Shown: positions 1 to 64,000 of the stretch, piece after piece
Layout of the letters: every line of letters begins with the position of its first letter
Numbering within the stretch: the stretch's first letter is position 1
Assembly: GCF_900187375.1 (NCBI RefSeq)
Contig: NZ_FYEW01000001.1
Location: 1,240,001-1,304,000, forward strand
Source of the DNA: Hymenobacter gelipurpurascens
GTDB taxonomy: Bacteria > Bacteroidota > Bacteroidia > Cytophagales > Hymenobacteraceae
Length of the DNA: 64,000 bases
Reading direction: 5' to 3'
The notes under the pieces: generated by a model
Told to the model about the DNA's origin: nothing
Database searches by the model: none
What the model saw: the letters and a program-made list of their open reading frames with translations, nothing else
Translations under genes and position numbers: made by a program

Positions 1-310
1 GCAAAGGGTCGTCGTTCAGCTCGGAGCCGGCCACTACGGGCACGTACTCGTCTAGGAGGCCTACCAAGAGGCGGGCAATCCGGGTTTTGGCCTGGCCGCG
101 CAGGCCTAGCAGGTTGATGTGGTGGCCCGCCAGAATAGCGCGCTGGAGTTCCGGAATGACGGTTTCCTCGTAGCCAAAGATGCCGGGAAATACTTCTTCC
201 TTGCTTTGGAGCTTAGTTATCAGATTATCGCGCAGCTCCTGCTTTACAGAACGCGGCTGGTACCCACTGGCCCGCAGTTGGCCCAGCGTACGAATAGATT
301 CTTGTTTCAT
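1..310 (-). CDS. MoxR-like / magnesium-chelatase-type AAA+ ATPase, N-terminal fragment
   Basis: The first 103 codons of a gene that continues off the left edge, starting at ATG 310. After a helical N-terminus rich in charged residues, a phrase around residues 42-75 (FPGIFGYEETVIPELQRAIL, then the loop AGHHINLLGLRGQAKTRIAR) matches the N-terminal part of the AAA+ core; GLRGQAKTR is the Walker A loop with Q in place of the more usual T/G. This family works as an ATP-driven chaperone with VWA proteins, and a VWA gene on the same strand lies at 1539-2645, so the two probably act together. The cytochrome gene at 501-1472 now separates them. The fragment is too short to tell a MoxR ATPase from the larger Bacteroidota ChlI-like protein. 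Confidence 0.75.
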   Translation of the reverse strand, partial: MKQESIRTLGQLRASGYQPRSVKQELRDNLITKLQSKEEVFPGIFGYEETVIPELQRAILAGHHINLLGLRGQAKTRIARLLVGLLDEYVPVVAGSELNDDPL

Positions 311-500
311 CGGGAGTTAGAAAGGGGAGTTAGGCCCCGGCACTGTTAACCGCCGAAGTACGGCAGAGGTTCAGGCCAGCCTTGTATGGCCTACGGAAAA
401 GGCCATATGCTAGATGAGAAGAAGTTGATGTGTCAGAAGACCACCTTAAATAATCAGTTTTTATTATATTTAATTATCACACATTTTTCCTGAATTAATC

Positions 501-1472
501 ATGGAGAAGGCCTTGCGTATCCTAGCTGTTGTGGTGGTGGTGCTTTTGCTGGCCGTAGGTGGCTTTGCGCTGTGGGTGCAAAACCGTGGCATTCCACATT
601 ATGCGGTTCCGAAGGCGCCCGCCGTGCAGGTAGCTGCTACTCCAGCCCTCACCGACCAGGGTCAGAAGCTGGTAATGGCCTCCTGTGCCGACTGCCACCT
701 CAACCAACAAACCAGGTCCTTATCGGGCCAGAAGATGCGCGATTTGCCGCCGGAGTTCGGCACTATCTATTCGGCTAATATCACCCAGGACCCGCAACAT
801 GGCATTGGCCGCTGGACGGATGCCGAGCTGGTGACGCTGCTGCGAACCGGCATCGGGAAAGATGGCCGCTACCGCGTGATCATGCCCAGCTTCGTGCAGA
901 TGTCGGATGAGGATGTGCACAGCATTATTGCGTTTCTGCGCTCCAATAACCCAATGGTGCAGCCTGACGCTACGCCCACTCATGAGCAGGAGCCGTCCTT
1001 CATGCTCAAGGCTCTCTCCAACACCGTGATGAAACCAACGCCTATGCCCACGGCTAAAGTGGTTGCCCCTGAACCCACCGATGCACTGGCCTACGGGCGT
1101 TATCTGGTGGTGGGCCGCTACAAATGCTACGACTGCCACTCCAAAGACTTCAAAACGAATAACCCCATGGAGCCCGAGAAATCGGAGGGCTACTTAGGCG
1201 GCGGCAATGCCCTGCTGAACATGCAGGGTCAGCAGGTGCTTTCGCGCAATATCACGTTCGAGCCAGAAACCGGCATTGGCAACTGGACAGAGGCGCAATT
1301 CGCTCAAAGCCTGCGTTTTGGTATCACGCCCCAAGGCACGCTGGCTCCTCCCATGCCCAAATACTCGCAGCTCACTGACCAAGAAGTACACGCCATCTAT
1401 GCGTATCTGCAATCTGTCCCGAAAATCAAGAACGCCACCCCCGAGGATAAAGGCGCAATAGCCAGCAGGTAG
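501..1472 (+). CDS. Membrane-anchored diheme cytochrome c
   Basis: A 323-residue protein with an uncleaved or signal-type N-terminal hydrophobic segment (residues 5-25), so it acts on the periplasmic side. Two haem c motifs are visible: CADCH at 61-65 and CYDCH at 208-212. Each sits in a similar half (for example ANITQDPQHGIGRWT and NITFEPETGIGNWT follow each motif), showing an internal duplication of a monohaem domain. Candidate axial Met residues are in IMPSF (about 127) and APPMPKYS near the C-terminus. Such proteins usually pass electrons to alcohol or sugar dehydrogenases or to oxidases, but no partner lies beside it. The gene is opposite in strand to both neighbours, follows an AT-rich leader (about 440-500) and ends at a strong hairpin. 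Confidence 0.85.
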   Translation: MEKALRILAVVVVVLLLAVGGFALWVQNRGIPHYAVPKAPAVQVAATPALTDQGQKLVMASCADCHLNQQTRSLSGQKMRDLPPEFGTIYSANITQDPQHGIGRWTDAELVTLLRTGIGKDGRYRVIMPSFVQMSDEDVHSIIAFLRSNNPMVQPDATPTHEQEPSFMLKALSNTVMKPTPMPTAKVVAPEPTDALAYGRYLVVGRYKCYDCHSKDFKTNNPMEPEKSEGYLGGGNALLNMQGQQVLSRNITFEPETGIGNWTEAQFAQSLRFGITPQGTLAPPMPKYSQLTDQEVHAIYAYLQSVPKIKNATPEDKGAIASR

Positions 1473-1493
1473 AAGCTGCACGCAATACCCAGA

Positions 1494-1530
1494 AAAAACC
1501 CACCTGCCTAGCTGGCGGGTGGGTTTCTTG
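1494..1530. terminator. Bidirectional intrinsic terminator
   Basis: Arms AACCCACCTGCC and GGCGGGTGGGTT flank a TAGCT-type loop, with an A-run on the left and TTTCTT on the right. It sits between the converging cytochrome c gene (ends 1472) and VWA gene (ends 1539) and can serve both. Confidence 0.8.
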
Positions 1531-1538
1531 CAAAGGCA

Positions 1539-2645
1539 CTATACAGATTTGCGACGGTTGCGCTTGTAGTCCTCGAAGATGAGGTGGCCTAGGCCCTTCA
1601 GGCTGCTATAGTAGGCCTTGCCCTGGTTCACCTCCGTGAACTCCTCCACAAACTGCTGCAGATATGGGTCCGAGGCAATCATGAAGGTGGTGATGGGCAC
1701 CTTGAGGCGGCGCGCGGCGGCGGCCAGGTTCAGGGTTTTGTTAACCACTTTCCGGTCGAGGCCAAAGGAGTTTTTGTAGTAGCCGTTGCCTTCTTTTAGG
1801 CAGGTAGGCTTGCCATCAGTAATCATGAAAATCTGCTTGTTGGGCGTTTTGCGCTTGCGCAGCAGATCCAGAGCCAGCTCCAGGCCAGCTACCGTATTGG
1901 TGTGGTACGGGCCTACCTGCAGGTAGGGCAGTTCCTTTACCTCAATCTGCCAGGCATCATTGCCGAACACGATGACGTCGAGGAAATCTTTGGGATACTT
2001 CTGCTTCACCAGTTCGGCCAGGGCCATGGCTACCTTCTTGGCGGGCGTAATGCGGTCTTCGCCGTACAGAATCATGGAGTGCGAGATGTCGATCATCAGC
2101 ACCGTGCTGGTCTGCGACTTGTGCTCGTTCTCGCGCACTTCCAGGTCGCCTTCAGTCAGCATAAACTCGCCCGTGCCAAGGCCGTGGTTGAGCTGGGCAT
2201 TCCGGATAGATTCCGTCATGGAAATCTGATCCAGCGAATCACCAAACCTAAATTCGCGCATGTCGGTGCTTTGCTCATCGCCCTGGCCGGTGTGGGGGGT
2301 GCGGTGGTTGCCCTGCCCCGACTTCTTCAGCTTGCCGAAAATTTCTTCCAGCGCGCTTTTGCGAATGTTCTGCTCGCTCTTGGCCGTGATGTTGAAGGCG
2401 CCCTTTTCCTGCGGGTCTTCATCGATGTAGCCCTTCTTTTTGAGGTCCTCAATGAAGTCGCCCATGCCGTAGCCGTCGTCGGTGAGGCCATACTGTTTAT
2501 CCAGCTCATTGAGCCAGGAAAGCGTCTCACCTACATCACCGGCGGTGATGGTGATGAGCTGCATGAATATCTTGAAAAGGGAGTCAAAACCTTTGTCGGT
2601 AGACTCCTCGGGCACATAATCCCGGAAACGAAAACCTGATGCCAT
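1539..2645 (-). CDS. VWA-domain protein (MoxR partner)
   Basis: A 368-residue protein without signal peptide or membrane segment. The first 130 residues are charged and helical; the von Willebrand A domain begins near 180. Its MIDAS metal site is visible as DISHS (D186, S188, S190), followed by HTNTVAG and by MITDGKPT, the later Thr and Asp of the site. Bacteroidota carry this protein beside a ChlI/MoxR-like ATPase; the two are thought to form a chaperone that inserts metals or cofactors or remodels complexes. The ATPase starts at 310 on the same strand, about 1.2 kb downstream, with an unrelated cytochrome gene between them. Start at ATG 2645 gives the expected MASGFRFRDY opening. Confidence 0.87.
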   Translation of the reverse strand: MASGFRFRDYVPEESTDKGFDSLFKIFMQLITITAGDVGETLSWLNELDKQYGLTDDGYGMGDFIEDLKKKGYIDEDPQEKGAFNITAKSEQNIRKSALEEIFGKLKKSGQGNHRTPHTGQGDEQSTDMREFRFGDSLDQISMTESIRNAQLNHGLGTGEFMLTEGDLEVRENEHKSQTSTVLMIDISHSMILYGEDRITPAKKVAMALAELVKQKYPKDFLDVIVFGNDAWQIEVKELPYLQVGPYHTNTVAGLELALDLLRKRKTPNKQIFMITDGKPTCLKEGNGYYKNSFGLDRKVVNKTLNLAAAARRLKVPITTFMIASDPYLQQFVEEFTEVNQGKAYYSSLKGLGHLIFEDYKRNRRKSV

Positions 2646-2801
2646 AAGAGGGGGAGTGAGCTTTCAGAACAACTACGTGGTCAGCAATGTTCGTTTTGCA
2701 CCACAGGATTACGCCGGCCAGCCTTTGTAGGCCACCCAACTTGCCTACAAAGGGCCCGTAGTTTTCTGGCTCCAACCTCCCCTTAACAACTCACCTGTAC
2801 C

Positions 2802-3083
2802 ATGAAAGCTATTTGGAATGACACTGTAGTGGCCGAAAGCAACGACACCGTCGTAGTCGAAAATAACCACTATTTCCCGGCCGATGCTATCAAAAAGGAA
2901 TACTTTGAAGACAGCATTGCCCAGACTACCTGCCCCTGGAAGGGCCGCGCCAGCTATTACTCTTTGCGCGTAAACGGCGAGCTGAACAAAGATGCAGCCT
3001 GGTACTACCCCGAGCCGAAAGATGCTGCCAAGCAAATTGAAGGGCGAGTTGCTTTCTGGAAGGGCGTTAAAATTCAGCCCTAA
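2802..3083 (+). CDS. DUF427 domain protein
   Basis: A 93-residue single-domain protein. The series MKAIWNDTVVAESNDTVVVENNHYFP..., then FEDSIAQTTCPWKGRASYYS and AAWYYPEPKDAAKQIEGRVAF, is the DUF427 signature, including the invariant T-C-P-W-K-G and the W-Y-Y-P-x-P motif. The biochemical role of the family is not settled; related folds bind nucleotides, but I assign no reaction. It is cytosolic. It lies 49 bases before the first of two lipoprotein genes on the same strand and may share a transcript with it. Confidence 0.85.
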   Translation: MKAIWNDTVVAESNDTVVVENNHYFPADAIKKEYFEDSIAQTTCPWKGRASYYSLRVNGELNKDAAWYYPEPKDAAKQIEGRVAFWKGVKIQP

Positions 3084-3132
3084 CGGCAGACCAGCGGGCT
3101 ACGTATACGGAGGACGCTCTTTTCTCCCTTCC

Positions 3133-3777
3133 ATGAAGCCCCTGCTCTCCTCCTTTGGCCTGGCCACTGCAGCTGCCTTGCTTTTTACCAGCTGCGATAC
3201 CACCCGCGAAACGGTATCTACTCCTCCAGCTTCGGGCACCCTGCGCTCCGAGGCCAGCGGAGTGGATACCGTTACTAGTTTCCGGCGCACTTTTACCCAA
3301 GGTGCCACCCTGTATCAGGTGCGTACAACCGGCGAAGGCAGCATGCGGCTGCTTAGCGTTGGGGCCACACAAAACGGCCAGCCCTTGGCTAGCCTCCGCG
3401 ACACATTAGATGGCGAAGTACAGGATGCCGCCCTTATCCCGCCGGCCAGCGGCTCCGCTCCCGCCGAACTAATAGTTTTTGTGCAAGGTGCCGGCAGCGG
3501 TTCCTATGGGCAGGTATATGGATTTTCACTCTTAGGAAACCTGCTTCAGCGGCTGCCTCCTTTGCCAGAGCTAGTGGGCCCCGCCAGCAAGGGCTACCAA
3601 GGCCACGATACGTTCCGGGTAGTAGGCCATGAAGTGTGGCGCACCTTCCCTATTTATGCACCTGCCGATGCGAACTGCTGCCCCTCGGGCGGTCAGCGTA
3701 CGGTGCGCTATACCCTGCAGAGCCCAAGCCAGGGTTTCCGGCAAGCCGGTTTCGAGCAAAGCCCCACGCGCTCGTAG
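3133..3777 (+). CDS. Small lipoprotein, PliI-like (paralogue of the next gene)
   Basis: A 214-residue lipoprotein: signal peptide 1-20, lipidated Cys at 21 (LFTSCDTT). ATG 3133 is chosen because it begins directly with the signal peptide; a longer in-frame opening from 2992 would overlap the DUF427 gene. The mature part has an FTQGATLYQVRTTGEG strand pattern, a GSGSYG loop near 125 and, later, YQGHDTFRVVG and DANCCPSGG. These resemble the fold and the S-G-x-x-Y type loop of the PliI/MliC periplasmic lysozyme inhibitors, so inhibition of lysozyme is possible but unproven. The next gene encodes a diverged copy. Two adjacent Cys in DANCCPSGG may form a disulphide. Family assignment is tentative; secretion as a lipoprotein is well supported. 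Confidence 0.7.
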   Translation: MKPLLSSFGLATAAALLFTSCDTTRETVSTPPASGTLRSEASGVDTVTSFRRTFTQGATLYQVRTTGEGSMRLLSVGATQNGQPLASLRDTLDGEVQDAALIPPASGSAPAELIVFVQGAGSGSYGQVYGFSLLGNLLQRLPPLPELVGPASKGYQGHDTFRVVGHEVWRTFPIYAPADANCCPSGGQRTVRYTLQSPSQGFRQAGFEQSPTRS

Positions 3778-4145
3778 GCCTGTAGGCAGGGCAAGCTGAA
3801 GCGGCTGCGTACAGCGTTCAGGGTTTGACAGCCAGTCGGTTACTGCCCTGGACCTAGTTGTATCCGTGCAATTGTCGAGCTTAAGCAATCAAAATTGGCT
3901 TCGTACAGCCTTCAGCTAAAACTCCTGTAGCACTTTGCAAAACCTGCTTTAAACAAGTATTTACTTGATTTTGGCGCTATTTATTAGTATATTTATCTAC
4001 CTTCATACATCTATTAATCAATAGGTAACAGGAAAAATACAACTCAATTTCTCTCCTTACGTTTACACGTTTCAGTCTCTCCCTAGACTATAGATCTGGG
4101 CAGCACGTGCTGACTGGATTTTGGCCTTTCCTAACTTTTTTTCTT
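3778..4145. other. Gene-free stretch between two lipoprotein genes
   Basis: About 370 bases. The left half is GC-rich and shows nothing I can name; from about 3930 to 4080 it becomes strongly AT-rich, which is where the promoter of the downstream lipoprotein gene is expected. A TATATTTA box at 3988-3995 preceded by TTTTG at 3969-3973 is a weak promoter candidate with a shorter spacing than the Bacteroidota norm. Confidence 0.35.
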
Positions 4146-4787
4146 ATGCGCACTTCTTCATTTTCCCTCATCTTGCTCGCTTCCGGCGTGTTTGCAGCCT
4201 TAACCAGCTGCGACTCTGCCCGGCCTGTTGCCAGCGAGAACTCCGATTCTTCGGTTACCAGCACGCCAACCGTTGAGGCCTCCGATGTTAGCTTCGACCG
4301 CGAGATAACCCAGGGCAACTACCGCTTCACGGTGAAAACGTATGGTTCGCAGGATCAGCGGGTAGCTAGCGTACGCTCCTACCGTGGTACGGCTCAGACC
4401 ATTGATCCTCTGCGTCTCGATATCACGGGGGCTGTTACCAACGTGATGTCCGGCGACCTGAACGGCAACGGTAAGCCTGAGCTCTATATCTTCACTGACA
4501 GCAAAAAAGCCAACACAAGCCTGTACGCTTATGAGTTTGGCGAGCGGGGCTATACGCCTATTACGGCTCCCGGCAACCCAAGCGGCACGGCTGGCACGGG
4601 CTACAGCGGCCAGGATACCTACCAGATCAGCGGCAACAAACTGGTGCGCACGTTCCCGGTTTCGTCTACCACTGCTGCTGCCGATGGCACTACCCCCGCT
4701 TCGTCGTCTAGCCGCTCGGTAGAGTACACGCTTGATGCTAGCGGTAAGCTGGTTATGGGTCAGTCGATGGACGCACCTCGCCCCTAA
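4146..4787 (+). CDS. Small lipoprotein, PliI-like (second copy)
   Basis: A 213-residue lipoprotein with signal peptide 1-21 and lipidated Cys 22 (ALTSCDSA). ATG 4146 is preferred over an upstream in-frame ATG at 4107 because it starts the signal peptide. It shares with the previous gene the ITQGNYRFTVKTYG opening strand, a central strand VMSGDLNGNGKPELYIFTDS, YSGQDTYQISGNKLVRTFPV and a C-terminal strand, so the two are tandem paralogues, but it lacks the CC pair of the first copy. The N-G-N-G stretch resembles the D-G-D-G strand of PliI-type proteins. Ser/Thr-rich linkers follow the Cys and occur again near the C-terminus. It is followed by a strong terminator. Role as a lysozyme inhibitor is an inference from fold-like patterns only. 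Confidence 0.7.
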   Translation: MRTSSFSLILLASGVFAALTSCDSARPVASENSDSSVTSTPTVEASDVSFDREITQGNYRFTVKTYGSQDQRVASVRSYRGTAQTIDPLRLDITGAVTNVMSGDLNGNGKPELYIFTDSKKANTSLYAYEFGERGYTPITAPGNPSGTAGTGYSGQDTYQISGNKLVRTFPVSSTTAAADGTTPASSSSRSVEYTLDASGKLVMGQSMDAPRP

Positions 4788-4810
4788 TTAACAGCACTTC
4801 GCTTTAAAGA

Positions 4811-4846
4811 AAAGCCCCTGCAACACAGCGTTGCAGGGGCTTTTTT
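4811..4846 (+). terminator. Intrinsic terminator
   Basis: AGCCCCTGCAAC and GTTGCAGGGGCT form a perfect 12-base-pair stem around ACAGC, followed by six T. It closes the lipoprotein gene and faces the converging desaturase gene. Confidence 0.92.
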
Positions 4847-4872
4847 ATTGCTTCGGGAACAGGACTAGTGGC

Positions 4873-5859
4873 CTAGCGAACCTCGTCAATCCATTTGAAT
4901 TTGTACTCCAGCTTGGGCACCGCCATGCGGTCGGCCACGCGGCGTAAGCGGCCGGGCAGGGCCATTACGTACTCGCGTGCTTTCTCGGCCGAGCTGTTGA
5001 GACCCGTCATCTGCTCAATCTTCCAGTCTTTCAGAAGCGTTTCGAGAATATCGGTGTAATCCTGGCTGGTGTACACGCCAAGGCGCTGGGCCGCATCGGT
5101 GAAGTGGCCGAAGGTTTTGCCCATCTCGATGCCTAACTCCCGCATGTAGTGGGCGGGCATCACAATTTTCTTGCGCATCATGTCCTCGAAGGCCAGCATC
5201 ATTTCGGATGGATCTACTTCGAAAATCTTCTCCACAAAGGTTTTGTACACGCGGGCGTGGCGGTTTTCGTCGCCGGCAATCATGCCGCAGATGCGGGAAA
5301 GCTGGTCGTCGCCGGCTGTGCGGGCCAACTGGCCTACGCGGCGGTGCGAGATGTTCGTGGCCATCTCCTGGTAGCTGGTGTACACAAACGCCTTGTAAGG
5401 GTCGTGGGCAGTGCCCAAGTCGAAGCCATCGGAAATGAGGAACTGCGTGCTGGCCTCAAACTCGCGCATATTTACGCGGCCGCAGAGGTAGAGGTAGCGG
5501 TTGAGCAGGTCGCCGTGGCGGTTTTCCTCCGCCGTCCAGCCCCGGATCCATTGCCCCCAACCGTTGTTGTGCTCGCGTTTCAGATCATCCAGCTGATGAA
5601 ACCAGGCTTCATAGTTAGGCAGCGCTTCCTCGGTAATCGTGTCGCCGATAAGCACTGCCAGCAGATCGTAGTTGAGGCCTTGCGCACGTTCGCGCAGCAG
5701 CTTTACTTCATCAAAGAAGTTATCCTTGCTGGAATCGGGCAGAAAATCGGAAGGCTGCCAGCTATCCTCCACACTTTTCAGGAAGGAACTCATGTTTTCC
5801 TTCAGAAAAGATTCGAGGTGCTGTAGTACTTCCCCACGGGAGGCGACGGTTGCAATCAT
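4873..5859 (-). CDS. Acyl-ACP desaturase (soluble, di-iron)
   Basis: A 328-residue cytosolic protein of the plant-type stearoyl-ACP desaturase family, which inserts a double bond into acyl chains carried on acyl carrier protein. The two di-iron motifs are intact: EENRH at 111-115 and DENRH at 197-201, with the usual spacing inside a four-helix bundle. WTAEENRHGDLLNRYLYL and MIAGDENRHARVYKTFVE are typical of the family, and the length fits. Reduction normally comes from ferredoxin; no ferredoxin gene is adjacent. It stands alone, with its own promoter in the AT-rich 5860-5960 stretch, and ends 26 bases from a terminator on the other strand. Confidence 0.93.
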   Translation of the reverse strand: MIATVASRGEVLQHLESFLKENMSSFLKSVEDSWQPSDFLPDSSKDNFFDEVKLLRERAQGLNYDLLAVLIGDTITEEALPNYEAWFHQLDDLKREHNNGWGQWIRGWTAEENRHGDLLNRYLYLCGRVNMREFEASTQFLISDGFDLGTAHDPYKAFVYTSYQEMATNISHRRVGQLARTAGDDQLSRICGMIAGDENRHARVYKTFVEKIFEVDPSEMMLAFEDMMRKKIVMPAHYMRELGIEMGKTFGHFTDAAQRLGVYTSQDYTDILETLLKDWKIEQMTGLNSSAEKAREYVMALPGRLRRVADRMAVPKLEYKFKWIDEVR

Positions 5860-5969
5860 GGCAGAGGCGGAAAGGGAGAAAACGAAACTGGCTCAAATGT
5901 ATGTATTCAGTACTCCTTATTGCACCAAATAAGTCCTTTACACCCCTTATAAAATTTTGGCTTTTACCA

Positions 5970-7589
5970 TTAATTCACCTCTGCTACATACAATTGGAAC
6001 GGCTGAGATGCCTGAATAGCACCTTCTGAAGGCTGCCAACAAACAGCTTGCTCCCCTTGCTGCCGGCGCAAAGAGAAATGACGATTTAGTAATCGGGCTC
6101 CTTCCGGCGTGAGTACCCACGCCACATCGGGGCGCGTGGCCAGCCGACGCATGGCCTCCGTAAAATCGCGCGTGCCCGTCAGCTGCTGGCGCCAGCGCCC
6201 CTGCGACGGGTCCAGGGTAGGCCACCCCATCAGGGAAAGCAAGCGCACGGACTTAGGAAAAACCGGATCGGAGAAGGAGGAAACAGACTTATAGGTTTCC
6301 TCCAAGGCATCCGTCACCACCACCTTCGCTGTACCAGAGTGGCTGATAATAAGTTGGCGTTTGCTGTTGTTGGCGTGTTGTTCCTGTACTAGTACTTCCC
6401 TTCTGTGCGCCGTTTTGAGAGCGTAGGGCACAGCGGCCAAGGCCAGCACAATCAGCAGCAGCTTAATGGAGTGGCCTAGGGCAGGCGCGGGCAGGCGCGC
6501 TAGAAAAGCCAGCCCGGCCAGCAACCACACATCCAGGAGCGGCAGCGCCAGCCGGGGCGGAAGTTTCAGGCCCACGCCCAAACTTAGCAACAGGCCTACG
6601 AACCCTAGCTGCACGAGCCAGAATACCCACTGCTGCCGGGGCCGTACCCGCGCTACTTGGTAGGCCACTACGGCCAGCGCCAGCAGCAGAGGAAAATAGT
6701 CGCGGGCTAGTTGCTGGAGCACAGCCAGGAGCTTCGCAGGGGCTGTTTCGGCTAGAAAAACGGGCAGCCGCAAGGGCATCACGCGCTGAAACATAGCCTC
6801 GTTGATGAGGGTAGAATCGGCCAGCATCCAGTGGCGGGCTTCTGCCAGAGCCAGACTATCGGGGGCGGTGCGGGGTGTGGGATGGTAGTGCTGGTAGTCG
6901 TTGAGGTTGGACTTGAGAACATCGAGCCGCCGGTACGTGCTGGCCATTGGGCCCCAGGTTAGTTGAAGCACTACTGCGCCCACAATTGCCAAGCCTAGGC
7001 CACTGCCCAGGATGGGCAGCGCCCGGCGTCCGCCCAGCCACCAAGCGCCCGGCGCCGCCGCCAGCAACCCCAGCCCCGCTACGCTCGGCCTGATCAACCA
7101 CGCTAGGCTAAATGCTACCACCCCCACCAGCAGTGCCCAGCGCGCAGGGGCCCGCTGGGCGGCAAACAGCACGCCTGTGCCTGCCAGCAGCAATGGCACC
7201 CGCACATAATTAAACCAGAAGCCGTGCTCCAGCCAGGCTACCGCAAAGAAGAGTAGCCCAAGGGCCAGCTGCTGCCACACCGGCACGTTGCCGCGCAGCA
7301 GCTTTTCCAGCACACAGAAAACCAGCACTGTAGCCGTGTAGAGCAGGCCATATAATGTGAGAGCATACCAGGGCACCGCAGGAAATGAGGTGTAGAGGCG
7401 GCTCCAAACTGCCGCATAGCCATGGAAATACAGATGCAAATCTGCTACCGGCGCGGCCGCCGAAAGGCCCCGCAGCAACGACACCATTGTGAGGTCGTCG
7501 TTGGTTTCGCTGAAGCACCCCAGGCCTAGGCCACTGGCCAATAGCAACAACAAGGGCAACAACAGCAAGACACAGCGGCGCAGAATCAT
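5970..7589 (-). CDS. Polytopic membrane glycosyltransferase-like protein (GT-C type)
   Basis: A 539-residue protein with many hydrophobic helices. After the first helix an acidic pair, ND31-D32 in SETNDDLTMV, lies on the first outer loop, as in GT-C enzymes that use polyprenyl-phosphate sugars. The last 150 residues are mainly soluble (about 400-539). I chose ATG 7589: an upstream start at 7649 would overlap the divergent gene beginning at 7640 and adds residues unlike a membrane N-terminus. The gene is divergent from another GT-C-like gene with only 50 bases between, so the two are probably co-regulated. Sugar and acceptor cannot be told from sequence; it is not a clear ArnT or PMT. Confidence 0.62.
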   Translation of the reverse strand: MILRRCVLLLLPLLLLLASGLGLGCFSETNDDLTMVSLLRGLSAAAPVADLHLYFHGYAAVWSRLYTSFPAVPWYALTLYGLLYTATVLVFCVLEKLLRGNVPVWQQLALGLLFFAVAWLEHGFWFNYVRVPLLLAGTGVLFAAQRAPARWALLVGVVAFSLAWLIRPSVAGLGLLAAAPGAWWLGGRRALPILGSGLGLAIVGAVVLQLTWGPMASTYRRLDVLKSNLNDYQHYHPTPRTAPDSLALAEARHWMLADSTLINEAMFQRVMPLRLPVFLAETAPAKLLAVLQQLARDYFPLLLALAVVAYQVARVRPRQQWVFWLVQLGFVGLLLSLGVGLKLPPRLALPLLDVWLLAGLAFLARLPAPALGHSIKLLLIVLALAAVPYALKTAHRREVLVQEQHANNSKRQLIISHSGTAKVVVTDALEETYKSVSSFSDPVFPKSVRLLSLMGWPTLDPSQGRWRQQLTGTRDFTEAMRRLATRPDVAWVLTPEGARLLNRHFSLRRQQGEQAVCWQPSEGAIQASQPFQLYVAEVN

Positions 7590-7639
7590 GGGCGCAAGAT
7601 ACAGCCTCCCGCATACCGCGGCTGCGTAGCTTTGCGCCC

Positions 7640-9274
7640 ATGAATTCACGCCGATTAGCCGACGCGACTCTACTGTTCGTTGCGCTGTTTACCGTTGCTT
7701 ATTTTTTCCTGACACACGAGGGCCTGTATGCACTCGACGATTATTTCTATTCCCGCTACGCTCAGCAGCTACTCAGCGGCACGTTCCGGGTAGAGCCCGA
7801 TCCGCTAGGCCTCCTCCACGACCCCCTGAAAGAGCGCCCCCTGATTTTTGGGCCGGTTGCACTCTGCTACCAGCTGCTGGGCATCAATATCATCAGCACC
7901 ACGCTCTGGCCCCTGCTAGCCACGCTGGGGTGCTCTGTGCTTTTCTGGCGGCTATACCGGCGGCGCGAGCCCGTGGTAGCCGCCGCCGCCATGCTGCTCC
8001 TGGGCCTGCACTACTTCACCCTGAACCTTACCAATTACCTCTATCCCGATAACATCCTGATGTTCTGGTGCCTGGCGGGTGCGGCAGCCCTGCTATCAGG
8101 GCGCCGCGCTGGGGCACGAGAGCTGGCGTGGGGAGTGGCATTTGCGGGGTTGAGCTTCGCGGCCCTGTTGAGTAAAGAGACGATTGTGTATTACCTGCCC
8201 CTCTACCTGGCGGTGCTTACTCGCGACGCATGGCAGCGCCAGCACCTACGGTTTTGGGCGGCAGCTATTGGCACTGGGGCGGCTCTTCTGACTGCGTACT
8301 TCGCTTTCTATCATATTTATACCAACGATGCGCTGTACCGACTACACCTGATTGAGCACACGAATGAATATCTGAAGGAAGGCAACTTCCTGCTGGGAAA
8401 CCGGGCCGCCCTCATCGGGCGCATCACGTGGCAGCCGTTGGCTTTCTTCGTGGGTTCGGGCCTGGGGGTACTGCTATTGCTGGTCGGAGCGGCGTTGTTT
8501 CAGCCCACCGAAAAGGATTCTGATAAGCGCTTCTGGCTGGCGCTGGGTTGTAGCACGCTGCTGTTTTACTGGGTGGGCAGCACTTCCCTGAGCCAGTACA
8601 ACCCCATCACGCTGCTGCCCCGCATGACGACTCCGCTCCTGCCGCCGCTGGCGCTGGCGGCGGGGTTTGGCCTGCGCTACTTGCTGCGCACCGGCAAAGG
8701 ACTATACTGGCTGGCGCTGGCGTTGCTGCTGTGCGCGGGCTGGTTGCACAATAGCCTTTCGGTGCTGTATGGTGGCCTAGGCCTGTTTTTTGGCGCCATG
8801 GCCCTAGCCCAGCACTGGCCCCATCGGCTTACGTTGTTGAAACCCGGTACCAGCCAACTCGCGTTGCTTACGCTGGGGGTGCTGGCGGGCTTTCTCGCCA
8901 TCCGGCCGGCGTATTTTATGCTGAAGCCATCGGTATCATCCCACTTCGCGCAGGATCGGGTGATACGAAAGCACCTACAGGCGCCCGCGCAGGGCGTGGT
9001 GTTGGTTGATGACTATTTGATCAGCAATTACGATTTCTACTACGGTTTCCGGGTGCCACCGGGCCTGCAGTACCGCCGCTATTGGGCCCGCGACTCTGTG
9101 CAGCTCCAACCGGGCCAGCACGCCTGGCTCCTACTCAACCGCAGCACGCTCACCAACGACGAACTCACGCGCAAACTCATCCGCTACTCCCCCGATTCGG
9201 TGCTGAGCTGGTACCCGCAACGCCGCCTGGTGGCGGAGGATGGCAAGGTGTCATTGTATGAGGTGAAATGGTAA
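7640..9274 (+). CDS. ArnT/PMT-like GT-C glycosyltransferase, integral membrane
   Basis: A 544-residue protein with about eleven hydrophobic helices. The first loop carries YALDDYFYSRYAQQLL (D33, D34), the acidic motif that GT39/GT83-type enzymes use to bind the polyprenyl-phosphate sugar and metal. A C-terminal soluble part of about 110 residues follows the last helix. It would transfer a lipid-linked sugar outside the inner membrane to a glycan, lipid A or protein; the acceptor is unknown. It is divergent from the gene ending at 7589 and converges on a GT2 gene at 9337, all consistent with a surface-glycan group that also includes the flippase at 10396. ATG 7640 is the only plausible start before the first helix. 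Confidence 0.75.
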   Translation: MNSRRLADATLLFVALFTVAYFFLTHEGLYALDDYFYSRYAQQLLSGTFRVEPDPLGLLHDPLKERPLIFGPVALCYQLLGINIISTTLWPLLATLGCSVLFWRLYRRREPVVAAAAMLLLGLHYFTLNLTNYLYPDNILMFWCLAGAAALLSGRRAGARELAWGVAFAGLSFAALLSKETIVYYLPLYLAVLTRDAWQRQHLRFWAAAIGTGAALLTAYFAFYHIYTNDALYRLHLIEHTNEYLKEGNFLLGNRAALIGRITWQPLAFFVGSGLGVLLLLVGAALFQPTEKDSDKRFWLALGCSTLLFYWVGSTSLSQYNPITLLPRMTTPLLPPLALAAGFGLRYLLRTGKGLYWLALALLLCAGWLHNSLSVLYGGLGLFFGAMALAQHWPHRLTLLKPGTSQLALLTLGVLAGFLAIRPAYFMLKPSVSSHFAQDRVIRKHLQAPAQGVVLVDDYLISNYDFYYGFRVPPGLQYRRYWARDSVQLQPGQHAWLLLNRSTLTNDELTRKLIRYSPDSVLSWYPQRRLVAEDGKVSLYEVKW

Positions 9275-9336
9275 AGTGGTGAGTTTGACGTTTTACTGGC
9301 CTAGACCGCGCAGGTGGCGCAACTAGAACGTCAAAC

Positions 9337-10248
9337 TCACCACTTCACCACTTGTCCCAGCATCCAGTCAAGGGTGCGGACGTGGCCTAGCTCCTGCAGC
9401 AGGCGGAATAAGTCACGGGCTTCGGGGAAGTTGCGCCAGCGCACGGCCTGGCGCAGCTCCCAGCGCACCCGAATGGCCAGGGCGGCACGCTCTTCGTCAT
9501 TACGGCAGAGGGCCTGCGCTTTGCGGCAAACCCGGATGGTTGAGGCCAGGTACGGGTCATTTGGGCGGTACCCTTTGCGCGACATCGACTGGGGGTGCAG
9601 CCGTTTCTGGGTGGTTACTTCGTCAAGGAAATAGAACTGCCAGTCGCGGGCGGCGCGCACCCAGAAGTCGAAGTCCTCGTAGGCCAGGGCTTCATCGTAG
9701 CCGCCGAGTTGTTCCAGGGTGGCGCGTCGCATGGTCATAGTAGGCGTGCTGATGAAGTAGCGGGCCAGCACATCGGCAAACACCCAGCCCGAGGCGGGGC
9801 GCGGGTGTAGCCCTTGGGCATCGCGGCGGAAATGGCGGCGCACCAGATGGCCTTCTTCATCAATCAGCTCCGCATCAGAATACACCATACCACAGGCAGG
9901 ACCGGCTCGGTGGAAGGCCGCTACATGGTGGGCAATACGGTGGGGCAGCAGCACATCATCGGTGGCAAAATCGACCAGAAATTCTCCTGATGATTGGTGC
10001 AGGGCCTGATTGAAGGCCCTGCAGTTGCCTACGTTTTCGGGCATCAGCAGCAGGCGCCATCCGGGGTGCTCGGCGGCATATTGGCGCAGTATGGTGGCGC
10101 TTTTGTCGGTGCTGGCATCGTCTACCAGCAGCACCTCCAGGTTGGGGTACGTCTGGTGCACAATGGAATCGAGGGCCTGACGAAGGAAGCGGGCGTGGTT
10201 GTAGCACAGGGCTACGATAGTGACGAGCGGCAACTCAGCGTGGGACAT
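9337..10248 (-). CDS. Family 2 glycosyltransferase
   Basis: A 303-residue GT-A enzyme from ATG 10248; an in-frame ATG at 10302 would add 18 residues without family likeness. The nucleotide-sugar fold is clear: PLVTIVALCYNHARFLRQAL, then LLVDDASTDKS (first Asp pair), NVGNCRAFNQAL, and DFATDDVLLP in the DxD position; the acceptor part has GGYDEALAYEDFDFWVRAA. It works on the cytosolic face, adding a sugar from a nucleotide donor to a glycan or lipid carrier. It is downstream of the flippase gene on the same strand, with an AT-rich 147-base gap (10249-10395) that probably carries its own promoter. Confidence 0.88.
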   Translation of the reverse strand: MSHAELPLVTIVALCYNHARFLRQALDSIVHQTYPNLEVLLVDDASTDKSATILRQYAAEHPGWRLLLMPENVGNCRAFNQALHQSSGEFLVDFATDDVLLPHRIAHHVAAFHRAGPACGMVYSDAELIDEEGHLVRRHFRRDAQGLHPRPASGWVFADVLARYFISTPTMTMRRATLEQLGGYDEALAYEDFDFWVRAARDWQFYFLDEVTTQKRLHPQSMSRKGYRPNDPYLASTIRVCRKAQALCRNDEERAALAIRVRWELRQAVRWRNFPEARDLFRLLQELGHVRTLDWMLGQVVKW

Positions 10249-10395
10249 AGCAGAGCAAGATACAGGCCTACCAGGCAAAGAGTCAGCAGATGAGTTAAGC
10301 ACTTCTTACGATATCTGATTTTTTATTTTTACTTAATTACAAATCAGCGTTTTAACCATCAATATATAAAGAATATATACAAATAATTATCACTA

Positions 10396-11688
10396 TCAAA
10401 TCAGCTCTTTCCGGAAGTACCACAGGCAGCCGGGCAGCAGCAAACCATAGCGCACAGCATGAGCCATCGGGGCGCCCAGCAGCCCGAAGCGAGGCAGCAA
10501 CAAGCCTAGCAACGCAGTATATAGCACCGCCGATCCGGCCTGCACCGCTACGTAGCGTCCTACTCGGGCGCGCACCGTAAGCAGGAACAGCAGTGTCCAG
10601 GTGAGGAACTTGGCCCAGTCGCCGAGCAGCTGCGGGGCCAGCAACGGGCCTGCTGCCGAGAAGTGCTGATCGAACAAAAACGGCAGTAGCCAGGAGCGTG
10701 TCAGCCAGAGCAGACCAAAGCCCACCGCTAGCCCAGGCGCCAGCAGCGCCAGCACCGCCCGCAGCAGTTGGCGACGCTGCTGAGGCTGGGCAATAAGGGC
10801 CGCCAAACGCGGGTAGTACACGCTGCCCATCACGGCCGAAAAAACCATGGTATAGTTATCGGAGAGCTTGGCAACGGCCTGCCACAGGTCAGTTTGGGCG
10901 AGGCCTAGCTGCCGGATGAGCACCTCGCGCATGGCAAAATCGACGCTCTTTCCGAACAGCAGCACGCTCAGCGCCATCAACAGAAACCTGCTTAGCCCGC
11001 GCATGGCCGGCCGGCTCAGCGGCCCCGAGAGCGAAGGCAGCAACCCGGCCCGATAGGCCAGTAGCAGGGTAGGCAGCAGCGTAATTCCCTGGGCCAGCAG
11101 ATAGGCCAGCAGCGCCGACTCAATGGTACCCCCGTAGGCCAGTACTGCCGCCACCGCTCCCACTCCCAGGCCACTGAGCAGCACCGTCAGGACCACGTAG
11201 GCGCGCAGCCGGCCCGCCGCCAGCAGCACCGACACCAGAAAAGCGTGTCCCGTGAGCAGCGTGATGCCCAGCATAAACAGCAATGTCCAGCCCAGCGTCG
11301 GCTCAAACACCCCAATCAAGCGGCCGGGGGCTACTGCCAGCACCAGAAACCCCAGCAGTAGCGCCGCCGCATTGAGGCCGAGGCCAGCGCCCAGCCATGC
11401 CCGGTAGCGCCCGGTGCCGGCCCGGAGCGGCGCCAGATACTTCACGAGGCCTACGTGCACCCCATCATTAGGCAGCGTGGTGAAAAGGGCCATCAGGTTC
11501 TGGAAGTGAGCTAGCAGCGTAAGTCCGCCCGCGCCGCCGTAAATGGCCAGCAGCTTATTGAGCACCAACGCTCCCGAGGCCCGCGCCAGCACCGCCACTC
11601 CGGAACCCAGCGACCCGCGCAAAAAGCGCCCCAGCACCGCCGACCGTTGCTCGGGCTGCGGAATGGCGGAAGTGGAATCAGGCTGCAT
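10396..11688 (-). CDS. Wzx-type flippase (O-antigen / ECA translocase-like)
   Basis: A 430-residue protein with 12 or more hydrophobic segments, of the polysaccharide-transport (MOP) superfamily. The opening, FLRGSLGSGVAVLARASGALVLNKLLAIYGGAGGL, followed by HFQNLMALFTTLPNDGVHVGLVKYLA, resembles WzxE-like translocases that flip lipid-linked oligosaccharides across the inner membrane. Length agrees with the family. It sits between a FemAB-like acetyltransferase and a GT2 gene on the same strand, supporting a role in making an exported glycan. Start ATG 11688 gives a short polar leader before the first helix. Confidence 0.82.
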   Translation of the reverse strand: MQPDSTSAIPQPEQRSAVLGRFLRGSLGSGVAVLARASGALVLNKLLAIYGGAGGLTLLAHFQNLMALFTTLPNDGVHVGLVKYLAPLRAGTGRYRAWLGAGLGLNAAALLLGFLVLAVAPGRLIGVFEPTLGWTLLFMLGITLLTGHAFLVSVLLAAGRLRAYVVLTVLLSGLGVGAVAAVLAYGGTIESALLAYLLAQGITLLPTLLLAYRAGLLPSLSGPLSRPAMRGLSRFLLMALSVLLFGKSVDFAMREVLIRQLGLAQTDLWQAVAKLSDNYTMVFSAVMGSVYYPRLAALIAQPQQRRQLLRAVLALLAPGLAVGFGLLWLTRSWLLPFLFDQHFSAAGPLLAPQLLGDWAKFLTWTLLFLLTVRARVGRYVAVQAGSAVLYTALLGLLLPRFGLLGAPMAHAVRYGLLLPGCLWYFRKELI

Positions 11689-11745
11689 CAGGGCAAAGTA
11701 ACGGCATCTTTCCGTAGGCCAGTGGAGGCCCCGAATGGCCGGGCG

Positions 11746-12753
11746 CTATTTCTCAAACGTCAGCTTCAGGCTGAGCACGCCGCCCAGGTGGCGCTTGAAC
11801 TGCAGCAACGAGTAGTTGGGACCTTCGGGCAGCATGGAAGTTCCCAGATCCAGCAACTGCATGCCGCTGGCCTTTCCGAAAGCGTGCAGGCCCGCATTGA
11901 GCATCACAACAGGGCTGAATGCATTGTAGGCCAGGGGGCTGGCTGGGTAGAAGTTGTAGAGTACCTGCTCGTTCACCCGAATAGCCACCGTGAGGGCAGC
12001 CCACTCACCGGCGGCGTCGCGCACCGAGAACAGGAAGTAGTTATTTGGGAACAGCCGAAACAACTCCTGCAAACGCTCCAGCGGCAGCGACAGGTGCTGG
12101 CCCTTTTCCTGGCGGCAGCGGCTCAGAAACTCGTAGGCCAGGGGCAGCAGCAAGGGCGGCTCCTGCTCAAACCGGAAGCCGTTTCGCTCACACTTGCGCA
12201 AGCGCCGCCGCTCCGAGGGGTGCAGGCGGGCTTCAAACTCCTGGTCCAACGGCAGGTGGTTATTCAGCTCGGTTTGGGTGATGCTAAAACCTTGCTGGGT
12301 AAGGGCCTGCGTGAGCAGGGCACTGCCAGCAGCATCGTAGCAGAAGGGGTAGCTCCGAATCTGGAACTGCTGCACACCCTGAAGCGCAAGCTGATCCTCT
12401 ACCAAGTCTAGAAAGCAAGCTACCACATCGGCGGGCAGGCCGGGGGCCAGCTGGGCACTCCCGAAGGGCGCCTGCCAGGGGCTGTAGGCCACTGCGCCGG
12501 CTTCGCTGAGGAAGATGTGCAGCTGGCCTACCGTATGGTGGTGGCGTAGGTCTTCGAGGTAAAAATGCAGCCGCTCGCCGGGGGCCTGTTGCAGCGCCAG
12601 ATGGGCCGGCGTGAGGTATAGAAACGGGTCGTAGGCCAGGGGCTGGGCCGGTAGCGCCTCCGGGCCGCGCAGGCATCGCACCACATAGCGGCCTTCCTCT
12701 ACAGGCAGAGGCAGCAAATCGGAAGAAGAGGCGGCGGTGAAATCCAAGGGCAA
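11746..12753 (-). CDS. FemAB/GNAT-like acyltransferase
   Basis: A protein of up to 335 residues. The C-terminal half resembles the acetyltransferase fold of FemAB-related GNATs found in glycan loci: RRRLRKCERNGFRF (basic helix), AALTVAIRVNEQVLYNFYPASP, then LHAFGKASGMQLLDLGTSM and a final LLQFKRHLGG, which corresponds to the G-L-x-x-F-K-x-x-F/L-G ending of the family. It probably acylates a sugar or lipid-linked precursor in the cytosol. No ATG is available; TTG 12753 is the longest start and GTG codons near 12684 are alternatives, so the N-terminus is uncertain. It is just upstream of the flippase gene (57 bases), likely one transcript. Confidence 0.7.
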   Translation of the reverse strand: MPLDFTAASSSDLLPLPVEEGRYVVRCLRGPEALPAQPLAYDPFLYLTPAHLALQQAPGERLHFYLEDLRHHHTVGQLHIFLSEAGAVAYSPWQAPFGSAQLAPGLPADVVACFLDLVEDQLALQGVQQFQIRSYPFCYDAAGSALLTQALTQQGFSITQTELNNHLPLDQEFEARLHPSERRRLRKCERNGFRFEQEPPLLLPLAYEFLSRCRQEKGQHLSLPLERLQELFRLFPNNYFLFSVRDAAGEWAALTVAIRVNEQVLYNFYPASPLAYNAFSPVVMLNAGLHAFGKASGMQLLDLGTSMLPEGPNYSLLQFKRHLGGVLSLKLTFEK

Positions 12754-13020
12754 ACGGCGCGAAGAACTAGCGGACGGCGAAAGTACGAGAAAATAGCCGC
12801 GAACGGCTGTAAATTGCCCTTATTCGGCCGCCAGTGCTCGGCCCCTGCTTTTCGCAGGAACCCAACAAAGCTCCCCTTATAGGTCAGCGGCAAGCGGTGC
12901 TTACATCAGGTGCTGTAGGCCAGTAGGCAGTGGCCTATGGGTTCATGAGCCCTTCATCTGAGACAACAAACTTTCCGGTAAAACCCGTAAACTGCCCCAA
13001 CGACCCGTTTTCCCTCGCTC

Positions 13021-14226
13021 ATGACTGCTGATTCGTCTTCTTCGACTGCCACTTCTCCACCGCCCGTTTTGCCGGAGCCGGAGGAGGATTTACCAGAGAA
13101 ATCGGGGCTATTGGCCGACCGTGATGCCATCCGTCAGGCCCATGAGCAAACCGTAGGGCAACGGCCCGGCACGCTGGTGGTCCGCGAAGATGCACTGCCG
13201 CCCCGGCTGTTTCTGATCAGCTACGCCGAAAACTTCTATCAGGAAAAGGAATACGCCGATTATACCGTGCTGCTGGCCTACTTCCGGGCCCACCCCGAGA
13301 TAAAGCACTGGATTGATGTGCGCGGCTACAACAACCTGCCCCTGATGCAATTGCTGCAGGAGGACTTCCAGATTCACCCCCTGATGATGGAGGACGTGCT
13401 GGGCGACTATCAACGGGCCAAGGTAGAAGAAACAGAGCACGGCTTGTTCATGGTCTCGCGCATGACGGAATTCACCCGCCTGCTCGATATCGAGGACGAC
13501 CAGCTTTCCATTTTCACCGGCGACAACTACGTGCTCACGTTTCAGGATGATTACGTGGACTGCCTCGACCCGGTGCGGCAGCGCCTGCGCTCCGGCCGCA
13601 GCTCCATCCGGCGGCGCCAGCCCCTGTACCTGGCCTACGCCCTCACCGACGTAGTGCTAGACCACTACTACCCTACCATGGCCGCTATCGGCGACTATAT
13701 TGAGAAGCTGGAGGAGCGCATCTTCCTGGGCCGCTCCGACCGGCGCCTGCTTAACCGCATCCTGCACATCAAGAAGGACATTGTGCGGTTCCGGCGCCTC
13801 GTGTATCCGGAGCGGGAGAAGATTGCCGAGATTCTGCGGATGCCGGAGGAAGTGGTGCCCGAAGAAATCAAAACCTACTTTAAAGACTGCTACGACCACG
13901 CCATTCAGGCCATGGACCTGGCCGAGAGCTACCGCGAATCCGTCAGCAGCCTCGTGGATCTGTTCCTGTCGGACCAGAGCAACCGCATGAACGAGGTGAT
14001 GAAAGTGCTGACCATCATCAGCAGCATCTTTATCCCGCTCAGCTTCGTGGTAGGCCTCTACGGCATGAACTTCCAGCGCGAAGCCCCCGACGGCAGCATC
14101 AACCACCTGAACATGCCGGAGCTCTACAGCCCCTGGGGCTACCCGGTTCTGCTCGCCATTCTGGGCATTATCGTCATGTTTCAGCTGATTTATTTCTACC
14201 GAAAAGGCTGGCTGACGAATCGGTGA
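13021..14226 (+). CDS. corA: CorA-type magnesium/cobalt channel
   Basis: A 401-residue protein. The cytosolic part holds the IDVRGYNNLPLMQLL and HPLMMEDVL strands typical of CorA, then a long helix rich in charged residues. Two C-terminal membrane helices carry the signature YGMNF loop directly after the first, and the protein ends with a basic tail (RKGWLTNR). CorA forms a pentamer that lets Mg2+ (also Co2+, Ni2+) into the cell and closes when cytosolic Mg2+ is high. It stands alone; no Mg-responsive leader was recognised in the 268 bases upstream. The N-terminal 40 residues are Ser/Pro/Glu-rich and probably disordered. Confidence 0.95.
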   Translation: MTADSSSSTATSPPPVLPEPEEDLPEKSGLLADRDAIRQAHEQTVGQRPGTLVVREDALPPRLFLISYAENFYQEKEYADYTVLLAYFRAHPEIKHWIDVRGYNNLPLMQLLQEDFQIHPLMMEDVLGDYQRAKVEETEHGLFMVSRMTEFTRLLDIEDDQLSIFTGDNYVLTFQDDYVDCLDPVRQRLRSGRSSIRRRQPLYLAYALTDVVLDHYYPTMAAIGDYIEKLEERIFLGRSDRRLLNRILHIKKDIVRFRRLVYPEREKIAEILRMPEEVVPEEIKTYFKDCYDHAIQAMDLAESYRESVSSLVDLFLSDQSNRMNEVMKVLTIISSIFIPLSFVVGLYGMNFQREAPDGSINHLNMPELYSPWGYPVLLAILGIIVMFQLIYFYRKGWLTNR

Positions 14227-14250
14227 TGAAGGAATGAGGTGGCCTCGGCC

Positions 14251-14428
14251 TGTCATTGCGAGCGGAGCGAAGCAATTTTTCCTTGTCGTATGCAATACTT
14301 CTGCCGAAACTACAAAGCCCTTACTACCACGTGGTAGTAAAGGCTTTTGAACAAGCCAGCCGTAGGCGCGACTGGAAAGAAAGAATGCTTCGACACTGGC
14401 TTGATGCGCCACATGCTCGCAATGACAG
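14251..14428. repeat. Imperfect inverted repeat (REP/MITE-like) with word CATTGCGAGC
   Basis: TGTCATTGCGAGC at the left end is matched by GCTCGCAATGACA at the right end; CGAAGCAATT follows on the left and AATGCTTCG on the right at unequal distances. The right arm therefore carries an extra stretch of about 25 bases. A hairpin terminator lies in the middle. No coding sequence fits. Confidence 0.7.
14314..14347. terminator. Hairpin terminator between CorA and the 909-residue gene
   Basis: AAAGCCCTTACTACCAC faces GTGGTAGTAAAGGCTTT with one mismatch and essentially no loop, ending in TTTT. It is symmetric and suits both converging genes. Confidence 0.8.
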
Positions 14429-14504
14429 CTCCAGGCCGCTCAGTGACAGGCCTAGGCCACTCGCACGTCGACCCCATCATTTCACCATCTTACTATCTCA
14501 CCTT

Positions 14505-17234
14505 TTAATCCAGCTTGAGATCGGTGCGGCGCAGCTCAGAACCTACCACTCGGAACAGGTGGTAGGTGGCCGTGGGCAGGTTGTAGTCGAGTGCAATTTG
14601 CGGCACCGTGCTGTCGAAGGGCTGACCGCCTAGCAGGCGCAGCTTGGCATCGTAGAGGTACGCTTTGCTAGGGCCCTGCTCCGTAATGGCGTATACCTGC
14701 CGGCCAGCCCCAAAGTTGAAATACTGCACCTGTTTGGGGGCCGATGTGATGAAAGTCTGGCTGAGCAGCTGCCGGCCTGTGGCATCAAACAGCGCGAGGC
14801 GGCCTCCCTCCTCACGCACCACCACGTAGGTACGCTGCTCCTGATCAGGCACCAAATGAAACACAGAGTTGCGGCTCCAGGTAGCAATGCGGCCTCTTGC
14901 CACAATGTCGCCACTCAGGTTGAAGCTCACTCGCTCGCCGTGCTGCGTAACCACCGTCAGGCGGGTGCGGCGCAACGATGAGCCGGTTTCTACCAGTGCT
15001 TTGCTCTGCATGCGGGCGCCCACACTTATCGGGAAGCCCGGGTACACCCCACCCGCTTGGTTGTAGGCGTAGATGTAGCCGTTTTCCAGCAGCACCACAA
15101 TTACATCGAGGCCGTTTACGGTGAGATAGTGCGGGGGCGCGGCCAGCCGGAACTCCAGTTGCCGGGGCTGCCAGCCAGTAAAAATCCGCCCCTGGGTGTT
15201 GTAGAGAAACAGATTGCTGCCACTGCCAGCCACCAACAAGCGCTGCGGCTGGTTTCCGCCCGGCGGCGATACGGTGAGAGAAGTGGCCTGCAAGGTATCG
15301 GGCAGGTTGAACGGGAAGTTTGGCAGCGGTTTTCCCTGGCTATTGTAGCCAAACAGCTGCGTTGCACTGGCCACCAGGAAGCCCGTGGCGCCTGGCATCC
15401 GGTACGGACTGCCCACTAACGGCCCCGGCAAGGTATCCGACCAGGCTACCACGTTATCGGGGGTGATGTAATGAAGGACGTGGGCGGTGTCCTGCACCAA
15501 TACGCCGGGTAGCTTGGCTCCCCCCACCGTTACCAGTGTTGGCGAAGTTTGCAGAGGCGTTTTGAAGGTTAGTAAGCTGCCAGTTCCATCCTGGTTTTGC
15601 GGGCGCGCTACGGCCGGCCCCTCGGCGGGGTGGCGCAACACGAAGTGCGTGAAATATTGCGCGCCAGCCTCGGCCTCGTTGGCAGCAGGCACCCATTGCA
15701 TGGCTACCTGCGGGAAGCGCTTAAACAGACTCTCGTTGCGCAGGAGGCCGGCCCGGCGCTCTTCCACCAGGCCACGCAGCAGCACGTTCCAGGCATTGCC
15801 CATATCCAGCAATATGCTCAGGCGGGCCATTGGCTGGGTATCCTGCAGAAAGGCCACCTGCGTGGGGGAGCGACTCCAGACCTCGCCGGCGGCTACACTT
15901 TGCAGCCATTGGCGTACCACTTCATCATTCTCGCCAAACGCCACGTAGTTACCGACCTGCGCCACTACCGGCTGCGGAAAATTCTGGAACAGCGGCCCTA
16001 GCAAGCGGTGCGGCAGTTCCGGCACCTGCATCTGATATTGCTGATAGGGTCCCACCCGCTCAAACGAAGGCGAAGTGCCCGTGGCACGCCGCAACTGGCC
16101 TAGCAGGATGCTCAGCCGGGCTGGGTCGGAGCACCAGGCCAGGGCGAGCTTTCCGGGGCGCTGCCGCGCCGATGATGTACCGAGATAGCAAAGTGCTACT
16201 TCCTGCCGCAATAGTGTGGCTATGCTATCCAGAAGCGGCCCGGTGGCAGCCGCCAGGGTATCGGGAGTGGCCGGCGCCTTGCCGCGCAGGGCGGTAGCCT
16301 GGCCTAGGCCAAAATGAACCAGCAGAGCCGTTTTCATCGGCACCACTTCCGCCATGCTCAGGCGTTGGGCGGGCTGCCCGCGCAAGCGCTGGTGCAGGCC
16401 ATTGCGGGCCGTTTCTACGTTTGCGAAGCCATCAAATACTACTTTATTTCCGGCCAGCTTCATCTGCACCAGCTCGTTTTTGGCCAAGCTGGTGATTTCG
16501 GCGAGGTCGGCGCCCAGGTCTTGGCGGAAGAACACGCTCAGCAGCTGCGGTAAGCGGCGCTGGTTGAGCAGCAGCGTCGCATCTACATCCTTCAGGCGGA
16601 AATAGTCAGTACTCTGAAAGTCGGCGGCTACGGTTGGCTGGCCGGGGTGCTCCAGACGCAGCGCTACGGCTTCTACCAGCGCCGGATTGGCACTGATGAG
16701 CAGATGGTTGCGGTAATTCAGAACCGTGAGGCCTTCACCGGTACTGCGCTGCCGCACTTGGGTGAGCTGCTGATCATGAAACTCCCGGGTTGTGACCTCG
16801 AAACGTTTGTCGCGGCCCAGCCCTTCCACCAGATTGCGTATCAGCCGGTACTCGCGCACGCTGCTGATGGGCACCTGAAATAAAATATCGAACTGGCCGG
16901 GCCCCGTAACGTGTACTGAGGTAAACACGCGCTTACGGCCCAAAAAGCGCAATACTACCTCGCGGCCACCGACTACGCTGTCGGCCAGGGCCAGATTGTC
17001 TTCTACCTGCTGGAAATAGCGCACCGCCGTGAGGTTGTCCCAGAGCTGGGTTTCCTTGAGGTGACGCACTAGCGTCGGATGGTCGCGGGTGGCCGTTACC
17101 AGCACGGCATCGTCGGGTACCAGCGCCCACGGGTCCACGGGCACCTGCGCCTCGCGGTGGCGATAGTACACGTAGGAACCCAGTGCCGTAAGCAGCAGCA
17201 GACCTGTCAGAAACACCAGTACTCGTTGCGACAT
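14505..17234 (-). CDS. Large membrane-anchored envelope protein, DUF3352-like N-part with beta-propeller-like C-part
   Basis: A 909-residue protein with one N-terminal hydrophobic anchor (residues 4-22) and a long outside part. The section 30-520 contains the pattern VPDDAVLVTATR... LLILSANPALVEAVA-like strands and repeated ALLVHFG/LCYLGT stretches reminiscent of DUF3352, seen in exported proteins of unknown role. From about 560 to 900 there are repeated GYNSQGKPLPNFPFN, YNTQGRIFTGWQP, AYNQAGGVYPGFPI and YDAKLRLLGGQPF units, each like one blade of a PQQ/quinoprotein-type beta-propeller. I know no function. It is a single gene on its strand, converging on corA, and divergent from the permease gene at 17447. 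Confidence 0.75.
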   Translation of the reverse strand: MSQRVLVFLTGLLLLTALGSYVYYRHREAQVPVDPWALVPDDAVLVTATRDHPTLVRHLKETQLWDNLTAVRYFQQVEDNLALADSVVGGREVVLRFLGRKRVFTSVHVTGPGQFDILFQVPISSVREYRLIRNLVEGLGRDKRFEVTTREFHDQQLTQVRQRSTGEGLTVLNYRNHLLISANPALVEAVALRLEHPGQPTVAADFQSTDYFRLKDVDATLLLNQRRLPQLLSVFFRQDLGADLAEITSLAKNELVQMKLAGNKVVFDGFANVETARNGLHQRLRGQPAQRLSMAEVVPMKTALLVHFGLGQATALRGKAPATPDTLAAATGPLLDSIATLLRQEVALCYLGTSSARQRPGKLALAWCSDPARLSILLGQLRRATGTSPSFERVGPYQQYQMQVPELPHRLLGPLFQNFPQPVVAQVGNYVAFGENDEVVRQWLQSVAAGEVWSRSPTQVAFLQDTQPMARLSILLDMGNAWNVLLRGLVEERRAGLLRNESLFKRFPQVAMQWVPAANEAEAGAQYFTHFVLRHPAEGPAVARPQNQDGTGSLLTFKTPLQTSPTLVTVGGAKLPGVLVQDTAHVLHYITPDNVVAWSDTLPGPLVGSPYRMPGATGFLVASATQLFGYNSQGKPLPNFPFNLPDTLQATSLTVSPPGGNQPQRLLVAGSGSNLFLYNTQGRIFTGWQPRQLEFRLAAPPHYLTVNGLDVIVVLLENGYIYAYNQAGGVYPGFPISVGARMQSKALVETGSSLRRTRLTVVTQHGERVSFNLSGDIVARGRIATWSRNSVFHLVPDQEQRTYVVVREEGGRLALFDATGRQLLSQTFITSAPKQVQYFNFGAGRQVYAITEQGPSKAYLYDAKLRLLGGQPFDSTVPQIALDYNLPTATYHLFRVVGSELRRTDLKLD

Positions 17235-17446
17235 GCAGGATTCCGGGAAGTGCGGGGGGCAAAAATAGGGATTCGTGGCGTTTAGCAGGCATACATGGCT
17301 GCCAGCATCTATACGGCAGCGCCCCGCCCTGAGTATGTCCCGCTAGGCCACTCGCCTGTAGGCGGCCCGGCTACAGGCGCTGGCTGCACCTAAGAGGGCT
17401 TTTCTTTTCTATCTTCCGGCCCTGAAACACTCCCTACTCTTCCTGT

Positions 17447-18916
17447 ATGTCTGAAAAACAAGGCCATTTCCAGCGGGCCATTACGCTGTTTGACGCCGTC
17501 ATGATTGTAACCGGCAGCATGATTGGCTCCGGTATCTTCATTGTGTCGGCGGGCATTGCCAAGCTAGTCGGTTCGGCGGGCTGGCTGCTGGTAGTTTGGC
17601 TGATTACAGGCTTTATCACGCTGGCTGGCGCCGTGAGCTACGGCGAGCTATCCTCTATGTTTCCGAAGGTAGGAGGCCAGTACGTGTACCTGCGAGAGGC
17701 CTACAACAAGCTGGTGGCGTTTCTCTACGGCTGGACGCTGTTCCTTGTGATACAGACCGGCGTAATTGCGGCCGTAGCGGTGGCCTTCGCCCGTTTCACG
17801 GGGGTTTTGCTGCCGTGGTTCAGCGAAAAGAATGTGCTGTTTAGTGTGGGCTCGTTTGAGTTTAGCACGGTACAGCTTCTGGCTATTGCGCTGCTGGTGG
17901 TGCTCACCTACATCAACTCCCGGGGTGTGCGCAGCGGCAAGCTGATTTCCAACATCTTCGGCAGCACCAAACTGGTGGCATTGGGCCTGCTGATTTTGGG
18001 TGGTCTGGCACTGGGCATCAACCAGGAAGCTATGAGCCTAAACTTCCAGGACATGTGGCAAGCGGCCAGCTTCGATAAGCTAGGCCAGTCTACCCCCCTG
18101 AGCACCTCGGCGCTTATCACGGCCATTGGCCTGGCCATGACCGGCTCCCTGTTCAGCTCCGATGCCTGGAACAACATTGGCTTCTCCGGCGACGAAATTG
18201 TGAAGCCCGAGCGCACTATTGTGCTGAGCATGGCCCTGGGCACGGCCATCGTGACGGCGCTTTACATCCTCATTAACATTGTGTACCTGCTGGTATTGCC
18301 CCTGAAAGGCGACCCCGAGGCAACTACCGTCATGGGCCGCGGCATTATGTATGCCACCAATGAGCGGGTAGCTACAGCCGTAGCGGAAAGCATTCTAGGC
18401 CAGGTTGGTGCCTACGTAATGGCTATCCTGATCATGATCAGCACGTTCAGCGCCGACAATAGCATTCTGCTCTCCGGCGCGCGCGCCTACTACGCCATGG
18501 CCGCCGATGGCCTGTTTTTCCCCGGTATGGCCCGCCTTAACAAAGCTGGCGTGCCCGGCGTGGCCCTGTGGGCCCAGTGCGCGTGGGCCAGCCTGCTCTG
18601 TCTCTCCGGTTCCTACGGCGACCTGCTCAACTACGTCATGTTCTCCGTGATTCTGTTTTACGTCATCACTATCATCGGCATTTTTGTGCTGCGCCGCACC
18701 CGCCCCGATGCGCCGCGGCCCTACCGTGCGTTTGGCTACCCCATTATCCCGCTGCTGTACGTCATCCTGGCCTCGGCCTTCTGCTTCATTCTGCTCACTG
18801 ACCCCGAGAACTCCAAGTTTGCCCTGCGTGGCCTAGGCCTAGTGGCTGTGGGTGTACCGGTGTACTACCTGTTCGGGAAGCGTTTTGCACCACGCCAGCC
18901 GGAGAAAGTAGCCTAG
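17447..18916 (+). CDS. APC-superfamily amino-acid permease
   Basis: A 489-residue protein with twelve hydrophobic helices. The first helix has TGSMIGSGIFIVSAGI, the broken-helix substrate site of LAT/APC transporters; AGAVSYGELSSMFPKVGGQYVYLREAY follows, as in the family. Helix 6 region shows FSSDAWNNIGFSGDEIVKPERTIVLS, also diagnostic. It takes up or exchanges amino acids through the inner membrane; the substrate cannot be fixed from sequence. It is monocistronic, beginning 213 bases from the divergent envelope gene and followed by a perfect terminator. Confidence 0.92.
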   Translation: MSEKQGHFQRAITLFDAVMIVTGSMIGSGIFIVSAGIAKLVGSAGWLLVVWLITGFITLAGAVSYGELSSMFPKVGGQYVYLREAYNKLVAFLYGWTLFLVIQTGVIAAVAVAFARFTGVLLPWFSEKNVLFSVGSFEFSTVQLLAIALLVVLTYINSRGVRSGKLISNIFGSTKLVALGLLILGGLALGINQEAMSLNFQDMWQAASFDKLGQSTPLSTSALITAIGLAMTGSLFSSDAWNNIGFSGDEIVKPERTIVLSMALGTAIVTALYILINIVYLLVLPLKGDPEATTVMGRGIMYATNERVATAVAESILGQVGAYVMAILIMISTFSADNSILLSGARAYYAMAADGLFFPGMARLNKAGVPGVALWAQCAWASLLCLSGSYGDLLNYVMFSVILFYVITIIGIFVLRRTRPDAPRPYRAFGYPIIPLLYVILASAFCFILLTDPENSKFALRGLGLVAVGVPVYYLFGKRFAPRQPEKVA

Positions 18917-18948
18917 CACAGTTGCGCTTACCGCTTGAATTCAAACAC

Positions 18949-18985
18949 AAAAAGCCCCGCCGAACTCATTCGGCGGGGCTTTTTG
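18949..18985 (+). terminator. Intrinsic terminator
   Basis: AAAAAGCCCCGCCGAA and TTCGGCGGGGCTTTTT form a perfect stem over CTCA, with T5 on the right and A-run on the left. It ends the permease gene and can also serve the gene ending at 19015. Confidence 0.93.
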
Positions 18986-19014
18986 CTGATACTGCGCAAC
19001 GCTAGGCCACTAGC

Positions 19015-19737
19015 TTAGCGCCGACGGCGCTTACCCGCATTTTCGTCGGGTATCAGCGTTACGTTGAGGGGCTGCGCACCGCGGGCGCGCATTTCCTGGT
19101 CCTGATATCCACCGTAGCCATACACCAGCGTGTTGTCGCCGGCAGGTACTTCCATCGTGTAGTTACCGTTGGCATCCGTTCCGACGGCTTTCTTGGATCC
19201 TTTCAGGAGCACGGTAGCACCAGCCATGGGGCGGCCATTTTCGTTGAGAATGCGGCCGGATATGGTGACGGTGGTAGGGGCAGCAGGCTCCGCAACCACG
19301 GCGGCCGGTACTGGCTCCACTTCCACTTCACTGGTCGCTATTTCGGGGGCTACCGGCGCTACGGTGCGCTTGGCGGCTTCGCGCGCGGCGGCAGCTTTGG
19401 CTGCGGCGGCGACTTTCAGCTCAGCAGCCGTTTTGGGAGCTTCTTTCTCCTCCTCCACTTCTTCCTCGGCCACTACGGTGGCGGCCTGCGGCGCTTCGTC
19501 GGTTGGCCTAGAGGCCGTTACGGTGGCAGAGCCTAGCTCCATACTGGGCATTACATTGATAATCTGCTCCGTAGCCTTGGCCGGCAGCAGCGCGTAGCCC
19601 ATGCCTACTACCAGCACAATAGTGCCCACAATGATACCCAGACGACGATTTCCGGAGGAGAGGTTTTCTTCCTCCTCCTGCATCAGCTCGGGGGTTAGTT
19701 CTTCGTTTTCAACTGGGGTAGTAGTGTTCTCATTCAT
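19015..19737 (-). CDS. Membrane protein with C-terminal carboxypeptidase-regulatory-like domain
   Basis: A 240-residue protein starting at ATG 19737 (a longer frame to 19818 has no sensible N-terminus). An acidic N-terminal 32 residues precede one hydrophobic segment (about 35-52), then a long low-complexity Ala/Glu/Val/Pro linker, and finally a domain of about 75 residues with TISGRILNENGRPMAGATVLLKGSKK and GTDANGNYTMEVPAG, the CarboxypepD_reg-like beta-sandwich common in TonB-system proteins of Bacteroidota. No signal peptidase site is seen, so the likely topology is cytosol-membrane-periplasm. It ends in basic GKRRRR. Such proteins may contact the periplasmic side of gliding or TonB machines, but no function can be assigned. 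Confidence 0.7.
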   Translation of the reverse strand: MNENTTTPVENEELTPELMQEEEENLSSGNRRLGIIVGTIVLVVGMGYALLPAKATEQIINVMPSMELGSATVTASRPTDEAPQAATVVAEEEVEEEKEAPKTAAELKVAAAAKAAAAREAAKRTVAPVAPEIATSEVEVEPVPAAVVAEPAAPTTVTISGRILNENGRPMAGATVLLKGSKKAVGTDANGNYTMEVPAGDNTLVYGYGGYQDQEMRARGAQPLNVTLIPDENAGKRRRR

Positions 19738-19930
19738 ACAGGGTTGCAGTAAAGAAGGGGGAATTAGGCAGAAAAGAGGCGGGGCCAAAAGAGGCGAGAA
19801 ACAGCACTGAAACCGCAAAATGACCGGTAGGCCCTTCTGCGGTTCCTAAAGATATATAGCAACGTTCCTAAAATCCTAATCTGGCTTTGCATCCTACCGT
19901 AGGCCACCCTCTTTCCGTATTTGAGAACAT

Positions 19931-19960
19931 AAAAAAGCCCCGTTCTTTCCAGAACGGGGC
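19931..19960 (-). terminator. Intrinsic terminator (minus strand)
   Basis: GCCCCGTTCT and AGAACGGGGC pair around TTCC; read on the minus strand the stem is followed by TTTTTT. It ends the small hydrophilic gene at 19983-20369. Confidence 0.88.
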
Positions 19961-19982
19961 GCATTTCTCAGGCAGAGAAAAC

Positions 19983-20369
19983 TTAGTCTTCTACCGGCTT
20001 AGCGGGCCCACTGGGTGCAGATTCGCCAAACTTCTGGTCGCGGGTACGCAACTGATGGTCGAGCTCTACGCTGCCTTCGGTGCCGAAGCCAGGGCCGCTG
20101 TTCTGCTCGCCGGCATCGTCGTGCTCATTACCTCCCTGGGGCACGCCTTCACCTCCGTTTATGTGCAGGTTTTCGAGCTGATCTTTCTGATCGGAGCGCT
20201 GGGTGAAGCCGCCCGCACCCTGGTTGCGGTGCGCCGATGAGTCGTCGCTTTGTTTGCCGTTGCTGAGCAGCTCTTTGTATTCCTGCTCTTTCTTCAACTG
20301 CTCGTTTTGAGGCACAGCATCCTGGTCGTGTACCGCTGATTTATCGGCGTTCTTATCGTCATTAGCCAT
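19983..20369 (-). CDS. Hydrophilic, probably disordered protein of unknown function
   Basis: A 128-residue protein from ATG 20369. Nearly all residues are polar or charged (MANDDKNADKSAVHDQDA...), with many Asn, Gln, Asp and Gly and almost no hydrophobic core, so it is probably disordered. That composition recalls stress or desiccation-linked hydrophilins, a common class in Hymenobacter-like bacteria, but no family motif supports this. It has a good minus-strand terminator and an own upstream region, which argues it is really expressed. Unrecognised. Confidence 0.6.
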   Translation of the reverse strand: MANDDKNADKSAVHDQDAVPQNEQLKKEQEYKELLSNGKQSDDSSAHRNQGAGGFTQRSDQKDQLENLHINGGEGVPQGGNEHDDAGEQNSGPGFGTEGSVELDHQLRTRDQKFGESAPSGPAKPVED

Positions 20370-20615
20370 AGTGGCGGGGTTTTGGGGTGTGAAGTTCTGC
20401 ATACAGGTGTACGTGCGGCAGCTTGGTTAGTTGGGCATAAATGCCCAACCAGATCGGTATGTCAACACCAGAATTCTGTCATTTTCAGGTTAAAAAAGCG
20501 CTCAGCCTGCGCATCCTACTGTGGCGCTTTGTGCGTAGGTGCTGTGGCGGTAGGCCTCGCCGGTCAGATGCTTTTTTCTTTCACCTTTGTGCCGTGGCTT
20601 TTCCACGCTCTTTCT

Positions 20616-21950
20616 ATGCACCTGGTCATTATCGGCAATGGCATCACGGGCGTTACGTGCGCCCTCACGGTGCGCCGCCTCCACCCCGACGCCCGCATTA
20701 CGCTCGTTTCCGACGAAAGCCCCTACCATATTTCGCGGCCCGCCCTGATGTATACCTACATGGGCCACATACGCCCCCAGGACCTGAAACCCTACGGCGA
20801 CTGGTTCTGGCCAGAAAACAGCCTGGAACTGGTGCAGGCCACCGCCACGCACATAGAGGCCGAGCACCATCTGGTACACCTGAGCACCGGCGCCCCCCTA
20901 GCCTACGACAAGCTGCTGGTGGCTACCGGCTCCGTAAGCCGCTTCGAGAGATGGCCCGGCCAGGAGCTGCAGGGCGTGCAGGGTTTATATGGTCTACAGG
21001 ACCTGGAACGCATGCACCGCGAAACTCACGGCGTAGGCCAGGCAGTAGTAGTGGGTGGCGGCCTGATTGGCGTGGAGCTGGCCGAGATGCTGCACTCCCG
21101 CGGCATTGCCGTCACCATGCTCGTGCGCGACACGCACTATTGGGGCTCGGTACTGCCGCCCGAAGAAGCAGCACTCGTGAACCGCCAGCTACAGGCCCAT
21201 CACATACACATGCACTACAGCACAGAGTTGGCTGAAATACTCGGCGACTCTGCAGGCCGCGTGCGGGCCGTGCGCACCACCGATGGCCGGGAAATCGCCT
21301 GCCAGTGGGTAGGCTTGGCCACGGGCGTAACCCCCAACCTTTCACTGGCTCAGGCCTCGGGCCTGGAAACGGCACGCGGCATTCTGGTGAACGAGCATCT
21401 GCAAACCAATCAGCCCGATGTATACGCCGCCGGCGACTGCGCCCAACACCGCCAGACTGGCCTAGGCCAGGTACCCGTAGAGCAATTGTGGTATACCGGA
21501 CGGCAGCAGGGTGAGACAGTGGCCTACGCCATTTGCGGGCAGCCCCAGGCTTACCAGCGTGGGGTGTGGTTCAACTCGGCCAAGTTCTTTCAGCTCGAAT
21601 ACCAAACCTACGGCCAGGTGCCTGCGCGCACGCCCTCAGGAACACACTCTTTCTGCTGGCAGCACCCCAACGGGCAACTCCTGCTGCGCATAAACTTCTG
21701 GGCTGATGACAACCACGCGGTTACGGGCATGAATACGCTGGGCATCCGGCAGCGCCACGATGTCTGGGACCAGTGGCTGCGCCAGGGTACGCCCGTCACG
21801 CAGGTACTGGCCGAGCTGGGCGCTGCCAACTTCGACCCGGAGTTTTTCCAACAGCATGAGGCCGCTATTGTAGGCCAGTTCAACGAGCAGTTTCCGCAGC
21901 ACCCGGTGGCCCTCAAGCGCCGGAAAGGGCTGTTTTCATTCGGCGCGTAA
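20616..21950 (+). CDS. NAD(P)/FAD-dependent oxidoreductase (class I pyridine nucleotide-disulphide type)
   Basis: A 444-residue flavoprotein from ATG 20616. The FAD-binding Rossmann motif IIGNGITGVTCA opens the chain; the NAD(P)-binding one, VVVGGGLIGVELAE, is at about 150-163; a second FAD motif, YAAGDCAQ, is near 275. This order is that of rubredoxin/nitrite-reductase-type and ferredoxin-reductase-type enzymes, which carry electrons from NAD(P)H to a partner protein. No disulphide active-site CxxxxC is present. It is the first gene of a same-strand trio with a small His-tailed membrane protein and a membrane 4Fe-4S protein, so those are likely its partners. A longer in-frame opening from 20382 overlaps the divergent gene and is not credible. 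Confidence 0.88.
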   Translation: MHLVIIGNGITGVTCALTVRRLHPDARITLVSDESPYHISRPALMYTYMGHIRPQDLKPYGDWFWPENSLELVQATATHIEAEHHLVHLSTGAPLAYDKLLVATGSVSRFERWPGQELQGVQGLYGLQDLERMHRETHGVGQAVVVGGGLIGVELAEMLHSRGIAVTMLVRDTHYWGSVLPPEEAALVNRQLQAHHIHMHYSTELAEILGDSAGRVRAVRTTDGREIACQWVGLATGVTPNLSLAQASGLETARGILVNEHLQTNQPDVYAAGDCAQHRQTGLGQVPVEQLWYTGRQQGETVAYAICGQPQAYQRGVWFNSAKFFQLEYQTYGQVPARTPSGTHSFCWQHPNGQLLLRINFWADDNHAVTGMNTLGIRQRHDVWDQWLRQGTPVTQVLAELGAANFDPEFFQQHEAAIVGQFNEQFPQHPVALKRRKGLFSFGA

Positions 21951-22048
21951 GGTCTCTGCCACAAAAATCTGTTTCGCCAGGCAGCTTACCAGCAACTTCC
22001 GCTCGTATCTTCTGCTTTTCTACATCCCGATTCTTTCTTCCGAAGCAC

Positions 22049-22279
22049 ATGGATTTTTCCAAACTATATCGTCTCAACGCCCTCAACAGCTTTCAATACA
22101 TTGCCTTGGTGGGCGTGGTCATGAGTGCTGGTGCTCAACTGGTTATCAACCTACTCAACCAACCAGAGCCGAAGGGCTATAACTGGCTGTACCTGTGCTG
22201 GTTTGTGCTGTATGTGCTGGGCTCATTGCTGAATCTGTTTGGCAAGCCTAATGATGGGCATCACCACCATCATCACTAA
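22049..22279 (+). CDS. Small two-helix membrane protein with C-terminal His6
   Basis: A 76-residue protein with two hydrophobic helices (about 17-37 and 45-66) joined by a short loop NQPEPKGYN. It ends in GKPNDG followed by six His and the stop codon. Both ends of the helices face the same side, so the His tail is probably cytosolic or periplasmic together with the N-terminus. The position between the flavoprotein and the 4Fe-4S membrane protein (98 bases after one, 97 before the other) suggests a membrane subunit or metal-binding helper of that trio. I know no family; a run of His may bind Ni, Cu, Fe or Zn. Confidence 0.7.
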   Translation: MDFSKLYRLNALNSFQYIALVGVVMSAGAQLVINLLNQPEPKGYNWLYLCWFVLYVLGSLLNLFGKPNDGHHHHHH

Positions 22280-22376
22280 GCTGGCAGTGGCCTACAGCTG
22301 GCCACCTGCCTCATTTATTGCACGTTGCTGGCGCTAGGCCAGTGCCGCCCCTACTTGGTTTGCTCCTTCGTCAGCT

Positions 22377-23792
22377 ATGCTTCCTTCGCTTTCCCTGCCC
22401 ACTCCACCGCTGCCCACGGTATCTGCCACCGAAAAGCTCCTGCTGACGATCATCGGGCTGGGACTTTTGGCACTGCTGCCCGCCACCTTCGCCGCCGATG
22501 CCTGGCTGGCCCAAATGAGCCTCTACGCGGCTATGACCTTGGTAAGCATGGGCACCTTGTTGTGGGCAGCGCGCAAATTTGCGGGCAAGCCTGCCGGGGT
22601 GCAGCAGGATAATCTGTGGCTGCGCAGTAGCACCAGCCGGGGTGCCGTGGCCTGGCTCACGGCGGTGGTGCTCACGGGCTTTTATGTGCTGCTGTACTGG
22701 TTCAGCAGCCCCGATGAACAGGGAAATTTTGGGTTTCTCAATAGCCTGGTGCATTCCCTCGATCCGCTCAGCCAGGCCATTCGGCAGCGTCCCTCCGACC
22801 AGTGGTTTCTCTACGGCACGTTCTATACGCTGGCCATTCTGCTGATGGGCGGCCGCGCCCTCTGGAAGTACCGGCACTCACCGTATCAACGCATCCGGAC
22901 GGCCTCGGTCATGTTCTTTCAGTTGGGGTTTGCCTGGCTATTGCCGGGTGTGCTGCTGGCTTTTCAGCGGCCCGAGTATTACTTCAGCTACTTCTGGCCC
23001 CTGAAATACGACTACCTGTTTCCGGGTACCGTGGGCTATCTGCTGAAGGATGGGGGCCCTGGCCTGGGCGTGTTTATGGTGTTCTGGGGCGCGGTCATGT
23101 CGTTTGTCGGCACGCCCATTCTCACCTATTTCTTCGGGAAGCGCTGGTACTGCTCCTGGGTGTGTGGCTGCGGTGGCTTGGCCGAAACCGCCGGCGACCC
23201 CTACCGCCACCTCTCCGACAAAAGCCGCGAAGCCTGGCGCTGGGAGGTTCGCATCATCTACCCCATCCTGGCCTTTATCGTGCTCGTAACGGTGCTGTTG
23301 TGGCTGGGGGTAGCCGGGACGTTGCCGGCCTGGTTCACCACGGTCCAACCTTCCTCCATCACCCTGTTCAGCAACCTGAGCCCGGTAGACGCGCTCAGCA
23401 AGTTCTACGGGTTTGCCATTGGGGCCGTGTTTTCGGGCGTAGTTGGGGTGGGCTTCTACCCCCTGATGGGCAGCCGCGTGTGGTGCCGCTTCGGGTGCCC
23501 GATGGCCGCTTACCTAGGCATCTTGCAGAAATATCTCTCGCGCTTCCGCATCACCACCAACGGCGCCCAATGCATCAGCTGCGGCAATTGCTCCAACGTC
23601 TGCGAGATGGGTATTGATGTAAAGCAGTACGCCCAGCGCGGCGAGCCCATCATTCGGGCCTCCTGCGTGGGCTGCGGGATGTGCTCCACAGTATGCCCCC
23701 GCGGCGTGCTCAACCTAGAAAACGGCCCGCGTGATGGCCGCTACCAAGGCTCCCAGCTGATTACGGCCGAAAGCCTGCGGATATTGAGCTAG
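22377..23792 (+). CDS. Membrane 4Fe-4S ferredoxin-type protein, NapH/CcoG/NosR-like
   Basis: A 471-residue protein with several membrane helices and two 4Fe-4S motifs at the C-terminus: C399-C402-C405-C409 and C430-C433-C436-C440, in the CxxCxxCxxxC order with CP after the second. Two further Cys clusters lie at membrane boundaries, WYCSWVCGCGG (C259, C263, C265) and VWCRFGCP (C370, C374), as in NosR, NapH and CcoG, where they carry further electrons. It likely moves electrons across or along the inner membrane. It closes the trio that starts with the FAD oxidoreductase. Exact role (copper reduction as in CcoG, or quinol oxidation) cannot be fixed here. Confidence 0.87.
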   Translation: MLPSLSLPTPPLPTVSATEKLLLTIIGLGLLALLPATFAADAWLAQMSLYAAMTLVSMGTLLWAARKFAGKPAGVQQDNLWLRSSTSRGAVAWLTAVVLTGFYVLLYWFSSPDEQGNFGFLNSLVHSLDPLSQAIRQRPSDQWFLYGTFYTLAILLMGGRALWKYRHSPYQRIRTASVMFFQLGFAWLLPGVLLAFQRPEYYFSYFWPLKYDYLFPGTVGYLLKDGGPGLGVFMVFWGAVMSFVGTPILTYFFGKRWYCSWVCGCGGLAETAGDPYRHLSDKSREAWRWEVRIIYPILAFIVLVTVLLWLGVAGTLPAWFTTVQPSSITLFSNLSPVDALSKFYGFAIGAVFSGVVGVGFYPLMGSRVWCRFGCPMAAYLGILQKYLSRFRITTNGAQCISCGNCSNVCEMGIDVKQYAQRGEPIIRASCVGCGMCSTVCPRGVLNLENGPRDGRYQGSQLITAESLRILS

Positions 23793-23865
23793 TGGAAACG
23801 ACTAGTTGGCAAGTACATTCACGCCACCAGGCTAAAGCTTGGTGGTACATTATAAAACAGTTTTT

Positions 23866-24912
23866 ATGTCGTTTTCATCAGCCAGGCTGATTCTAAGCTC
23901 TATATGTTTATCTACTCTGGGTGCTTGTGCTGTTGGGCACACACCTAGCAGCAGTTTGCCGGGGAGCTATTCAGCCACCACGGGCCTCTCTACTAATGGC
24001 TTGCCGAATTGGGATCCCATACCGGGCCTCAACGATTGGGACGTCATCTATTTTCGGCAATCGGCTAACAGCTGCAAGGACACCTTTCTGCTCCCTCCGC
24101 TCAGCAAGTGGTCAGACCTGCGCTTGGGTCCTGGTATCGTTCCACTTAATAACTCTGGATTTGGCATCGATGAAGCAGAAATCTCCAATTTGGAATGGAA
24201 GTTTTTTCAGCAACAGACTACGCCCGATACAGGGCTAAATGAAGCCATGCAGCCATTGGCAGCTGCGCTACCAGTTCCCGAGTATTATGCCGACAGGTTT
24301 TACCACCGATACCCAGTCGTAGGAATCAGCTGGGAGCAAGCAGATGCGTTTTGCCGCTGGCGTAGCCGAGTTGTAACGGCAGAATATAATAAACTGTACA
24401 GCCACGCTGATTCGTTGAGCCAAGGGTATGTCCGCATACTATATCGGCTGCCTACGGAAGCGGAATGGGAAATTGCTGCCCAAGGACAAAGTGGCTTACC
24501 CTACGGCTCGAGTTGCTTAAACCAGCCTGTTCAGATTAACCCAAAGGCGGCCGATTACCTAAAGCGGCGCTCTGGTAGCCAGGAAACCAGCCAGCAGATT
24601 CGTGCTGATATTGAAAGCTACAACCGCAGCCAGCCGAGTCGGGTAATGATAAACTACGCTCAGAAGGAACCTTATTTTCTTCGTCAGACAACGCCAGGCT
24701 ACGTTTGGCAGGGCCCGCCGAATGCCTTTGGCCTATACCAGGCACTCGGCAACGCCGCCGAAATGGTGCAGGAACAGGGCATCACGAAAGGCGGCAGCTA
24801 CCTCGACCCACTGGAAGCCTGTACTATCAAAGCGCGCGGCTCCTACAGTGGGCCGGCGCCGCACATCGGGTTCCGGTGCGCGTCAGAGGTATCCTACCCC
24901 AACCGCAAATAG
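23866..24912 (+). CDS. SUMF1/FGE-fold lipoprotein (GldJ/GldK-like)
   Basis: A 348-residue lipoprotein from ATG 23866: signal peptide 1-20 and lipobox TLGAC with Cys 21. The rest is a formylglycine-generating-enzyme fold: YPVVGISWEQADAFCRWRS, YRLPTEAEWEIAA, NAFGLYQALGNAAEMVQ, TKGGSYLDP and HIGFRCASE appear in the family order. The catalytic Cys pair of true FGE is not clearly present; a single Cys in LEACTIKAR stands near that place. It therefore more likely resembles structural lipoproteins such as GldJ/GldK of the gliding/type IX secretion system. Base composition is less GC-rich than its neighbours, and the word GGCCTA occurs only about once. It ends one base from the converging hydrolase gene. 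Confidence 0.82.
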   Translation: MSFSSARLILSSICLSTLGACAVGHTPSSSLPGSYSATTGLSTNGLPNWDPIPGLNDWDVIYFRQSANSCKDTFLLPPLSKWSDLRLGPGIVPLNNSGFGIDEAEISNLEWKFFQQQTTPDTGLNEAMQPLAAALPVPEYYADRFYHRYPVVGISWEQADAFCRWRSRVVTAEYNKLYSHADSLSQGYVRILYRLPTEAEWEIAAQGQSGLPYGSSCLNQPVQINPKAADYLKRRSGSQETSQQIRADIESYNRSQPSRVMINYAQKEPYFLRQTTPGYVWQGPPNAFGLYQALGNAAEMVQEQGITKGGSYLDPLEACTIKARGSYSGPAPHIGFRCASEVSYPNRK

Positions 24913-24913
24913 C

Positions 24914-25903
24914 CTACTTCACAAACGCCAGCAGCGCCTCCAGGAATCGAGGTGTAGCTTCGAGGTGCGGAATATGGCCTACGCCGACTAGTGGCACCAG
25001 TTTGGCGCCTTTTATTTGGGCGGCGTTGCGGCGGCCCAGCTCCGGATACTGGCCTAGCGTGGCCAGCACCTTCGGGTCTTTCACTAGGCCCTTGCCTACT
25101 ACGGTGCGGTCGTCCTGCCCTATGATGAGCAGGGTGGGCACCGTTATGCGGCTGAACTCGTAGCTCACGGGCTGCTGATAAATCATGTGGAAGGTGAGGG
25201 CATTGGCGCGGGCCACCTGCGGAAAATCGGGGTGGCGGGTTTGGGCCGCCAGGGGCAGCAGCCACTCGTCGTGGGCTTTGGGGTAGCCGTGGGGGTAGTA
25301 GGTGGCGTGGTACTTCCGGATGCTTTCCTCGGTGCTTTTGCGCTCCGAAGCTTCGGCCTGATCAATGGTTTGGAAGGGCACGCCCACCCGGTAGTCTTCG
25401 AGGCCAATGGGGTTTTCGAGCACGAGCTTCTCCGTAGCCGTCGGGTACATCAGGGCAAAGCGCGTGGCCAGCATACCGCCTATGGAGTGGCCTACGATGA
25501 CTGCCCGTTGGATTCCCAGGGTATCGAGCAGGTGCTTGGTGTTGTGGGCCAGCTGATGAAACGAGTAGTGGATATCGGGTTTGCTGGATTTGCCGAACCC
25601 GATTTGGTCGGGCACCACCACCCGGAAACCGGCCGCCGTGAGAGCCTTCACCGTTTCGCGCCAATAGGCCCCGAAGAAGTTTTTGCCGTGCAGCAGCAGC
25701 ACGGTCCTGCTGTTGGCTTTGGCTGATGCGGGCACATCCATGTAGGCCATGCGCAGGGCTTGGCCCTCCAGCCGCAGCGGTAGGTACTTTACTGGAAATG
25801 GGTATTCGTAGCCATCGAGTGTGGCATTCAGGGGAGCCGGAGCAGTTTGGGCAGTGGCGGCGATGGTGCCGCACAAGGCCAGCAGCAGGAACAGAAATTT
25901 CAT
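24914..25903 (-). CDS. Secreted alpha/beta hydrolase
   Basis: A 329-residue protein from ATG 25903, with a signal peptide (about 1-19, LALCGTIAATAQ). The fold is clear: LLLHGKNFFGAYWRETV (oxyanion loop), VVPDQIGFGKSSKP, and the nucleophile elbow GHSIGGML. An Asp in IIGQDDRTV and a His in GVGHIPHLEA complete the expected Ser-Asp-His triad. It probably hydrolyses an ester, lactone or similar bond in the periplasm; substrate unknown. A longer frame to 25939 would add 12 residues before the signal peptide. It converges, with 1 base between, on the SUMF1-like gene and is upstream of no obvious partner. Confidence 0.88.
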   Translation of the reverse strand: MKFLFLLLALCGTIAATAQTAPAPLNATLDGYEYPFPVKYLPLRLEGQALRMAYMDVPASAKANSRTVLLLHGKNFFGAYWRETVKALTAAGFRVVVPDQIGFGKSSKPDIHYSFHQLAHNTKHLLDTLGIQRAVIVGHSIGGMLATRFALMYPTATEKLVLENPIGLEDYRVGVPFQTIDQAEASERKSTEESIRKYHATYYPHGYPKAHDEWLLPLAAQTRHPDFPQVARANALTFHMIYQQPVSYEFSRITVPTLLIIGQDDRTVVGKGLVKDPKVLATLGQYPELGRRNAAQIKGAKLVPLVGVGHIPHLEATPRFLEALLAFVK

Positions 25904-25992
25904 CAGGAAACGGGAGTAAACGAGGTAGAGCATACGCAATCCTCTGCCAACCGTTTATTCCTCCTGAACTGGCCTAGGCCACTCCCGCGAGC

Positions 25993-26553
25993 CTACTTCC
26001 CTTCCTTTTCGCGTTGCTGCCGGATGATAAGCTCAATGGTGCGGGTATCCTCATCACTCCAGATGACGCTGCGCACACTGTCCAGATCCAGCACGGTGTG
26101 GCCGTCGGGCTCGCCAAACTGCGTGTACACTTCCACCAGCAGCTCATCTTCCGCAACGCGCTCAATGTAGCCGTACAGGTCGTTATCGGCGTGGGTTTCC
26201 AGCTGCACCAGCTGGCGCACTTCCTTGGCCCGCTGGAGCAGCGCTGGCACCGTGAGATACTGGTTTTCGAGGCCATCGGGGGCGGCAGGCAGGGCGTACA
26301 CTATCTCCGGGTTGTGCTCCTTGAACTCAATGAGGCGCACGTACTTGTCATCAAAGTGCACCTGCGAGATGCTGCCCACGCTGAGCGTCCGCACGCCCGT
26401 GAGCAACCCTTGCCGCGTGATGGTGCGCAACACCAGCATCTCGGGATTGTGGCTGAGCACGTAGCCCAGAAACATGCCGCCGCTAGATTGGATGGACACT
26501 ACGCGCCGGCTGCGCTGCGCCCGTTGTAACATGTCGGTTAATAAGGCACCCAT
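25993..26553 (-). CDS. Conserved cytosolic protein of unknown function, two similar halves
   Basis: A 186-residue protein without membrane segment. The first half has VVSIQSSGGMFLGYVLSHNPEMLVLRTITRQG and SISQVHFDDKYVRLIEF; the second has ADNDLYGYIERVAEDELLVEVYTQFGEPDG and SVRSVIWSDEDTRTIELI. Both have the order G-Y/F-V/I-strand, then E-x-L/M-L-V strand, then a short D-x-x strand, like two small SH3/Sm-type beta-barrels in tandem. That would be compatible with RNA or protein binding, but this is my inference from pattern only. Its start is preceded by a TATATTTG promoter box and a hairpin that lies almost at the expected transcript start. Confidence 0.72.
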   Translation of the reverse strand: MGALLTDMLQRAQRSRRVVSIQSSGGMFLGYVLSHNPEMLVLRTITRQGLLTGVRTLSVGSISQVHFDDKYVRLIEFKEHNPEIVYALPAAPDGLENQYLTVPALLQRAKEVRQLVQLETHADNDLYGYIERVAEDELLVEVYTQFGEPDGHTVLDLDSVRSVIWSDEDTRTIELIIRQQREKEGK

Positions 26554-26576
26554 AAACTGCTAGAGAGGTAAAAAGA

Positions 26577-26611
26577 CGCCTGACTTACCTAAAAGTCAGG
26601 CGGCAAATATA
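26577..26611 (-). promoter_or_regulatory. TATATTTG promoter box followed directly by a leader hairpin
   Basis: On the minus strand TATATTTG (26611-26604), matching the Bacteroidota -7 element TAnnTTTG, is followed within two bases by CGCCTGACTT, loop TTAGGT and AAGTCAGGCG (26602-26577), then TCTTTTT. With transcription starting about 6-8 bases after the box, the hairpin would cap the 5' end of the mRNA of the gene starting at 26553. It could protect the RNA or act as a weak attenuator. Confidence 0.6.
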
Positions 26612-26674
26612 CACCCGGCCTGCACCTGGCAAACACCTCGGCTAGGCCAGGCAAACGGCGCCAGAGAGGCCCAG

Positions 26675-27145
26675 CTAGGCCTCTGAGGCGGCACGAAGCT
26701 GCATCAGTACCTGCTTGGCTTCGGCTACGTGGTCGGTGGCACGGTCCAAGGAGTCGAAAATGTATTGAATGCGTCCTTCCTGATCAATAACAAACGTAAC
26801 GCGGCCCGGCAACAGGCCTAGCAGCGCGCGCGGCACCTGGTAGTGCTTGCGCACCCGCGCGCCGGTGTCGGCTAGCAGCGGGAACGGCAAGCGGTGCCTC
26901 TGCGTGAATTGCTGGTGGGAAGTTTCGCTATCGGAACTTACCCCTACCACCTCGGCGCCCAGCTCCCGGAAGTCTTCGTACTGGTCGCGGAACGAGCAGG
27001 CCTGGGCGGTGCAGCCTGGCGTATCGTCTTTGGGATAGAAATACAGCACAATGCTCCGCTGCCCCCGCTGTTCGCTCAGCCGGAATGTATCGCCCGTGGT
27101 AGTTTTCAGGGTGAAATCAGGAGCAAAGTCGCCAATCTGGAGCAT
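26675..27145 (-). CDS. bcp: Thioredoxin-dependent peroxiredoxin (Bcp/PrxQ)
   Basis: A 156-residue enzyme from ATG 27145; the frame continues to 27244 but MLQIGDFAPDFTL is the usual Bcp opening. The peroxidatic Cys is in PKDDTPGCTAQACSFRD, with the second Cys five residues later, the arrangement of atypical 2-Cys Bcp enzymes, which reduce hydrogen and organic peroxides with thioredoxin. GAEVVGVSSDSETSHQQFTQRHRLPFPLLADT follows as expected. Cytosolic and probably monocistronic. Confidence 0.95.
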   Translation of the reverse strand: MLQIGDFAPDFTLKTTTGDTFRLSEQRGQRSIVLYFYPKDDTPGCTAQACSFRDQYEDFRELGAEVVGVSSDSETSHQQFTQRHRLPFPLLADTGARVRKHYQVPRALLGLLPGRVTFVIDQEGRIQYIFDSLDRATDHVAEAKQVLMQLRAASEA

Positions 27146-27324
27146 GGGGTGTAACGCAGGAAACAGGTACAAACAAGGCTGCAAACGGCTGCACGAACTA
27201 ATTGTTCGGGTGTGCCGCCGCTGGCAAGGGCACAACGAACTCAACAGTGCATCTTTGCAGTGGTATACTGCCCCGCCGGGCTTCCTGTTCAGCGCCTGAA
27301 TGGTAGGCCGGTGCCCCGCTTCGC

Positions 27325-28029
27325 ATGACTTCTACCCTGCCCCTGATCGACGTTATCATTCCCGCTTTCAACGAAGAGCAGTCCATTGCCAAAGTGCTGG
27401 CTGAGATTCCGAAGGAGCTGGTCCGGGAGGTGCTGGTGGTTGATAACAACTCCTCTGACCGCACGGGTGCCGTAGCCGCTGCTGCTGGTGCTACCGTGTT
27501 GCGGGAGCCGCGGCCGGGCTACGGCTACGCCTGCCTGGCCGGCATGGCACGCTGCTTTGGTCGGCCCACGGCAGAGCAACCCGACATCATCGTGTTTCTG
27601 GATGGCGACTACTCCGATTTCCCGGCCGATATGACCGCGCTGGTAGCGCCTATTCTGCGGGGCGAGGCCGACATGGTGATTGGGTCCCGCGCTTTGGGCG
27701 AGCGGGAAGCAGGCTCGATGCTGCCCCAACAGATTTTCGGAAACTGGCTGGCCACTACCCTCCTGCGCTGGTTCTATGGCGCCCGATTCACGGACCTGGG
27801 GCCTTTTCGGGCCATCCGGAGAGAGGCGCTGGAACAGATAGGCATGCAGGATACCACCTATGGCTGGACGGTAGAAATGCAGCTGAAAGCCGCCCGCCTC
27901 AAGCTGCGCCATGTGGAGGTGCCGGTGCGGTACCGCCGCCGCATCGGGACCTCCAAAGTATCGGGCACCGTGCAAGGCACCCTGGGCGCCGGCTACAAAA
28001 TCTTATGGACGATTTTCCGGTATTTGTAA
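27325..28029 (+). CDS. Polyprenyl-phosphate sugar synthase-like GT2 (DPM1/DPG-like)
   Basis: A 234-residue GT-A enzyme without membrane helices. PLIDVIIPAFNEEQSIAKVL, VLVVDNNSSDRTGAVAAAAGA, then FLDGDYSDFP (DxD), VIGSRALGEREAGSMLPQQ and FTDLGPFRAIRREAL, TYGWTVEMQLKAA follow the order of dolichyl/polyprenyl-phosphate mannose or glucose synthases. It would load a sugar onto polyprenyl phosphate at the inner leaflet. It begins a three-gene set with a CESA-like GT2 and a GT-C enzyme, and the GT-C needs such a lipid-linked donor. Confidence 0.85.
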   Translation: MTSTLPLIDVIIPAFNEEQSIAKVLAEIPKELVREVLVVDNNSSDRTGAVAAAAGATVLREPRPGYGYACLAGMARCFGRPTAEQPDIIVFLDGDYSDFPADMTALVAPILRGEADMVIGSRALGEREAGSMLPQQIFGNWLATTLLRWFYGARFTDLGPFRAIRREALEQIGMQDTTYGWTVEMQLKAARLKLRHVEVPVRYRRRIGTSKVSGTVQGTLGAGYKILWTIFRYL

Positions 28030-28149
28030 GGCACGCGGCGGTCTGCTCCGCCTGATAGCGCGCCCCTACTTCAGCATTCATTCTCTCTGCTCATCTCGCC
28101 GTTTTTTGTGCCCACTACTTTCGTCTTGCTGCTTGTTGCTTCTCCTTTG

Positions 28150-29625
28150 ATGCTCGGTCTGGAACTGCTGCTGGTAGCGCTTTACGGCCTGTGTCTGGTG
28201 TTCATTCTGAGCTTCAGCCTCACGCAGTTTCAGCTTACCCGCTTGGCACGCCGGGCCTACGGGCAGCCCCCCGCGCCCCTGCCGCCAGCCCCTGCCGAGT
28301 GGCCCCTCGTGACGGTGCAATTACCCATCTACAATGAACTATATGTAGTTGAACGTGTGATTGATGCCTGTGCCCGCCTACAGTATCCCCTCAACAAGCT
28401 TCACCTACAGATTCTCGACGACTCTACCGACGAAACGGTAGCCTTGGCGGCCGCGCGAGTGGCCTACCACCGGGGCCGGGGCCTGCGCATCGACCACGTG
28501 CGGCGCCCCACTCGCGAAGGGTTCAAGGCCGGCGCCCTGCGCCACGGTCTGGAGCTAACGGATGGAGAGTTCATTGCAATTTTCGATGCCGACTTCGTGC
28601 CGGAACCCGACTTTCTGGAGCGCACCATTCCGCATTTCCGGGAGCCCCAAACAGGCGTAGTGCAGACCCGCTGGGGTCACCTCAACGAGGAGTATTCGCT
28701 GCTCACGGAACTACAGGCGTTCGGTCTGAATGCCCACTTCTATGTAGAGCAGGTGGGCCGCACGGCGGGTGGCTACTTCATCAACTTTAATGGCACGGGC
28801 GGCGTGTGGCGGCGCACCTGCATTGAGGATGCAGGCGGCTGGCAATCCGATACGCTTACCGAAGACCTGGACCTGAGCTACCGGGCCCAGATGCGGGGCT
28901 GGCGCTTCAAGTATCTGCCGCGCGTGGTGGCTCCGGCCGAGCTGCCTGCCGCTATGGATGCTCTTAAGTCGCAGCAATTCCGCTGGACCAAGGGCGCCGC
29001 CGAAACGGCCCGCAAGCACCTGGGCCAGATGCTGCGCTCCTCTGAGTCGGTGGGCATCAAGATTCACGCTACGTTTCACTTGCTCAACAGCTCCGTTTTT
29101 GGGGCTATTCTGCTGATGGCCGTGCTGAGTGTGCCGCTGGTATATGTGCGCGCCGATCTGCCGGCACTGCAGCCCGCTTTCCAGATGGCCTCGGTGTTTC
29201 TGCTGGCCTTCGTGCCCCTCACTTACTATTACTACACCTCCTGGCAACTGGCCGCCCAAGACCGAAAGCCTACCGGCCCGGCGTTTCTGCCGCGCTTACT
29301 GCTGTTTTTGTCCGTGATGATGGGGCTGTCGTTGCACAACGCCCGCGCGGTGGCGCTAGGCCTGTGGGGTAAGCAGTCGGCCTTTATTCGCACACCCAAG
29401 CTCGGGCTGGTGCGGCGCCAAGGCACCTGGCAGGGCCGGCGGTACCGTACGGGCGGGCTGGATGGCCTCACGCTGCTGGAAGGCCTACTGGCCCTGTATT
29501 TCTTCTCGGGCTTGGTGGCGGGCGTGTATTTCCACGATTTTGGCCTGTTTCCGTTTCACCTCATGCTGACGGTGGGCTACAGCTTGGTGTTCTATTACTC
29601 CCTGCGTCACAATTCCCGGCAGTAG
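28150..29625 (+). CDS. Processive-type membrane glycosyltransferase (CESA-like GT2)
   Basis: About 491 residues from ATG 28150; an in-frame GTG at 28108 would add 14 residues. One or two N-terminal helices lead into a cytosolic GT-A domain with VTVQLPIYNELYVVERVI, LQILDDSTDET, FDADFVPEPDFLER (DxD), TEDLDLSYRAQMRGW (TED) and QQFRWTKGAAETARK (the QxxRW motif). Four or so membrane helices end the chain. D, DxD, TED and QxxRW together define cellulose-synthase-related enzymes that make or extend beta-linked chains or glucosylate lipids. It lies 12 bases before the GT-C gene, so the two are cotranscribed. Confidence 0.88.
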   Translation: MLGLELLLVALYGLCLVFILSFSLTQFQLTRLARRAYGQPPAPLPPAPAEWPLVTVQLPIYNELYVVERVIDACARLQYPLNKLHLQILDDSTDETVALAAARVAYHRGRGLRIDHVRRPTREGFKAGALRHGLELTDGEFIAIFDADFVPEPDFLERTIPHFREPQTGVVQTRWGHLNEEYSLLTELQAFGLNAHFYVEQVGRTAGGYFINFNGTGGVWRRTCIEDAGGWQSDTLTEDLDLSYRAQMRGWRFKYLPRVVAPAELPAAMDALKSQQFRWTKGAAETARKHLGQMLRSSESVGIKIHATFHLLNSSVFGAILLMAVLSVPLVYVRADLPALQPAFQMASVFLLAFVPLTYYYYTSWQLAAQDRKPTGPAFLPRLLLFLSVMMGLSLHNARAVALGLWGKQSAFIRTPKLGLVRRQGTWQGRRYRTGGLDGLTLLEGLLALYFFSGLVAGVYFHDFGLFPFHLMLTVGYSLVFYYSLRHNSRQ

Positions 29626-29637
29626 CCGGCGCCCCCC

Positions 29638-31059
29638 ATGATACGCCCCGCTACTGGCCTACGCCCCGTTCATTGGTTGCTGCTGCTGTTGAGCTCGGGG
29701 GCCTATATGGTGCTGGCTTACGGAGTGCCACGCCAGGAGTTTGGGCTATTGCTAGGCCTGTTAGGAGTGGCCTTTCTGGCCTACGCGGGGCTGTGGCGCA
29801 CGCGCCTGCCGTTGCGCGCCGGCCTGGGCGCCGCGCTGGTGCTGCGGCTGCTCTGGCTGCCCGCCCTGCCGGCCCTCTCCGACGATTACCACCGCTTCCG
29901 GTGGGATGGCCTGCTGGTGGCGGCTGGCATCAACCCATACCAATACCGGCCCGATGCCTTCGAGCTGCCAGGTAGCCCACCTCAAACCAGCACCAAGACT
30001 GGCCTACCAGATTCTTCCGCGCCACTGCAGCGCCATCCCTATCACCTGTTGTCTGTCCAGATACTGGAGCAGCTGGCCGCAGAATACCCACATCTGAACT
30101 CGCCCCATTACTACTCCGTCTATCCGCCGGTGTGCCAGGCAGTATTTGGAGCTACGGCCACGCTATTCCCCACTAATGCGCGAGCGGCGGTGCTCCTGAT
30201 GAGGCTGATTCTGCTGGCCGCCGAAATAGCCACGGCCTGGCTGCTGGTGCGCTTGCTGCAGGCGTTTGGGCAAGAGCCGCGGGCTGCCCTGCTCTATTTA
30301 CTGAACCCGTTGGTAGTGGTCGAGCTAATCGGTAACCTCCATTTCGAGGCCCTCGTGATTTGCCTACTTCTTCTGATGCTGTGGTGCCTCCGCCGCGGGC
30401 TGGTAGCCACGGCGGGCATGGCGCTGGGCCTGGCCGTGGCCACCAAATTCCTGCCCTTGCTGGTGCTCCCGCTGCTGCTTCAGCGGCTAGAGTGGCGGCG
30501 TTTTCTGCTGCTGGCAGGCACGCTGGGCGCTACACTGGCCGTGGTCTTTATGCCTTTCATCTCGCAGGAACTGTTCGTCAATATTGGTCAGAGCCTGAAC
30601 CTATATTTCCGCAGCTTCGAGTTCAATGCCAGCATATATTATCTACTGCGGGCTCTAGGCCAGTGGTGGACCGGCTACAACGAAATTGCCTTCATTGGCC
30701 CCTCCCTAGCGCTAACTACAGCCGTGGGAGGCTTGCTAATGGCGGCCTTCGAAAGACACCTCACCTGGCCTACGCTGCCCCGCTGGCTGCTGCTGCTGCT
30801 CACGCTATACTTTCTGCTGGCTACCACGGTGCATCCCTGGTACCTCACGCCACTGGTAGCCCTAAGCGTGTTTACGCCCTACCGCTATGCGCTGGTGTGG
30901 TCGGGCATGGGCGTACTCTCCTATGCGGCCTACCAGACCTCAGCCTACACCGAAAACCTGTGGCTGTTAGGCCTGGAATACGGTGTTGTTATTAGCTTCC
31001 TGTTATGGGAGCTGCTGCAGCATAAGGCTACATCCGGGGCTGAGTTGCAGCAGCCGTAG
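29638..31059 (+). CDS. GT-C polytopic mannosyl/glycosyltransferase (GT87/DUF2029-like)
   Basis: A 473-residue integral membrane protein with about 10-12 hydrophobic helices. The first outer loop has LSDDYHRFRWDGLLVAAGIN PYQY, the acidic motif typical of polyprenyl-phosphate-sugar-dependent enzymes, and HPWYLTPLVAL near the C-terminus, also seen in this group. It would add a sugar from a lipid carrier on the outer face of the inner membrane. The carrier could come from the DPM-like enzyme two genes upstream. The 3' end overlaps the oppositely oriented lipoprotein gene (31028-31975) by 32 bases, so coding on both strands shares this stretch. Confidence 0.82.
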   Translation: MIRPATGLRPVHWLLLLLSSGAYMVLAYGVPRQEFGLLLGLLGVAFLAYAGLWRTRLPLRAGLGAALVLRLLWLPALPALSDDYHRFRWDGLLVAAGINPYQYRPDAFELPGSPPQTSTKTGLPDSSAPLQRHPYHLLSVQILEQLAAEYPHLNSPHYYSVYPPVCQAVFGATATLFPTNARAAVLLMRLILLAAEIATAWLLVRLLQAFGQEPRAALLYLLNPLVVVELIGNLHFEALVICLLLLMLWCLRRGLVATAGMALGLAVATKFLPLLVLPLLLQRLEWRRFLLLAGTLGATLAVVFMPFISQELFVNIGQSLNLYFRSFEFNASIYYLLRALGQWWTGYNEIAFIGPSLALTTAVGGLLMAAFERHLTWPTLPRWLLLLLTLYFLLATTVHPWYLTPLVALSVFTPYRYALVWSGMGVLSYAAYQTSAYTENLWLLGLEYGVVISFLLWELLQHKATSGAELQQP

Positions 31060-31975
31060 TATCGGAGGGGGCGGGCTTTTTGGGCCAATAGGCATAGCGG
31101 CGCACTTCTTTCAGCAGTAGAGTGCGGCCATCCCAGGTGGTTTGCCGAAGTAACGTATTGGGATAGCGCTTGGCAAACCAATACACGTTTTTCTTTTGCG
31201 CATCCAGCGCTACTGTCACGCGCCAGGCTGGCTCCGAAGTAGTTTCCGTTTGGGCATCCTCGGTCTGGAACAGCGCTTGGTAGAGCGTAGGCGCCTTGGC
31301 CTGGCTGGTTTGCTGCAGCTCATACACGGGCACTACAAAGTTCGGTTTTCGCTCGAAGCGCAGGCTGCGCAAGGTGTAGGGCAGCGCATCTTCGAACAGC
31401 ACCTCCCGCCGCAGCTGCCGGTGCCCGGCTCCCTGCCCATCCCAGTACGAATTATAGATCTGGGCGTACTGTAGCCCGTCATCGGTGATGGCCTTGAACG
31501 TGTTGCCGCACCACTCCTGCGAGGAAGTGGTCATCTTGTGGAGTATGGTGGGCTGGTCGCGACGGAAAAACAGCGAGGTCAGGAAATGGTACGGATAGTT
31601 CTCCGTAGAAATGGCGCAGAACTCGTTCACCTTCATCACCGGAAACAGGTCGCGGCGCTGGTAGTCATCAGTCTTGACGTTGAACTGCTGATTGAACTCT
31701 TCCTTAACCGTAATCAGCGTGTACTCAAATTTGCGGGCCTCCCCGTACACCACGCGCTCGGCCGCATAGGTGGCTACTTCGGCCAGGCCATCTTCCCACA
31801 GCGTATCCATTGCCCACTGCTGATTGAAAAAGCTTCCCCGGCGCGTTAGCACATTGTCGGTAGGCGCTTTGGGGGTGGGCTTGGGCTTTTGCGCACTATC
31901 AGAAGTACAGGCTGCCCCTAGGCCACTCAGGGCCACCAACAACATCCCAATGGGCACAATACTACTTCGACGCAT
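31028..31975 (-). CDS. Lipoprotein of a Bacteroidota family (often misnamed septum formation inhibitor Maf)
   Basis: A 315-residue protein from ATG 31975 with signal peptide and lipobox GAAC, Cys 23. The mature part begins after a Lys/Pro/Thr-rich linker; RRGSFFNQQWAMDTLWEDGLAEVATYAAERVVYGEARKFEYTLITVKEEFN... matches a Bacteroidota lipoprotein family that databases sometimes call Maf although it has no Maf nucleotide-pyrophosphatase motif. PYHFLTSLFFRRD and SSQEWCGNTF (one Cys) are further landmarks. Role unknown. Its 3' end is antisense to the last 32 bases of the GT-C gene. Confidence 0.75.
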   Translation of the reverse strand: MRRSSIVPIGMLLVALSGLGAACTSDSAQKPKPTPKAPTDNVLTRRGSFFNQQWAMDTLWEDGLAEVATYAAERVVYGEARKFEYTLITVKEEFNQQFNVKTDDYQRRDLFPVMKVNEFCAISTENYPYHFLTSLFFRRDQPTILHKMTTSSQEWCGNTFKAITDDGLQYAQIYNSYWDGQGAGHRQLRREVLFEDALPYTLRSLRFERKPNFVVPVYELQQTSQAKAPTLYQALFQTEDAQTETTSEPAWRVTVALDAQKKNVYWFAKRYPNTLLRQTTWDGRTLLLKEVRRYAYWPKKPAPSDTTAAATQPRM

Positions 31976-32030
31976 GAGTGGAAAACAGTAAGAAGACGCG
32001 CTAGCATACGCGCAAACCACCCGAAAGTGT

Positions 32031-32723
32031 TTAGCTCGACTGTTTTTCTGATTCCTGCCAGGCCCACAGGTCCTCGGCGGTGTCTACATCGCGCAGCTCC
32101 GGGAGCAGGTGCACCTGCAGTCCCACGAGCTTGGCTGCCGCTAGTGTTTCGCTCAGCACTGCGCTGGTACTCCAGGGCTTATTCTCAAACAGCGTAGGCC
32201 ATACCACTTTCATTCCCAACAGATAATAGCCGCCATCGGTAGCAGGGCCCAGCACTACATCATGGGTGTGCAGGGCGGTGTAGGCCTGTTCCAGATGTGC
32301 GGTAGTCAGGCCCGGGCAGTCGGTACCGATGATGACTGCGGCCGCGGCGCCTTTGGCAAAAGAATGCGCAAAAGCCGTTTGCATGCGGTGGCCCAGGTCG
32401 CCGGCTGGCTGCGGCAGGGGCTGGTAGCCAGCCCACGTATCAGATCGGTCGGCGGCGGGGCCGGCTTCGGCCAGCCATAGCCATTTGCGAACCGCCAAAG
32501 GGGCTGCAACTGCTTGGGTATGGGCCAGCAGCTCGCGGTAGACTTGCAACGCCTGCTCCGGGCCTATACCGGCTGCCAAGCGGGTCTTTACTTTGCCCAG
32601 CTCGGGATACCGTGCAAAAACCAATAAATCTTCTTTTTGGGCAGTATAATCCAAGGTGTTTGGGTTGTGGGTGGTGGGCAACGCCAGTGATAAAAGGTAT
32701 GAGTGGTCTAGGCCTGCCGGCAC
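32031..32723 (-). CDS. DUF2064 glycosyltransferase-like protein of arsenosugar type (TIGR04282-like)
   Basis: A protein of up to 230 residues. LLVFARYPELGKVKTRLAAGIGPEQAL is the CofC/GT-like nucleotide-binding opening; GDLGHRMQTAFAHSF, VIIGTDCPGLT, VVLGPATDGGYYLLGM and LRDVDTAEDL follow in the family order. In bacteria that make arsenosugars this glycosyltransferase-like protein is encoded with radical-SAM ArsS. No ATG exists before the conserved region; GTG 32723, 11 bases after the stop of the rhodanese gene, is the longest start. It is the last of a rhodanese-CMD-type set on the minus strand. ArsS itself is absent here. Confidence 0.8.
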   Translation of the reverse strand: MPAGLDHSYLLSLALPTTHNPNTLDYTAQKEDLLVFARYPELGKVKTRLAAGIGPEQALQVYRELLAHTQAVAAPLAVRKWLWLAEAGPAADRSDTWAGYQPLPQPAGDLGHRMQTAFAHSFAKGAAAAVIIGTDCPGLTTAHLEQAYTALHTHDVVLGPATDGGYYLLGMKVVWPTLFENKPWSTSAVLSETLAAAKLVGLQVHLLPELRDVDTAEDLWAWQESEKQSS

Positions 32724-32734
32724 TGGTAGTACGG

Positions 32735-33262
32735 CTACTTATAGGCGGCTTCGCCGCGCCGGAGCCAGGGCCGCCACAGCGCGGAGTACGGATGCACCTG
32801 AGCCGTAGGGCCTGCCTGGTTGTACACCGCGTGTCCCTCATTCACCCACTGGAAAATGCCGCCGTACAGGTTGCGCACATCTTTGTAGCCCAGGGCCTTG
32901 AGCCGCTCTCCCACCTTCTCGCTCCGCGCCCCCACTGTGCAATACACCACCACCGGCAGGTTGTGGGGCAGCGCCTGCAAATTGGCTGTTTCCAGGGCAT
33001 CGTAGGGCACAAAACGCGCACCCTGCAAATGACTTACCTTGAATTCATCGGGGTTGCGCGTATCCAGGAGCACCACGCCTTGGGGGTTTTTGCGCAGCTG
33101 TTCGGCCAGCTCGGCGGGCTGAATGAGGGGCACAGTCTGTTTGTAGAGCAGGCCTAGCATACGGTCGTAGGCCGTCATGGAATGGTCGGCTGCGTTGGTG
33201 GAAGTCGTCTGGCTGCAGGCGCTGCTGGTTGCTAGCAACCCCAGCAGCAACAGGCCTAGCAT
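32735..33262 (-). CDS. Rhodanese-domain protein (probable lipoprotein)
   Basis: About 175 residues from ATG 33262, which opens a signal peptide LGLLLLGLLATSSAC with a lipobox; an earlier in-frame ATG at 33391 would add 43 residues of unlikely composition. The rhodanese domain covers about 45-150: GVVLLDTRNPDEFKVSHLQGARFVPYDAL and the active-site loop VVYCTVGARSEKVGERL with catalytic Cys. It moves sulphur to or from a thiol acceptor in the periplasm. It is 11 bases upstream of the DUF2064 gene and 0.26 kb downstream of the CMD-like gene, an order known from arsenosugar operons. Confidence 0.82.
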   Translation of the reverse strand: MLGLLLLGLLATSSACSQTTSTNAADHSMTAYDRMLGLLYKQTVPLIQPAELAEQLRKNPQGVVLLDTRNPDEFKVSHLQGARFVPYDALETANLQALPHNLPVVVYCTVGARSEKVGERLKALGYKDVRNLYGGIFQWVNEGHAVYNQAGPTAQVHPYSALWRPWLRRGEAAYK

Positions 33263-33519
33263 CCGGCGCCGGACAGTAGGGCGTTGCGTAGCACCCAGCG
33301 CATGCGCTCCTGCAGCGGGTGCCTGGGCAAAAGCAGACTGCAGAAAGCCATTCTCAGCCAATGCCTTAGGCCCTGCGTGGAGAAACTTCATGATATAGTA
33401 CAGATGAGAAAAGGCTTCGCGGATTTTTTTGGTAGGCCAGCGTCGGGCAGTAGCCAGGTCACGTTTTCATTTGTAGCTGACGTTGCTGTCAGCAGCCGGC
33501 CTACCTGCAAACCCCGGAA

Positions 33520-33858
33520 TTACATGGAAAGCTCCTTGGCCTTGTTCATCATCTGCACTCCATGGACCAATGCGGCACCGCCTTTGATGGCCGCTGCTAC
33601 GTGTACGGCTTCCATCATCTGGGCTTCATCGGCCCCTTTCTGTAGGGAATCAGTGGTGTAGGCATCAATGCAGTATGGGCACTGCACGGCGTGTGCAACG
33701 GCAAGCGCAATGAGGGCTTTTTCGCGCTCCGTAAGGGCGCCTTCCTTGAATACCTCGGCGTAATAGGCAAAGAACTTGTTGCCCATCTCTGGCTGCCATT
33801 CCGTGATGTTGCCAAATTTAGCCAGGTCGGCGGGGTTGTAATACGTGCTTTTTTCCAT
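33520..33858 (-). CDS. Carboxymuconolactone-decarboxylase-like protein (arsenosugar-associated peroxidase-like)
   Basis: A 112-residue helical protein. EREKALIALAVAHAVQCPYCIDAYTTD carries the CxxC redox pair of AhpD/CMD proteins, with a His eight residues before; later MMEAVHVAAAIKGGAALVHGVQMM fits the second conserved helix. The opening TYYNPADLAKFGNITEWQPEMGNKFFAYY is specific for the subgroup found beside arsenosugar genes. It probably reduces hydroperoxides or a thiol partner. It lies upstream of the rhodanese and DUF2064 genes, on the same strand. Confidence 0.85.
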   Translation of the reverse strand: MEKSTYYNPADLAKFGNITEWQPEMGNKFFAYYAEVFKEGALTEREKALIALAVAHAVQCPYCIDAYTTDSLQKGADEAQMMEAVHVAAAIKGGAALVHGVQMMNKAKELSM

Positions 33859-33924
33859 GGGCTGCGGTAGGCCACTTTTTGGAGTGGCCTGGTAAATGGT
33901 GTAAAGGGAAATGGTCAGAAAGAC

Positions 33925-34470
33925 TTACGCTGGCTGTTGCAGCACCCGAATCCGGACTCGTTCGCCGTTTTCGCTGGTGGTCGGTTCCACGCTTATCTGG
34001 TCGGCCTCATCAAAGTAAGTGGCCAGGCCGCGCACAATGCCTACGGCCAGGGCGCCCATGCGGCGTTTCGAGACGTAATCGATGTACAGCTCATGGGGGG
34101 AAATGCGCGTGACATCCAGCACCGGCGGGGCATTTTCGGCGTGCTCACTGCGAACCTGCGCGTGCATCGTCAGCTCGGTGTGCTCAATCATGTCCAGGGT
34201 TTTCCACTCCGGCTGCACCAGGCGGCCATACATGTACATGAGGTCAGGCACCAGATATTCGCCGAATTTCTCATGCAGCTCATCAGCCGACACGCCGGTC
34301 ATCTCGGCGGCCTGGCCTACCAGCGCATACATGTGCTCATCGGGATACACACTTTTGTGGTCGAAATCAACGGCCGACAGGTTGGCGGCTTCCAGCAGTC
34401 GGACCCAGGTACTATGGTCGTACTGGGTTTGCACGTAGCGCTTTAGAAGAGTGAAGATGGTTCCGTGCAC
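33925..34470 (-). CDS. H-NOX (haem NO-binding) domain protein
   Basis: A 181-residue stand-alone haem sensor from GTG 34470: this gives the H-NOX-like opening MHGTIFTLLKRYVQTQYD, while a TTG at 34488 adds six residues. The haem propionate motif YxSxR is seen as YVSKR at 132-136. The likely proximal His is H103, 11 residues before a PP pair as in other H-NOX proteins. H-NOX binds NO or O2 at haem and passes the signal to a partner, usually a histidine kinase or cyclic-di-GMP enzyme. No such partner lies beside it, so the output is unknown. Nearby genes are the arsenosugar-type set and an ECF sigma system. Confidence 0.82.
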   Translation of the reverse strand: MHGTIFTLLKRYVQTQYDHSTWVRLLEAANLSAVDFDHKSVYPDEHMYALVGQAAEMTGVSADELHEKFGEYLVPDLMYMYGRLVQPEWKTLDMIEHTELTMHAQVRSEHAENAPPVLDVTRISPHELYIDYVSKRRMGALAVGIVRGLATYFDEADQISVEPTTSENGERVRIRVLQQPA

Positions 34471-34550
34471 GGCATCAGGCAAAAGCAATCGAGAAACGAG
34501 GAGCTAAGAAAGGCTTTTTGTGTCTTTTCCGCCCCTAGTCCAGAAAATAA

Positions 34551-34584
34551 GAAGAGCGGACCCGTTTACGGAGCCCGCTCTCTT
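34551..34584 (-). terminator. Probable intrinsic terminator (minus strand)
   Basis: AGAGCGG and CCGCTCT pair across an imperfect inner stem (CCG/CGG); minus-strand reading continues into TCTTATTTTC. It closes the sigma/anti-sigma operon. Confidence 0.6.
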
Positions 34585-34603
34585 ATTCAACTGCTAAAAG
34601 GCC

Positions 34604-35497
34604 TTACATGTTGCCGATTACCGTCATTGTAGCCATCGTAGGATTCTCGCTGCCACCTGCGGGCTCTACCGTCATGGCAAAGGCCTGGGCGCTGGCAATG
34701 TCCTTCATCTGCTGGATGCTGTCGCCGGAAGCGGTAGCCGTAGCCAGCATGCCGGCATCTACGGGTTTGCCATTGTCGAGGGCCCACAGCTGATACTGCT
34801 TGCCTTCGGGCGGAGCCGGCAGATTCCGTACATCCACGTACACGTCCTTCGTTTTGGGGTTGTAGTACACGCGGGCCAGGGCATCAGGTGCTTTGGGTGT
34901 GCCTTTGAGCTCTACTGCCCGGAAGGCCGCATTGCGGAGCACTGAAAGCTGCTGGTCACGCTCGTTGAGGGCCGCGTTCTGGGTAGCTGCATACCGGGAC
35001 TGCTCAGTTTGAGCAATTTCCAGGTTGGCTTCAGTTTGCTGTAGCTTATTGTACAGCAGAAAGTTGCCGATAGCACTTAGTACCAACAACGCTACGGATG
35101 CCGCAATCAGCAGCCGGGTACGGCCACTGCCAGATTCTGCCTGGGGCATTTGTCGCACAACGGCTTCGGCAGGGTCTGCTACCACCGGGACTGCTGGCTC
35201 AGTGGCCACCGCCTGCATACGGGGGGTGGCCGCTGGTTGCACAGGCGCCGCCGGAGCAGAGGTTTCCCGGATGGCGTTCTGCCAGCCGCTCAGTACCCGC
35301 TCACGCATCCCTTCTGGGGGCGTGATGGCGTGAGCTGCGGCATACACATCCAGACCGCGCACAATGTCGTCCAGCTCCCGGCGTATTTCCTGGTGCTGGG
35401 CTGCCAAGCGCTCCACCTCGGAGCGCTCCGACTCGTTCAGCACGCCCAGGGCGTACTCCTCGAGAATTCCGGATTCGATGTATTCCTGAATGTCCAC
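34604..35497 (-). CDS. Anti-sigma factor, RskA-like
   Basis: A 297-residue single-pass membrane protein. The N-terminal cytosolic part (IESGILEEYALGVLNESERSEVERLAAQHQEIRRELDDIV) is the helical anti-sigma domain that would hold the sigma factor; a Pro/Ala-rich linker leads to one membrane helix (about 130-150), a coiled-coil stretch rich in Gln/Glu, and a periplasmic RskA domain with VYYNPKTKDVYVDVRNLPAPPEGKQYQLWALDNGKPVDAG. The sigma gene is directly upstream, two bases apart. Release of the sigma factor by an envelope signal through proteolysis is the usual scheme and inferred here. Confidence 0.9.
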   Translation of the reverse strand: MDIQEYIESGILEEYALGVLNESERSEVERLAAQHQEIRRELDDIVRGLDVYAAAHAITPPEGMRERVLSGWQNAIRETSAPAAPVQPAATPRMQAVATEPAVPVVADPAEAVVRQMPQAESGSGRTRLLIAASVALLVLSAIGNFLLYNKLQQTEANLEIAQTEQSRYAATQNAALNERDQQLSVLRNAAFRAVELKGTPKAPDALARVYYNPKTKDVYVDVRNLPAPPEGKQYQLWALDNGKPVDAGMLATATASGDSIQQMKDIASAQAFAMTVEPAGGSENPTMATMTVIGNM

Positions 35498-35499
35498 AG

Positions 35500-36057
35500 C
35501 TATCGAATCAATTTGGAAAGTACTTTGATTGCCGCCCGCGCACGGGTTTTCACCGTACCCAGGGGAAGACTGAGTTCTTCTGCCACTTCGCTTTGCGTAA
35601 ATCCGCCGAAATAAAGCAGGTCGACGATTTGCTGCTGCTCCGGATTCAGCTTGCGTGTCATCTCCTGCAGACCAATGTGCTCCGGCCGGAACGTAGGTTC
35701 AGCGGCCTGGCGCAGCGCTGCACTATCTTCTATGGGCTGCGTACGACTACCTACGCGGTACTGTCGGGAGCGGATTTTGTCGATGGCTAAATTTCGGCAA
35801 ACATTCATCACCCACGTGAACAAACGCCCTTTACTGGCATCGTAGGAGGCAAAGGAATGCCATATTTTTACCATGGCTTCCTGCAGCACGTCTTCCGCAA
35901 TCTCCTCTTTCTTCACGATGCGAAAAATCACACCGTAGAGAGCAGCAGCGTACTTATCATAGAAGATGGTCATGGCCGCCTCATCTCGGTCGCGCAGTCG
36001 TTGCACGAGCAGCGCTTCAGTTTCGAGGGCAATGGACTCTGGAGTAGTAGCAGACAC
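35500..36057 (-). CDS. ECF-type RNA polymerase sigma factor (SigK-like)
   Basis: A 185-residue sigma-70 family member. Region 2 spans EAAMTIFYDKYAAALYGVIFRIVKKEEIAEDVLQEAMVKIWHSFASYDASKGRLFTWVMNVCRNLAIDKIR; region 4 has LNPEQQQIVDLLYFGGFTQSEVAEELSLPLGTVKTRARAAIKVL, including the recognition helix. It directs RNA polymerase to a small regulon, presumably also its own operon; the promoter would lie within 36058-36130. The anti-sigma gene follows after two bases. Confidence 0.93.
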   Translation of the reverse strand: MSATTPESIALETEALLVQRLRDRDEAAMTIFYDKYAAALYGVIFRIVKKEEIAEDVLQEAMVKIWHSFASYDASKGRLFTWVMNVCRNLAIDKIRSRQYRVGSRTQPIEDSAALRQAAEPTFRPEHIGLQEMTRKLNPEQQQIVDLLYFGGFTQSEVAEELSLPLGTVKTRARAAIKVLSKLIR

Positions 36058-36300
36058 AGGGCAGCAACTAAGGGAAGGGGAACGGCGTAGGAATGCCGGT
36101 CCCGCGAATGGGACGAAAGTACAGGATTCGCCTTTATTCCAAGCGTTGGTCTACAAATAGTAGCGTGTACTTGGATGGCTCATGTGCTACGCACGCGTTA
36201 GGGGCGTAGTTGCAAGCCAGGCGCTGCAGCCAACCACAAGCCCCCCAGGCTTGTTTACAAGTTTGGTAGCTCAACCGTATTTTACCCTTCTTCCTTACTT

Positions 36301-37716
36301 ATGGCAATTGAGTCATTCAACCCCTATACCGGCCGCGTAGAGCGACGCTTCCGGGCGTTTAGCTGGGCCCAGACCGAGCGCATTGTAGGCCAGGCCTACC
36401 GGGCCGCCGCCGAGTGGCGTACCACTTCCTTTGCCCACCGGGCCCGCCTCATGCACCGGGCGGCCGATCTGCTGCGGGAGCGGCAAGATGAGCTGGCCCG
36501 CCTGATGGCCATAGAAATGGGCAAGCCCGTGGTAGATGGCCGCGCCGAAGTGGTAAAGTGCGCCCTCACCTGCGACTACTACGCCGACAATGCGGAGGCC
36601 TTTCTGGCCGATGAAGAAGTGAAAACGGAGGCGCAGCACAGCTTTATTTCTCACGAGCCCATTGGAATTGTACTGGCCGTGATGCCCTGGAATTTTCCGT
36701 TCTGGCAAGTAGTGCGCTTTGCTGCGCCGGCTCTGATGGCCGGCAATGTAGGCCTGCTCAAACATGCCTCCAACGTACCGCAGTGCGCCCTGGCCCTGGA
36801 GAAAATCTTTCATGATGCCGGCTTCCCTCCTGCCACCTTCCGCACGCTCCTCATTGGCTCCGATCTGGTGAGCCAGCTGATTGCCGACGACCGGGTGCGG
36901 GCCGTAACGCTCACGGGTTCAGAGCCCGCCGGGGCTCAGGTAGCCGCCACCGCGGGCCGCGAAATCAAGAAAACTGTGCTGGAGCTGGGCGGTTCCGATG
37001 CGTTTATTGTGCTGGCTGATGCCGACCTAGAAGTAGCGGCTAAAACCGCGGCCCAGGCCCGCATGATCAACGCGGGGCAGAGCTGCATTGCGGCCAAGCG
37101 CTTCATCGTGGAGAAGCCCATTCTCAAGGAGTTCATCTCGAAGATGAAAACTCACTTACTGGCCTACCGCACCGGCGACCCGCTCGACGAGGCCACGCAA
37201 TACGGGCCCCTCGCCCGCCCCGACCTGGCCGATGAGCTGACCCAGCAGGTAGAAGACTCCGTGAAGCAAGGCGCGAAAGTGGAGCTGTATGGGGGCCAGA
37301 GCAAGCCCGGCACTGCCCTGTTTCGGCCAACTATGCTCAGCCAGGTGAAGCCCGGACAGCGCGCGTACAGCGAAGAGTTTTTCGGCCCCGTTGCCATCAT
37401 TCTGGAAGCCAAGGACGCCGACGATGCCATTCGGCTGGCTAATGACTCGCGCTTTGGGCTGGGCGCATCTATCTGGACCCAGAATGCCCAACGCGGTGAA
37501 GAGCTGGCCCGGCGCGTGGAGGCCGGGGCGGTATTCGTGAATAGCCTGGTGAAATCGGCGCCCGAAATGCCCTTTGGCGGCGTAAAGAAATCAGGCTATG
37601 GCCGCGAGCTTTCCCATTTGGGCATCAAGGAGTTCGTTAATCAAAAGTCTGTGTGGGTAGCGAAACCGACCACGCCCGAAGCCAAGAAGAGTGACTCCCG
37701 GAAGAAGGTAGAGTAA
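36301..37716 (+). CDS. NAD(P)-dependent succinate-semialdehyde dehydrogenase (aldehyde dehydrogenase family)
   Basis: A 471-residue ALDH. Key residues are visible: the base Glu in [12 protein letters not shown], the nucleophile Cys in [12 protein letters not shown], and [11 protein letters not shown] and [15 protein letters not shown] near the C-terminus. The opening [16 protein letters not shown] and the length, about 25 residues short of the 480-500 ALDH average, are those of the YneI/GabD2-like group of short succinate-semialdehyde dehydrogenases, which turn the GABA-derived aldehyde into succinate. No GABA transaminase is nearby. It is a single gene with an own terminator. Confidence 0.9.
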
Positions 37717-37740
37717 ACCCACTGCCCCCAGAATACTCAA

Positions 37741-37774
37741 CACGCCCCGCTTTCACCTAGGAAGCGGGGCGTGT
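37741..37774. terminator. Intrinsic terminator
   Basis: ACGCCCCGCTT and AAGCGGGGCGT pair around TCACCTAGG, followed by GTTTG. It separates the aldehyde dehydrogenase gene from the converging DUF2809 gene. Confidence 0.8.
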
Positions 37775-37800
37775 TTGCGTTGTAGTGGCCTAGCCGCACT

Positions 37801-38178
37801 CTAGTTTCGCCGAAGGTGCTCCACGCCTACGCCCACTCCTACTCCTACCGTGTAGCATACCAGGTCGCTCCACAGAAACCCGTGACCCAGCACCAAACTT
37901 CCGAGGGTGGTGGCGCGCACGGCATTCAGACATGCGGGTTGGTAGAGCTGGCTGATTTCTATCGCAAAAGAAAACCCTAGTGCCAGCCAAGCAGTCTGCG
38001 CGGCAGGCCACTTAGGCCACCAGAACCGTAGCAACCAGAACACCAGCAGCGCCCAGAGGACGTCGCCGACGTAGGCAACTACCCACGGGTGCAGCCCCGC
38101 ACCGTAGCGCCTGGAGGCTAGGCCTAGCAGCATAGTGATGCCTATACAAAGCGCATAGGGCCAGCGGCTTCTGTTCAT
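37801..38178 (-). CDS. DUF2809 membrane protein (VanZ-like)
   Basis: A 125-residue protein with four hydrophobic helices. The pattern VVAYVGDVLWALLVFWLLR, SFAIEISQLYQPACLNAVRATTLGSLVLGHGFLWSDLVCYTVG matches DUF2809, a small family related to VanZ; I know no function. It ends with GVGVGVGVEHLRRN, encoded by a short repeat of GTNGGN codons (on this strand GTAGGAGTAGGAGTGGGCGTAGG), so the number of units might vary between strains. Start ATG 38178. Confidence 0.8.
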   Translation of the reverse strand: MNRSRWPYALCIGITMLLGLASRRYGAGLHPWVVAYVGDVLWALLVFWLLRFWWPKWPAAQTAWLALGFSFAIEISQLYQPACLNAVRATTLGSLVLGHGFLWSDLVCYTVGVGVGVGVEHLRRN

Positions 38179-38403
38179 GTAGTCAGGGGAAAAAGGCTGA
38201 TTGGCGGGGGCCGTCTGGGCTGCTGCACGCGCAGGTTAAGTGGTAAGCCGGCCTTCAGCAAAAGATTGTGGGAACTGATAGGGATTGAGCAAAGCTACTA
38301 CTTACTTTGCAATACAAAGTTCTTTTAAAACAATATTGACTCAATGTGCCGATTTTATCGGTGCGCTAGGCCACTGTTTTCACCAGTTAGGGGTTTCTAC
38401 ATC

Positions 38404-39183
38404 ATGGAATATTTCGTTGCGCAAGGCTCCGTAGTGCGCACTATCTGGAGCAAGGCCGATACGGTGCTGTTAATCTTTGCGGGCTCAGCGGCGGAGTTTG
38501 CCCTGAATAAAGCTGTTGACTGGCTTTACTTTACAGGAAAGCTCCCATCTGACCCGCTGGCCCGGTTATTTTCTACCGTGGAGTACGCTCGTCAGATTGT
38601 GTTTGCCGACCGGGCCGGGGCCGAGCGCGCCATCGATACCATTGCTGCTATTCATGGGGCCGTGGAGGCAAAGCGCGGCATGTCTATACCGGAATGGGCC
38701 TACCGCGACGTGCTTTTCATGCTCATTGCCTACTCTGTTCAGGCATTTGAGCTGCTGGAGCGCCCCCTCACGCCCACCGAAAAGGGGGAGATTGTGGACG
38801 TGTTCTGTCGCGTAGGCCAGCGCATGGGCCTTACAGGACTACCAACCAGCTTTATAGAGTGGCAGGCGGCCCGCGAGGCGCATCTGTCTGATAACCTGGC
38901 CTACAGCGCCTTCACCACTGATTTGTACCAGCAGTACCGCAAGCATTTGGGGCCGGTACGCTACCGCCTGCTCCTGGAGGCGCAACGCCTGGTGGCTCCC
39001 CAGCAAGTGCGCGGGTTGTTGGGGCTAGGCCACCTTTCCTGGCTTCGGCCGGTGCTGCCGGTTTATCGGCGTACCCAGCACCTGGCCCTGAGCCAGTGGC
39101 TGCGTACCTCACTTTTGCCCACGGCCTACAAAGACCAGATTCTGGCCCTCGACCGGCAGCCTCCGGTTCGGCAGGCGGCCTAG
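38404..39183 (+). CDS. DUF2236 (MpaB-like) oxygenase family protein
   Basis: A 259-residue protein from ATG 38404 (MEYFVAQGSVVRTIWSKADTVLL); a longer frame to 38344 has no support. The segments ILIFAGSAAEFALNKAVDWLY, ADRAGAERAIDTIAAIHGAVEAKRG, YRDVLFMLIAYSVQAFELLERPLTPTEKGEI and LPTSFIEWQAAREAHL fit the DUF2236 helical domain, whose fungal members (MpaB) and latex-clearing relatives are haem-like oxygenases. The conserved Arg/His of the family was not checked, so enzyme activity is inferred only weakly. It has an own terminator. Confidence 0.72.
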   Translation: MEYFVAQGSVVRTIWSKADTVLLIFAGSAAEFALNKAVDWLYFTGKLPSDPLARLFSTVEYARQIVFADRAGAERAIDTIAAIHGAVEAKRGMSIPEWAYRDVLFMLIAYSVQAFELLERPLTPTEKGEIVDVFCRVGQRMGLTGLPTSFIEWQAAREAHLSDNLAYSAFTTDLYQQYRKHLGPVRYRLLLEAQRLVAPQQVRGLLGLGHLSWLRPVLPVYRRTQHLALSQWLRTSLLPTAYKDQILALDRQPPVRQAA

Positions 39184-39211
39184 GCTGCTTGGATAGTGTT
39201 TACTTTCTCCC

Positions 39212-39257
39212 AAAACACAAGCAGCTCCAACCTGTAGGTCGGAGCTGCTTGTGTTTT
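39212..39257. terminator. Strong bidirectional terminator
   Basis: AAACACAAGCAGCTCC and GGAGCTGCTTGTGTTT form a perfect 16-base-pair stem around AACCTGTAGGTC, flanked by A-run and T-run. It serves the converging DUF2236 and LLM genes. Confidence 0.93.
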
Positions 39258-39277
39258 GTTTACATGATCCAGGCGCG

Positions 39278-40324
39278 CTAGGCCAGTTGGACGTTGGCTA
39301 CTTCTGCGGAGGTCTGCAGGCTGCCTTTCAGCTCGGCCAGAATCTCGTAGGAACGCAGGCGGGCCGCAGGGTCGTAGATATGGGATACCACCATCAGTTC
39401 CTTCACCTGGGTTTTGTCGGCGAAGGCGGCCAACTGACGGGCTATCTTCTCGGGGCCGCCGATGAACACGTAAGTCATCATCTGACGCACGGCCGCTTCC
39501 TCCATGTCGCTCCAGCGGCCATTCATGCTCTCCACGGGCGGCTGCAGCGGCGCCGAAGTGCCCCGGATAATACCCAGCGCAAATGTGTAGAAGGAAGTGG
39601 CCAACTGTTCGGCTTGCGCATCGGTATCCGCCGCAATTACATTGATACAGGCCATAGGGTACGGCTCCTGAAGCTGCTCTGAAGGGCGGAAACTGCTCCG
39701 GTACAGGCGCAGGGCTTCGTGCAGATAGGTGGGCGCAAAGTGGCTCGCAAACGCAAAAGGCAGGCCTAGCATACCGGCCAGTTGGGCACTGTACGTGCTG
39801 GAGCCCAGCAGCCAGATCGGGATGTCTAGGCCTTCGCCGGGCACGGCGCGCACACGGCCGGTACGGTTTTCGGCGGAGAGGTAAAGCTGCAGCTCCTGCA
39901 CGTTTTCGGGGAAGTCATTGGCCGATCCGCGGGCGTCGCGCCGGAGCGCCATGGCCGTTACCTGGTCGGTGCCGGGGGCGCGGCCCAGGCCTAGGTCTAT
40001 ACGGTCCGGAAACAGCGTGGCCAGCGTCCCGAACTGCTCGGCAATAACCAGCGGGGCATGGTTGGGCAGCATAATACCGCCCGAGCCTACCCGAATGCTT
40101 TTGGTACCACTGGCAATATGCCCGATCAGGATAGATGTAGCCGAGCTAGCAATGCTGGCCATGTTGTGGTGCTCAGCCAGCCAAAAACGCTTGTATCCCC
40201 ACTGCTCCGCGTGCTGGGCGAGGTCTAGGCTGTTGCGAAAAGTATCGGCGGGCGTGTGGCCCGCCAAAATCGGGGCCAGATCCAGCACCGAAAGCGGTAG
40301 GCCCGCGAGTGACGTAGTTGTCAT
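39278..40324 (-). CDS. LLM-class flavin-dependent monooxygenase-like protein
   Basis: A 348-residue (beta/alpha)8-barrel protein of the luciferase-like family. The order [12 protein letters not shown]..., [103 protein letters not shown] fits the single-subunit MsnO8-like type that uses FMNH2 from a reductase and acts on a small molecule of unknown nature. Cytosolic. It is divergent from the Moco gene at 40652 by 327 bases, which show no clear promoter box; the left part of that gap (40325-40460) is GC-rich. Confidence 0.9.
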
Positions 40325-40651
40325 GGTTAGAAATTTCGATATTGATGAGCTGCTTCTCCTTGCTTAGCGCCAGAAACCACCGGCGGTAGCGTAGGCCAGT
40401 CATCAGGGAGGTGCGGGCATTGCCTGTAGCGCCTACCCCAGAAACGGCCTGCTGTGCCACTTTTGTTCAGGCGGCCCCGGAGAGGTTGTTTTCGGCAGGA
40501 GATGGGAAGAGAAGCAGAAGATGCTAAAACCCACTCCCTGCCCGAAAGGTTTATCAACCGCTACCCTATCGCCCTGCGCCTTCGCTTCTTGGGCAGCCAA
40601 GTGAGAAGGCGGCGGCCAATACACTCTAGTTCGTGCTTCCTATCTACTGCC

Positions 40652-41293
40652 ATGCAAAACTCCTTTTTCAACCGCGGCTTTCAACGCAAGCGGCCCGCCG
40701 ATACGGGCCATGTGCTGCCACCCGGCCAATACGAAACCCAGGATTTCCCAGTCCTCAGCGCTGGTCCTACCCCCAAGATTGCCACGGCTCGTTGGGAATT
40801 CGGGCTCGATGGTTTGGTAGAAACGCCCCAGAAATGGAGCTGGTCGGAGTTCAATGCCTTGCCCCAACAGGACCTCACGGTAGATATTCATTGCGTCACG
40901 CAGTGGTCGAAGTTCGGCACCAAGTGGCAGGGCGTGAGCCTCGATACGCTGCTGGCCCTGGCCAAGCCCCGGCCGGAAGCCCGCTACCTGATGGCGCACT
41001 GCTACGGCGGCTATACCACCAACCTGCCCCTCGCCGATGTACTTAATGGCAAGGCGTTTATCGGGCTGCAATATGATGGCCAGCCCCTTGCCCCCGAGCA
41101 TGGCGGCCCGGCCCGGCTGGTGGTGCCACACCTGTACTTCTGGAAAAGCGCCAAGTGGATTCAGCGCCTGGAGCTGCTCTCCGAGGATGCGCCGGGTTTC
41201 TGGGAGCGAGCCGGCTACAGCATGTACGGCGACCCATGGAAGGAACAACGCTACCTCGACGATGATGAGGACTTAGCTAATTCTGCCTCATGA
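40652..41293 (+). CDS. Molybdopterin-dependent (sulfite-oxidase-like) oxidoreductase, YedY-related
   Basis: A 213-residue protein from ATG 40652, a short cytosolic form of the sulfite-oxidase fold: no Tat or Sec signal is seen. The cofactor ligand Cys is in LTVDIHCVTQWSKFGTKWQGVSLDTLLALA; HCYGGYTTNLPLADVLNG, LVVPHLYFWKSAKWIQRLELL follow in the usual order. It could reduce a sulfoxide or an S/N-oxide, or oxidise sulfite; the substrate is unknown. The following ferredoxin-reductase gene starts within its stop codon (overlap of 4 bases), so electrons likely come from it. Confidence 0.88.
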   Translation: MQNSFFNRGFQRKRPADTGHVLPPGQYETQDFPVLSAGPTPKIATARWEFGLDGLVETPQKWSWSEFNALPQQDLTVDIHCVTQWSKFGTKWQGVSLDTLLALAKPRPEARYLMAHCYGGYTTNLPLADVLNGKAFIGLQYDGQPLAPEHGGPARLVVPHLYFWKSAKWIQRLELLSEDAPGFWERAGYSMYGDPWKEQRYLDDDEDLANSAS

Positions 41294-42048
41294 GTGGCCT
41301 AGAGTGGCAGCTGGCCGTTGTGGAGACTGTGCTGCAGGAAACCCCGCGCGTAAAAACGTTTCGGTTGCGCCTCCCGCACTGGCGGCCCCATCGGGCCGGG
41401 CAGCACTACAGCCTGCGCCTCACGGCTCCCGATGGCTACCAGGCCCAGCGGAGCTATTCCGTGGCCTCCGCTCCTGAGCAAACCGGCCACATTGATCTGA
41501 CCGTGGAGCTGCTAGAGGATGGAGAAGTTTCCGGCTACCTGTTTGAGGGTGTGCTTCCCGGCGACCAGCTGGAGGTGCGCGGGCCCATTGGCGGCTACTT
41601 TGTGTGGGAAGCCACCTCTGCTGCCTCGCCGCTGCTGCTCATTGCGGGCGGCTCGGGCGTGGTGCCGCTCATGGCCATGCTCCGGCACCGCCAAAATACT
41701 GGCCTACAGAACCCGACGGTGCTGCTGTACAGTGTCCGGAACCCGGCGGAAGTGATATACCGGCAGGAACTAGAGGCCCTGGCCCGCGCCGATAGTTCGT
41801 TTACGCTGCTGCTCACCTACACCCGCCAGGCCCCGCCGCAGTGGTCTGGTTACCAGCGCCGCCCCGATAGTGCTATGCTGGCCGAGGTGGTAGGCCGGTT
41901 TATAACATCGCCGCACTGTTTTATCTGTGGGCCTAACGGACTGGTAGAAAGCGCCGCCAACGAGCTCGTGGCGCTCGGCCTGCCCGCCAGCACTATTCGC
42001 ACAGAGCGGTTTGGGCCCGCTGCTGCCGGAGCTATTGCAGTCAATTGA
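41290..42048 (+). CDS. FAD/NAD(P)-binding oxidoreductase (ferredoxin reductase-like)
   Basis: A 252-residue FNR-fold flavoprotein. RSYSVASAP (FAD-binding RxYS), LLLIAGGSGVVPLMAMLRHR (nucleotide loop) and HCFICGPNGLVESAANELVALGLPASTIRTERFG (C-terminal part) are clear. There is no 2Fe-2S domain attached. It is translationally coupled to the Moco enzyme gene by the ATGA overlap, so it likely feeds that enzyme with electrons from NAD(P)H. Confidence 0.9.
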   Translation: MSGLEWQLAVVETVLQETPRVKTFRLRLPHWRPHRAGQHYSLRLTAPDGYQAQRSYSVASAPEQTGHIDLTVELLEDGEVSGYLFEGVLPGDQLEVRGPIGGYFVWEATSAASPLLLIAGGSGVVPLMAMLRHRQNTGLQNPTVLLYSVRNPAEVIYRQELEALARADSSFTLLLTYTRQAPPQWSGYQRRPDSAMLAEVVGRFITSPHCFICGPNGLVESAANELVALGLPASTIRTERFGPAAAGAIAVN

Positions 42049-42135
42049 GAAGCTTCCCGGATTTTATCAGCATTTCGCAAACCATGTAGCTACTTATATC
42101 CGTAGAGAGGCTGCCCTGATTACCTACCAACACCT

Positions 42136-42318
42136 ATGCAGCCCCCATCCCCCGACCAGCCTTCTGCCATCAGGCAGCTGTTCAAAGACGACCCCTATCT
42201 TCACCAATTGCTTCAGCACCAAGCAGAACAGCTGGCCGGCACCCCTGGCTGGCCCGATACCGCGGCGGATGTATATGAGAAACTGTTGCGCCAGATTGAA
42301 GCCGACGTGTCTGGCTAA
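42136..42318 (+). CDS. Small hypothetical protein
   Basis: A 60-residue polar protein, MQPPSPDQPSAIRQLFKDDP..., probably helical, with LLQHQAEQLAG and DVYEKLLRQIEADV. It lies 87 bases behind the ferredoxin-reductase gene on the same strand and is likely on the same transcript. A second open frame overlaps the same bases, but this one has even codon use and helical periodicity. Unrecognised; existence moderately supported. Confidence 0.5.
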   Translation: MQPPSPDQPSAIRQLFKDDPYLHQLLQHQAEQLAGTPGWPDTAADVYEKLLRQIEADVSG

Positions 42319-42388
42319 CGCATAGCCTGCCCCTTGTTTCCTGCTTGGCTACCGCTAACTCCTATGCTCCTACAAGGCGGGCAGTGGC

Positions 42389-43159
42389 CTAGCGCACATA
42401 GCCCAGCACCCGGTACACGGCGTAGCCCACCATTTCGTGCAGTAGCACGCTCCACAGGCGGGGGGCTTCGTCGCTGGGCACCAGCCAGTAGGTGAGAGTG
42501 GTTTGCCGGTCGCTGGAGTAATAAGAAGCCGGAAACACGGCCGGCTGTAGGCCTACGGCCCGGAAACAACCCAGCGCCCGGCGCTCATGAAAAGCCGATG
42601 TTATTAGTACCAACGACTTAATATCGGGGTGCCGGGCCAAAAGCGCTTTGGTATTTAGGGCATTTTCGCGGGTATTGCGGCTGTTTTTTTCCAGAAGAAT
42701 ATCCTGTTGCGGCACGCCGGCCAACCGGAGCAAAGTGGTCAGCTCCTGCGCTTCGGCCCGGACTTTGGCGCCGGCCAAATCGCCGGAGCCGCCCGACACG
42801 ATGATTTTGCGGATGCGCCCGGCCCGGTACAGCCACAACGTATGCAGCAGCCGGTCGGCGCCCTGGGCCACGTACACCCTATCGTGCGGCGACTTTCGGG
42901 TGGCAGTAATACCCGTCAGCAGAATGCCCGCATCATGGTGGCCTAGCGAGGTTAGGCGCACGGGCGGTACCTCCCAGGCCAGCAGTGCCTCATTCACGAG
43001 GGCCGCATTGGTGAGCAGCAGGGCCAGCCCCACGGCCGCTACCAGCAGCCGATTGCGCCATTTGGTGTGGCGCAACAGCAGCGCCAGCAGCAGCAGGCCA
43101 ATAAACCACAGCATGGGGGAAATCAGGAAATCCAGAATCTTAGACAGCACGAAGAACAT
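42389..43159 (-). CDS. YdcF/ElyC-like DUF218 membrane protein
   Basis: A 256-residue protein with two N-terminal hydrophobic helices (about 12-30 and 38-58) and an outside DUF218 domain. DAGILLTGITATRKS, GADRLLHTLWLYRAGRIRKIIVSGGSGDLAG, VRAEAQELTTLLRLAGVPQQDILLEKNSRNTRENA and VLITSAFHERRAL follow the family. In E. coli ElyC, the related protein, this architecture acts in envelope sugar metabolism under stress. No partner genes adjoin. Start ATG 43159. Confidence 0.88.
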   Translation of the reverse strand: MFFVLSKILDFLISPMLWFIGLLLLALLLRHTKWRNRLLVAAVGLALLLTNAALVNEALLAWEVPPVRLTSLGHHDAGILLTGITATRKSPHDRVYVAQGADRLLHTLWLYRAGRIRKIIVSGGSGDLAGAKVRAEAQELTTLLRLAGVPQQDILLEKNSRNTRENALNTKALLARHPDIKSLVLITSAFHERRALGCFRAVGLQPAVFPASYYSSDRQTTLTYWLVPSDEAPRLWSVLLHEMVGYAVYRVLGYVR

Positions 43160-43286
43160 GGCGCAAAGCTACGTGCTGGTTCTGGAGTCTGCGGCCACGC
43201 AGTGGCCCGGCTGCCATTCTAGTCAGTGAGCATCCGGCCCCAAGCAGCTAAGCCACCAGGCCTGTAAGCTACGCCGCGCAGGTGGC

Positions 43287-43370
43287 CTAGCGGAAAAACA
43301 GCCACAGCAAAACGAGGGTAGCCAGGAAGCCGAGCAGCGCAATCAGGTCTTTGTGCACCCGGATGCGCAT
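43287..43370 (-). CDS. Putative 27-residue single-helix membrane peptide
   Basis: ATG 43370 opens MRIRVHKDLIALLGFLATLV followed by LLWLFFR and a stop. A basic N-terminus and one hydrophobic helix give a clear N-in topology. It starts 7 bases after the thioredoxin-like gene on the same strand, so it may be cotranscribed. Too short for homology; I cannot exclude chance. Confidence 0.35.
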   Translation of the reverse strand: MRIRVHKDLIALLGFLATLVLLWLFFR

Positions 43371-43377
43371 ACGGCAC

Positions 43378-43719
43378 TTAGAGGCTTGTTTCTTGCGGAC
43401 ACTGCTGCAAGCGCTCCAGCATAGTCTGCACTTCCTGCTCGCTGCGGAGGGTGTCGCACTCCAGCAGGCGGCCCCGGCAATACGCCACAAAAAAGGGAGC
43501 TACCCGTTCATTCATCATCTGTTTGGCCACCGGGTTCTCATCCGAATCCAGCCGCAAAAAGGCCGTATGCTGGAAACGTACATCCACAGAGAACTTCTCG
43601 AAAGGCGGCGCCAGAAGCTCACAAACGTCACAATTGGCCGACGTGAATTTCGCCAACACCCACGGAAAATCGTGAATCAAGGTGCGGAGGCCAGTGTCGT
43701 TGGTGTCGAGTACTTTCAT
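43378..43719 (-). CDS. Thioredoxin-like protein
   Basis: A 113-residue thioredoxin fold: KFTSANCDVCELLAPPFEKF with a CDVC redox pair in the place of CGPC, then a FLRLDSDENPVAKQMMNERVAPFFVAYCRGRLL strand with the cis-Pro in VAPFF. No signal peptide is seen, so it is cytosolic. It may act as a thiol oxidoreductase; the unusual CDVC centre suggests a different potential or partner from thioredoxin 1. A putative small membrane peptide follows. Confidence 0.82.
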   Translation of the reverse strand: MKVLDTNDTGLRTLIHDFPWVLAKFTSANCDVCELLAPPFEKFSVDVRFQHTAFLRLDSDENPVAKQMMNERVAPFFVAYCRGRLLECDTLRSEQEVQTMLERLQQCPQETSL

Positions 43720-43824
43720 GTGAGTGTGCTTTTTGCGCAGTTTAGATAACCAGGCCGCAACCGACTATGCGGCAGTTGTCGGGTTTCGGAGTAGACCACC
43801 GAGCCTACGGACTTCCTGCGCAGA

Positions 43825-43864
43825 CAAAAAATCCGCTCCGGAAGATTCCCTCCCGAAGCGGATT
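43825..43864 (-). terminator. Intrinsic terminator (minus strand)
   Basis: AATCCGCT..CGG and CCCGAAGCGGATT pair imperfectly across AAGATTCCCT; the minus-strand reading ends with ATTTTTTG. It closes the DUF885 gene, 88 bases beyond its stop. Confidence 0.7.
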
Positions 43865-43951
43865 ATAATTATTACGCTACGTGCTGTCGTCACAAGTAGC
43901 TTGCGCCCAAGCTGCTAGAAGCATTCTTCGGCCGGACAGGCCGTCGCGCAA

Positions 43952-45736
43952 CTACTCGCTTTTTTCTGTCATCATCTGACGTATGTATTTCACGGGGGCG
44001 CTGCCGTAGCTCAGGAACTTCTCGTGGAAGGTTTTGAGGTCGAAGGCAGAGGCATCGCGCTTTTTCAGCTCCTCACGCAGATCGTAGATTTCCGTCGAGC
44101 CGGTGAAGTAGCTGCTGAGCTGCACCTGGCTTAGGGTAGCGCGGCGCCACTTGTTGCGGGCCTCGGCTTCCTCCTGAAATCCATCGCGCAGCAGCATAGC
44201 CACCGCGGCCTGCTCCGAGATGTTGTTCACGTGTACCTCGTGGTCGAGGATGGTGTTCAGGGTCACGCGCATGTTCCACTTGTCCCACATCAGCCAGATT
44301 TCGTCGGTGTTGCCGCCGTAACCACTTTCCAGCATCATGCGCTCGGCGTACACGGCCCAGCCCTCAATCATGGCGCCATTCCCAAAGATGGCCTTCACCA
44401 AAGAAGGGCTGCGGTTGGCGTATACCAGTTGCGTGTAGTGGCCCGGAATGGCCTCATGAATGTTCAGAATCTGGAGTGTGTATTGGTTGTACTCGCGCAA
44501 ATAGCTCTCGGCCTGGGCCATAGGCCACCCCGTGAGGGGCTCTACGTTGTAGTAGGTGTCGGCGGTTTTATCGTAGGGGCCGGGGGCCGAGATGCTGGCG
44601 CCCGCGCCGCTGCCCCGCATGTACAGCGGTGTTTCGCGTACTACCAGCGGCTTGGTGGGGTCCTGGGTCAGGAGCTTATGCTCATCCACCCAGCGTACCA
44701 GCGTGGGCATCTGGTCTTTCACGGCCTGCACAAAGCCGGCCGGGGTGGCGTGCTTCTCCGAGAGCTTCGTAATTACTTGCTTGATGAGCTGCACCGAGTC
44801 GGTGGGCTGGGGCTGGCCGGGGAAGTACTTGGGCCACAGGCGCGCTGCGCGCTTGCCCATGTCGTGCAGCAGCTCCTGACGGTGCTGCTGGGCCTTTTTA
44901 TACACCTCATCTGCGGAGTAGCTCGACTGGATATCCAGCGCGAATTTCCGGTCGAAGAGCGGCTTGCTGAGGCGGAACGAGCGGAACTTGCCGGCCGGCA
45001 GCACCTCCTGCTGCAGGAAACGCACATACTCATCCATCACGAGGCGAGTGGTAGCAATGCGGTCAGTGATGTCTTTTTTCTCGGCGGCCGAGAGGCCCGA
45101 CCGGGCAATGGAATCCTGGAGGGCTTTCCCGAACACATCTAGGCCACCCTGGGTCTGCTGAATGGCCAGGTTGGTATGCTCGCGGGTAGGCTGCTTGATG
45201 TTGGTTTTGGCGGCCTCGTAGTAATCGGCGGCGCGGCTGATTTTGAGGCTAATGGAGCGCAGGCGCCGGTCCAGGGGTTGGTAGCGGCCATTAAGAATTT
45301 CGGCCACCGAGCCGCCTAGGTTGTAGTTGGCGGGGTTCCACTGCCAGTCGCGCAGGGTATCGGCATAGAAGCGCGCCGACTCCAGGTAGTTCTGCAGCAG
45401 GCGGTAGTCGGTCTGGTTGTTTACCGAGAGGTCTTCCACCTTGAATATTGCCATCTCTTTGGCGCGGCGCTTGAGGGCAGCGGCTTCGGTCTGGCGGCGG
45501 CCGGCGTTGGGCACTACCAGCAGGGAGTCGTAGCGGTGGTAGCCCTGGCCGCTGGCCCACTCGGGGTTATAGTACCACAACGAGTCGATGAAGCGCTGCT
45601 TGTAGCGGTCGAAGTCGGCATCAACGGTTTCGGAAGTGCCGGAAGTGGGTTTGGTATCGGAGGAACAGGCACCGAGCGCCGCTAGGCCACTTAGGGCCGC
45701 CGCCAGCACCGGCCGGAAGAAGTAGTTTTTGTGCAT
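43952..45736 (-). CDS. DUF885 metallopeptidase-like lipoprotein
   Basis: A 594-residue lipoprotein with signal peptide and lipobox LGAC (Cys 24). The mature part is a helical DUF885 domain. A metal-binding HEAIPGH motif (H-E-x-x-P-G-H), in IHEAIPGHYTQLVYANR, and a later EGWAVYAERMMLE Glu are those of the family, related to M3-type helical metallopeptidases or carboxypeptidases. It probably hydrolyses peptides in the periplasm, though activity is not proven for most members. The long outer part also carries ERPTREHTNLAIQQTQGGLDVFGKAL-like helices. Single gene, divergent from the lactonase gene. Confidence 0.88.
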   Translation of the reverse strand: MHKNYFFRPVLAAALSGLAALGACSSDTKPTSGTSETVDADFDRYKQRFIDSLWYYNPEWASGQGYHRYDSLLVVPNAGRRQTEAAALKRRAKEMAIFKVEDLSVNNQTDYRLLQNYLESARFYADTLRDWQWNPANYNLGGSVAEILNGRYQPLDRRLRSISLKISRAADYYEAAKTNIKQPTREHTNLAIQQTQGGLDVFGKALQDSIARSGLSAAEKKDITDRIATTRLVMDEYVRFLQQEVLPAGKFRSFRLSKPLFDRKFALDIQSSYSADEVYKKAQQHRQELLHDMGKRAARLWPKYFPGQPQPTDSVQLIKQVITKLSEKHATPAGFVQAVKDQMPTLVRWVDEHKLLTQDPTKPLVVRETPLYMRGSGAGASISAPGPYDKTADTYYNVEPLTGWPMAQAESYLREYNQYTLQILNIHEAIPGHYTQLVYANRSPSLVKAIFGNGAMIEGWAVYAERMMLESGYGGNTDEIWLMWDKWNMRVTLNTILDHEVHVNNISEQAAVAMLLRDGFQEEAEARNKWRRATLSQVQLSSYFTGSTEIYDLREELKKRDASAFDLKTFHEKFLSYGSAPVKYIRQMMTEKSE

Positions 45737-46050
45737 CTAATGCGAAGTGAGAACGAGGGAAATGCCAAGATAGCGGACAAGGACTCCGTTTGGTGCTGCG
45801 GGTTGCGGCAGCGGCATTCTGTTCCACGCCTTCTAAGCGTTCTAGTTAAAGTATCAATAGCTGTTCATCATATCAGCGGAGCGGCAGGTGCTGGTTGCCA
45901 AAGTATCCTCTGCCCATTTCAAAACGTTAAGCCTATAAACAGCAGCCAGATTCACTGGTCCTCACGCCCAAAAAACCACCTTGCTCACGACCTAGGCCAC
46001 TTGTGTGCTGCCGCTTGGTATCTTGCCCCTTCCTATTTACACCTATCCAC
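45737..46050. other. Gene-free divergent spacer
   Basis: About 314 bases between the divergent DUF885 and lactonase genes; it must hold both promoters. I see no repeat, hairpin or known motif beyond ordinary mixed composition. Confidence 0.4.
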
Positions 46051-47250
46051 ATGCGTCATCCCTCTTCCCTGAATCGTCGCCGTTTTCTGCTCTCGCTGGG
46101 TGCGGGTCTTGCCGGCGGGGCCGTGCTGGCCGCCTGTGCCCGCGCGGGCCTAGGCTCATCGGAGGCGGCCTCCTGCCTGGTGTATGTGGGCTCCTACGGC
46201 CCTGCCGATCAGGAAAACATTGTCCTGTACCGCCTCACGCCTGCCACGGGTGCCCTCACGCGGGTGATTGGGGCGAAAGGTGGCGCCAGTCCGTCGTTCC
46301 TGACCGCGGATGGCCGCCACCGCTTCCTCTACGCCGTAAATGAGGTAGATAACTACCAGGGCACCCCCAACGGCGGCGTCAGCGCATTCGCCATTGATTC
46401 CACCACCGGAGGCCTCACGCTGCTCAACCAGCAGGCTTCGGGGGGCACCATCCCGTGCTACATCAGCCTCGATGCGGCGGGCCGACATGCCTTGGTGGCC
46501 AACTACGGCTCCGGCTCCGTGGCGGCCCTGCCCATAGGTCCCGGCGGCCAGCTGCAGGCGGCCACTTCCATTGATCAGCACCAGGGCCACGGCCCACATA
46601 AGAACCAGGCAAACGCCCGTGCCCACTGCCTGCTGCCCGCCCCAGGTGGCCGGCATTTCTTCGCCGTTGATTTGGGCAACGACACCGTGTACGGCTACAC
46701 TCTGGAGGCCGCCACGGGCAAGCTCCTAGGCCACCCTGAGCCGGCCTTCAAGGCCAAACCAGGCGCGGGGCCGCGCATACTCACCTTCCACCCCAGCAAG
46801 CCCTTGGCCTACCTCATCAACGAGCTCGACTCCACGATGACAGCCCTAGCCTACGACGCCCGCCAGGGCACCCTCACCGAAATCCAGACGGTGCCCACGC
46901 TGCCACCATCTTTCACGGAGTGGAACGCCTGCGCCGACGTGCATGTGTCGCCGAACGGCCGGTTCCTGTACGGCTCCAACCGCGGCCACAACAGTCTCGT
47001 GGTCTTTGCCATTGATGAGAAAAGCGGCCGCCTCACGCTGCTGGAGCACGTGATGCTGCCCGGCAAAACGCCCCGCAGCTTCGCCTTCGAGCCCTCGGGC
47101 CGCGTGGTGCTGGTGGCGCATCAGCAGTCCAATACCATCGTCACGTACTTCGCCGATGCCAACACGGGCCGCCTTACCCCCACCGGCATCAGCGTAGAGC
47201 TACCTGCGCCCGTGTGCCTGCAAGTCTACCCCGACTTCCTGCGGGGGTAG
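46051..47250 (+). CDS. Lactonase-family beta-propeller (6-phosphogluconolactonase-like), Tat-exported
   Basis: A 399-residue protein from ATG 46051. The N-terminus is a twin-arginine signal: SLNRRRFLLSLGAGLAGGAV, followed by LAACARAG, whose Cys may be lipidated. The rest is a seven-bladed propeller with repeats such as VYVGSYGPADQENIVLYRL, LYAVNEVDNYQGTPNGGVSAFAID, LVANYGSGSVAALPIG and GRFLYGSNRGHNSLVVFAID, the YbhE family. Proteins of this family hydrolyse lactones or bind sugars; export makes a pentose-phosphate role unlikely. Start in frame at 46003 would place a poor N-terminus ahead of the Tat motif. Confidence 0.9.
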   Translation: MRHPSSLNRRRFLLSLGAGLAGGAVLAACARAGLGSSEAASCLVYVGSYGPADQENIVLYRLTPATGALTRVIGAKGGASPSFLTADGRHRFLYAVNEVDNYQGTPNGGVSAFAIDSTTGGLTLLNQQASGGTIPCYISLDAAGRHALVANYGSGSVAALPIGPGGQLQAATSIDQHQGHGPHKNQANARAHCLLPAPGGRHFFAVDLGNDTVYGYTLEAATGKLLGHPEPAFKAKPGAGPRILTFHPSKPLAYLINELDSTMTALAYDARQGTLTEIQTVPTLPPSFTEWNACADVHVSPNGRFLYGSNRGHNSLVVFAIDEKSGRLTLLEHVMLPGKTPRSFAFEPSGRVVLVAHQQSNTIVTYFADANTGRLTPTGISVELPAPVCLQVYPDFLRG

Positions 47251-47293
47251 CCCCTCGCCAGCTAGTGCAGTCTAGCCAAGCCGTTAGCCCCAC

Positions 47294-47636
47294 GCCAGGA
47301 GAAGAAGCTAGTCTAGTTCCCCTCTATGGAGAGAGGTTAAGGATGGTTGATGAGGCCTAGAACGACCAAACCAGAACGTCATCCTGAGCTTGCCGAAGGA
47401 TCTCGCGTGCTGACGTTGCAATGCTAATTCAACGAATCGGTAGGGATGCTTCGACTCCGCTCAGCCTAATGGTTACTGTGGCAACGTCAGCACGCGAGAT
47501 CCTTCGGCAAGCTCAGGATGACGTTCTAGGTAGACCGTCATTATGTGGTCGTACTACAGTATCGTTCTAGGCCAGTCAACCACCCCTAACCCCTCCTCAG
47601 CTGAGGAGGGGAACTAGATTAGCTTCTTCTCCTGGC
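47294..47636. repeat. Nested inverted repeat, 343 bases, with perfect 46-base inner arms
   Basis: Outer arms: GCCAGGAGAAGAAGCTA (from 47294) against TAGCTTCTTCTCCTGGC (ending 47636), then TCTAGTTCCCCTC against GAGGGGAACTAGA, GGTTGA against TCAACC and CCTAGAACGA against TCGTTCTAGG. Inner arms, 47374-47419 and 47481-47526, are perfect complements 46 bases long, containing CCTGAGCTTGCCGAAGGATC and ACGTTGC. The 61-base loop holds GATGCTTCGACTCCGCTCAGC, related to other repeats here. No open frame; between a + and a + gene. Confidence 0.9.
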
Positions 47637-47722
47637 TTGGGACTTGGATGAAACACCTCGCACTTTTCCGGATTGGTCTGTCGTTTGCGTAGCAGCTCCA
47701 TACGCTTCCTCTTCCCTACTCT

Positions 47723-48220
47723 ATGAAACTGCTCGGTACGCTGCTGTTGCTGCTAGGCCTCTCCACCTCCCTTTGGGCCCAGCAATCGGGCTCCGTGCGC
47801 CGCCTCGATGAAAGCAACGGGTTCCGGGGCCTGCCGTTTGGGGCGCCCCTCACCGAGGGGCTGCACCTGAAGCTCATCCAGGACAGCGGCGACGAGAAAA
47901 TATATGAGCGCACCGACGAGGATCTGCGGTTGGGTTCGTTCTCGGCCACCCGCATTCACTACAAGTTTTTCCAGGGCCAGTTTGCCGCCGTCACCATCAT
48001 CGTGAAAGGCGCCGACCAGGCCCAGCGGGTGCTGCCCGCCTTCCAGAGCATCTATGGCCCGGGTCGCATGGAAGGCTTCAGCTGCAAGTGGCAGGGTGAG
48101 CAGGTGGGCCTCTCCTTCGCCTCCTGGAGTGCTGACAACGCCATCTTGGCCATGTCCAGCCTCCCCCTGACTGTGAAGATGAAGCAGGCGAAGTCAGCCG
48201 GCAAGGGGCCGAGGAAGTAA
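47723..48220 (+). CDS. Secreted protein of unknown function
   Basis: A 165-residue protein with a clear signal peptide (MKLLGTLLLLLGLSTSLWAQ, cleavage after WAQ). The mature part begins QSGSVRRLDESNGFRGLPFGAPL; the RGLPFGAPL phrase and a strand HYKFFQGQFAAVTIIVKG, GPGRMEGFSCKWQGEQVGLSFASWS give a small alpha/beta protein with one Cys. I do not recognise the family. Single gene flanked by repeat elements on both sides. Confidence 0.75.
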   Translation: MKLLGTLLLLLGLSTSLWAQQSGSVRRLDESNGFRGLPFGAPLTEGLHLKLIQDSGDEKIYERTDEDLRLGSFSATRIHYKFFQGQFAAVTIIVKGADQAQRVLPAFQSIYGPGRMEGFSCKWQGEQVGLSFASWSADNAILAMSSLPLTVKMKQAKSAGKGPRK

Positions 48221-48243
48221 GGAACTGTGAACTGTCTATTCGA

Positions 48244-48297
48244 CCATACACAGCCCGTCATGCTTCGACTGCGCTCAGCATGACGGGCTGTGTATGG
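48244..48297. repeat. Perfect short inverted repeat (REP-like)
   Basis: Arms of 21 bases (48244-48264 and 48277-48297) are exact complements: CCATACACAGCCCGTCATGC T and its partner. The 12-base loop is TCGACTGCGCTC. It lies between the two converging genes and could act as a terminator on both strands, though no T-run is present. Confidence 0.85.
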
Positions 48298-48347
48298 TTC
48301 TAGGCCAGTTCAATTACCTCTACCCTATTCGCTCGTCTCTCACTATT

Positions 48348-51300
48348 TCACCAGTTCACTTCCAACAGCTTCTCCAGCGTTAGGCCGCGGCGCTGGAACT
48401 CGGCGCCCAGGCGGAGCATGCCCAGCAGCGGGCCGGTCAGGCGGGTGAGGGCGGCGTGGGCGGTGGCATCGTGCACCATCGGGATTTCCAGCTCCGCCAA
48501 TACATCGGCGTAGAACTGCTTGGCGGCGCGGGCATCGAGCACCACGAAGGCGCCCCGGTCCTTTTCGCGGCGGACGAGGCGGCCGAAGCCCTGCCGCAAC
48601 TTCAGGCGGGCGGCAGGGCGGTAGAACTGCTGCCAGAACACCTGCTCCGACTCGTAACGCTTTCGGTGGCTAATGAGCGGGTCGCCAAGCGAAGGCATAG
48701 GCAAGCGCCACACCACTACCTGCGAAAGCGTAGGCCCGGCGAAATCCACGCCAGTCCACATGCGGTCTACGCCCAGCAGCACGGACTGCGCCACGCGCCG
48801 GAACCGCCTTATTTCCCATTGGCTGGCTCCTCGCTGACAAATCAACTCAATATCCTGCTCAGCCAGCGGCGCGGCCAACCACTCGGCAGCAAAGCGCATA
48901 TCCTCGGTGCTGGTGAACAGCACCAGCGTGCGGCCTTCCAGGCCTATCAGTAAGGGAAGTAACGCCCGCAGCTGGGCCACACGCCACGCCGTAATGGCAT
49001 CGGGTAACAGGCCCGCCCGGAACTCCGGCAAGTAGGCCGGAATGCTGGCCAGCACCGGCTCCCGCTCGGGGTCAACGAAATCAAACACGGACGCAATGCG
49101 CTCCTGCGCCGCAAAGGGTACGCGTTGGTCGAGCTGACGCTGGAAGTAGTCGAGCTTGTCTTCTACATAGAGCGTAGCGGAGGTAAACAGCACCGTATGG
49201 AACAGATCGAACAGCGGTGTGGCTGCTTCGGAGGGCAGGCGTTGGGCGGGGCGGTTGCCGGCTACTTCTTCCAGAATTTCTTCCACGGCCAGCTCGCCCG
49301 AGGAAAGACGAAGTGGGGCATCGGGTTCGGTGGCGCAGAGGTAGGGCCACAGCTCGTAGGGCTTACGCACGAGGGCCCAGCCCAGCTCATCGTCATCGCG
49401 CAGGCGTTCGAGCACGGGCACTGAGGCTTTGCTCGGAAACTCTTCGAGCAAGCGCATAAGCACTTCGGTCTGGCCGTTGGCCAGTTCTGTGAGGCGCACG
49501 AGGCGCTGCCGGAGCCGTTCGTCGTAGTCGGGCGCGGGGGCGTCTGCGTCCTCGGCGTCGCTGGGGTCGAGGGGTGTGCCCAGGTTCAGGGCCACGCCTA
49601 GCTGGCTGGCTACCAGCGCCAGGCGCTTTGCTACTACCGGCATAGGCCTAGTGAGCGGTTTCAGCGTGAGGCGCAGTTCATCGGCATAGGCGCGAGAGAA
49701 AGGCCGCTGACCCTGGGGGCGCACCCACACGTTGTCCTGCCAGTGGGTTTCGCCCAGCGGAAAGGGCAACACCGGAACGGAGCGGCCCTGCGGCAAAAAA
49801 TGACGGCCTACCTGGCCTAGCTCCTCGCGGGCCATTACCAGTGGCTCGCGCACCTCGTGCAGCGCCTGCCGCACGGTGCGCACGGCCCTGCGGCGGCGAA
49901 ACGGCTCGGCCACGGCTAGTGCGGCGGCGCCGGCTTCATTGGCCGAGGTCAGGGCATCGGCGGCGGCGGGCGTGTCGCGCATGGCTTCGGCTACCTGGCC
50001 TAGCAGATCGGCATGGGCTACTAACTCGTGCAGGCGGGCTTCGTCCCAGGCCTCGTATGCCGCTTGCTCCACGTCATTGAAGCCAGGGCGCTCATCGGCG
50101 GGTACTTTGCTCCAGAGCAGCATCTCTTCCTCGCCCAGGCGGCTATCCAGCTCCCGCAGCAGGCCCTGCGCCTCCCGGCGGGAAGTTCTTTCGCGCGGAC
50201 TTTCCTCCGTGCCAGGGCGGGCCGTGGAGGATGGGCCACCCAGCAGGGGCTCAATCAGCTCATCTACCAGCTCCCGGGCACTGAACCGGCGGGCCAGGGC
50301 CGAGCGGAAATTGTCGGGGAAACGGTCGGCCTCATCCACAATGCACACTTTGGCGCGCTCCAGCAACTGCGGCGGCAATAAGGCCAGTTTATGATGATTG
50401 ACAATGATTAAGTGCGCCTGCTCGGCCCGCTGCCGATGGGCCGGATACACGCACACGCTGCGGTCGGGCAGTTTGCCGTGGCGGCAGGCGCGGTCTGCCG
50501 TTACGGCGCGCAGTAGCCCGAATAGTGCGCCCCCGAGCCGGTCGGCTACCTGAGGTGCAATATTCTCAACCTCGCCTTGCGTATCGCGCAGCCGCAGAGC
50601 CAGATAGAACCACGCCAGCCGCGCAGCCCAGTCGTGGCCCCGCTCGAAGCTATTTTCAAATGCGCGGCCCAGCGCCTCGGCGCACAAGTAGCAGTTTTTA
50701 CCCTTCAGCAAGGCCGTGCGGATGGCCGCGTAGCGGGGCACACGCTTGCCATCGGGTTGGCGGAGAAGGGCCGGCAGTTCGCCGTGCTGCATCTGCTCCT
50801 GCAGATTTTTGGTGGAGGTGGCCACTATCACGGCCGCGCCGGGTGCCAGCCGCAGATACTCCAGCGCCGGAATCAGATAGCCGAATGTTTTGCCCGTACC
50901 GGTGCCAGCTTCCAGGGCATAAGAACCCCGTTCGCCGGCCATTGCGCGGGCTACAAACCGGGCGTAGCGCAACTGCGGCTCCCTGATCTTCAGCTCCTCT
51001 GCTCCTACTTTCTTGCGCAGCTCAGCAAAGGCCTCATCCACTTGCTTTTCGCTGATGGAGTGGCCTAGGGGAAGGCCCGGCGTGGCGGCATCGTCGGACT
51101 GGTCGCGCCAGCGGGCCAGCCACTCCAGCAACAGCTGTTGGGCCTGCTGGGGCTGCGGGCGCTCGGGGTGCGCAGGCGGCTTGGGCAGGCGGCGCTTCTG
51201 GGCTTCCCGGGTAGTTTCAACTACCTCAGTGGGAGCGGTATCGTCGCAGCAGTCGGGCATTTGGGCGAGGGCACGCAGGAGCCGGAAGCCGCGCAGAGCG

Positions 51301-51959
51301 CGCGGTGAGCCGGTGGCTTCGCGCACAATGGTGTGCAGAAGCGCATAGGCCGGCAGCCACTGTCCGGAGCCAGCTCCTTGGGGCCGCAGCAGGCTTTCCA
51401 GCACCCAGCGCACCGAGCGGCGCATGGCGTGCAGCACAAACGGCAGCTGAGGCTTGCTCTTCTCGTAGCCCAACTGCTCGGCCCACACTTTGTCAGAAAG
51501 CAGACGTTCTTTCAGGTCGTCGGCATCGTCGAGCACTTCTTTGGGCAGGAAGAAAGCCAGCAGTTCGTCAAGGGAAACGCTGGCGGGCGGGCGCTTCATA
51601 CCGGCCAGCACCACCTGCTCCAGCCAGTCGCGCTCCGGGGAGGGCTGGCCGGCGCGGTCCAGGAGCAGCACGGCATCCAGCTGGGCAAACGCCGCCTGAA
51701 TTTCCTCGCGGGCGTCTTCCCACGTCGGCGCTTCGGCGGCCATCTGGTTGCTGATGCGGCTGGCCTGGAACACGGCGGCAGAATGGTCGCGGCCGGGGTT
51801 GAGCACCCACTCGCGCACCTGCGCATCGGGCGTGAGCGGCAAAAGGCCTACGTGTAGCAGGCCGTGGTTGGTGCCGGCATGCAGCGGCCCGGTGGCATAC
51901 ACATGCACCACCGCAGCCCGCACTACCAGCTTTTTCTCCGCATCAAATAAGCTTTCCAT
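48348..51959 (-). CDS. DinG/XPD-family helicase with degenerate N-terminal exonuclease-like domain
   Basis: A 1203-residue protein. Residues 1-115 have the strand order of DnaQ-type exonucleases, but the acidic residues of motif I (expected DxE) are replaced by HVY in VVRAAVVHVYATG, and the later catalytic positions are also missing. The helicase part starts near 330: Walker A AGTGTGKTF (351-359), possible Fe-S ligands C423, C426, C492, C503, Walker B VDEADR (541-546); motifs LVLFTSTEDMRFAAEWL and VVWRLPMPSLGDP, then RQGFGRLVRREKDRG in the second RecA lobe. It would unwind DNA 5' to 3' in repair; about 300 residues longer than E. coli DinG. Confidence 0.88.
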   Translation of the reverse strand: MESLFDAEKKLVVRAAVVHVYATGPLHAGTNHGLLHVGLLPLTPDAQVREWVLNPGRDHSAAVFQASRISNQMAAEAPTWEDAREEIQAAFAQLDAVLLLDRAGQPSPERDWLEQVVLAGMKRPPASVSLDELLAFFLPKEVLDDADDLKERLLSDKVWAEQLGYEKSKPQLPFVLHAMRRSVRWVLESLLRPQGAGSGQWLPAYALLHTIVREATGSPRALRGFRLLRALAQMPDCCDDTAPTEVVETTREAQKRRLPKPPAHPERPQPQQAQQLLLEWLARWRDQSDDAATPGLPLGHSISEKQVDEAFAELRKKVGAEELKIREPQLRYARFVARAMAGERGSYALEAGTGTGKTFGYLIPALEYLRLAPGAAVIVATSTKNLQEQMQHGELPALLRQPDGKRVPRYAAIRTALLKGKNCYLCAEALGRAFENSFERGHDWAARLAWFYLALRLRDTQGEVENIAPQVADRLGGALFGLLRAVTADRACRHGKLPDRSVCVYPAHRQRAEQAHLIIVNHHKLALLPPQLLERAKVCIVDEADRFPDNFRSALARRFSARELVDELIEPLLGGPSSTARPGTEESPRERTSRREAQGLLRELDSRLGEEEMLLWSKVPADERPGFNDVEQAAYEAWDEARLHELVAHADLLGQVAEAMRDTPAAADALTSANEAGAAALAVAEPFRRRRAVRTVRQALHEVREPLVMAREELGQVGRHFLPQGRSVPVLPFPLGETHWQDNVWVRPQGQRPFSRAYADELRLTLKPLTRPMPVVAKRLALVASQLGVALNLGTPLDPSDAEDADAPAPDYDERLRQRLVRLTELANGQTEVLMRLLEEFPSKASVPVLERLRDDDELGWALVRKPYELWPYLCATEPDAPLRLSSGELAVEEILEEVAGNRPAQRLPSEAATPLFDLFHTVLFTSATLYVEDKLDYFQRQLDQRVPFAAQERIASVFDFVDPEREPVLASIPAYLPEFRAGLLPDAITAWRVAQLRALLPLLIGLEGRTLVLFTSTEDMRFAAEWLAAPLAEQDIELICQRGASQWEIRRFRRVAQSVLLGVDRMWTGVDFAGPTLSQVVVWRLPMPSLGDPLISHRKRYESEQVFWQQFYRPAARLKLRQGFGRLVRREKDRGAFVVLDARAAKQFYADVLAELEIPMVHDATAHAALTRLTGPLLGMLRLGAEFQRRGLTLEKLLEVNW

Positions 51960-52064
51960 TCTTCCCTGGCCTACCGGATTCTGCCACTGGGGCAGACTAA
52001 TCCGGTAGTAAAAGTACGCCGCCGCGGGCGGATACTAGGCATAGATAAGACAAGCGTAGGCCTA

Positions 52065-52137
52065 TCATTCCGACGAAGGAGAAATCTGGGTTTACCAGCT
52101 AACACCTTGCCCCAGATTCCGCCTTCGTCGGAATGAC
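52065..52137. repeat. Inverted repeat with word CATTCCGACGAAGG (REP-like)
   Basis: TCATTCCGACGAAGGAGAAA followed by TCTGGG on the left is matched by CCCAGATTCCGCCTTCGTCGGAATGA on the right, around an approx. 20-base loop. It stands between the helicase (minus) and nuclease (plus) genes. Same word as in 63168-63246. Confidence 0.8.
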
Positions 52138-52210
52138 AGCGCGGCGGCCTGATTTTCCGGCGTTCCTGCGGCGCTTCTACTACATTCGCCAGATAATAGA
52201 TATTTCGATT

Positions 52211-53701
52211 ATGCGCCGCCTCTCTCCACTCCTGCTTTCCGGCCTGCTGCTTAGCCTGACCACATTCGGCTGCTCGCAGAATGCTCCCGAAACCGCCAAC
52301 AGAACGTCTCCCATCGATAACAGGCCGCCGGCTATTCCGGTGGAATCGGGCGCCACAAGGCAGCAGAGCCCCGGCCGCTTCCCCGAAACGTTTGAAGGGG
52401 CAGAAAAAGGCGCCTACAGCACCGCCGACGAGAGCCTTACTTCCGGCTCCTGGCATTTTGAGGATGCCCTGATTGGGTCTTCCGACCAGGACCACAAGAA
52501 CGGCCAGCACGCGGCCCGCCTGCGCGGCCAGGGCCGATTACGCATGAATTTTGATGCGCCCAGCGGCGTGAGCACCATCCGGGTAACCAGCGCCAGCTAC
52601 GGCGACGACCCGGCCAGCACCTGGGAACTGTGGGGCAGCCTAGATGGCGGGCGCACCTACCGGCGCATCGGGCAGCCCGTGAGAGCGCAAGGTCCCAGGC
52701 TAACCGTCACGACGTTTCAGGGCGGCGCGGCTGGCACACTGCGCCTCGAAATCCGGAAAACCGATGGCGGTAAGGGCCGGCTGAACATTGATGACATCGC
52801 CCTGCTGGCAGCCAATGGGGCAGCCATTTCGGGCGGCTCGGTGGCTTCGGGTTCCAGCAGTACCGCGGGCTCCGGCTCCGCTCCTTCCGCTTCCAGTCTG
52901 CCCCCGGCTACCACGGCACAGGCCGAGGCCATTGTGTCGGGACGCGATGATAACATGGCGCTTGGCAACCCCAGCGGCGCCACTGCTGATGTCAACAACG
53001 CCACCAACTATCTGCTGGTGAAGCCGCAGTTTACCATTGGTTACAATGCCCAGCGCGGCACGCCTACCTGGGTGAGCTGGCACCTCAACCGGGCCTGGAT
53101 GGGCTCAGCACCTCGCCAGGATGATTTTCGTCCTGATCCGGCCCTGCCTCGTCAGTTCTATCAGGTAACGCGTAACTCCTACTCGGGCTCCGGCTTCGAT
53201 AAAGGCCACAACTGCCCTAGCGCCGACCGCACCACCGACCTCGACGATAACTCGGCTACCTTCCTGATGACCAACATGATTCCGCAGGCCGGCAACAACA
53301 ACCAGCGCACCTGGAGTGGCCTAGAGGAATGGACGCGCGCTCAGGTGAAGCAGGGCCAGGAAGTGTACGTGCTCATGGGCAGCTACGGCAAAGGCGGCAC
53401 CGGCCAGAACGGCCGCTTCACCACCATCGACCAGGGCCGCGTGACCGTGCCAGCCCGCGTCTGGAAGGTGCTCGTGATTCTGCCAGAAGGCTCCAACGAC
53501 CTCCAGCGCATTGCCGCCGGCCAGGCCCGCATCATCGCCGTAGACACGCCCAATGACCAGTCCGTAAGCCCCAACTGGAGCCAGTACCGCGTAAGCATAG
53601 ATGCCATTGAGGCGGCAAGTGGCCTAGACCTGCTCAGCAAGCTCCCGCTGCCTGTGCAAGACAAGCTTGAGCCCTTGATAGACGCTGGCCCGGTACGCTA
53701 G
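52211..53701 (+). CDS. Secreted DNA/RNA non-specific endonuclease (NUC1/NucA family) lipoprotein
   Basis: A 496-residue lipoprotein from ATG 52211: signal peptide and lipobox TTFGC (Cys 21). Residues 50-220 form a beta-rich domain with an immunoglobulin/CBM look (GTLRLEIRKTDGGKGRLNIDDIALL), then a Ser/Gly/Ala-rich linker. The nuclease domain covers about 270-480: WVSWHLN, DKGHNCPSADRTTDLDDNSATFLMTNMIPQ carry the catalytic DRGH-type motif (here DKGH) and the Asn/metal positions. It degrades DNA and RNA outside the cytosol with Mg2+ or Mn2+. A nuclease-A-inhibitor-type domain is encoded 4.2 kb downstream. Confidence 0.9.
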   Translation: MRRLSPLLLSGLLLSLTTFGCSQNAPETANRTSPIDNRPPAIPVESGATRQQSPGRFPETFEGAEKGAYSTADESLTSGSWHFEDALIGSSDQDHKNGQHAARLRGQGRLRMNFDAPSGVSTIRVTSASYGDDPASTWELWGSLDGGRTYRRIGQPVRAQGPRLTVTTFQGGAAGTLRLEIRKTDGGKGRLNIDDIALLAANGAAISGGSVASGSSSTAGSGSAPSASSLPPATTAQAEAIVSGRDDNMALGNPSGATADVNNATNYLLVKPQFTIGYNAQRGTPTWVSWHLNRAWMGSAPRQDDFRPDPALPRQFYQVTRNSYSGSGFDKGHNCPSADRTTDLDDNSATFLMTNMIPQAGNNNQRTWSGLEEWTRAQVKQGQEVYVLMGSYGKGGTGQNGRFTTIDQGRVTVPARVWKVLVILPEGSNDLQRIAAGQARIIAVDTPNDQSVSPNWSQYRVSIDAIEAASGLDLLSKLPLPVQDKLEPLIDAGPVR

Positions 53702-53728
53702 GCCAGGAGGGCAGTAGTAAAAAAGCTC

Positions 53729-53769
53729 AGGCCTGTGCATACTGCTAAACCGACAATCTGCACAGGCCT
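53729..53769 (-). terminator. Inverted repeat with minus-strand T-run
   Basis: AGGCCTGTGCA and TGCACAGGCCT form a perfect 11-base stem around a 19-base loop; on the minus strand AGCTTTTTTAC follows. It may terminate minus-strand transcription beyond 54004 that passes the first terminator. Confidence 0.5.
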
Positions 53770-53838
53770 AGAGCATGCGGACAATCACGCTAAAGTGTCT
53801 TTTTGAAACCAAAGAAGCACTCATGATAAGTTCATCGA

Positions 53839-53912
53839 AACATCTCTACCGCTCCGTAAACCAGTCGACTAGTCAGAGGTAGAGATGCTTCGGCTGCGCT
53901 CAGCATGACCGT
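53839..53912. repeat. Short inverted repeat carrying the word GATGCTTCGGCTGCGCTCAGCATGAC
   Basis: Arms CATCTCTACC and GGTAGAGATG; the right arm runs on into a copy of the TGCTTCG.CTGCGCTCAGCATGAC word found at 48255-48285 and in the 47294-47636 element. Confidence 0.6.
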
Positions 53913-53945
53913 TTCTTTGATTAATTGCCCATACACCCTAGGCAT

Positions 53946-53988
53946 AAAAAGGTCCTGCCACGTAGCTTACGTAGCAGGACCTTTTTTT
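53946..53988. terminator. Bidirectional intrinsic terminator
   Basis: AAAAAGGTCCTGCCACGTA and TACGTAGCAGGACCTTTTTTTT pair almost perfectly around GCT, with T8 on the right and A5 on the left. Confidence 0.93.
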
Positions 53989-54003
53989 TATGTCTAGGCC
54001 ACC

Positions 54004-54795
54004 TTACTTAGCCTCTGCTGGATACCAGTTGCGCAGCCGTACGTCGATTTTCTTGTTGGTCGCGTTTACGGACTTCTTAAAGGCAGTTACATCGCTTAGG
54101 CCATTTTGCCCGCGGTAATGGTAAGGGTACACAATGCCCGGCTTGAAGGCCAGCACGCCCTGCGCGGCCTGCTGCACATCCATGGTGTAGGGCAGATTCA
54201 TGCATACGAAGGCCACATCAATGTTCTTCAGGGCGCGCATCTCCGCAATATCTTCGGTGTCGCCGGATAGGTACACGTTTTTGCCGCCTAGCGTCAGCAC
54301 GTAGCCGTTGCCGCGGCCTTTGGTGTGCATGGCGTCAGGGGCTTCGGGCAGGTTGTACATCGGAATGGCCGAAACGCGCATTCCCAGCGTGTCAAGCTGC
54401 TGGCCGTTGCCCAGCACGCGTACCTGCGACTTATATTCTGCCGGCAGCTTCTCTGCAACGGCTTTGGGCACTATCATCAAGGACTTGCTCACGGAAAGGC
54501 CCGCCAGCGTTTTCGGGTCGAGGTGGTCGCCGTGTATATCGGTAATCAGGATTACATCGGGGGCCGCTAGCCCGGCGTAGGCCTCGGCGCCGCCGTAGGG
54601 GTCCACGTAAATGGTCTTGCCGTTCCAGGTAAATACCACGCTGCCGTGCGTGATGGGCTGCACCGTGAGCGGACCGTTTTTGGTCGTAATCTGGTCGGCG
54701 GCCACCCGTGGCGAGGTAGCGGGGGCAGCGGTTTGGGCTTGCGTCTGAACCGCAAATGTCACAAGCGCGGCCGTAAGCATCAGAGTAGATTTCAT
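54004..54795 (-). CDS. Secreted metallo-beta-lactamase-fold hydrolase (UlaG-like)
   Basis: A 263-residue protein with signal peptide (about 1-20, LVTFAVQTQAQTA). The MBL motif is ILITDIHGDHLDPKTL (HxGDHxD in place of HxHxDH), then GNGYVLTLGGKNVYLSGDTEDIAEM with the metal Asp, and PYHYRGQNG with the last His. This fits the UPF0173/UlaG-like group, which hydrolyse small substrates; the substrate is not known. Single gene with a strong terminator. Confidence 0.88.
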   Translation of the reverse strand: MKSTLMLTAALVTFAVQTQAQTAAPATSPRVAADQITTKNGPLTVQPITHGSVVFTWNGKTIYVDPYGGAEAYAGLAAPDVILITDIHGDHLDPKTLAGLSVSKSLMIVPKAVAEKLPAEYKSQVRVLGNGQQLDTLGMRVSAIPMYNLPEAPDAMHTKGRGNGYVLTLGGKNVYLSGDTEDIAEMRALKNIDVAFVCMNLPYTMDVQQAAQGVLAFKPGIVYPYHYRGQNGLSDVTAFKKSVNATNKKIDVRLRNWYPAEAK

Positions 54796-55358
54796 CCTTT
54801 TGTAGAGGTGGAGTAAGCGTAAAAATCTGACTTCTCGGGAAGCAGAGCGCCACCAGGATGCCCTGGCAACGCCGTGACCATAACCCAGTCGCCGGATATA
54901 AGTTTATGCCAGCAGCCAACCACATAGCGGAGCGAAAGACACTATGTGAGCTGAGTTTATCGAAAAATTGCTTGTTGAGGTTACTCCCCATCACGGCCCG
55001 CTGGTTTCAATCCGCAGCGTCAACCATCCGGCTCAGTTGAGGATCATGCAGACCAAGCAGATTCATTGCCTAGCATGTGGCGGGCCGGCCTCCGGGGCCA
55101 GCCTTTCCGACTGTATATTCCAATTCAACGAGCCCTCTGCACCTTACACGTTGCTAAGGTGAACTTCTATCCTACCTTGGCGTAAAAACCTCAGGCCAAA
55201 TAACTTCGGAAAAGCTGTTCCAACTTTTTTTCCGGATCTTTGTGGTCAGCGCGCCCCACCGCGTATCAACTTCCTGCCTTGAATCCCACCCATCTTGCCC
55301 TTCCACGGGGCGGGCTGGGTGTTTTTTTGACCATCCGATTTCCTTTACAGCGCATTAT
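54796..55358. other. Long gene-free region with an attenuator-like leader at its right end
   Basis: About 560 bases between the divergent hydrolase and MFS genes. The first 400 bases show no gene, repeat or motif I can name. From 55190 on there are an AT-rich patch, a GATCTTTG box (55234-55241) near the expected -7 position of the MFS promoter, and the terminator hairpin described separately. A small RNA made from here is possible. Confidence 0.45.
55287..55328 (+). promoter_or_regulatory. Terminator-like hairpin in the leader of the MFS gene
   Basis: CACCCATCTTGCCC pairs with GGGCGGGCTGGGTG (one mismatch, two G-T pairs) around TTCCACG, followed directly by seven T. It lies 30-70 bases before the MFS start codon, on the same strand, with a possible promoter before it. 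It has the form of an attenuator; no known riboswitch was recognised. Confidence 0.65.
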
Positions 55359-56522
55359 ATGCTGACATATTCTCCTTCTGTGCCCCTGCTTCGGCCGCGC
55401 GGCACGCACCGACTGGCCGTGAGCGCCGCGTTTCTGCTGCAAGGCTTGTGCTTCTCTACCTGGGCGGCCCGCATCCCAACGGTGCAGCAGCAGCTAGGCC
55501 TCTCCGATACCGAACTGGGCGGGGTGTTGCTGGCCGTGCCGGTGGGCTCTATGGCGTCGTTGCCGCTTAGCGGCTGGCTGGTGGCCCGCTACGGCAGCCG
55601 CCAGCTTACACTGCTAGGCCTGTTTTTGTACGCAGCGTTTCTGCCGCTGCTGGGCCTGGCCACTACCACTCCGCAGCTGATGGGCGCGCTGGTATTGTTC
55701 GGGCTGGCCAGCAACATGGCCAATATCAGCATCAATACCCAGGCCGTGGGTGTGGAGGCGCTGTATGGCAAGTCCATCATGGCGAGCTTCCACGGGCTGT
55801 GGAGTCTGGCGGGTTTTGCCGGCGCCGCCATCGGTACTTTCATGATTGCCAACGGCATTGCGCCGCTGCCGCACTTTCTATTGATGGCAGGCTTCGTGCT
55901 GCTAGGCCTGTTTCTGGCCCGGCCTTTCCTGCTGCCCGCCGATGCCCCACGCGAGGCCGATGCGCCCATCTTTGTGCTGCCCGATAAATCGTTGCTATTG
56001 CTCGGCCTGTTGGCGTTTTGCTCACTGCTCTGCGAAGGCACCATGTTCGACTGGAGCGGGGTGTATTTCCGCAAAGTCATTCAGGCCGATAAGGATATGG
56101 TGGGTGTGGGCTTCGCGGCCTTCATGAGCACCATGGCCGCCGGCCGCTTCATCGCCGACTGGTTCGCGGACCGATTTGGGCGCCAACGCACACTTATAAT
56201 CAGCGGCTTGCTGGAAGCAGTCGGGCTGCTACTGGCCGTGGGTTTCCCAAGCATTGTGCCGGCTACCATTGGTTTTATGCTGGTAGGCCTGGGAGTTTCA
56301 TCAGTAGTGCCGCTAGTGTACGGGGCGGCGGGGCGCTCCAAAACGATGTCGCCGGGAGTGGCGTTGGCGGCTGTATCTACGGTGGGGTTTGCGGGATTTC
56401 TGCTTGGTCCGCCCGTTATTGGGCTGGTGGCGGGTGCTACCAGCCTGCGCGTTTCCTTCTCCCTGATTGCCCTGATGGGGCTGGCCGTAGCAGCCCTAGC
56501 CAGGCGCGCCGGGGTAGAGTAG
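55359..56522 (+). CDS. Major facilitator superfamily transporter
   Basis: A 387-residue protein from ATG 55359 with twelve hydrophobic helices. The first loop motif WLVARYGSRQLTLLG (the G-x-x-x-D/R-R-x-G-x-R type, here VARYGSRQ) and RFIADWFADRFGRQRTL in the middle loop are those of MFS carriers. The pattern LLQGLCFSTWAARIPTVQQQLGLSDTELGGVLLAVPVG is typical of a subgroup near YbjJ; substrate unknown. The upstream in-frame opening at 55242 crosses the hairpin and is not used. The gene is preceded by an attenuator-like hairpin. Confidence 0.9.
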   Translation: MLTYSPSVPLLRPRGTHRLAVSAAFLLQGLCFSTWAARIPTVQQQLGLSDTELGGVLLAVPVGSMASLPLSGWLVARYGSRQLTLLGLFLYAAFLPLLGLATTTPQLMGALVLFGLASNMANISINTQAVGVEALYGKSIMASFHGLWSLAGFAGAAIGTFMIANGIAPLPHFLLMAGFVLLGLFLARPFLLPADAPREADAPIFVLPDKSLLLLGLLAFCSLLCEGTMFDWSGVYFRKVIQADKDMVGVGFAAFMSTMAAGRFIADWFADRFGRQRTLIISGLLEAVGLLLAVGFPSIVPATIGFMLVGLGVSSVVPLVYGAAGRSKTMSPGVALAAVSTVGFAGFLLGPPVIGLVAGATSLRVSFSLIALMGLAVAALARRAGVE

Positions 56523-56641
56523 CTGGCGGTAGCGCCGTAAGCTGTTTATCTGATTCCCTGTCTTCGTGTGGAGGCAGGGAATTCGCGTTTATATAGTTTA
56601 CCTTATATGTACTTTGCTGTGCTTACTTAGCTCCTATTCCT

Positions 56642-57730
56642 ATGGCCGAAATCTCCGAAAACATCTACACTACCCGCCAGCAATACGTGCTGCTGATTGT
56701 GTGTCTGGTAGGGTTGGCCGCGCTTATTCTGCTGGGCCTTGGCAGCTACACCACGGCATTTCTGGGCGCGGGCATTCTGTATGTGGTGTTGCGGCCGTGG
56801 TTTGCGGCCATGGTGCACCAGCGCGGCTGGAACCGGCAGCTCGTGACGGCGGGGCTGCTTACGTTTGCTTTCGTCGTGATTATCATGCCGTTCTCGGCGC
56901 TCAGCCTGATGCTGGTAGACCGCATCCGGCTCTACAGCCAGGACACCAGCCAGATTATGGCCGTGCTGCACACCATTGAGCGCAAGACGGGCTACACCTT
57001 CACAACCGAGCAGAATGTTCGCTCTTTGCTGCAGCAAAGTGTCAGCTGGCTCAGCCAACGGCTGCCCTCGCTGGCCAGCGGCGTCCTGCACTTCACCGTG
57101 GTTATTGGCCTGATGCTGTTCACATTATACTTCATGTTCACGCAGGAAGAAGGCTTCCTGCGCGGCCTGCGCCGCTACCTGCCCTTCCGCCACGATACCA
57201 TGCACGAGCTGGGCGATTCGCTGAAAAACAACGTGAATGCGAACGTGCTAGGCCAGGCCCTTATTTCCCTGGTACAGGCTATCCTGACGGGCCTCACCCT
57301 CTGGATTTTCAAGGTACCCGATGCTACATTCTGGGGTGTAGTGGCCTTTTTTATGGCCTTTATTCCGGTGCTGGGCACGCCGCTGGTGTGGGGGCCCGCT
57401 GCCATCCTGAAGCTCACCCAAGGCCACACGGGTCAGGGCGTGGGAATTTTGCTGGTGGGTGTCATCCTCGTGATGAACATCGATAACCTGCTGCGCATTG
57501 TGCTGGCCAAGCGCATCGGCGACATTCACCCGCTTATCACGCTGGCGGGCGTCGTGCTGGGCGTGGAGATTTTCGGGATTCTAGGCTTGGTGCTTGGGCC
57601 GCTGCTCCTTTCCTATTTCATGGTACTGATGCAGGTATTCGAGCGAGAAAACCGACTGCGCCCCCTTATTATCCGTAGCCGAACCGATGAACCCGCCGGC
57701 CCGGACGACACTAGCCAGCTCAACTTCTAG
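56642..57730 (+). CDS. AI-2E family (PerM/YdiK-like) membrane transporter
   Basis: A 362-residue protein with about eight hydrophobic helices. FMAFIPVLGTPLVWGPAAILKLTQG, NIDNLLRIVLAKRIGDIHPLITLAGVVLGVEIFGILGLVLGPLLLSYFMVL are the conserved C-terminal segments of the AI-2E transporter family, members of which export autoinducers or act as Na+/H+ antiporters. Function here is not known. It starts 119 bases after the MFS gene and may share its transcript; the two share no functional tie. Confidence 0.9.
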   Translation: MAEISENIYTTRQQYVLLIVCLVGLAALILLGLGSYTTAFLGAGILYVVLRPWFAAMVHQRGWNRQLVTAGLLTFAFVVIIMPFSALSLMLVDRIRLYSQDTSQIMAVLHTIERKTGYTFTTEQNVRSLLQQSVSWLSQRLPSLASGVLHFTVVIGLMLFTLYFMFTQEEGFLRGLRRYLPFRHDTMHELGDSLKNNVNANVLGQALISLVQAILTGLTLWIFKVPDATFWGVVAFFMAFIPVLGTPLVWGPAAILKLTQGHTGQGVGILLVGVILVMNIDNLLRIVLAKRIGDIHPLITLAGVVLGVEIFGILGLVLGPLLLSYFMVLMQVFERENRLRPLIIRSRTDEPAGPDDTSQLNF

Positions 57731-57771
57731 GCAAAATCTCAATACACTGGCCTAAAGTGATTTACAACAAA

Positions 57772-57820
57772 AAACTGAGCGGTAAGTGAGAGACATTTCC
57801 TCCACTTACCGCTCAGTTTC
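57772..57820. terminator. Strong bidirectional terminator
   Basis: AAACTGAGCGGTAAGTG and CACTTACCGCTCAGTTT are perfect 17-base complements around AGAGACATTTCCTC, with A/T runs at both ends. It separates the converging AI-2E and HIT-NuiA genes. Confidence 0.93.
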
Positions 57821-57854
57821 ATTTACCAGATTTACCTGCCGCCTTATAAGTGGC

Positions 57855-58742
57855 CTAGGTTTCCGTCAGCACGGTCTTGAAGCCGGCCAGTTGACCATCG
57901 TCGGTTTTGCCGAGGGCCAGCACCGGCACTTGTGGGCCGCTGCCAAAGCGGTACACCTGCACATCCTGCAGCTCCTGCTTCAAAAACATCTGGAGGGCTT
58001 TGAAGCGGTTGGCTAAGGTCGGGTTGCCGAGCACGCCGTTATCGGCGGTATGGTTGCGCAGGAAGTAGGTCAGCTCCTGCTTTTCTACTTTCCTGTCGGC
58101 GGGGGCACCGGCCAGCTTCGCCAGAGCCTCATCGGTGAGTGAGCCGCCGGGCGCCGCAAACTGCACCGGCTCCAGCGGCGCATCCGATTCGCTCATGTAA
58201 AACAGGTCCTTCGTGAGCTGCTGTAACTGGCCTAGCACGGCGTTCTGGCCCGGCCCAGCAGTTGCAGCGGCTGTAGGCTCGTTGGTAGGCTGAGTTTCGC
58301 GGCTGCCTTTGCTTTCCAGTGGTTTCACCTCGGGAGCAGCAGTACCGCCGGGCACCTGGGCGCTAATGGCAGCGGCTAGTTCCTTCATGCGCGTTTCGGC
58401 TACTTTAATCTTGGGGTTGGCGAAGTTCATGTCTGAGACATTATTCATCGGAATAAGATGAATATGCGCGTGCGGCACCTCTAGGCCTATCACGGCCACT
58501 CCAATGCGCTTGCACGTTACGGCCGCTTTCACGCCCTTGGCTACGCGCTGGGCAAACTGGTGCAGGGCGGCCAGCTCCGCCGGGGGCAAATCAAAAATGT
58601 AGTCAACTTCCTTCCTCGGAATCACTAGCGTGTGGCCTTCTACCAGCGGCGTGATGTCGAGAAAAGCCAAATGGTGCTCGTCTTCCGCCACTTTAAAGGC
58701 GGGCAGCTCGCCGGAAACGATGCGGGAGAAGATAGATGGCAT
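57855..58742 (-). CDS. HIT-family hydrolase fused to a nuclease A inhibitor (NuiA)-like domain
   Basis: A 295-residue protein from ATG 58742. Residues 1-125 are a complete HIT domain: SIFSRIVSGELPAFKVAED, LVIPRKEVDYIFDL and the triad HAHIHLI at 91-97 (H91, H93, H95), which cleaves nucleotide phosphoanhydrides or phosphoramidates. A Glu/Pro/Thr/Ala-rich linker (126-165) follows. Residues 167-295 match the cyanobacterial NuiA inhibitor: LFYMSESDAPLEPV with E185 where NuiA has E24, DVQVYRFGSGP and LALGKTDDGQLAGFKT, and the chain ends ...TET, as NuiA ends ...VET, whose last Thr sits in the nuclease active site. A NuiA-target-type nuclease is encoded at 52211. The protein has no signal peptide. 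Confidence 0.85.
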   Translation of the reverse strand: MPSIFSRIVSGELPAFKVAEDEHHLAFLDITPLVEGHTLVIPRKEVDYIFDLPPAELAALHQFAQRVAKGVKAAVTCKRIGVAVIGLEVPHAHIHLIPMNNVSDMNFANPKIKVAETRMKELAAAISAQVPGGTAAPEVKPLESKGSRETQPTNEPTAAATAGPGQNAVLGQLQQLTKDLFYMSESDAPLEPVQFAAPGGSLTDEALAKLAGAPADRKVEKQELTYFLRNHTADNGVLGNPTLANRFKALQMFLKQELQDVQVYRFGSGPQVPVLALGKTDDGQLAGFKTVLTET

Positions 58743-58832
58743 GAGGTGAAGTGGTGAGATGGTGAGTTCGACGTGCTGCTTGCGCTGTCTGCGCACGCTG
58801 CGTGGGCGCTCCAAAGTACGAGGCAAAACGCA

Positions 58833-58861
58833 AAAGGGCGAAGCCGCCGGCTTCGCCCTTT
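58833..58861 (-). terminator. Intrinsic terminator behind greA
   Basis: AAAGGGCGAAG and CTTCGCCCTTT form a perfect stem around CCGCCGG; on the minus strand T4 follows. It lies between greA and the HIT-NuiA gene. Confidence 0.8.
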
Positions 58862-58921
58862 CATAGAAAAGAAGTCCAGTGAAACGATCAACTCATCATT
58901 TCACACTTCAAAAGTTCGCCT

Positions 58922-59395
58922 CTACCGGCTGATTTCCAGGATTTCGAACTGCAGCTTGCCGGCCGGAACGGTAATTTCGGCGGTGTCGCCGGCCGATAAG
59001 CCCAACAGACCCTTGCCAATCGGCGACTTCACCGAGATTTTGCCGGCGGCCAGATTGGCTTCCTCTTCTGCCACCAGGGTGTAGTCGAGGATCATATTAT
59101 TCTTTAGGTTTTTCAACTTCACCTTGCTCATAATGAGCACCTTGGTGAGGTCTAGGTTCGTCTCGTCGAGCACGCGGGCATTCCCCACGATTTCTTCCAG
59201 TTTAGAAATCTTGAGTTCGAGCAACCCCTGGGCTTCCTTGGCCGCGTCGTACTCCGCATTTTCGCTCAGGTCGCCTTTATCGCGGGCTTCGCGCAGATCC
59301 TCGGCAGCCTTGGCGCGGCCGCGGATTTTGAGGTCCTGCAGCTCATCCTTCAGCTTCTGAAGACCTTCCGGAGTGTAGTAGTTGATAGTAGACAT
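58922..59395 (-). CDS. greA: Transcription elongation factor GreA
   Basis: A 157-residue cytosolic protein. The N-terminal coiled coil (YYTPEGLQKLKDELQDLKIRGRAKAAEDLREARDKGDLSENAEYDAAKEAQGLLELKI) includes the DLSENAEYDAA tip with the acidic residues (D and E) that stimulate RNA cleavage in the secondary channel of RNA polymerase; the C-terminal FKBP-like half has SPIGKGLLGLSAGDTAEITVPAG. It rescues backtracked polymerase. Its leader holds a terminator-like hairpin just behind the promoter, described separately. Confidence 0.97.
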   Translation of the reverse strand: MSTINYYTPEGLQKLKDELQDLKIRGRAKAAEDLREARDKGDLSENAEYDAAKEAQGLLELKISKLEEIVGNARVLDETNLDLTKVLIMSKVKLKNLKNNMILDYTLVAEEEANLAAGKISVKSPIGKGLLGLSAGDTAEITVPAGKLQFEILEISR

Positions 59396-59424
59396 GGTGG
59401 GGTGATGGTAAGCTCAAAAAACAA

Positions 59425-59478
59425 GGAGAACGGCCAGCATGGCTGGCCGTTCTCCCCGAACAGGTTTAGGCAAATATA
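59425..59478 (-). promoter_or_regulatory. greA promoter box and terminator-like leader hairpin
   Basis: On the minus strand TATATTTG (59478-59471) matches the Bacteroidota -7 box. About 15 bases after it starts a 14-base perfect hairpin, GGAGAACGGCCAGC / GCTGGCCGTTCTCC with a 3-base loop (59455-59425), followed by TTGTTTTTT. The greA start codon is 30 bases further. This has the form of a leader attenuator. Confidence 0.7.
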
Positions 59479-59683
59479 CGAAACGTGGTTGGATTTGTCT
59501 AGGCTTGCTGGTGTAGCTTCCAGTGGGCAACACCCAAAATTCCGGCTTTTTTCGCCGTATTTCGGATTTTCGCCATCCAAACGGCTGCTTGCCCTGTCCG
59601 TGAAGTACTCACCTGGCCTAGGCTGGCAAATGAGTTGACATTCAGGTGGCCGGAAGCGGAAAACTGCCCTCTAGGCCACTGGC

Positions 59684-60523
59684 TTAATCGCGCACCACGG
59701 TACCCGTAATGTAGCCGAAAGGCGCGTCCGTGGCCACAAATATTTCGTTCTTGTTCTCCAACCCAAACTGCTCCAGATTGAAGGGAATATGGTGCTTGTT
59801 GGGCATGATGAGGCTGACTTCTTTTACGACCTCCTGCTCCTGCAAAATCTTCTCGCCGATGGAATAGAGCGTGTGCTGCACCGAGAGGCTCTTGTGCTCA
59901 GAAAACGTGCGCAGCAACGAGGTCCGGATTTGCTGAAACAGCGCCTCAAAATCCAGCGCCGTGGCCGTGTACTCCCACGTGGCCTCGCACTGCGTGGCCA
60001 GAATCCGGTCGGCGGTTTCCTTGAGCACCGTGTACTCATCCTGGATAAAGTTCTCGAAGCCGGAATCAGTGGTTTTGAGTAGCAGCAGGTCTTTGAGGCC
60101 AGATAGCACCACGGGGCCCTCAGCGTTTTGGGTGACTACGGTGGTACGCTTTTCGGTGCTGCCGCCCGTGAAGGCGTGCGTGTGTGCCTGCCCATCAAAC
60201 TGCATGCGCTGCCAGCTGTGCTCTTCAATACTGATGCGGGCCTGGCTGATCTGGGGGTTGCGGGTCACGAAAAAGTGCGCCAGATGCAGCCCAAACTCCT
60301 CAATAGTGCCCGTGAAATGCTCCTTGGCCAGGGCATACACGGTGTTCTTCTGCGTATCGGTCGGCAGTACGGTAGAGTTGTCGCCGTGGGTATGCACCGC
60401 GTCGAAGTCGCCGGTGAGCTGCACGCTCACGGATATCTGCCGGAACTCGTGGTGGTCGGCGTGCCGGATGATTTTGGATAGATTGATCGCATTTTTGCCG
60501 TATGTATTGATTCCTAATTTCAT
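59684..60523 (-). CDS. pucL: Factor-independent urate hydroxylase (uricase)
   Basis: A 279-residue enzyme that oxidises urate to 5-hydroxyisourate without cofactor, in the cytosol. LGINTYGKNAINLSKI holds the active-site Lys, GDNSTVLPTDTQKNTVYALAKEHF the Thr of the catalytic pair, and NKHHIPFNLEQFGLENKNEIFVATDAPFGYI the substrate-binding C-terminal part with His. Length is that of a normal single-chain uricase (two T-fold halves). It is divergent from the allantoin-degradation genes, 59 bases apart (60524-60582), so common control is likely. HIU hydrolase and OHCU decarboxylase, needed for the next two steps, are not in the window. Confidence 0.95.
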   Translation of the reverse strand: MKLGINTYGKNAINLSKIIRHADHHEFRQISVSVQLTGDFDAVHTHGDNSTVLPTDTQKNTVYALAKEHFTGTIEEFGLHLAHFFVTRNPQISQARISIEEHSWQRMQFDGQAHTHAFTGGSTEKRTTVVTQNAEGPVVLSGLKDLLLLKTTDSGFENFIQDEYTVLKETADRILATQCEATWEYTATALDFEALFQQIRTSLLRTFSEHKSLSVQHTLYSIGEKILQEQEVVKEVSLIMPNKHHIPFNLEQFGLENKNEIFVATDAPFGYITGTVVRD

Positions 60524-60582
60524 ACTAATTCGCTTGGTTCTTTGTGAAATATGTTGAATTTGGAGAAAAATACCGGCGGCAA

Positions 60583-61917
60583 ATGCTCGATTTAGCGATA
60601 AAAAGTGAAAATATCATAACCGGAGAAATCAGCCGCAACGGGCTGGTTTTGCTACAGGCTGGGTGCATCGTGGATGTAGTAGCCGCCGATGTTTCCGTGG
60701 ATTGTCTGGTGATAGATGTGCAGGACCGCGCAGTGCTGCCCGGCGTTATCGACCCGCACGTGCACATCAACGAGCCCGGCCGCACCGAGTGGGAAGGCTT
60801 CAATACGGCCACGCGCGCGGCGCTTTCGGGTGGCCTCACCACCCTGGTAGATATGCCCCTGAACTCCTCTCCCGTCACAACAACAGTGGCGAATTTCGAG
60901 CAGAAGCTCCGGGCCACCGAAGGACAGCTGCACACGAATTGCGGCTTCTGGGGCGGCATCGTGCCGGGCAACTTAAGCGAAGTAGAAGGACTGATTGCCC
61001 GCGGCGTGCTGGGCTTCAAAGCCTTCCTGACCCACTCCGGCATTGATGATTTTCCGAATGCCACGGAAGCCGATTTACGCCAGATAATGCCCATTCTGGC
61101 CCTACACGGCCTACCTCTGCTGGTGCATTGCGAGCTTTCACAGGAAAACGACACCTGGAAGCAGCACGACAAACACTCCTACCAAAACTACCTGGCCTCT
61201 CGCCCCAAAAGCTGGGAAGATGAAGCCATTGCCCTCATGATTCGGTTGTGCGAGGAAACCGGCTGCCGCACGCACATCGTGCATTTGTCATCTGCTGACT
61301 CTCTGCCGCAGATTACGGCGGCTAAGCAGCGCGGCCTACCTCTTACGGTAGAAACCGGGCAGCACTATCTGTATTTCTCAGCCGAAGACATTGCTGATGG
61401 CCAAACCCAGTTCAAATGCGCGCCACCTATTCGGGAGCGGGCCAACCAGGAACAGCTTTGGGAGGCGCTACAAACCGGCATCATCGACTTTGTAGCTACC
61501 GACCATTCTCCTGCCCCGCCCCGCCTCAAGCAAATAGAAACCGGCGACTTCACCACTGCCTGGGGCGGCATTGCCTCGCTGCAACTAGCCCTGCCCGTTC
61601 TCTGGACCGCCGCCCACCGGCGCGGCGCCTCCCTGCCCGACCTCGTGCGCTGGCTGAGCACCAACCCGGCCAAGCTGATAGGCCTAGGCCACCGCAAAGG
61701 CAAAATCGAGAAAGGCTATGATGCCGATTTGCTGGTGCTGGATGCCGAAAACACGTTTCGGGTGACGGAGAGTGGCCTACACCACCGCCACAAGGTGTCG
61801 CCGTACGTGGGGCTGGAGCTGCGCGGTGTGGTGGAGCAGACGTATCTGACGGGCCAGCTCGTGTACCAGCGCCCCGATTTTCTGCAGTTCAATCAAGGCA
61901 AACTTTTAACCCGCTAA
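60583..61917 (+). CDS. allB: Allantoinase
   Basis: A 444-residue amidohydrolase from ATG 60583 (MLDLAIKSENIITGEISRNG); a GTG at 60544 would add 13 residues. It opens the allantoin ring to allantoate. Metal ligands: the HxH in DPHVHINEPGRTEWEG; the carbamylated Lys is in VLGFKAFLTHSG; further His residues in LLVHCELS and THIVHLSS, and the Asp in FVATDHSPAPP. NTFRVTESGLHHRHKVSPYVGLELRG is usual for the C-terminal part. Four bases before the allC start, so one operon. Confidence 0.94.
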   Translation: MLDLAIKSENIITGEISRNGLVLLQAGCIVDVVAADVSVDCLVIDVQDRAVLPGVIDPHVHINEPGRTEWEGFNTATRAALSGGLTTLVDMPLNSSPVTTTVANFEQKLRATEGQLHTNCGFWGGIVPGNLSEVEGLIARGVLGFKAFLTHSGIDDFPNATEADLRQIMPILALHGLPLLVHCELSQENDTWKQHDKHSYQNYLASRPKSWEDEAIALMIRLCEETGCRTHIVHLSSADSLPQITAAKQRGLPLTVETGQHYLYFSAEDIADGQTQFKCAPPIRERANQEQLWEALQTGIIDFVATDHSPAPPRLKQIETGDFTTAWGGIASLQLALPVLWTAAHRRGASLPDLVRWLSTNPAKLIGLGHRKGKIEKGYDADLLVLDAENTFRVTESGLHHRHKVSPYVGLELRGVVEQTYLTGQLVYQRPDFLQFNQGKLLTR

Positions 61918-61921
61918 CAGG

Positions 61922-63163
61922 GTGGAACATTATACAGAACGCGCCGCCCGCATCATGAGGCGCATCGAAGAACTGGCCGCCATCAGCGAAGATGCGCAAG
62001 GCATCACGCGCAGGTTTGGCACGCCCGCGTTTCTGCAAGGCAGCGCTTTGGTGCGCTCCTGGATGGAAGCGAGTGGCCTAGCGACGCGCATAGACAGCAT
62101 CGGCAACGTGCGCGGGCGGCTGGTGAGCCAGAACCCCGTCGCGAAAACCTTCGTGCTGGCCTCGCACATTGATACGGTGGTGAATGCCGGCAAATACGAT
62201 GGCCCCCTGGGCGTACTGCTGGGGCTTGATATGCTGGAGCACTTGATGGCTCAGCAGGTTGCGCTGCCCTTTCACATCGAGCTGATTGCGTTCAGCGACG
62301 AAGAAGGCGTGCGGTTTCATACTACCTATCTGGGCAGCAAAGTGGTAGCCGGCTCCTTCGACGCTGGCTTGTTAAACAGGCTAGATGCCCATGACATTTC
62401 CCTGGCTGATGCTATTACCACAATCGGCGGCCACCCAGGCCACCTCACCACCGACGCCATTCCGGCCGAAGACTGGCTGGGCTATTTTGAGGTGCACATT
62501 GAGCAGGGCCCCGTACTCTGGGAGCGGCAGATTCCGGTGGCCTTGGTCGCGGCCATTGCCGGGCAGCAGCGTGTGGAGCTGACGTGGCGCGGCATGGCCG
62601 GGCACGCCGGCACCGTGCCCATGGAGTTGCGCCAGGATGCCCTGGCCGGCGCCGCCGAGTTTCTTCTGGCCGTGGAACAGTTCGGCCAAACATATAAACA
62701 CGTGCTGGTAGCCACCGTGGGCAAGCTGGAAGTACGCAATGCGGCCAGCAACGTCATTCCCGGCGAAGTGGTCTGCAGCCTGGACATGCGCAGTGCCGAT
62801 GCTGCGCGCCTGCAGGTGGCCTACGAGGAGCTGCGGAACCTGACAGCAGCCGTGGCCGCCCGTCGTGGCCTAGAGCTAGACTGGAACCTGATTCAGTACA
62901 CCGCACCGGTTTCCTGCGACGCTAAATTGAATAACCTGCTCGCCCAGGCTATTACGGAAACGGGTCATGAAGTCGTGAGCCTGGTGAGCGGCGCCGGCCA
63001 CGATGCCGTTCCCATATCGGCGGTGGCACCGGCTACTATGCTGTTTGTGCGCTGCTACAAGGGCATCAGCCACAACCCGCTGGAACGGGTGGAGCTACCA
63101 GACCTGGCCGCCACATTGCCGGTAACTGACCGGTTTCTTTCGTTACTTATCGCCTCCTACTAA
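61922..63163 (+). CDS. allC: Allantoate amidohydrolase
   Basis: A 413-residue M20-family enzyme from GTG 61922. It hydrolyses allantoate, releasing ammonia and CO2, to (S)-ureidoglycine. Metal site: ASHIDTVVNAGKYDGPLGVL (His, Asp), SDEEGVRF (Glu Glu), HIEQGP (His) and SGAGHDAVPIS (His). The dimerisation lid has GMAGHAGTVPMELRQDAL. The order AllB-AllC-AllE follows the pathway. A REP-like inverted repeat separates it from allE. Confidence 0.94.
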   Translation: MEHYTERAARIMRRIEELAAISEDAQGITRRFGTPAFLQGSALVRSWMEASGLATRIDSIGNVRGRLVSQNPVAKTFVLASHIDTVVNAGKYDGPLGVLLGLDMLEHLMAQQVALPFHIELIAFSDEEGVRFHTTYLGSKVVAGSFDAGLLNRLDAHDISLADAITTIGGHPGHLTTDAIPAEDWLGYFEVHIEQGPVLWERQIPVALVAAIAGQQRVELTWRGMAGHAGTVPMELRQDALAGAAEFLLAVEQFGQTYKHVLVATVGKLEVRNAASNVIPGEVVCSLDMRSADAARLQVAYEELRNLTAAVAARRGLELDWNLIQYTAPVSCDAKLNNLLAQAITETGHEVVSLVSGAGHDAVPISAVAPATMLFVRCYKGISHNPLERVELPDLAATLPVTDRFLSLLIASY

Positions 63164-63167
63164 AAGT

Positions 63168-63246
63168 GTTATTCCGACCGTAGGGAGGAACCTGGGAAAC
63201 AGGCCTAGAACCTCATCCAGATTTCTTCCTTTGGTCGGAATGACAA
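63168..63246. repeat. Inverted repeat with word CATTCCGACC/GGTCGGAATG inside the operon
   Basis: GTTATTCCGACC, then GGGAGGAACCTGG, is matched by CCAGATTTCTTCC and GGTCGGAATGAC on the right, with inserts in the left arm. The same word family is at 52065-52137. It lies between allC and allE on the same transcript and may act as a folded spacer that changes downstream expression. Confidence 0.7.
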
Positions 63247-63268
63247 CTACATCTTTACTACTCCCTGC

Positions 63269-64000
63269 ATGGAAATATCTGCCCTTACCCGCTCTGTTGT
63301 CAAGCATAACCACGCCATCATCGCCCCCGATGGGTACATCAACAGCAATGTACCGGGCTGGACGAACTGCACTGTCAACGTCATCATCAATGAGCAAATG
63401 GGCGCCCGCCTGTGCCAGACCATCATTACGCTGCGCGAAGGCGGGCGCCTCGAAGGGCAGACGCAGGCTTCGCAGATTTTCTTCTATGTGGTAGAAGGCC
63501 AGGTGCAAACAACTGTGGGCGGCGAAACCCGAACCCTCACCACCGGACAGTTTGTGTATGTGCCCATCGAGCAGGCCTACCTGTTTGAGCAGCCTACCGA
63601 AGGCACCCAGCTCCTGACGTTTCATAAGGTGTATGAGCCGCTGGCTGGCTATACTGTGCCCGGCGTACTGTTCGGCGAAAAGGACGACAGCAAGGCGCCC
63701 ATATACATGAACGATGAGGCCCTACGCATTCAGGAGCTGCTGCCCAATGCGCTGGGCTTCGATATGGCCGTGAACATTTTCACCTATGCCCCCGGCGGGC
63801 ACCTGCCCATGGTGGAAACCCACATCATGGAGCACGGCCTGCTCTACCTGCAAGGCCAGGCCATTTATATGCTCGATCAGCAGTGGTATCCCGTCAAGAA
63901 AGGCGACTCCATCTGGATGGCGCCCTACTGCCAGCAGTGGGCCACCACCATGGGCAAGGAGCCTTCGGTGTACATCTACTACAAGAACGTGAACCGCTTC
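63269..64000 (+). CDS. allE: (S)-ureidoglycine aminohydrolase, cut at the window edge
   Basis: The first 244 codons from ATG 63269; the family is about 260 residues, so only the last few are missing. The bicupin fold is visible: the second cupin carries GGHLPMVETHIMEHGLLYLQGQ with the Mn-binding Glu and His residues. The opening SVVKHNHAIIAPDGYINSNVPGWTN is typical. It releases ammonia from ureidoglycine, giving ureidoglycolate, after AllC. Third gene of the allB-allC-allE operon. Confidence 0.92.
   Translation, partial: MEISALTRSVVKHNHAIIAPDGYINSNVPGWTNCTVNVIINEQMGARLCQTIITLREGGRLEGQTQASQIFFYVVEGQVQTTVGGETRTLTTGQFVYVPIEQAYLFEQPTEGTQLLTFHKVYEPLAGYTVPGVLFGEKDDSKAPIYMNDEALRIQELLPNALGFDMAVNIFTYAPGGHLPMVETHIMEHGLLYLQGQAIYMLDQQWYPVKKGDSIWMAPYCQQWATTMGKEPSVYIYYKNVNRF

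Follow-up and report, generated by a model that had tools for sequence, protein, structure and literature searches.

Why a HIT hydrolase should run on, within one reading frame, into a domain resembling a nuclease inhibitor is the question raised by a gene of Hymenobacter gelipurpurascens that lies in the window, by which we mean the whole 64,000-nucleotide stretch of contig NZ_FYEW01000001.1 analysed here. HIT enzymes are nearly universal, and to our knowledge the role of many of the bacterial members is unclear. The gene (57855..58742, minus strand) begins with an ATG at 58742 and encodes 295 amino acids and a stop codon in a single uninterrupted frame.

A two-domain protein common to two genera

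The HIT domain occupies residues 1-130 (58353..58742, minus strand), an end point that corresponds approximately to the end of unfused relatives, so that the HIT part is complete and the linker starts right where those relatives stop. Residues 11-100 match the PF01230 profile with an E value of 8.4e-20, the HIT fold is present and an HxHxH triad at residues 91-95, within the HAHIHLI segment 91-97 (58452..58472, minus strand), places the protein in the HIT superfamily; the triad that a first-pass annotation of this DNA had read as intact is indeed so. In order to gauge conservation we have used an alignment of 75 of the 98 fused proteins of at least 270 residues that occur among the best 120 of 420 database matches. 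All 98 end in Thr and have an intact HxHxH triad, and H91, H93 and H95 are found in each of the 75 aligned sequences. Residues 131-166 (58245..58352, minus strand) form a linker that is predicted to be flexible, with pLDDT values of 31-60 in the blocks covering residues 131-170, and the stretch corresponding to residues 128-168 ranges from 22 to 51 amino acids in relatives. Its sequence is variable apart from a K-G-x-R-E-T-like motif, K145-T150 (58293..58310, minus strand), in which K is conserved in 63, G in 45, R in 60, E in 61 and T in 58 of the 75 rows.

The remainder of the chain, residues 167-295 (57858..58244, minus strand), is a NuiA domain. The PF07924 profile is matched at residues 169-295 over positions 3-130 of 130 (E 2.6e-34), a full-length match whose 118.8 bits lie above the curated cut-off of 22.1, a sequence search of the PDB returns the NuiA chains 2o3b_B (9.4e-9) and 1j57_A (1.1e-8), and the fold is that of NuiA, bearing out the earlier claim of a complete inhibitor domain following the linker. 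Alignment with the NuiA chains likewise agrees with the residue correspondences proposed at that time: E185 (58188..58190, minus strand) is the equivalent of NuiA E24 and is Glu in 74 of the 75 aligned proteins, T295 (57858..57860, minus strand), the C-terminal residue, is the equivalent of T135 and is invariant (75/75), and NuiA W76 is left without a counterpart. We take E24 and T135 to be the residues with active-site roles in the NucA-NuiA structure, and W76 to be a contact with NucA.

The annotation had also named a frameshift in other strains, such that the two parts would normally be separate genes, as a result that would speak against a fusion. In the fused genera the parts are not separate: the HIT domain and the sole NuiA match share one frame in all 66 sampled genomes of Hymenobacter and in all 8 of a second genus (g5), with a fused NuiA frame of at least 274 amino acids throughout and, in 74/74 genomes, a HIT match whose frame coincides with it in position and length. 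A frameshift, chimera or assembly error as the source is thereby ruled out, and the HIT-NuiA fusion is real, genus-wide and recurrent. At the level of the family, a profile search detects NuiA in 147 of 150 genomes. In all 76 genomes of the other four genera the HIT domain, by its best match, lies in an unfused frame of 131-199 amino acids, and among the matches listed for them there is no NuiA frame longer than 219. Named fused proteins in the database are nearly all from Hymenobacter, with one bearing the name Microvirga (best 120 of 420 matches), and the window's genome has no NuiA match besides the fusion protein. Some short NuiA database entries, P0005, P0016 and P0038 among them, have as their first residue a Met that belongs to the last helix of the HIT domain.

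The upstream neighbour is greA (58922..59395, minus strand; PF03449/PF01272), which adjoins HIT-NuiA in all 10 short fused loci and the unfused HIT gene in 3 of 4 loci from other genera; at the remaining locus gene calling gave greA and no HIT gene. Because a terminator-like hairpin (58831..58863, minus strand), consisting of a 15-pair stem and then a T-rich tail, separates greA from the fusion gene, it is not certain that the two form an operon; terminator-like sites in the region number 4 against 2.7 expected, so that the evidence for this one is weak. Upstream of greA, at 59471-59478 on the minus strand, lies TATATTTG, which we take to be a Bacteroidota -7-like motif and of which the window holds 17 matches, the level expected by chance.

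The linked nuclease and the standalone NuiA proteins

A convergent gene at 52211..53701 (plus strand) encodes an NUC1-type (Endonuclease_NS) nuclease with a lipoprotein-like N-terminus that is the likely cognate target of the inhibitor. The first-pass annotation had chosen it as partner, and it is a genuine member of its family by both profile (PF01223, E 7.6e-47) and catalytic motif, which reads D-K-G-H in place of the canonical D-R-G-H, the His being kept and the Arg replaced by Lys. A long convergent nuclease frame is found near the HIT-NuiA gene in all 24 fused genomes examined (23/23 plus G100), at distances of 639 to 10259 bp and with differing genes in between, and this linkage therefore supports the choice. 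The counts derive from a test of all frames, since in the gene maps longer spurious frames masked some of the nuclease, HIT-NuiA and greA genes. In a midpoint-rooted FastTree phylogeny of 75 non-redundant nuclease domains of at least 170 residues the linked nucleases of 23 genomes form one clade with support 1.0, and all 23 have the motif D-[RK]-G-H. A lipobox-like N-terminus is recognized by pattern in 17 of the 23 and by eye in four more, including that of the window. The N-terminal part of approximately 250 residues (52211-52960, plus strand) matches no Pfam family, and the structural model of the nuclease is poor (mean pLDDT 51.7), with only residues 70-200, mostly beta strands, reaching block means of 72-87. 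PADLOC returned a weak match to ThsC, of the HIT family (E 4.8e-4); the nuclease gave no match. Since each fused genome holds from 1 to 6 NUC1-type matches, five in the case of the window's genome, the nuclease that the fusion targets is not certain.

The same pairing is seen where NuiA stands alone. A standalone NuiA occurs at 22 of the 31 best-scoring loci of the family, at 17 of them within 1.5 kb of an NUC1-type nuclease, convergent or in the same direction (one of the nucleases being split in two frames); the other five have none within that distance, which counts against reading NuiA as its inhibitor. In a GTDB-wide scan 68 of the best 80 of 181 loci, 74 of the 80 being cyanobacterial, show an NUC1-type nuclease in the flank, convergent in all cases but one (67/68). 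Within the order, NuiA is found in 100 and the nuclease in 182 of 291 sampled genomes, and the nuclease accompanies NuiA in 98 of 100 genomes (the exceptions are G258 and G334) as against 84 of 191 that lack NuiA, with a Fisher value of 1.6e-23 that is overstated since the genomes are related. The 84 genomes that live with a nuclease and no NuiA indicate that the inhibitor is not always needed. The family genomes without NuiA (G007, G032 and G063) are also without a detectable nuclease, and all 17 NuiA-bearing genomes examined from outside the family have one. Against this pattern, G046 has NuiA and no detectable nuclease.

Trp occupies the W76 position in 77 of 78 standalone sequences from the GTDB-wide set and in 22 of 24 rows from the order, one exception (L060) being itself a fused Hymenobacter protein. 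Within the window's family no row has it, whether standalone (0/22) or fused (0/84). Because the standalone proteins of the family also lack it, the loss looks, as judged from the alignment, older than the fusion. The possibility that its absence marks a degenerate NuiA is unsupported, as there are standalone relatives without the Trp and most of these (the 17 of 22 noted above) adjoin a nuclease.

Independent fusions and the proposed function of the joined protein

A search for HIT-NuiA fusions across the phylum, suggested with the first-pass annotation, turned up a second, independent case. NuiA is present in 23 of 395 sampled genomes, and the long frames fall in one genus of Chlorobi, Candidatus Thermochlorobacter, whose HIT-NuiA proteins have approximately 300 residues (L163, L164 and L166; L164 is identical to the L182 protein from Candidatus Thermochlorobacter aerophilum, so that four rows represent three distinct proteins); proteins of this kind are present in five database clusters (P0122-P0126). 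These fused proteins keep W76 in all four rows. The HIT domain in them is Ap4A-phosphorylase-like (6af2, 3ano), and an ATP adenylyltransferase model matches it below that model's cut-off. In a neighbouring genus (G524; L165:1498-2477, minus strand) a separate Ap4A-type HIT gene and nuiA share an ATGA overlap of 4 bp, and the unfused HIT protein is 76% identical to the fused Thermochlorobacter HIT; this pair probably represents one step on the way to fusion. Eight of the nine genomes of the Thermochlorobacter family contain NuiA, three fused, one overlapping and four with no HIT gene found nearby. No nuclease was found in the flanks of these Chlorobi genes, which for the fusions covered approximately 5 kb, and all eight genomes hold an NUC1-type nuclease elsewhere.

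Further afield, a fragmented genome (G287) encodes a chorismate synthase of 499 residues with a C-terminal NuiA (L037:1498-2997, minus strand), the single such protein in the database search. In a NuiA tree thinned to 114 tips, retaining approximately one in six rows of the 75-protein alignment and a quarter of the cyanobacterial rows, the Hymenobacter fusions form a group of support 1.0 within the standalone NuiA of their family (next node 0.81), the Chlorobi fusions form one of support 0.97 within Chlorobi NuiA (0.82) and the G287 protein is placed apart from both. Because the three are separated in this manner, the tree argues for at least three separate C-terminal graftings of NuiA, two of them onto HIT proteins. 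A shared origin of the two HIT-NuiA fusions was rejected: their NuiA domains belong to different clades, the nearest relatives of their HIT domains differ and unfused HIT proteins of each kind occur in related genera.

What, then, might the joined protein do? We consider it probable that HIT-NuiA is a cytosolic protein that joins a complete HIT hydrolase, in its N-terminal half, to a C-terminal inhibitor of the NUC1 nuclease made by the same cell. By eye the nuclease has an export signal, the NuiA part has none and no signal peptide is apparent on the fusion protein, consistent with a cytosolic location. The NuiA domain would cap molecules of the cell's own secreted DNA/RNA nuclease that fold before export, or block the enzyme instead of its being exported, the main target presumably being the lipoprotein-like nuclease convergent to the fusion gene, with E185 and the C-terminal T295 entering the nuclease active site in the manner of NuiA with NucA. 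The HIT half, strongly conserved and still at its ancestral site after greA, would remain a hydrolase. Mean distances over 24 genomes are 0.133 for HIT, 0.124 for GreA and 0.432 for NuiA, and because HIT diverges about as slowly as GreA its catalysis is probably still needed. The most likely route to such a protein would be that a convergent nuclease/nuiA pair landed just downstream of the HIT gene, that the HIT stop codon was lost and that the frames merged in the ancestor of the two genera; joining may have provided a steady, dimeric supply of inhibitor. Partial correlations from a mirror-tree analysis, 0.452 for NuiA and nuclease (permutation p 0.0002), were set aside as support for coevolution of this pair, as the value for HIT and nuclease, 0.448, is much the same. 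Weighing against a block of the resident nuclease are the absent W76, the NuiA-bearing genomes G046, G258 and G334, in which no NUC1 nuclease was detected, and the Chlorobi fusions, which have none nearby. The original claim that one chain may both hydrolyse a nucleotide-phosphate bond and block a nuclease thus stands in its architecture, its fold and its linked nuclease; the two activities are what we infer.

Several other readings bear on this proposal, of which two are compatible with it. There is about an even chance that the union was a chance product of gene order, neutral or of slight use, through which NuiA gained constitutive cytosolic expression and for which any housekeeping host would have served. 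The chorismate synthase-NuiA protein and the rates given above, with HIT nearly as conserved as GreA and NuiA changing approximately three times faster, agree with such an origin, although the chorismate synthase case is one protein in the database search and the same superfamily was used in two of three independent fusions. Because very few of the thousands of genes in a genome encode HIT proteins, we regard the same choice made twice as unlikely by pure chance, a rough and after-the-fact argument, and short, abundant, cytosolic proteins may be favoured as hosts. Two independent fusions with different HIT enzymes nonetheless hint that the jobs of HIT and inhibitor are linked. That the domains serve one process, with HIT clearing or sensing a nucleotide product or adenylylated protein of nuclease stress or with the HIT dimer acting as a bivalent nuclease clamp, is in our judgment possible and rather doubtful: it draws on the two fusions with two HIT branches, on the overlapping HIT-nuiA pair in a third genus and on MccH as precedent for a HIT immunity enzyme (PMC7157772), yet among the best 80 of 181 GTDB-wide loci a HIT gene lies in the flank only for the Thermochlorobacter fusion itself, and NuiA has also been joined to chorismate synthase. 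About as doubtful is the specific version in which HIT and NuiA work in a single pathway that protects the cell from the NUC1 nuclease it makes itself, and have been welded together twice, with HIT handling a nucleotide signal or adduct or with the dimer giving mutual regulation; in Chlorobi the fusion would perhaps have arisen via the overlapping gene pair.

We find it improbable that the NuiA domain has lost its action on the resident nuclease and now confers immunity to nucleases delivered by other bacteria, or has taken on another role. One genome (G046, locus L150) keeps NuiA at the site common to its relatives with no NUC1 nuclease detected, four loci of one genus (L143, L147, L150 and L155) keep it without the adjoining nuclease that their relative L149 has, and W76 is lost; against this, the linked nuclease is retained in every fused genome examined despite the differing genes between, and E185 and T295 are conserved. 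Least credible is the separate production of the two domains through a second start codon, Met119; several entries in the database would imply this, and 17 of 19 short NuiA proteins have it as their first residue. In the three species with both entries the short form is in each case a suffix of the long one, so that the HIT half appears to have been lost by annotation, and since 4 of 5 distinct unfused HIT proteins (11 loci looked at, giving six rows of which two are the same gene) carry Met at the same place in the last HIT helix, Met119 is probably structural.

Relation to known systems

NuiA, HIT and NUC1 are already known, and both domains are already listed on these proteins in the protein database. 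No paper on the fusion, which the first-pass annotation had suggested may be undescribed or merely unnoticed, was found in the open-access literature, as judged by titles and abstract openings. What is new, on the evidence of the tree and the HIT relatives, is the independent fusion in Candidatus Thermochlorobacter with another HIT branch. Two fusions to one inhibitor family, together with the overlapping pair, would give HIT a testable role, namely protection against the cell's own exported nuclease, and they suggest how an inhibitor first encoded on its own next to its target can be taken up into a housekeeping protein as one of its domains and yet remain linked to that target across a genus.

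MccH is a HIT hydrolase that confers immunity to microcin C and so resembles the fusion as a HIT enzyme in self-protection, a role that for the fusion is proposed; it acts on a peptide-nucleotide antibiotic, and section 9 of the paper makes no mention of an inhibitor domain (PMC7157772). Anabaena NuiA (PDB 2o3b, 1j57), the inhibitor of NucA, is a lone protein of approximately 135 residues that competes with substrate, according to PMC5758888, whereas in Hymenobacter NuiA forms the second half of a HIT protein and lacks W76. With the HIT proteins of the 7mqw/3p0t type the fusion shares a full-length HIT fold, the HxHxH triad and, as in the unfused relatives, the site after greA, to which it adds the linker and NuiA. 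Nit-Fhit (PDB 1ems), which we take to be a case where joining a HIT-family enzyme to an unrelated domain hints at shared function, has a nitrilase-like domain as partner in place of an inhibitor. The Thermochlorobacter HIT-NuiA has the same order of domains, HIT first and NuiA last, and differs from that of Hymenobacter in its HIT branch (3ano/6af2), in retaining W76, in the absence of a nuclease within approximately 5 kb and in its separate origin.
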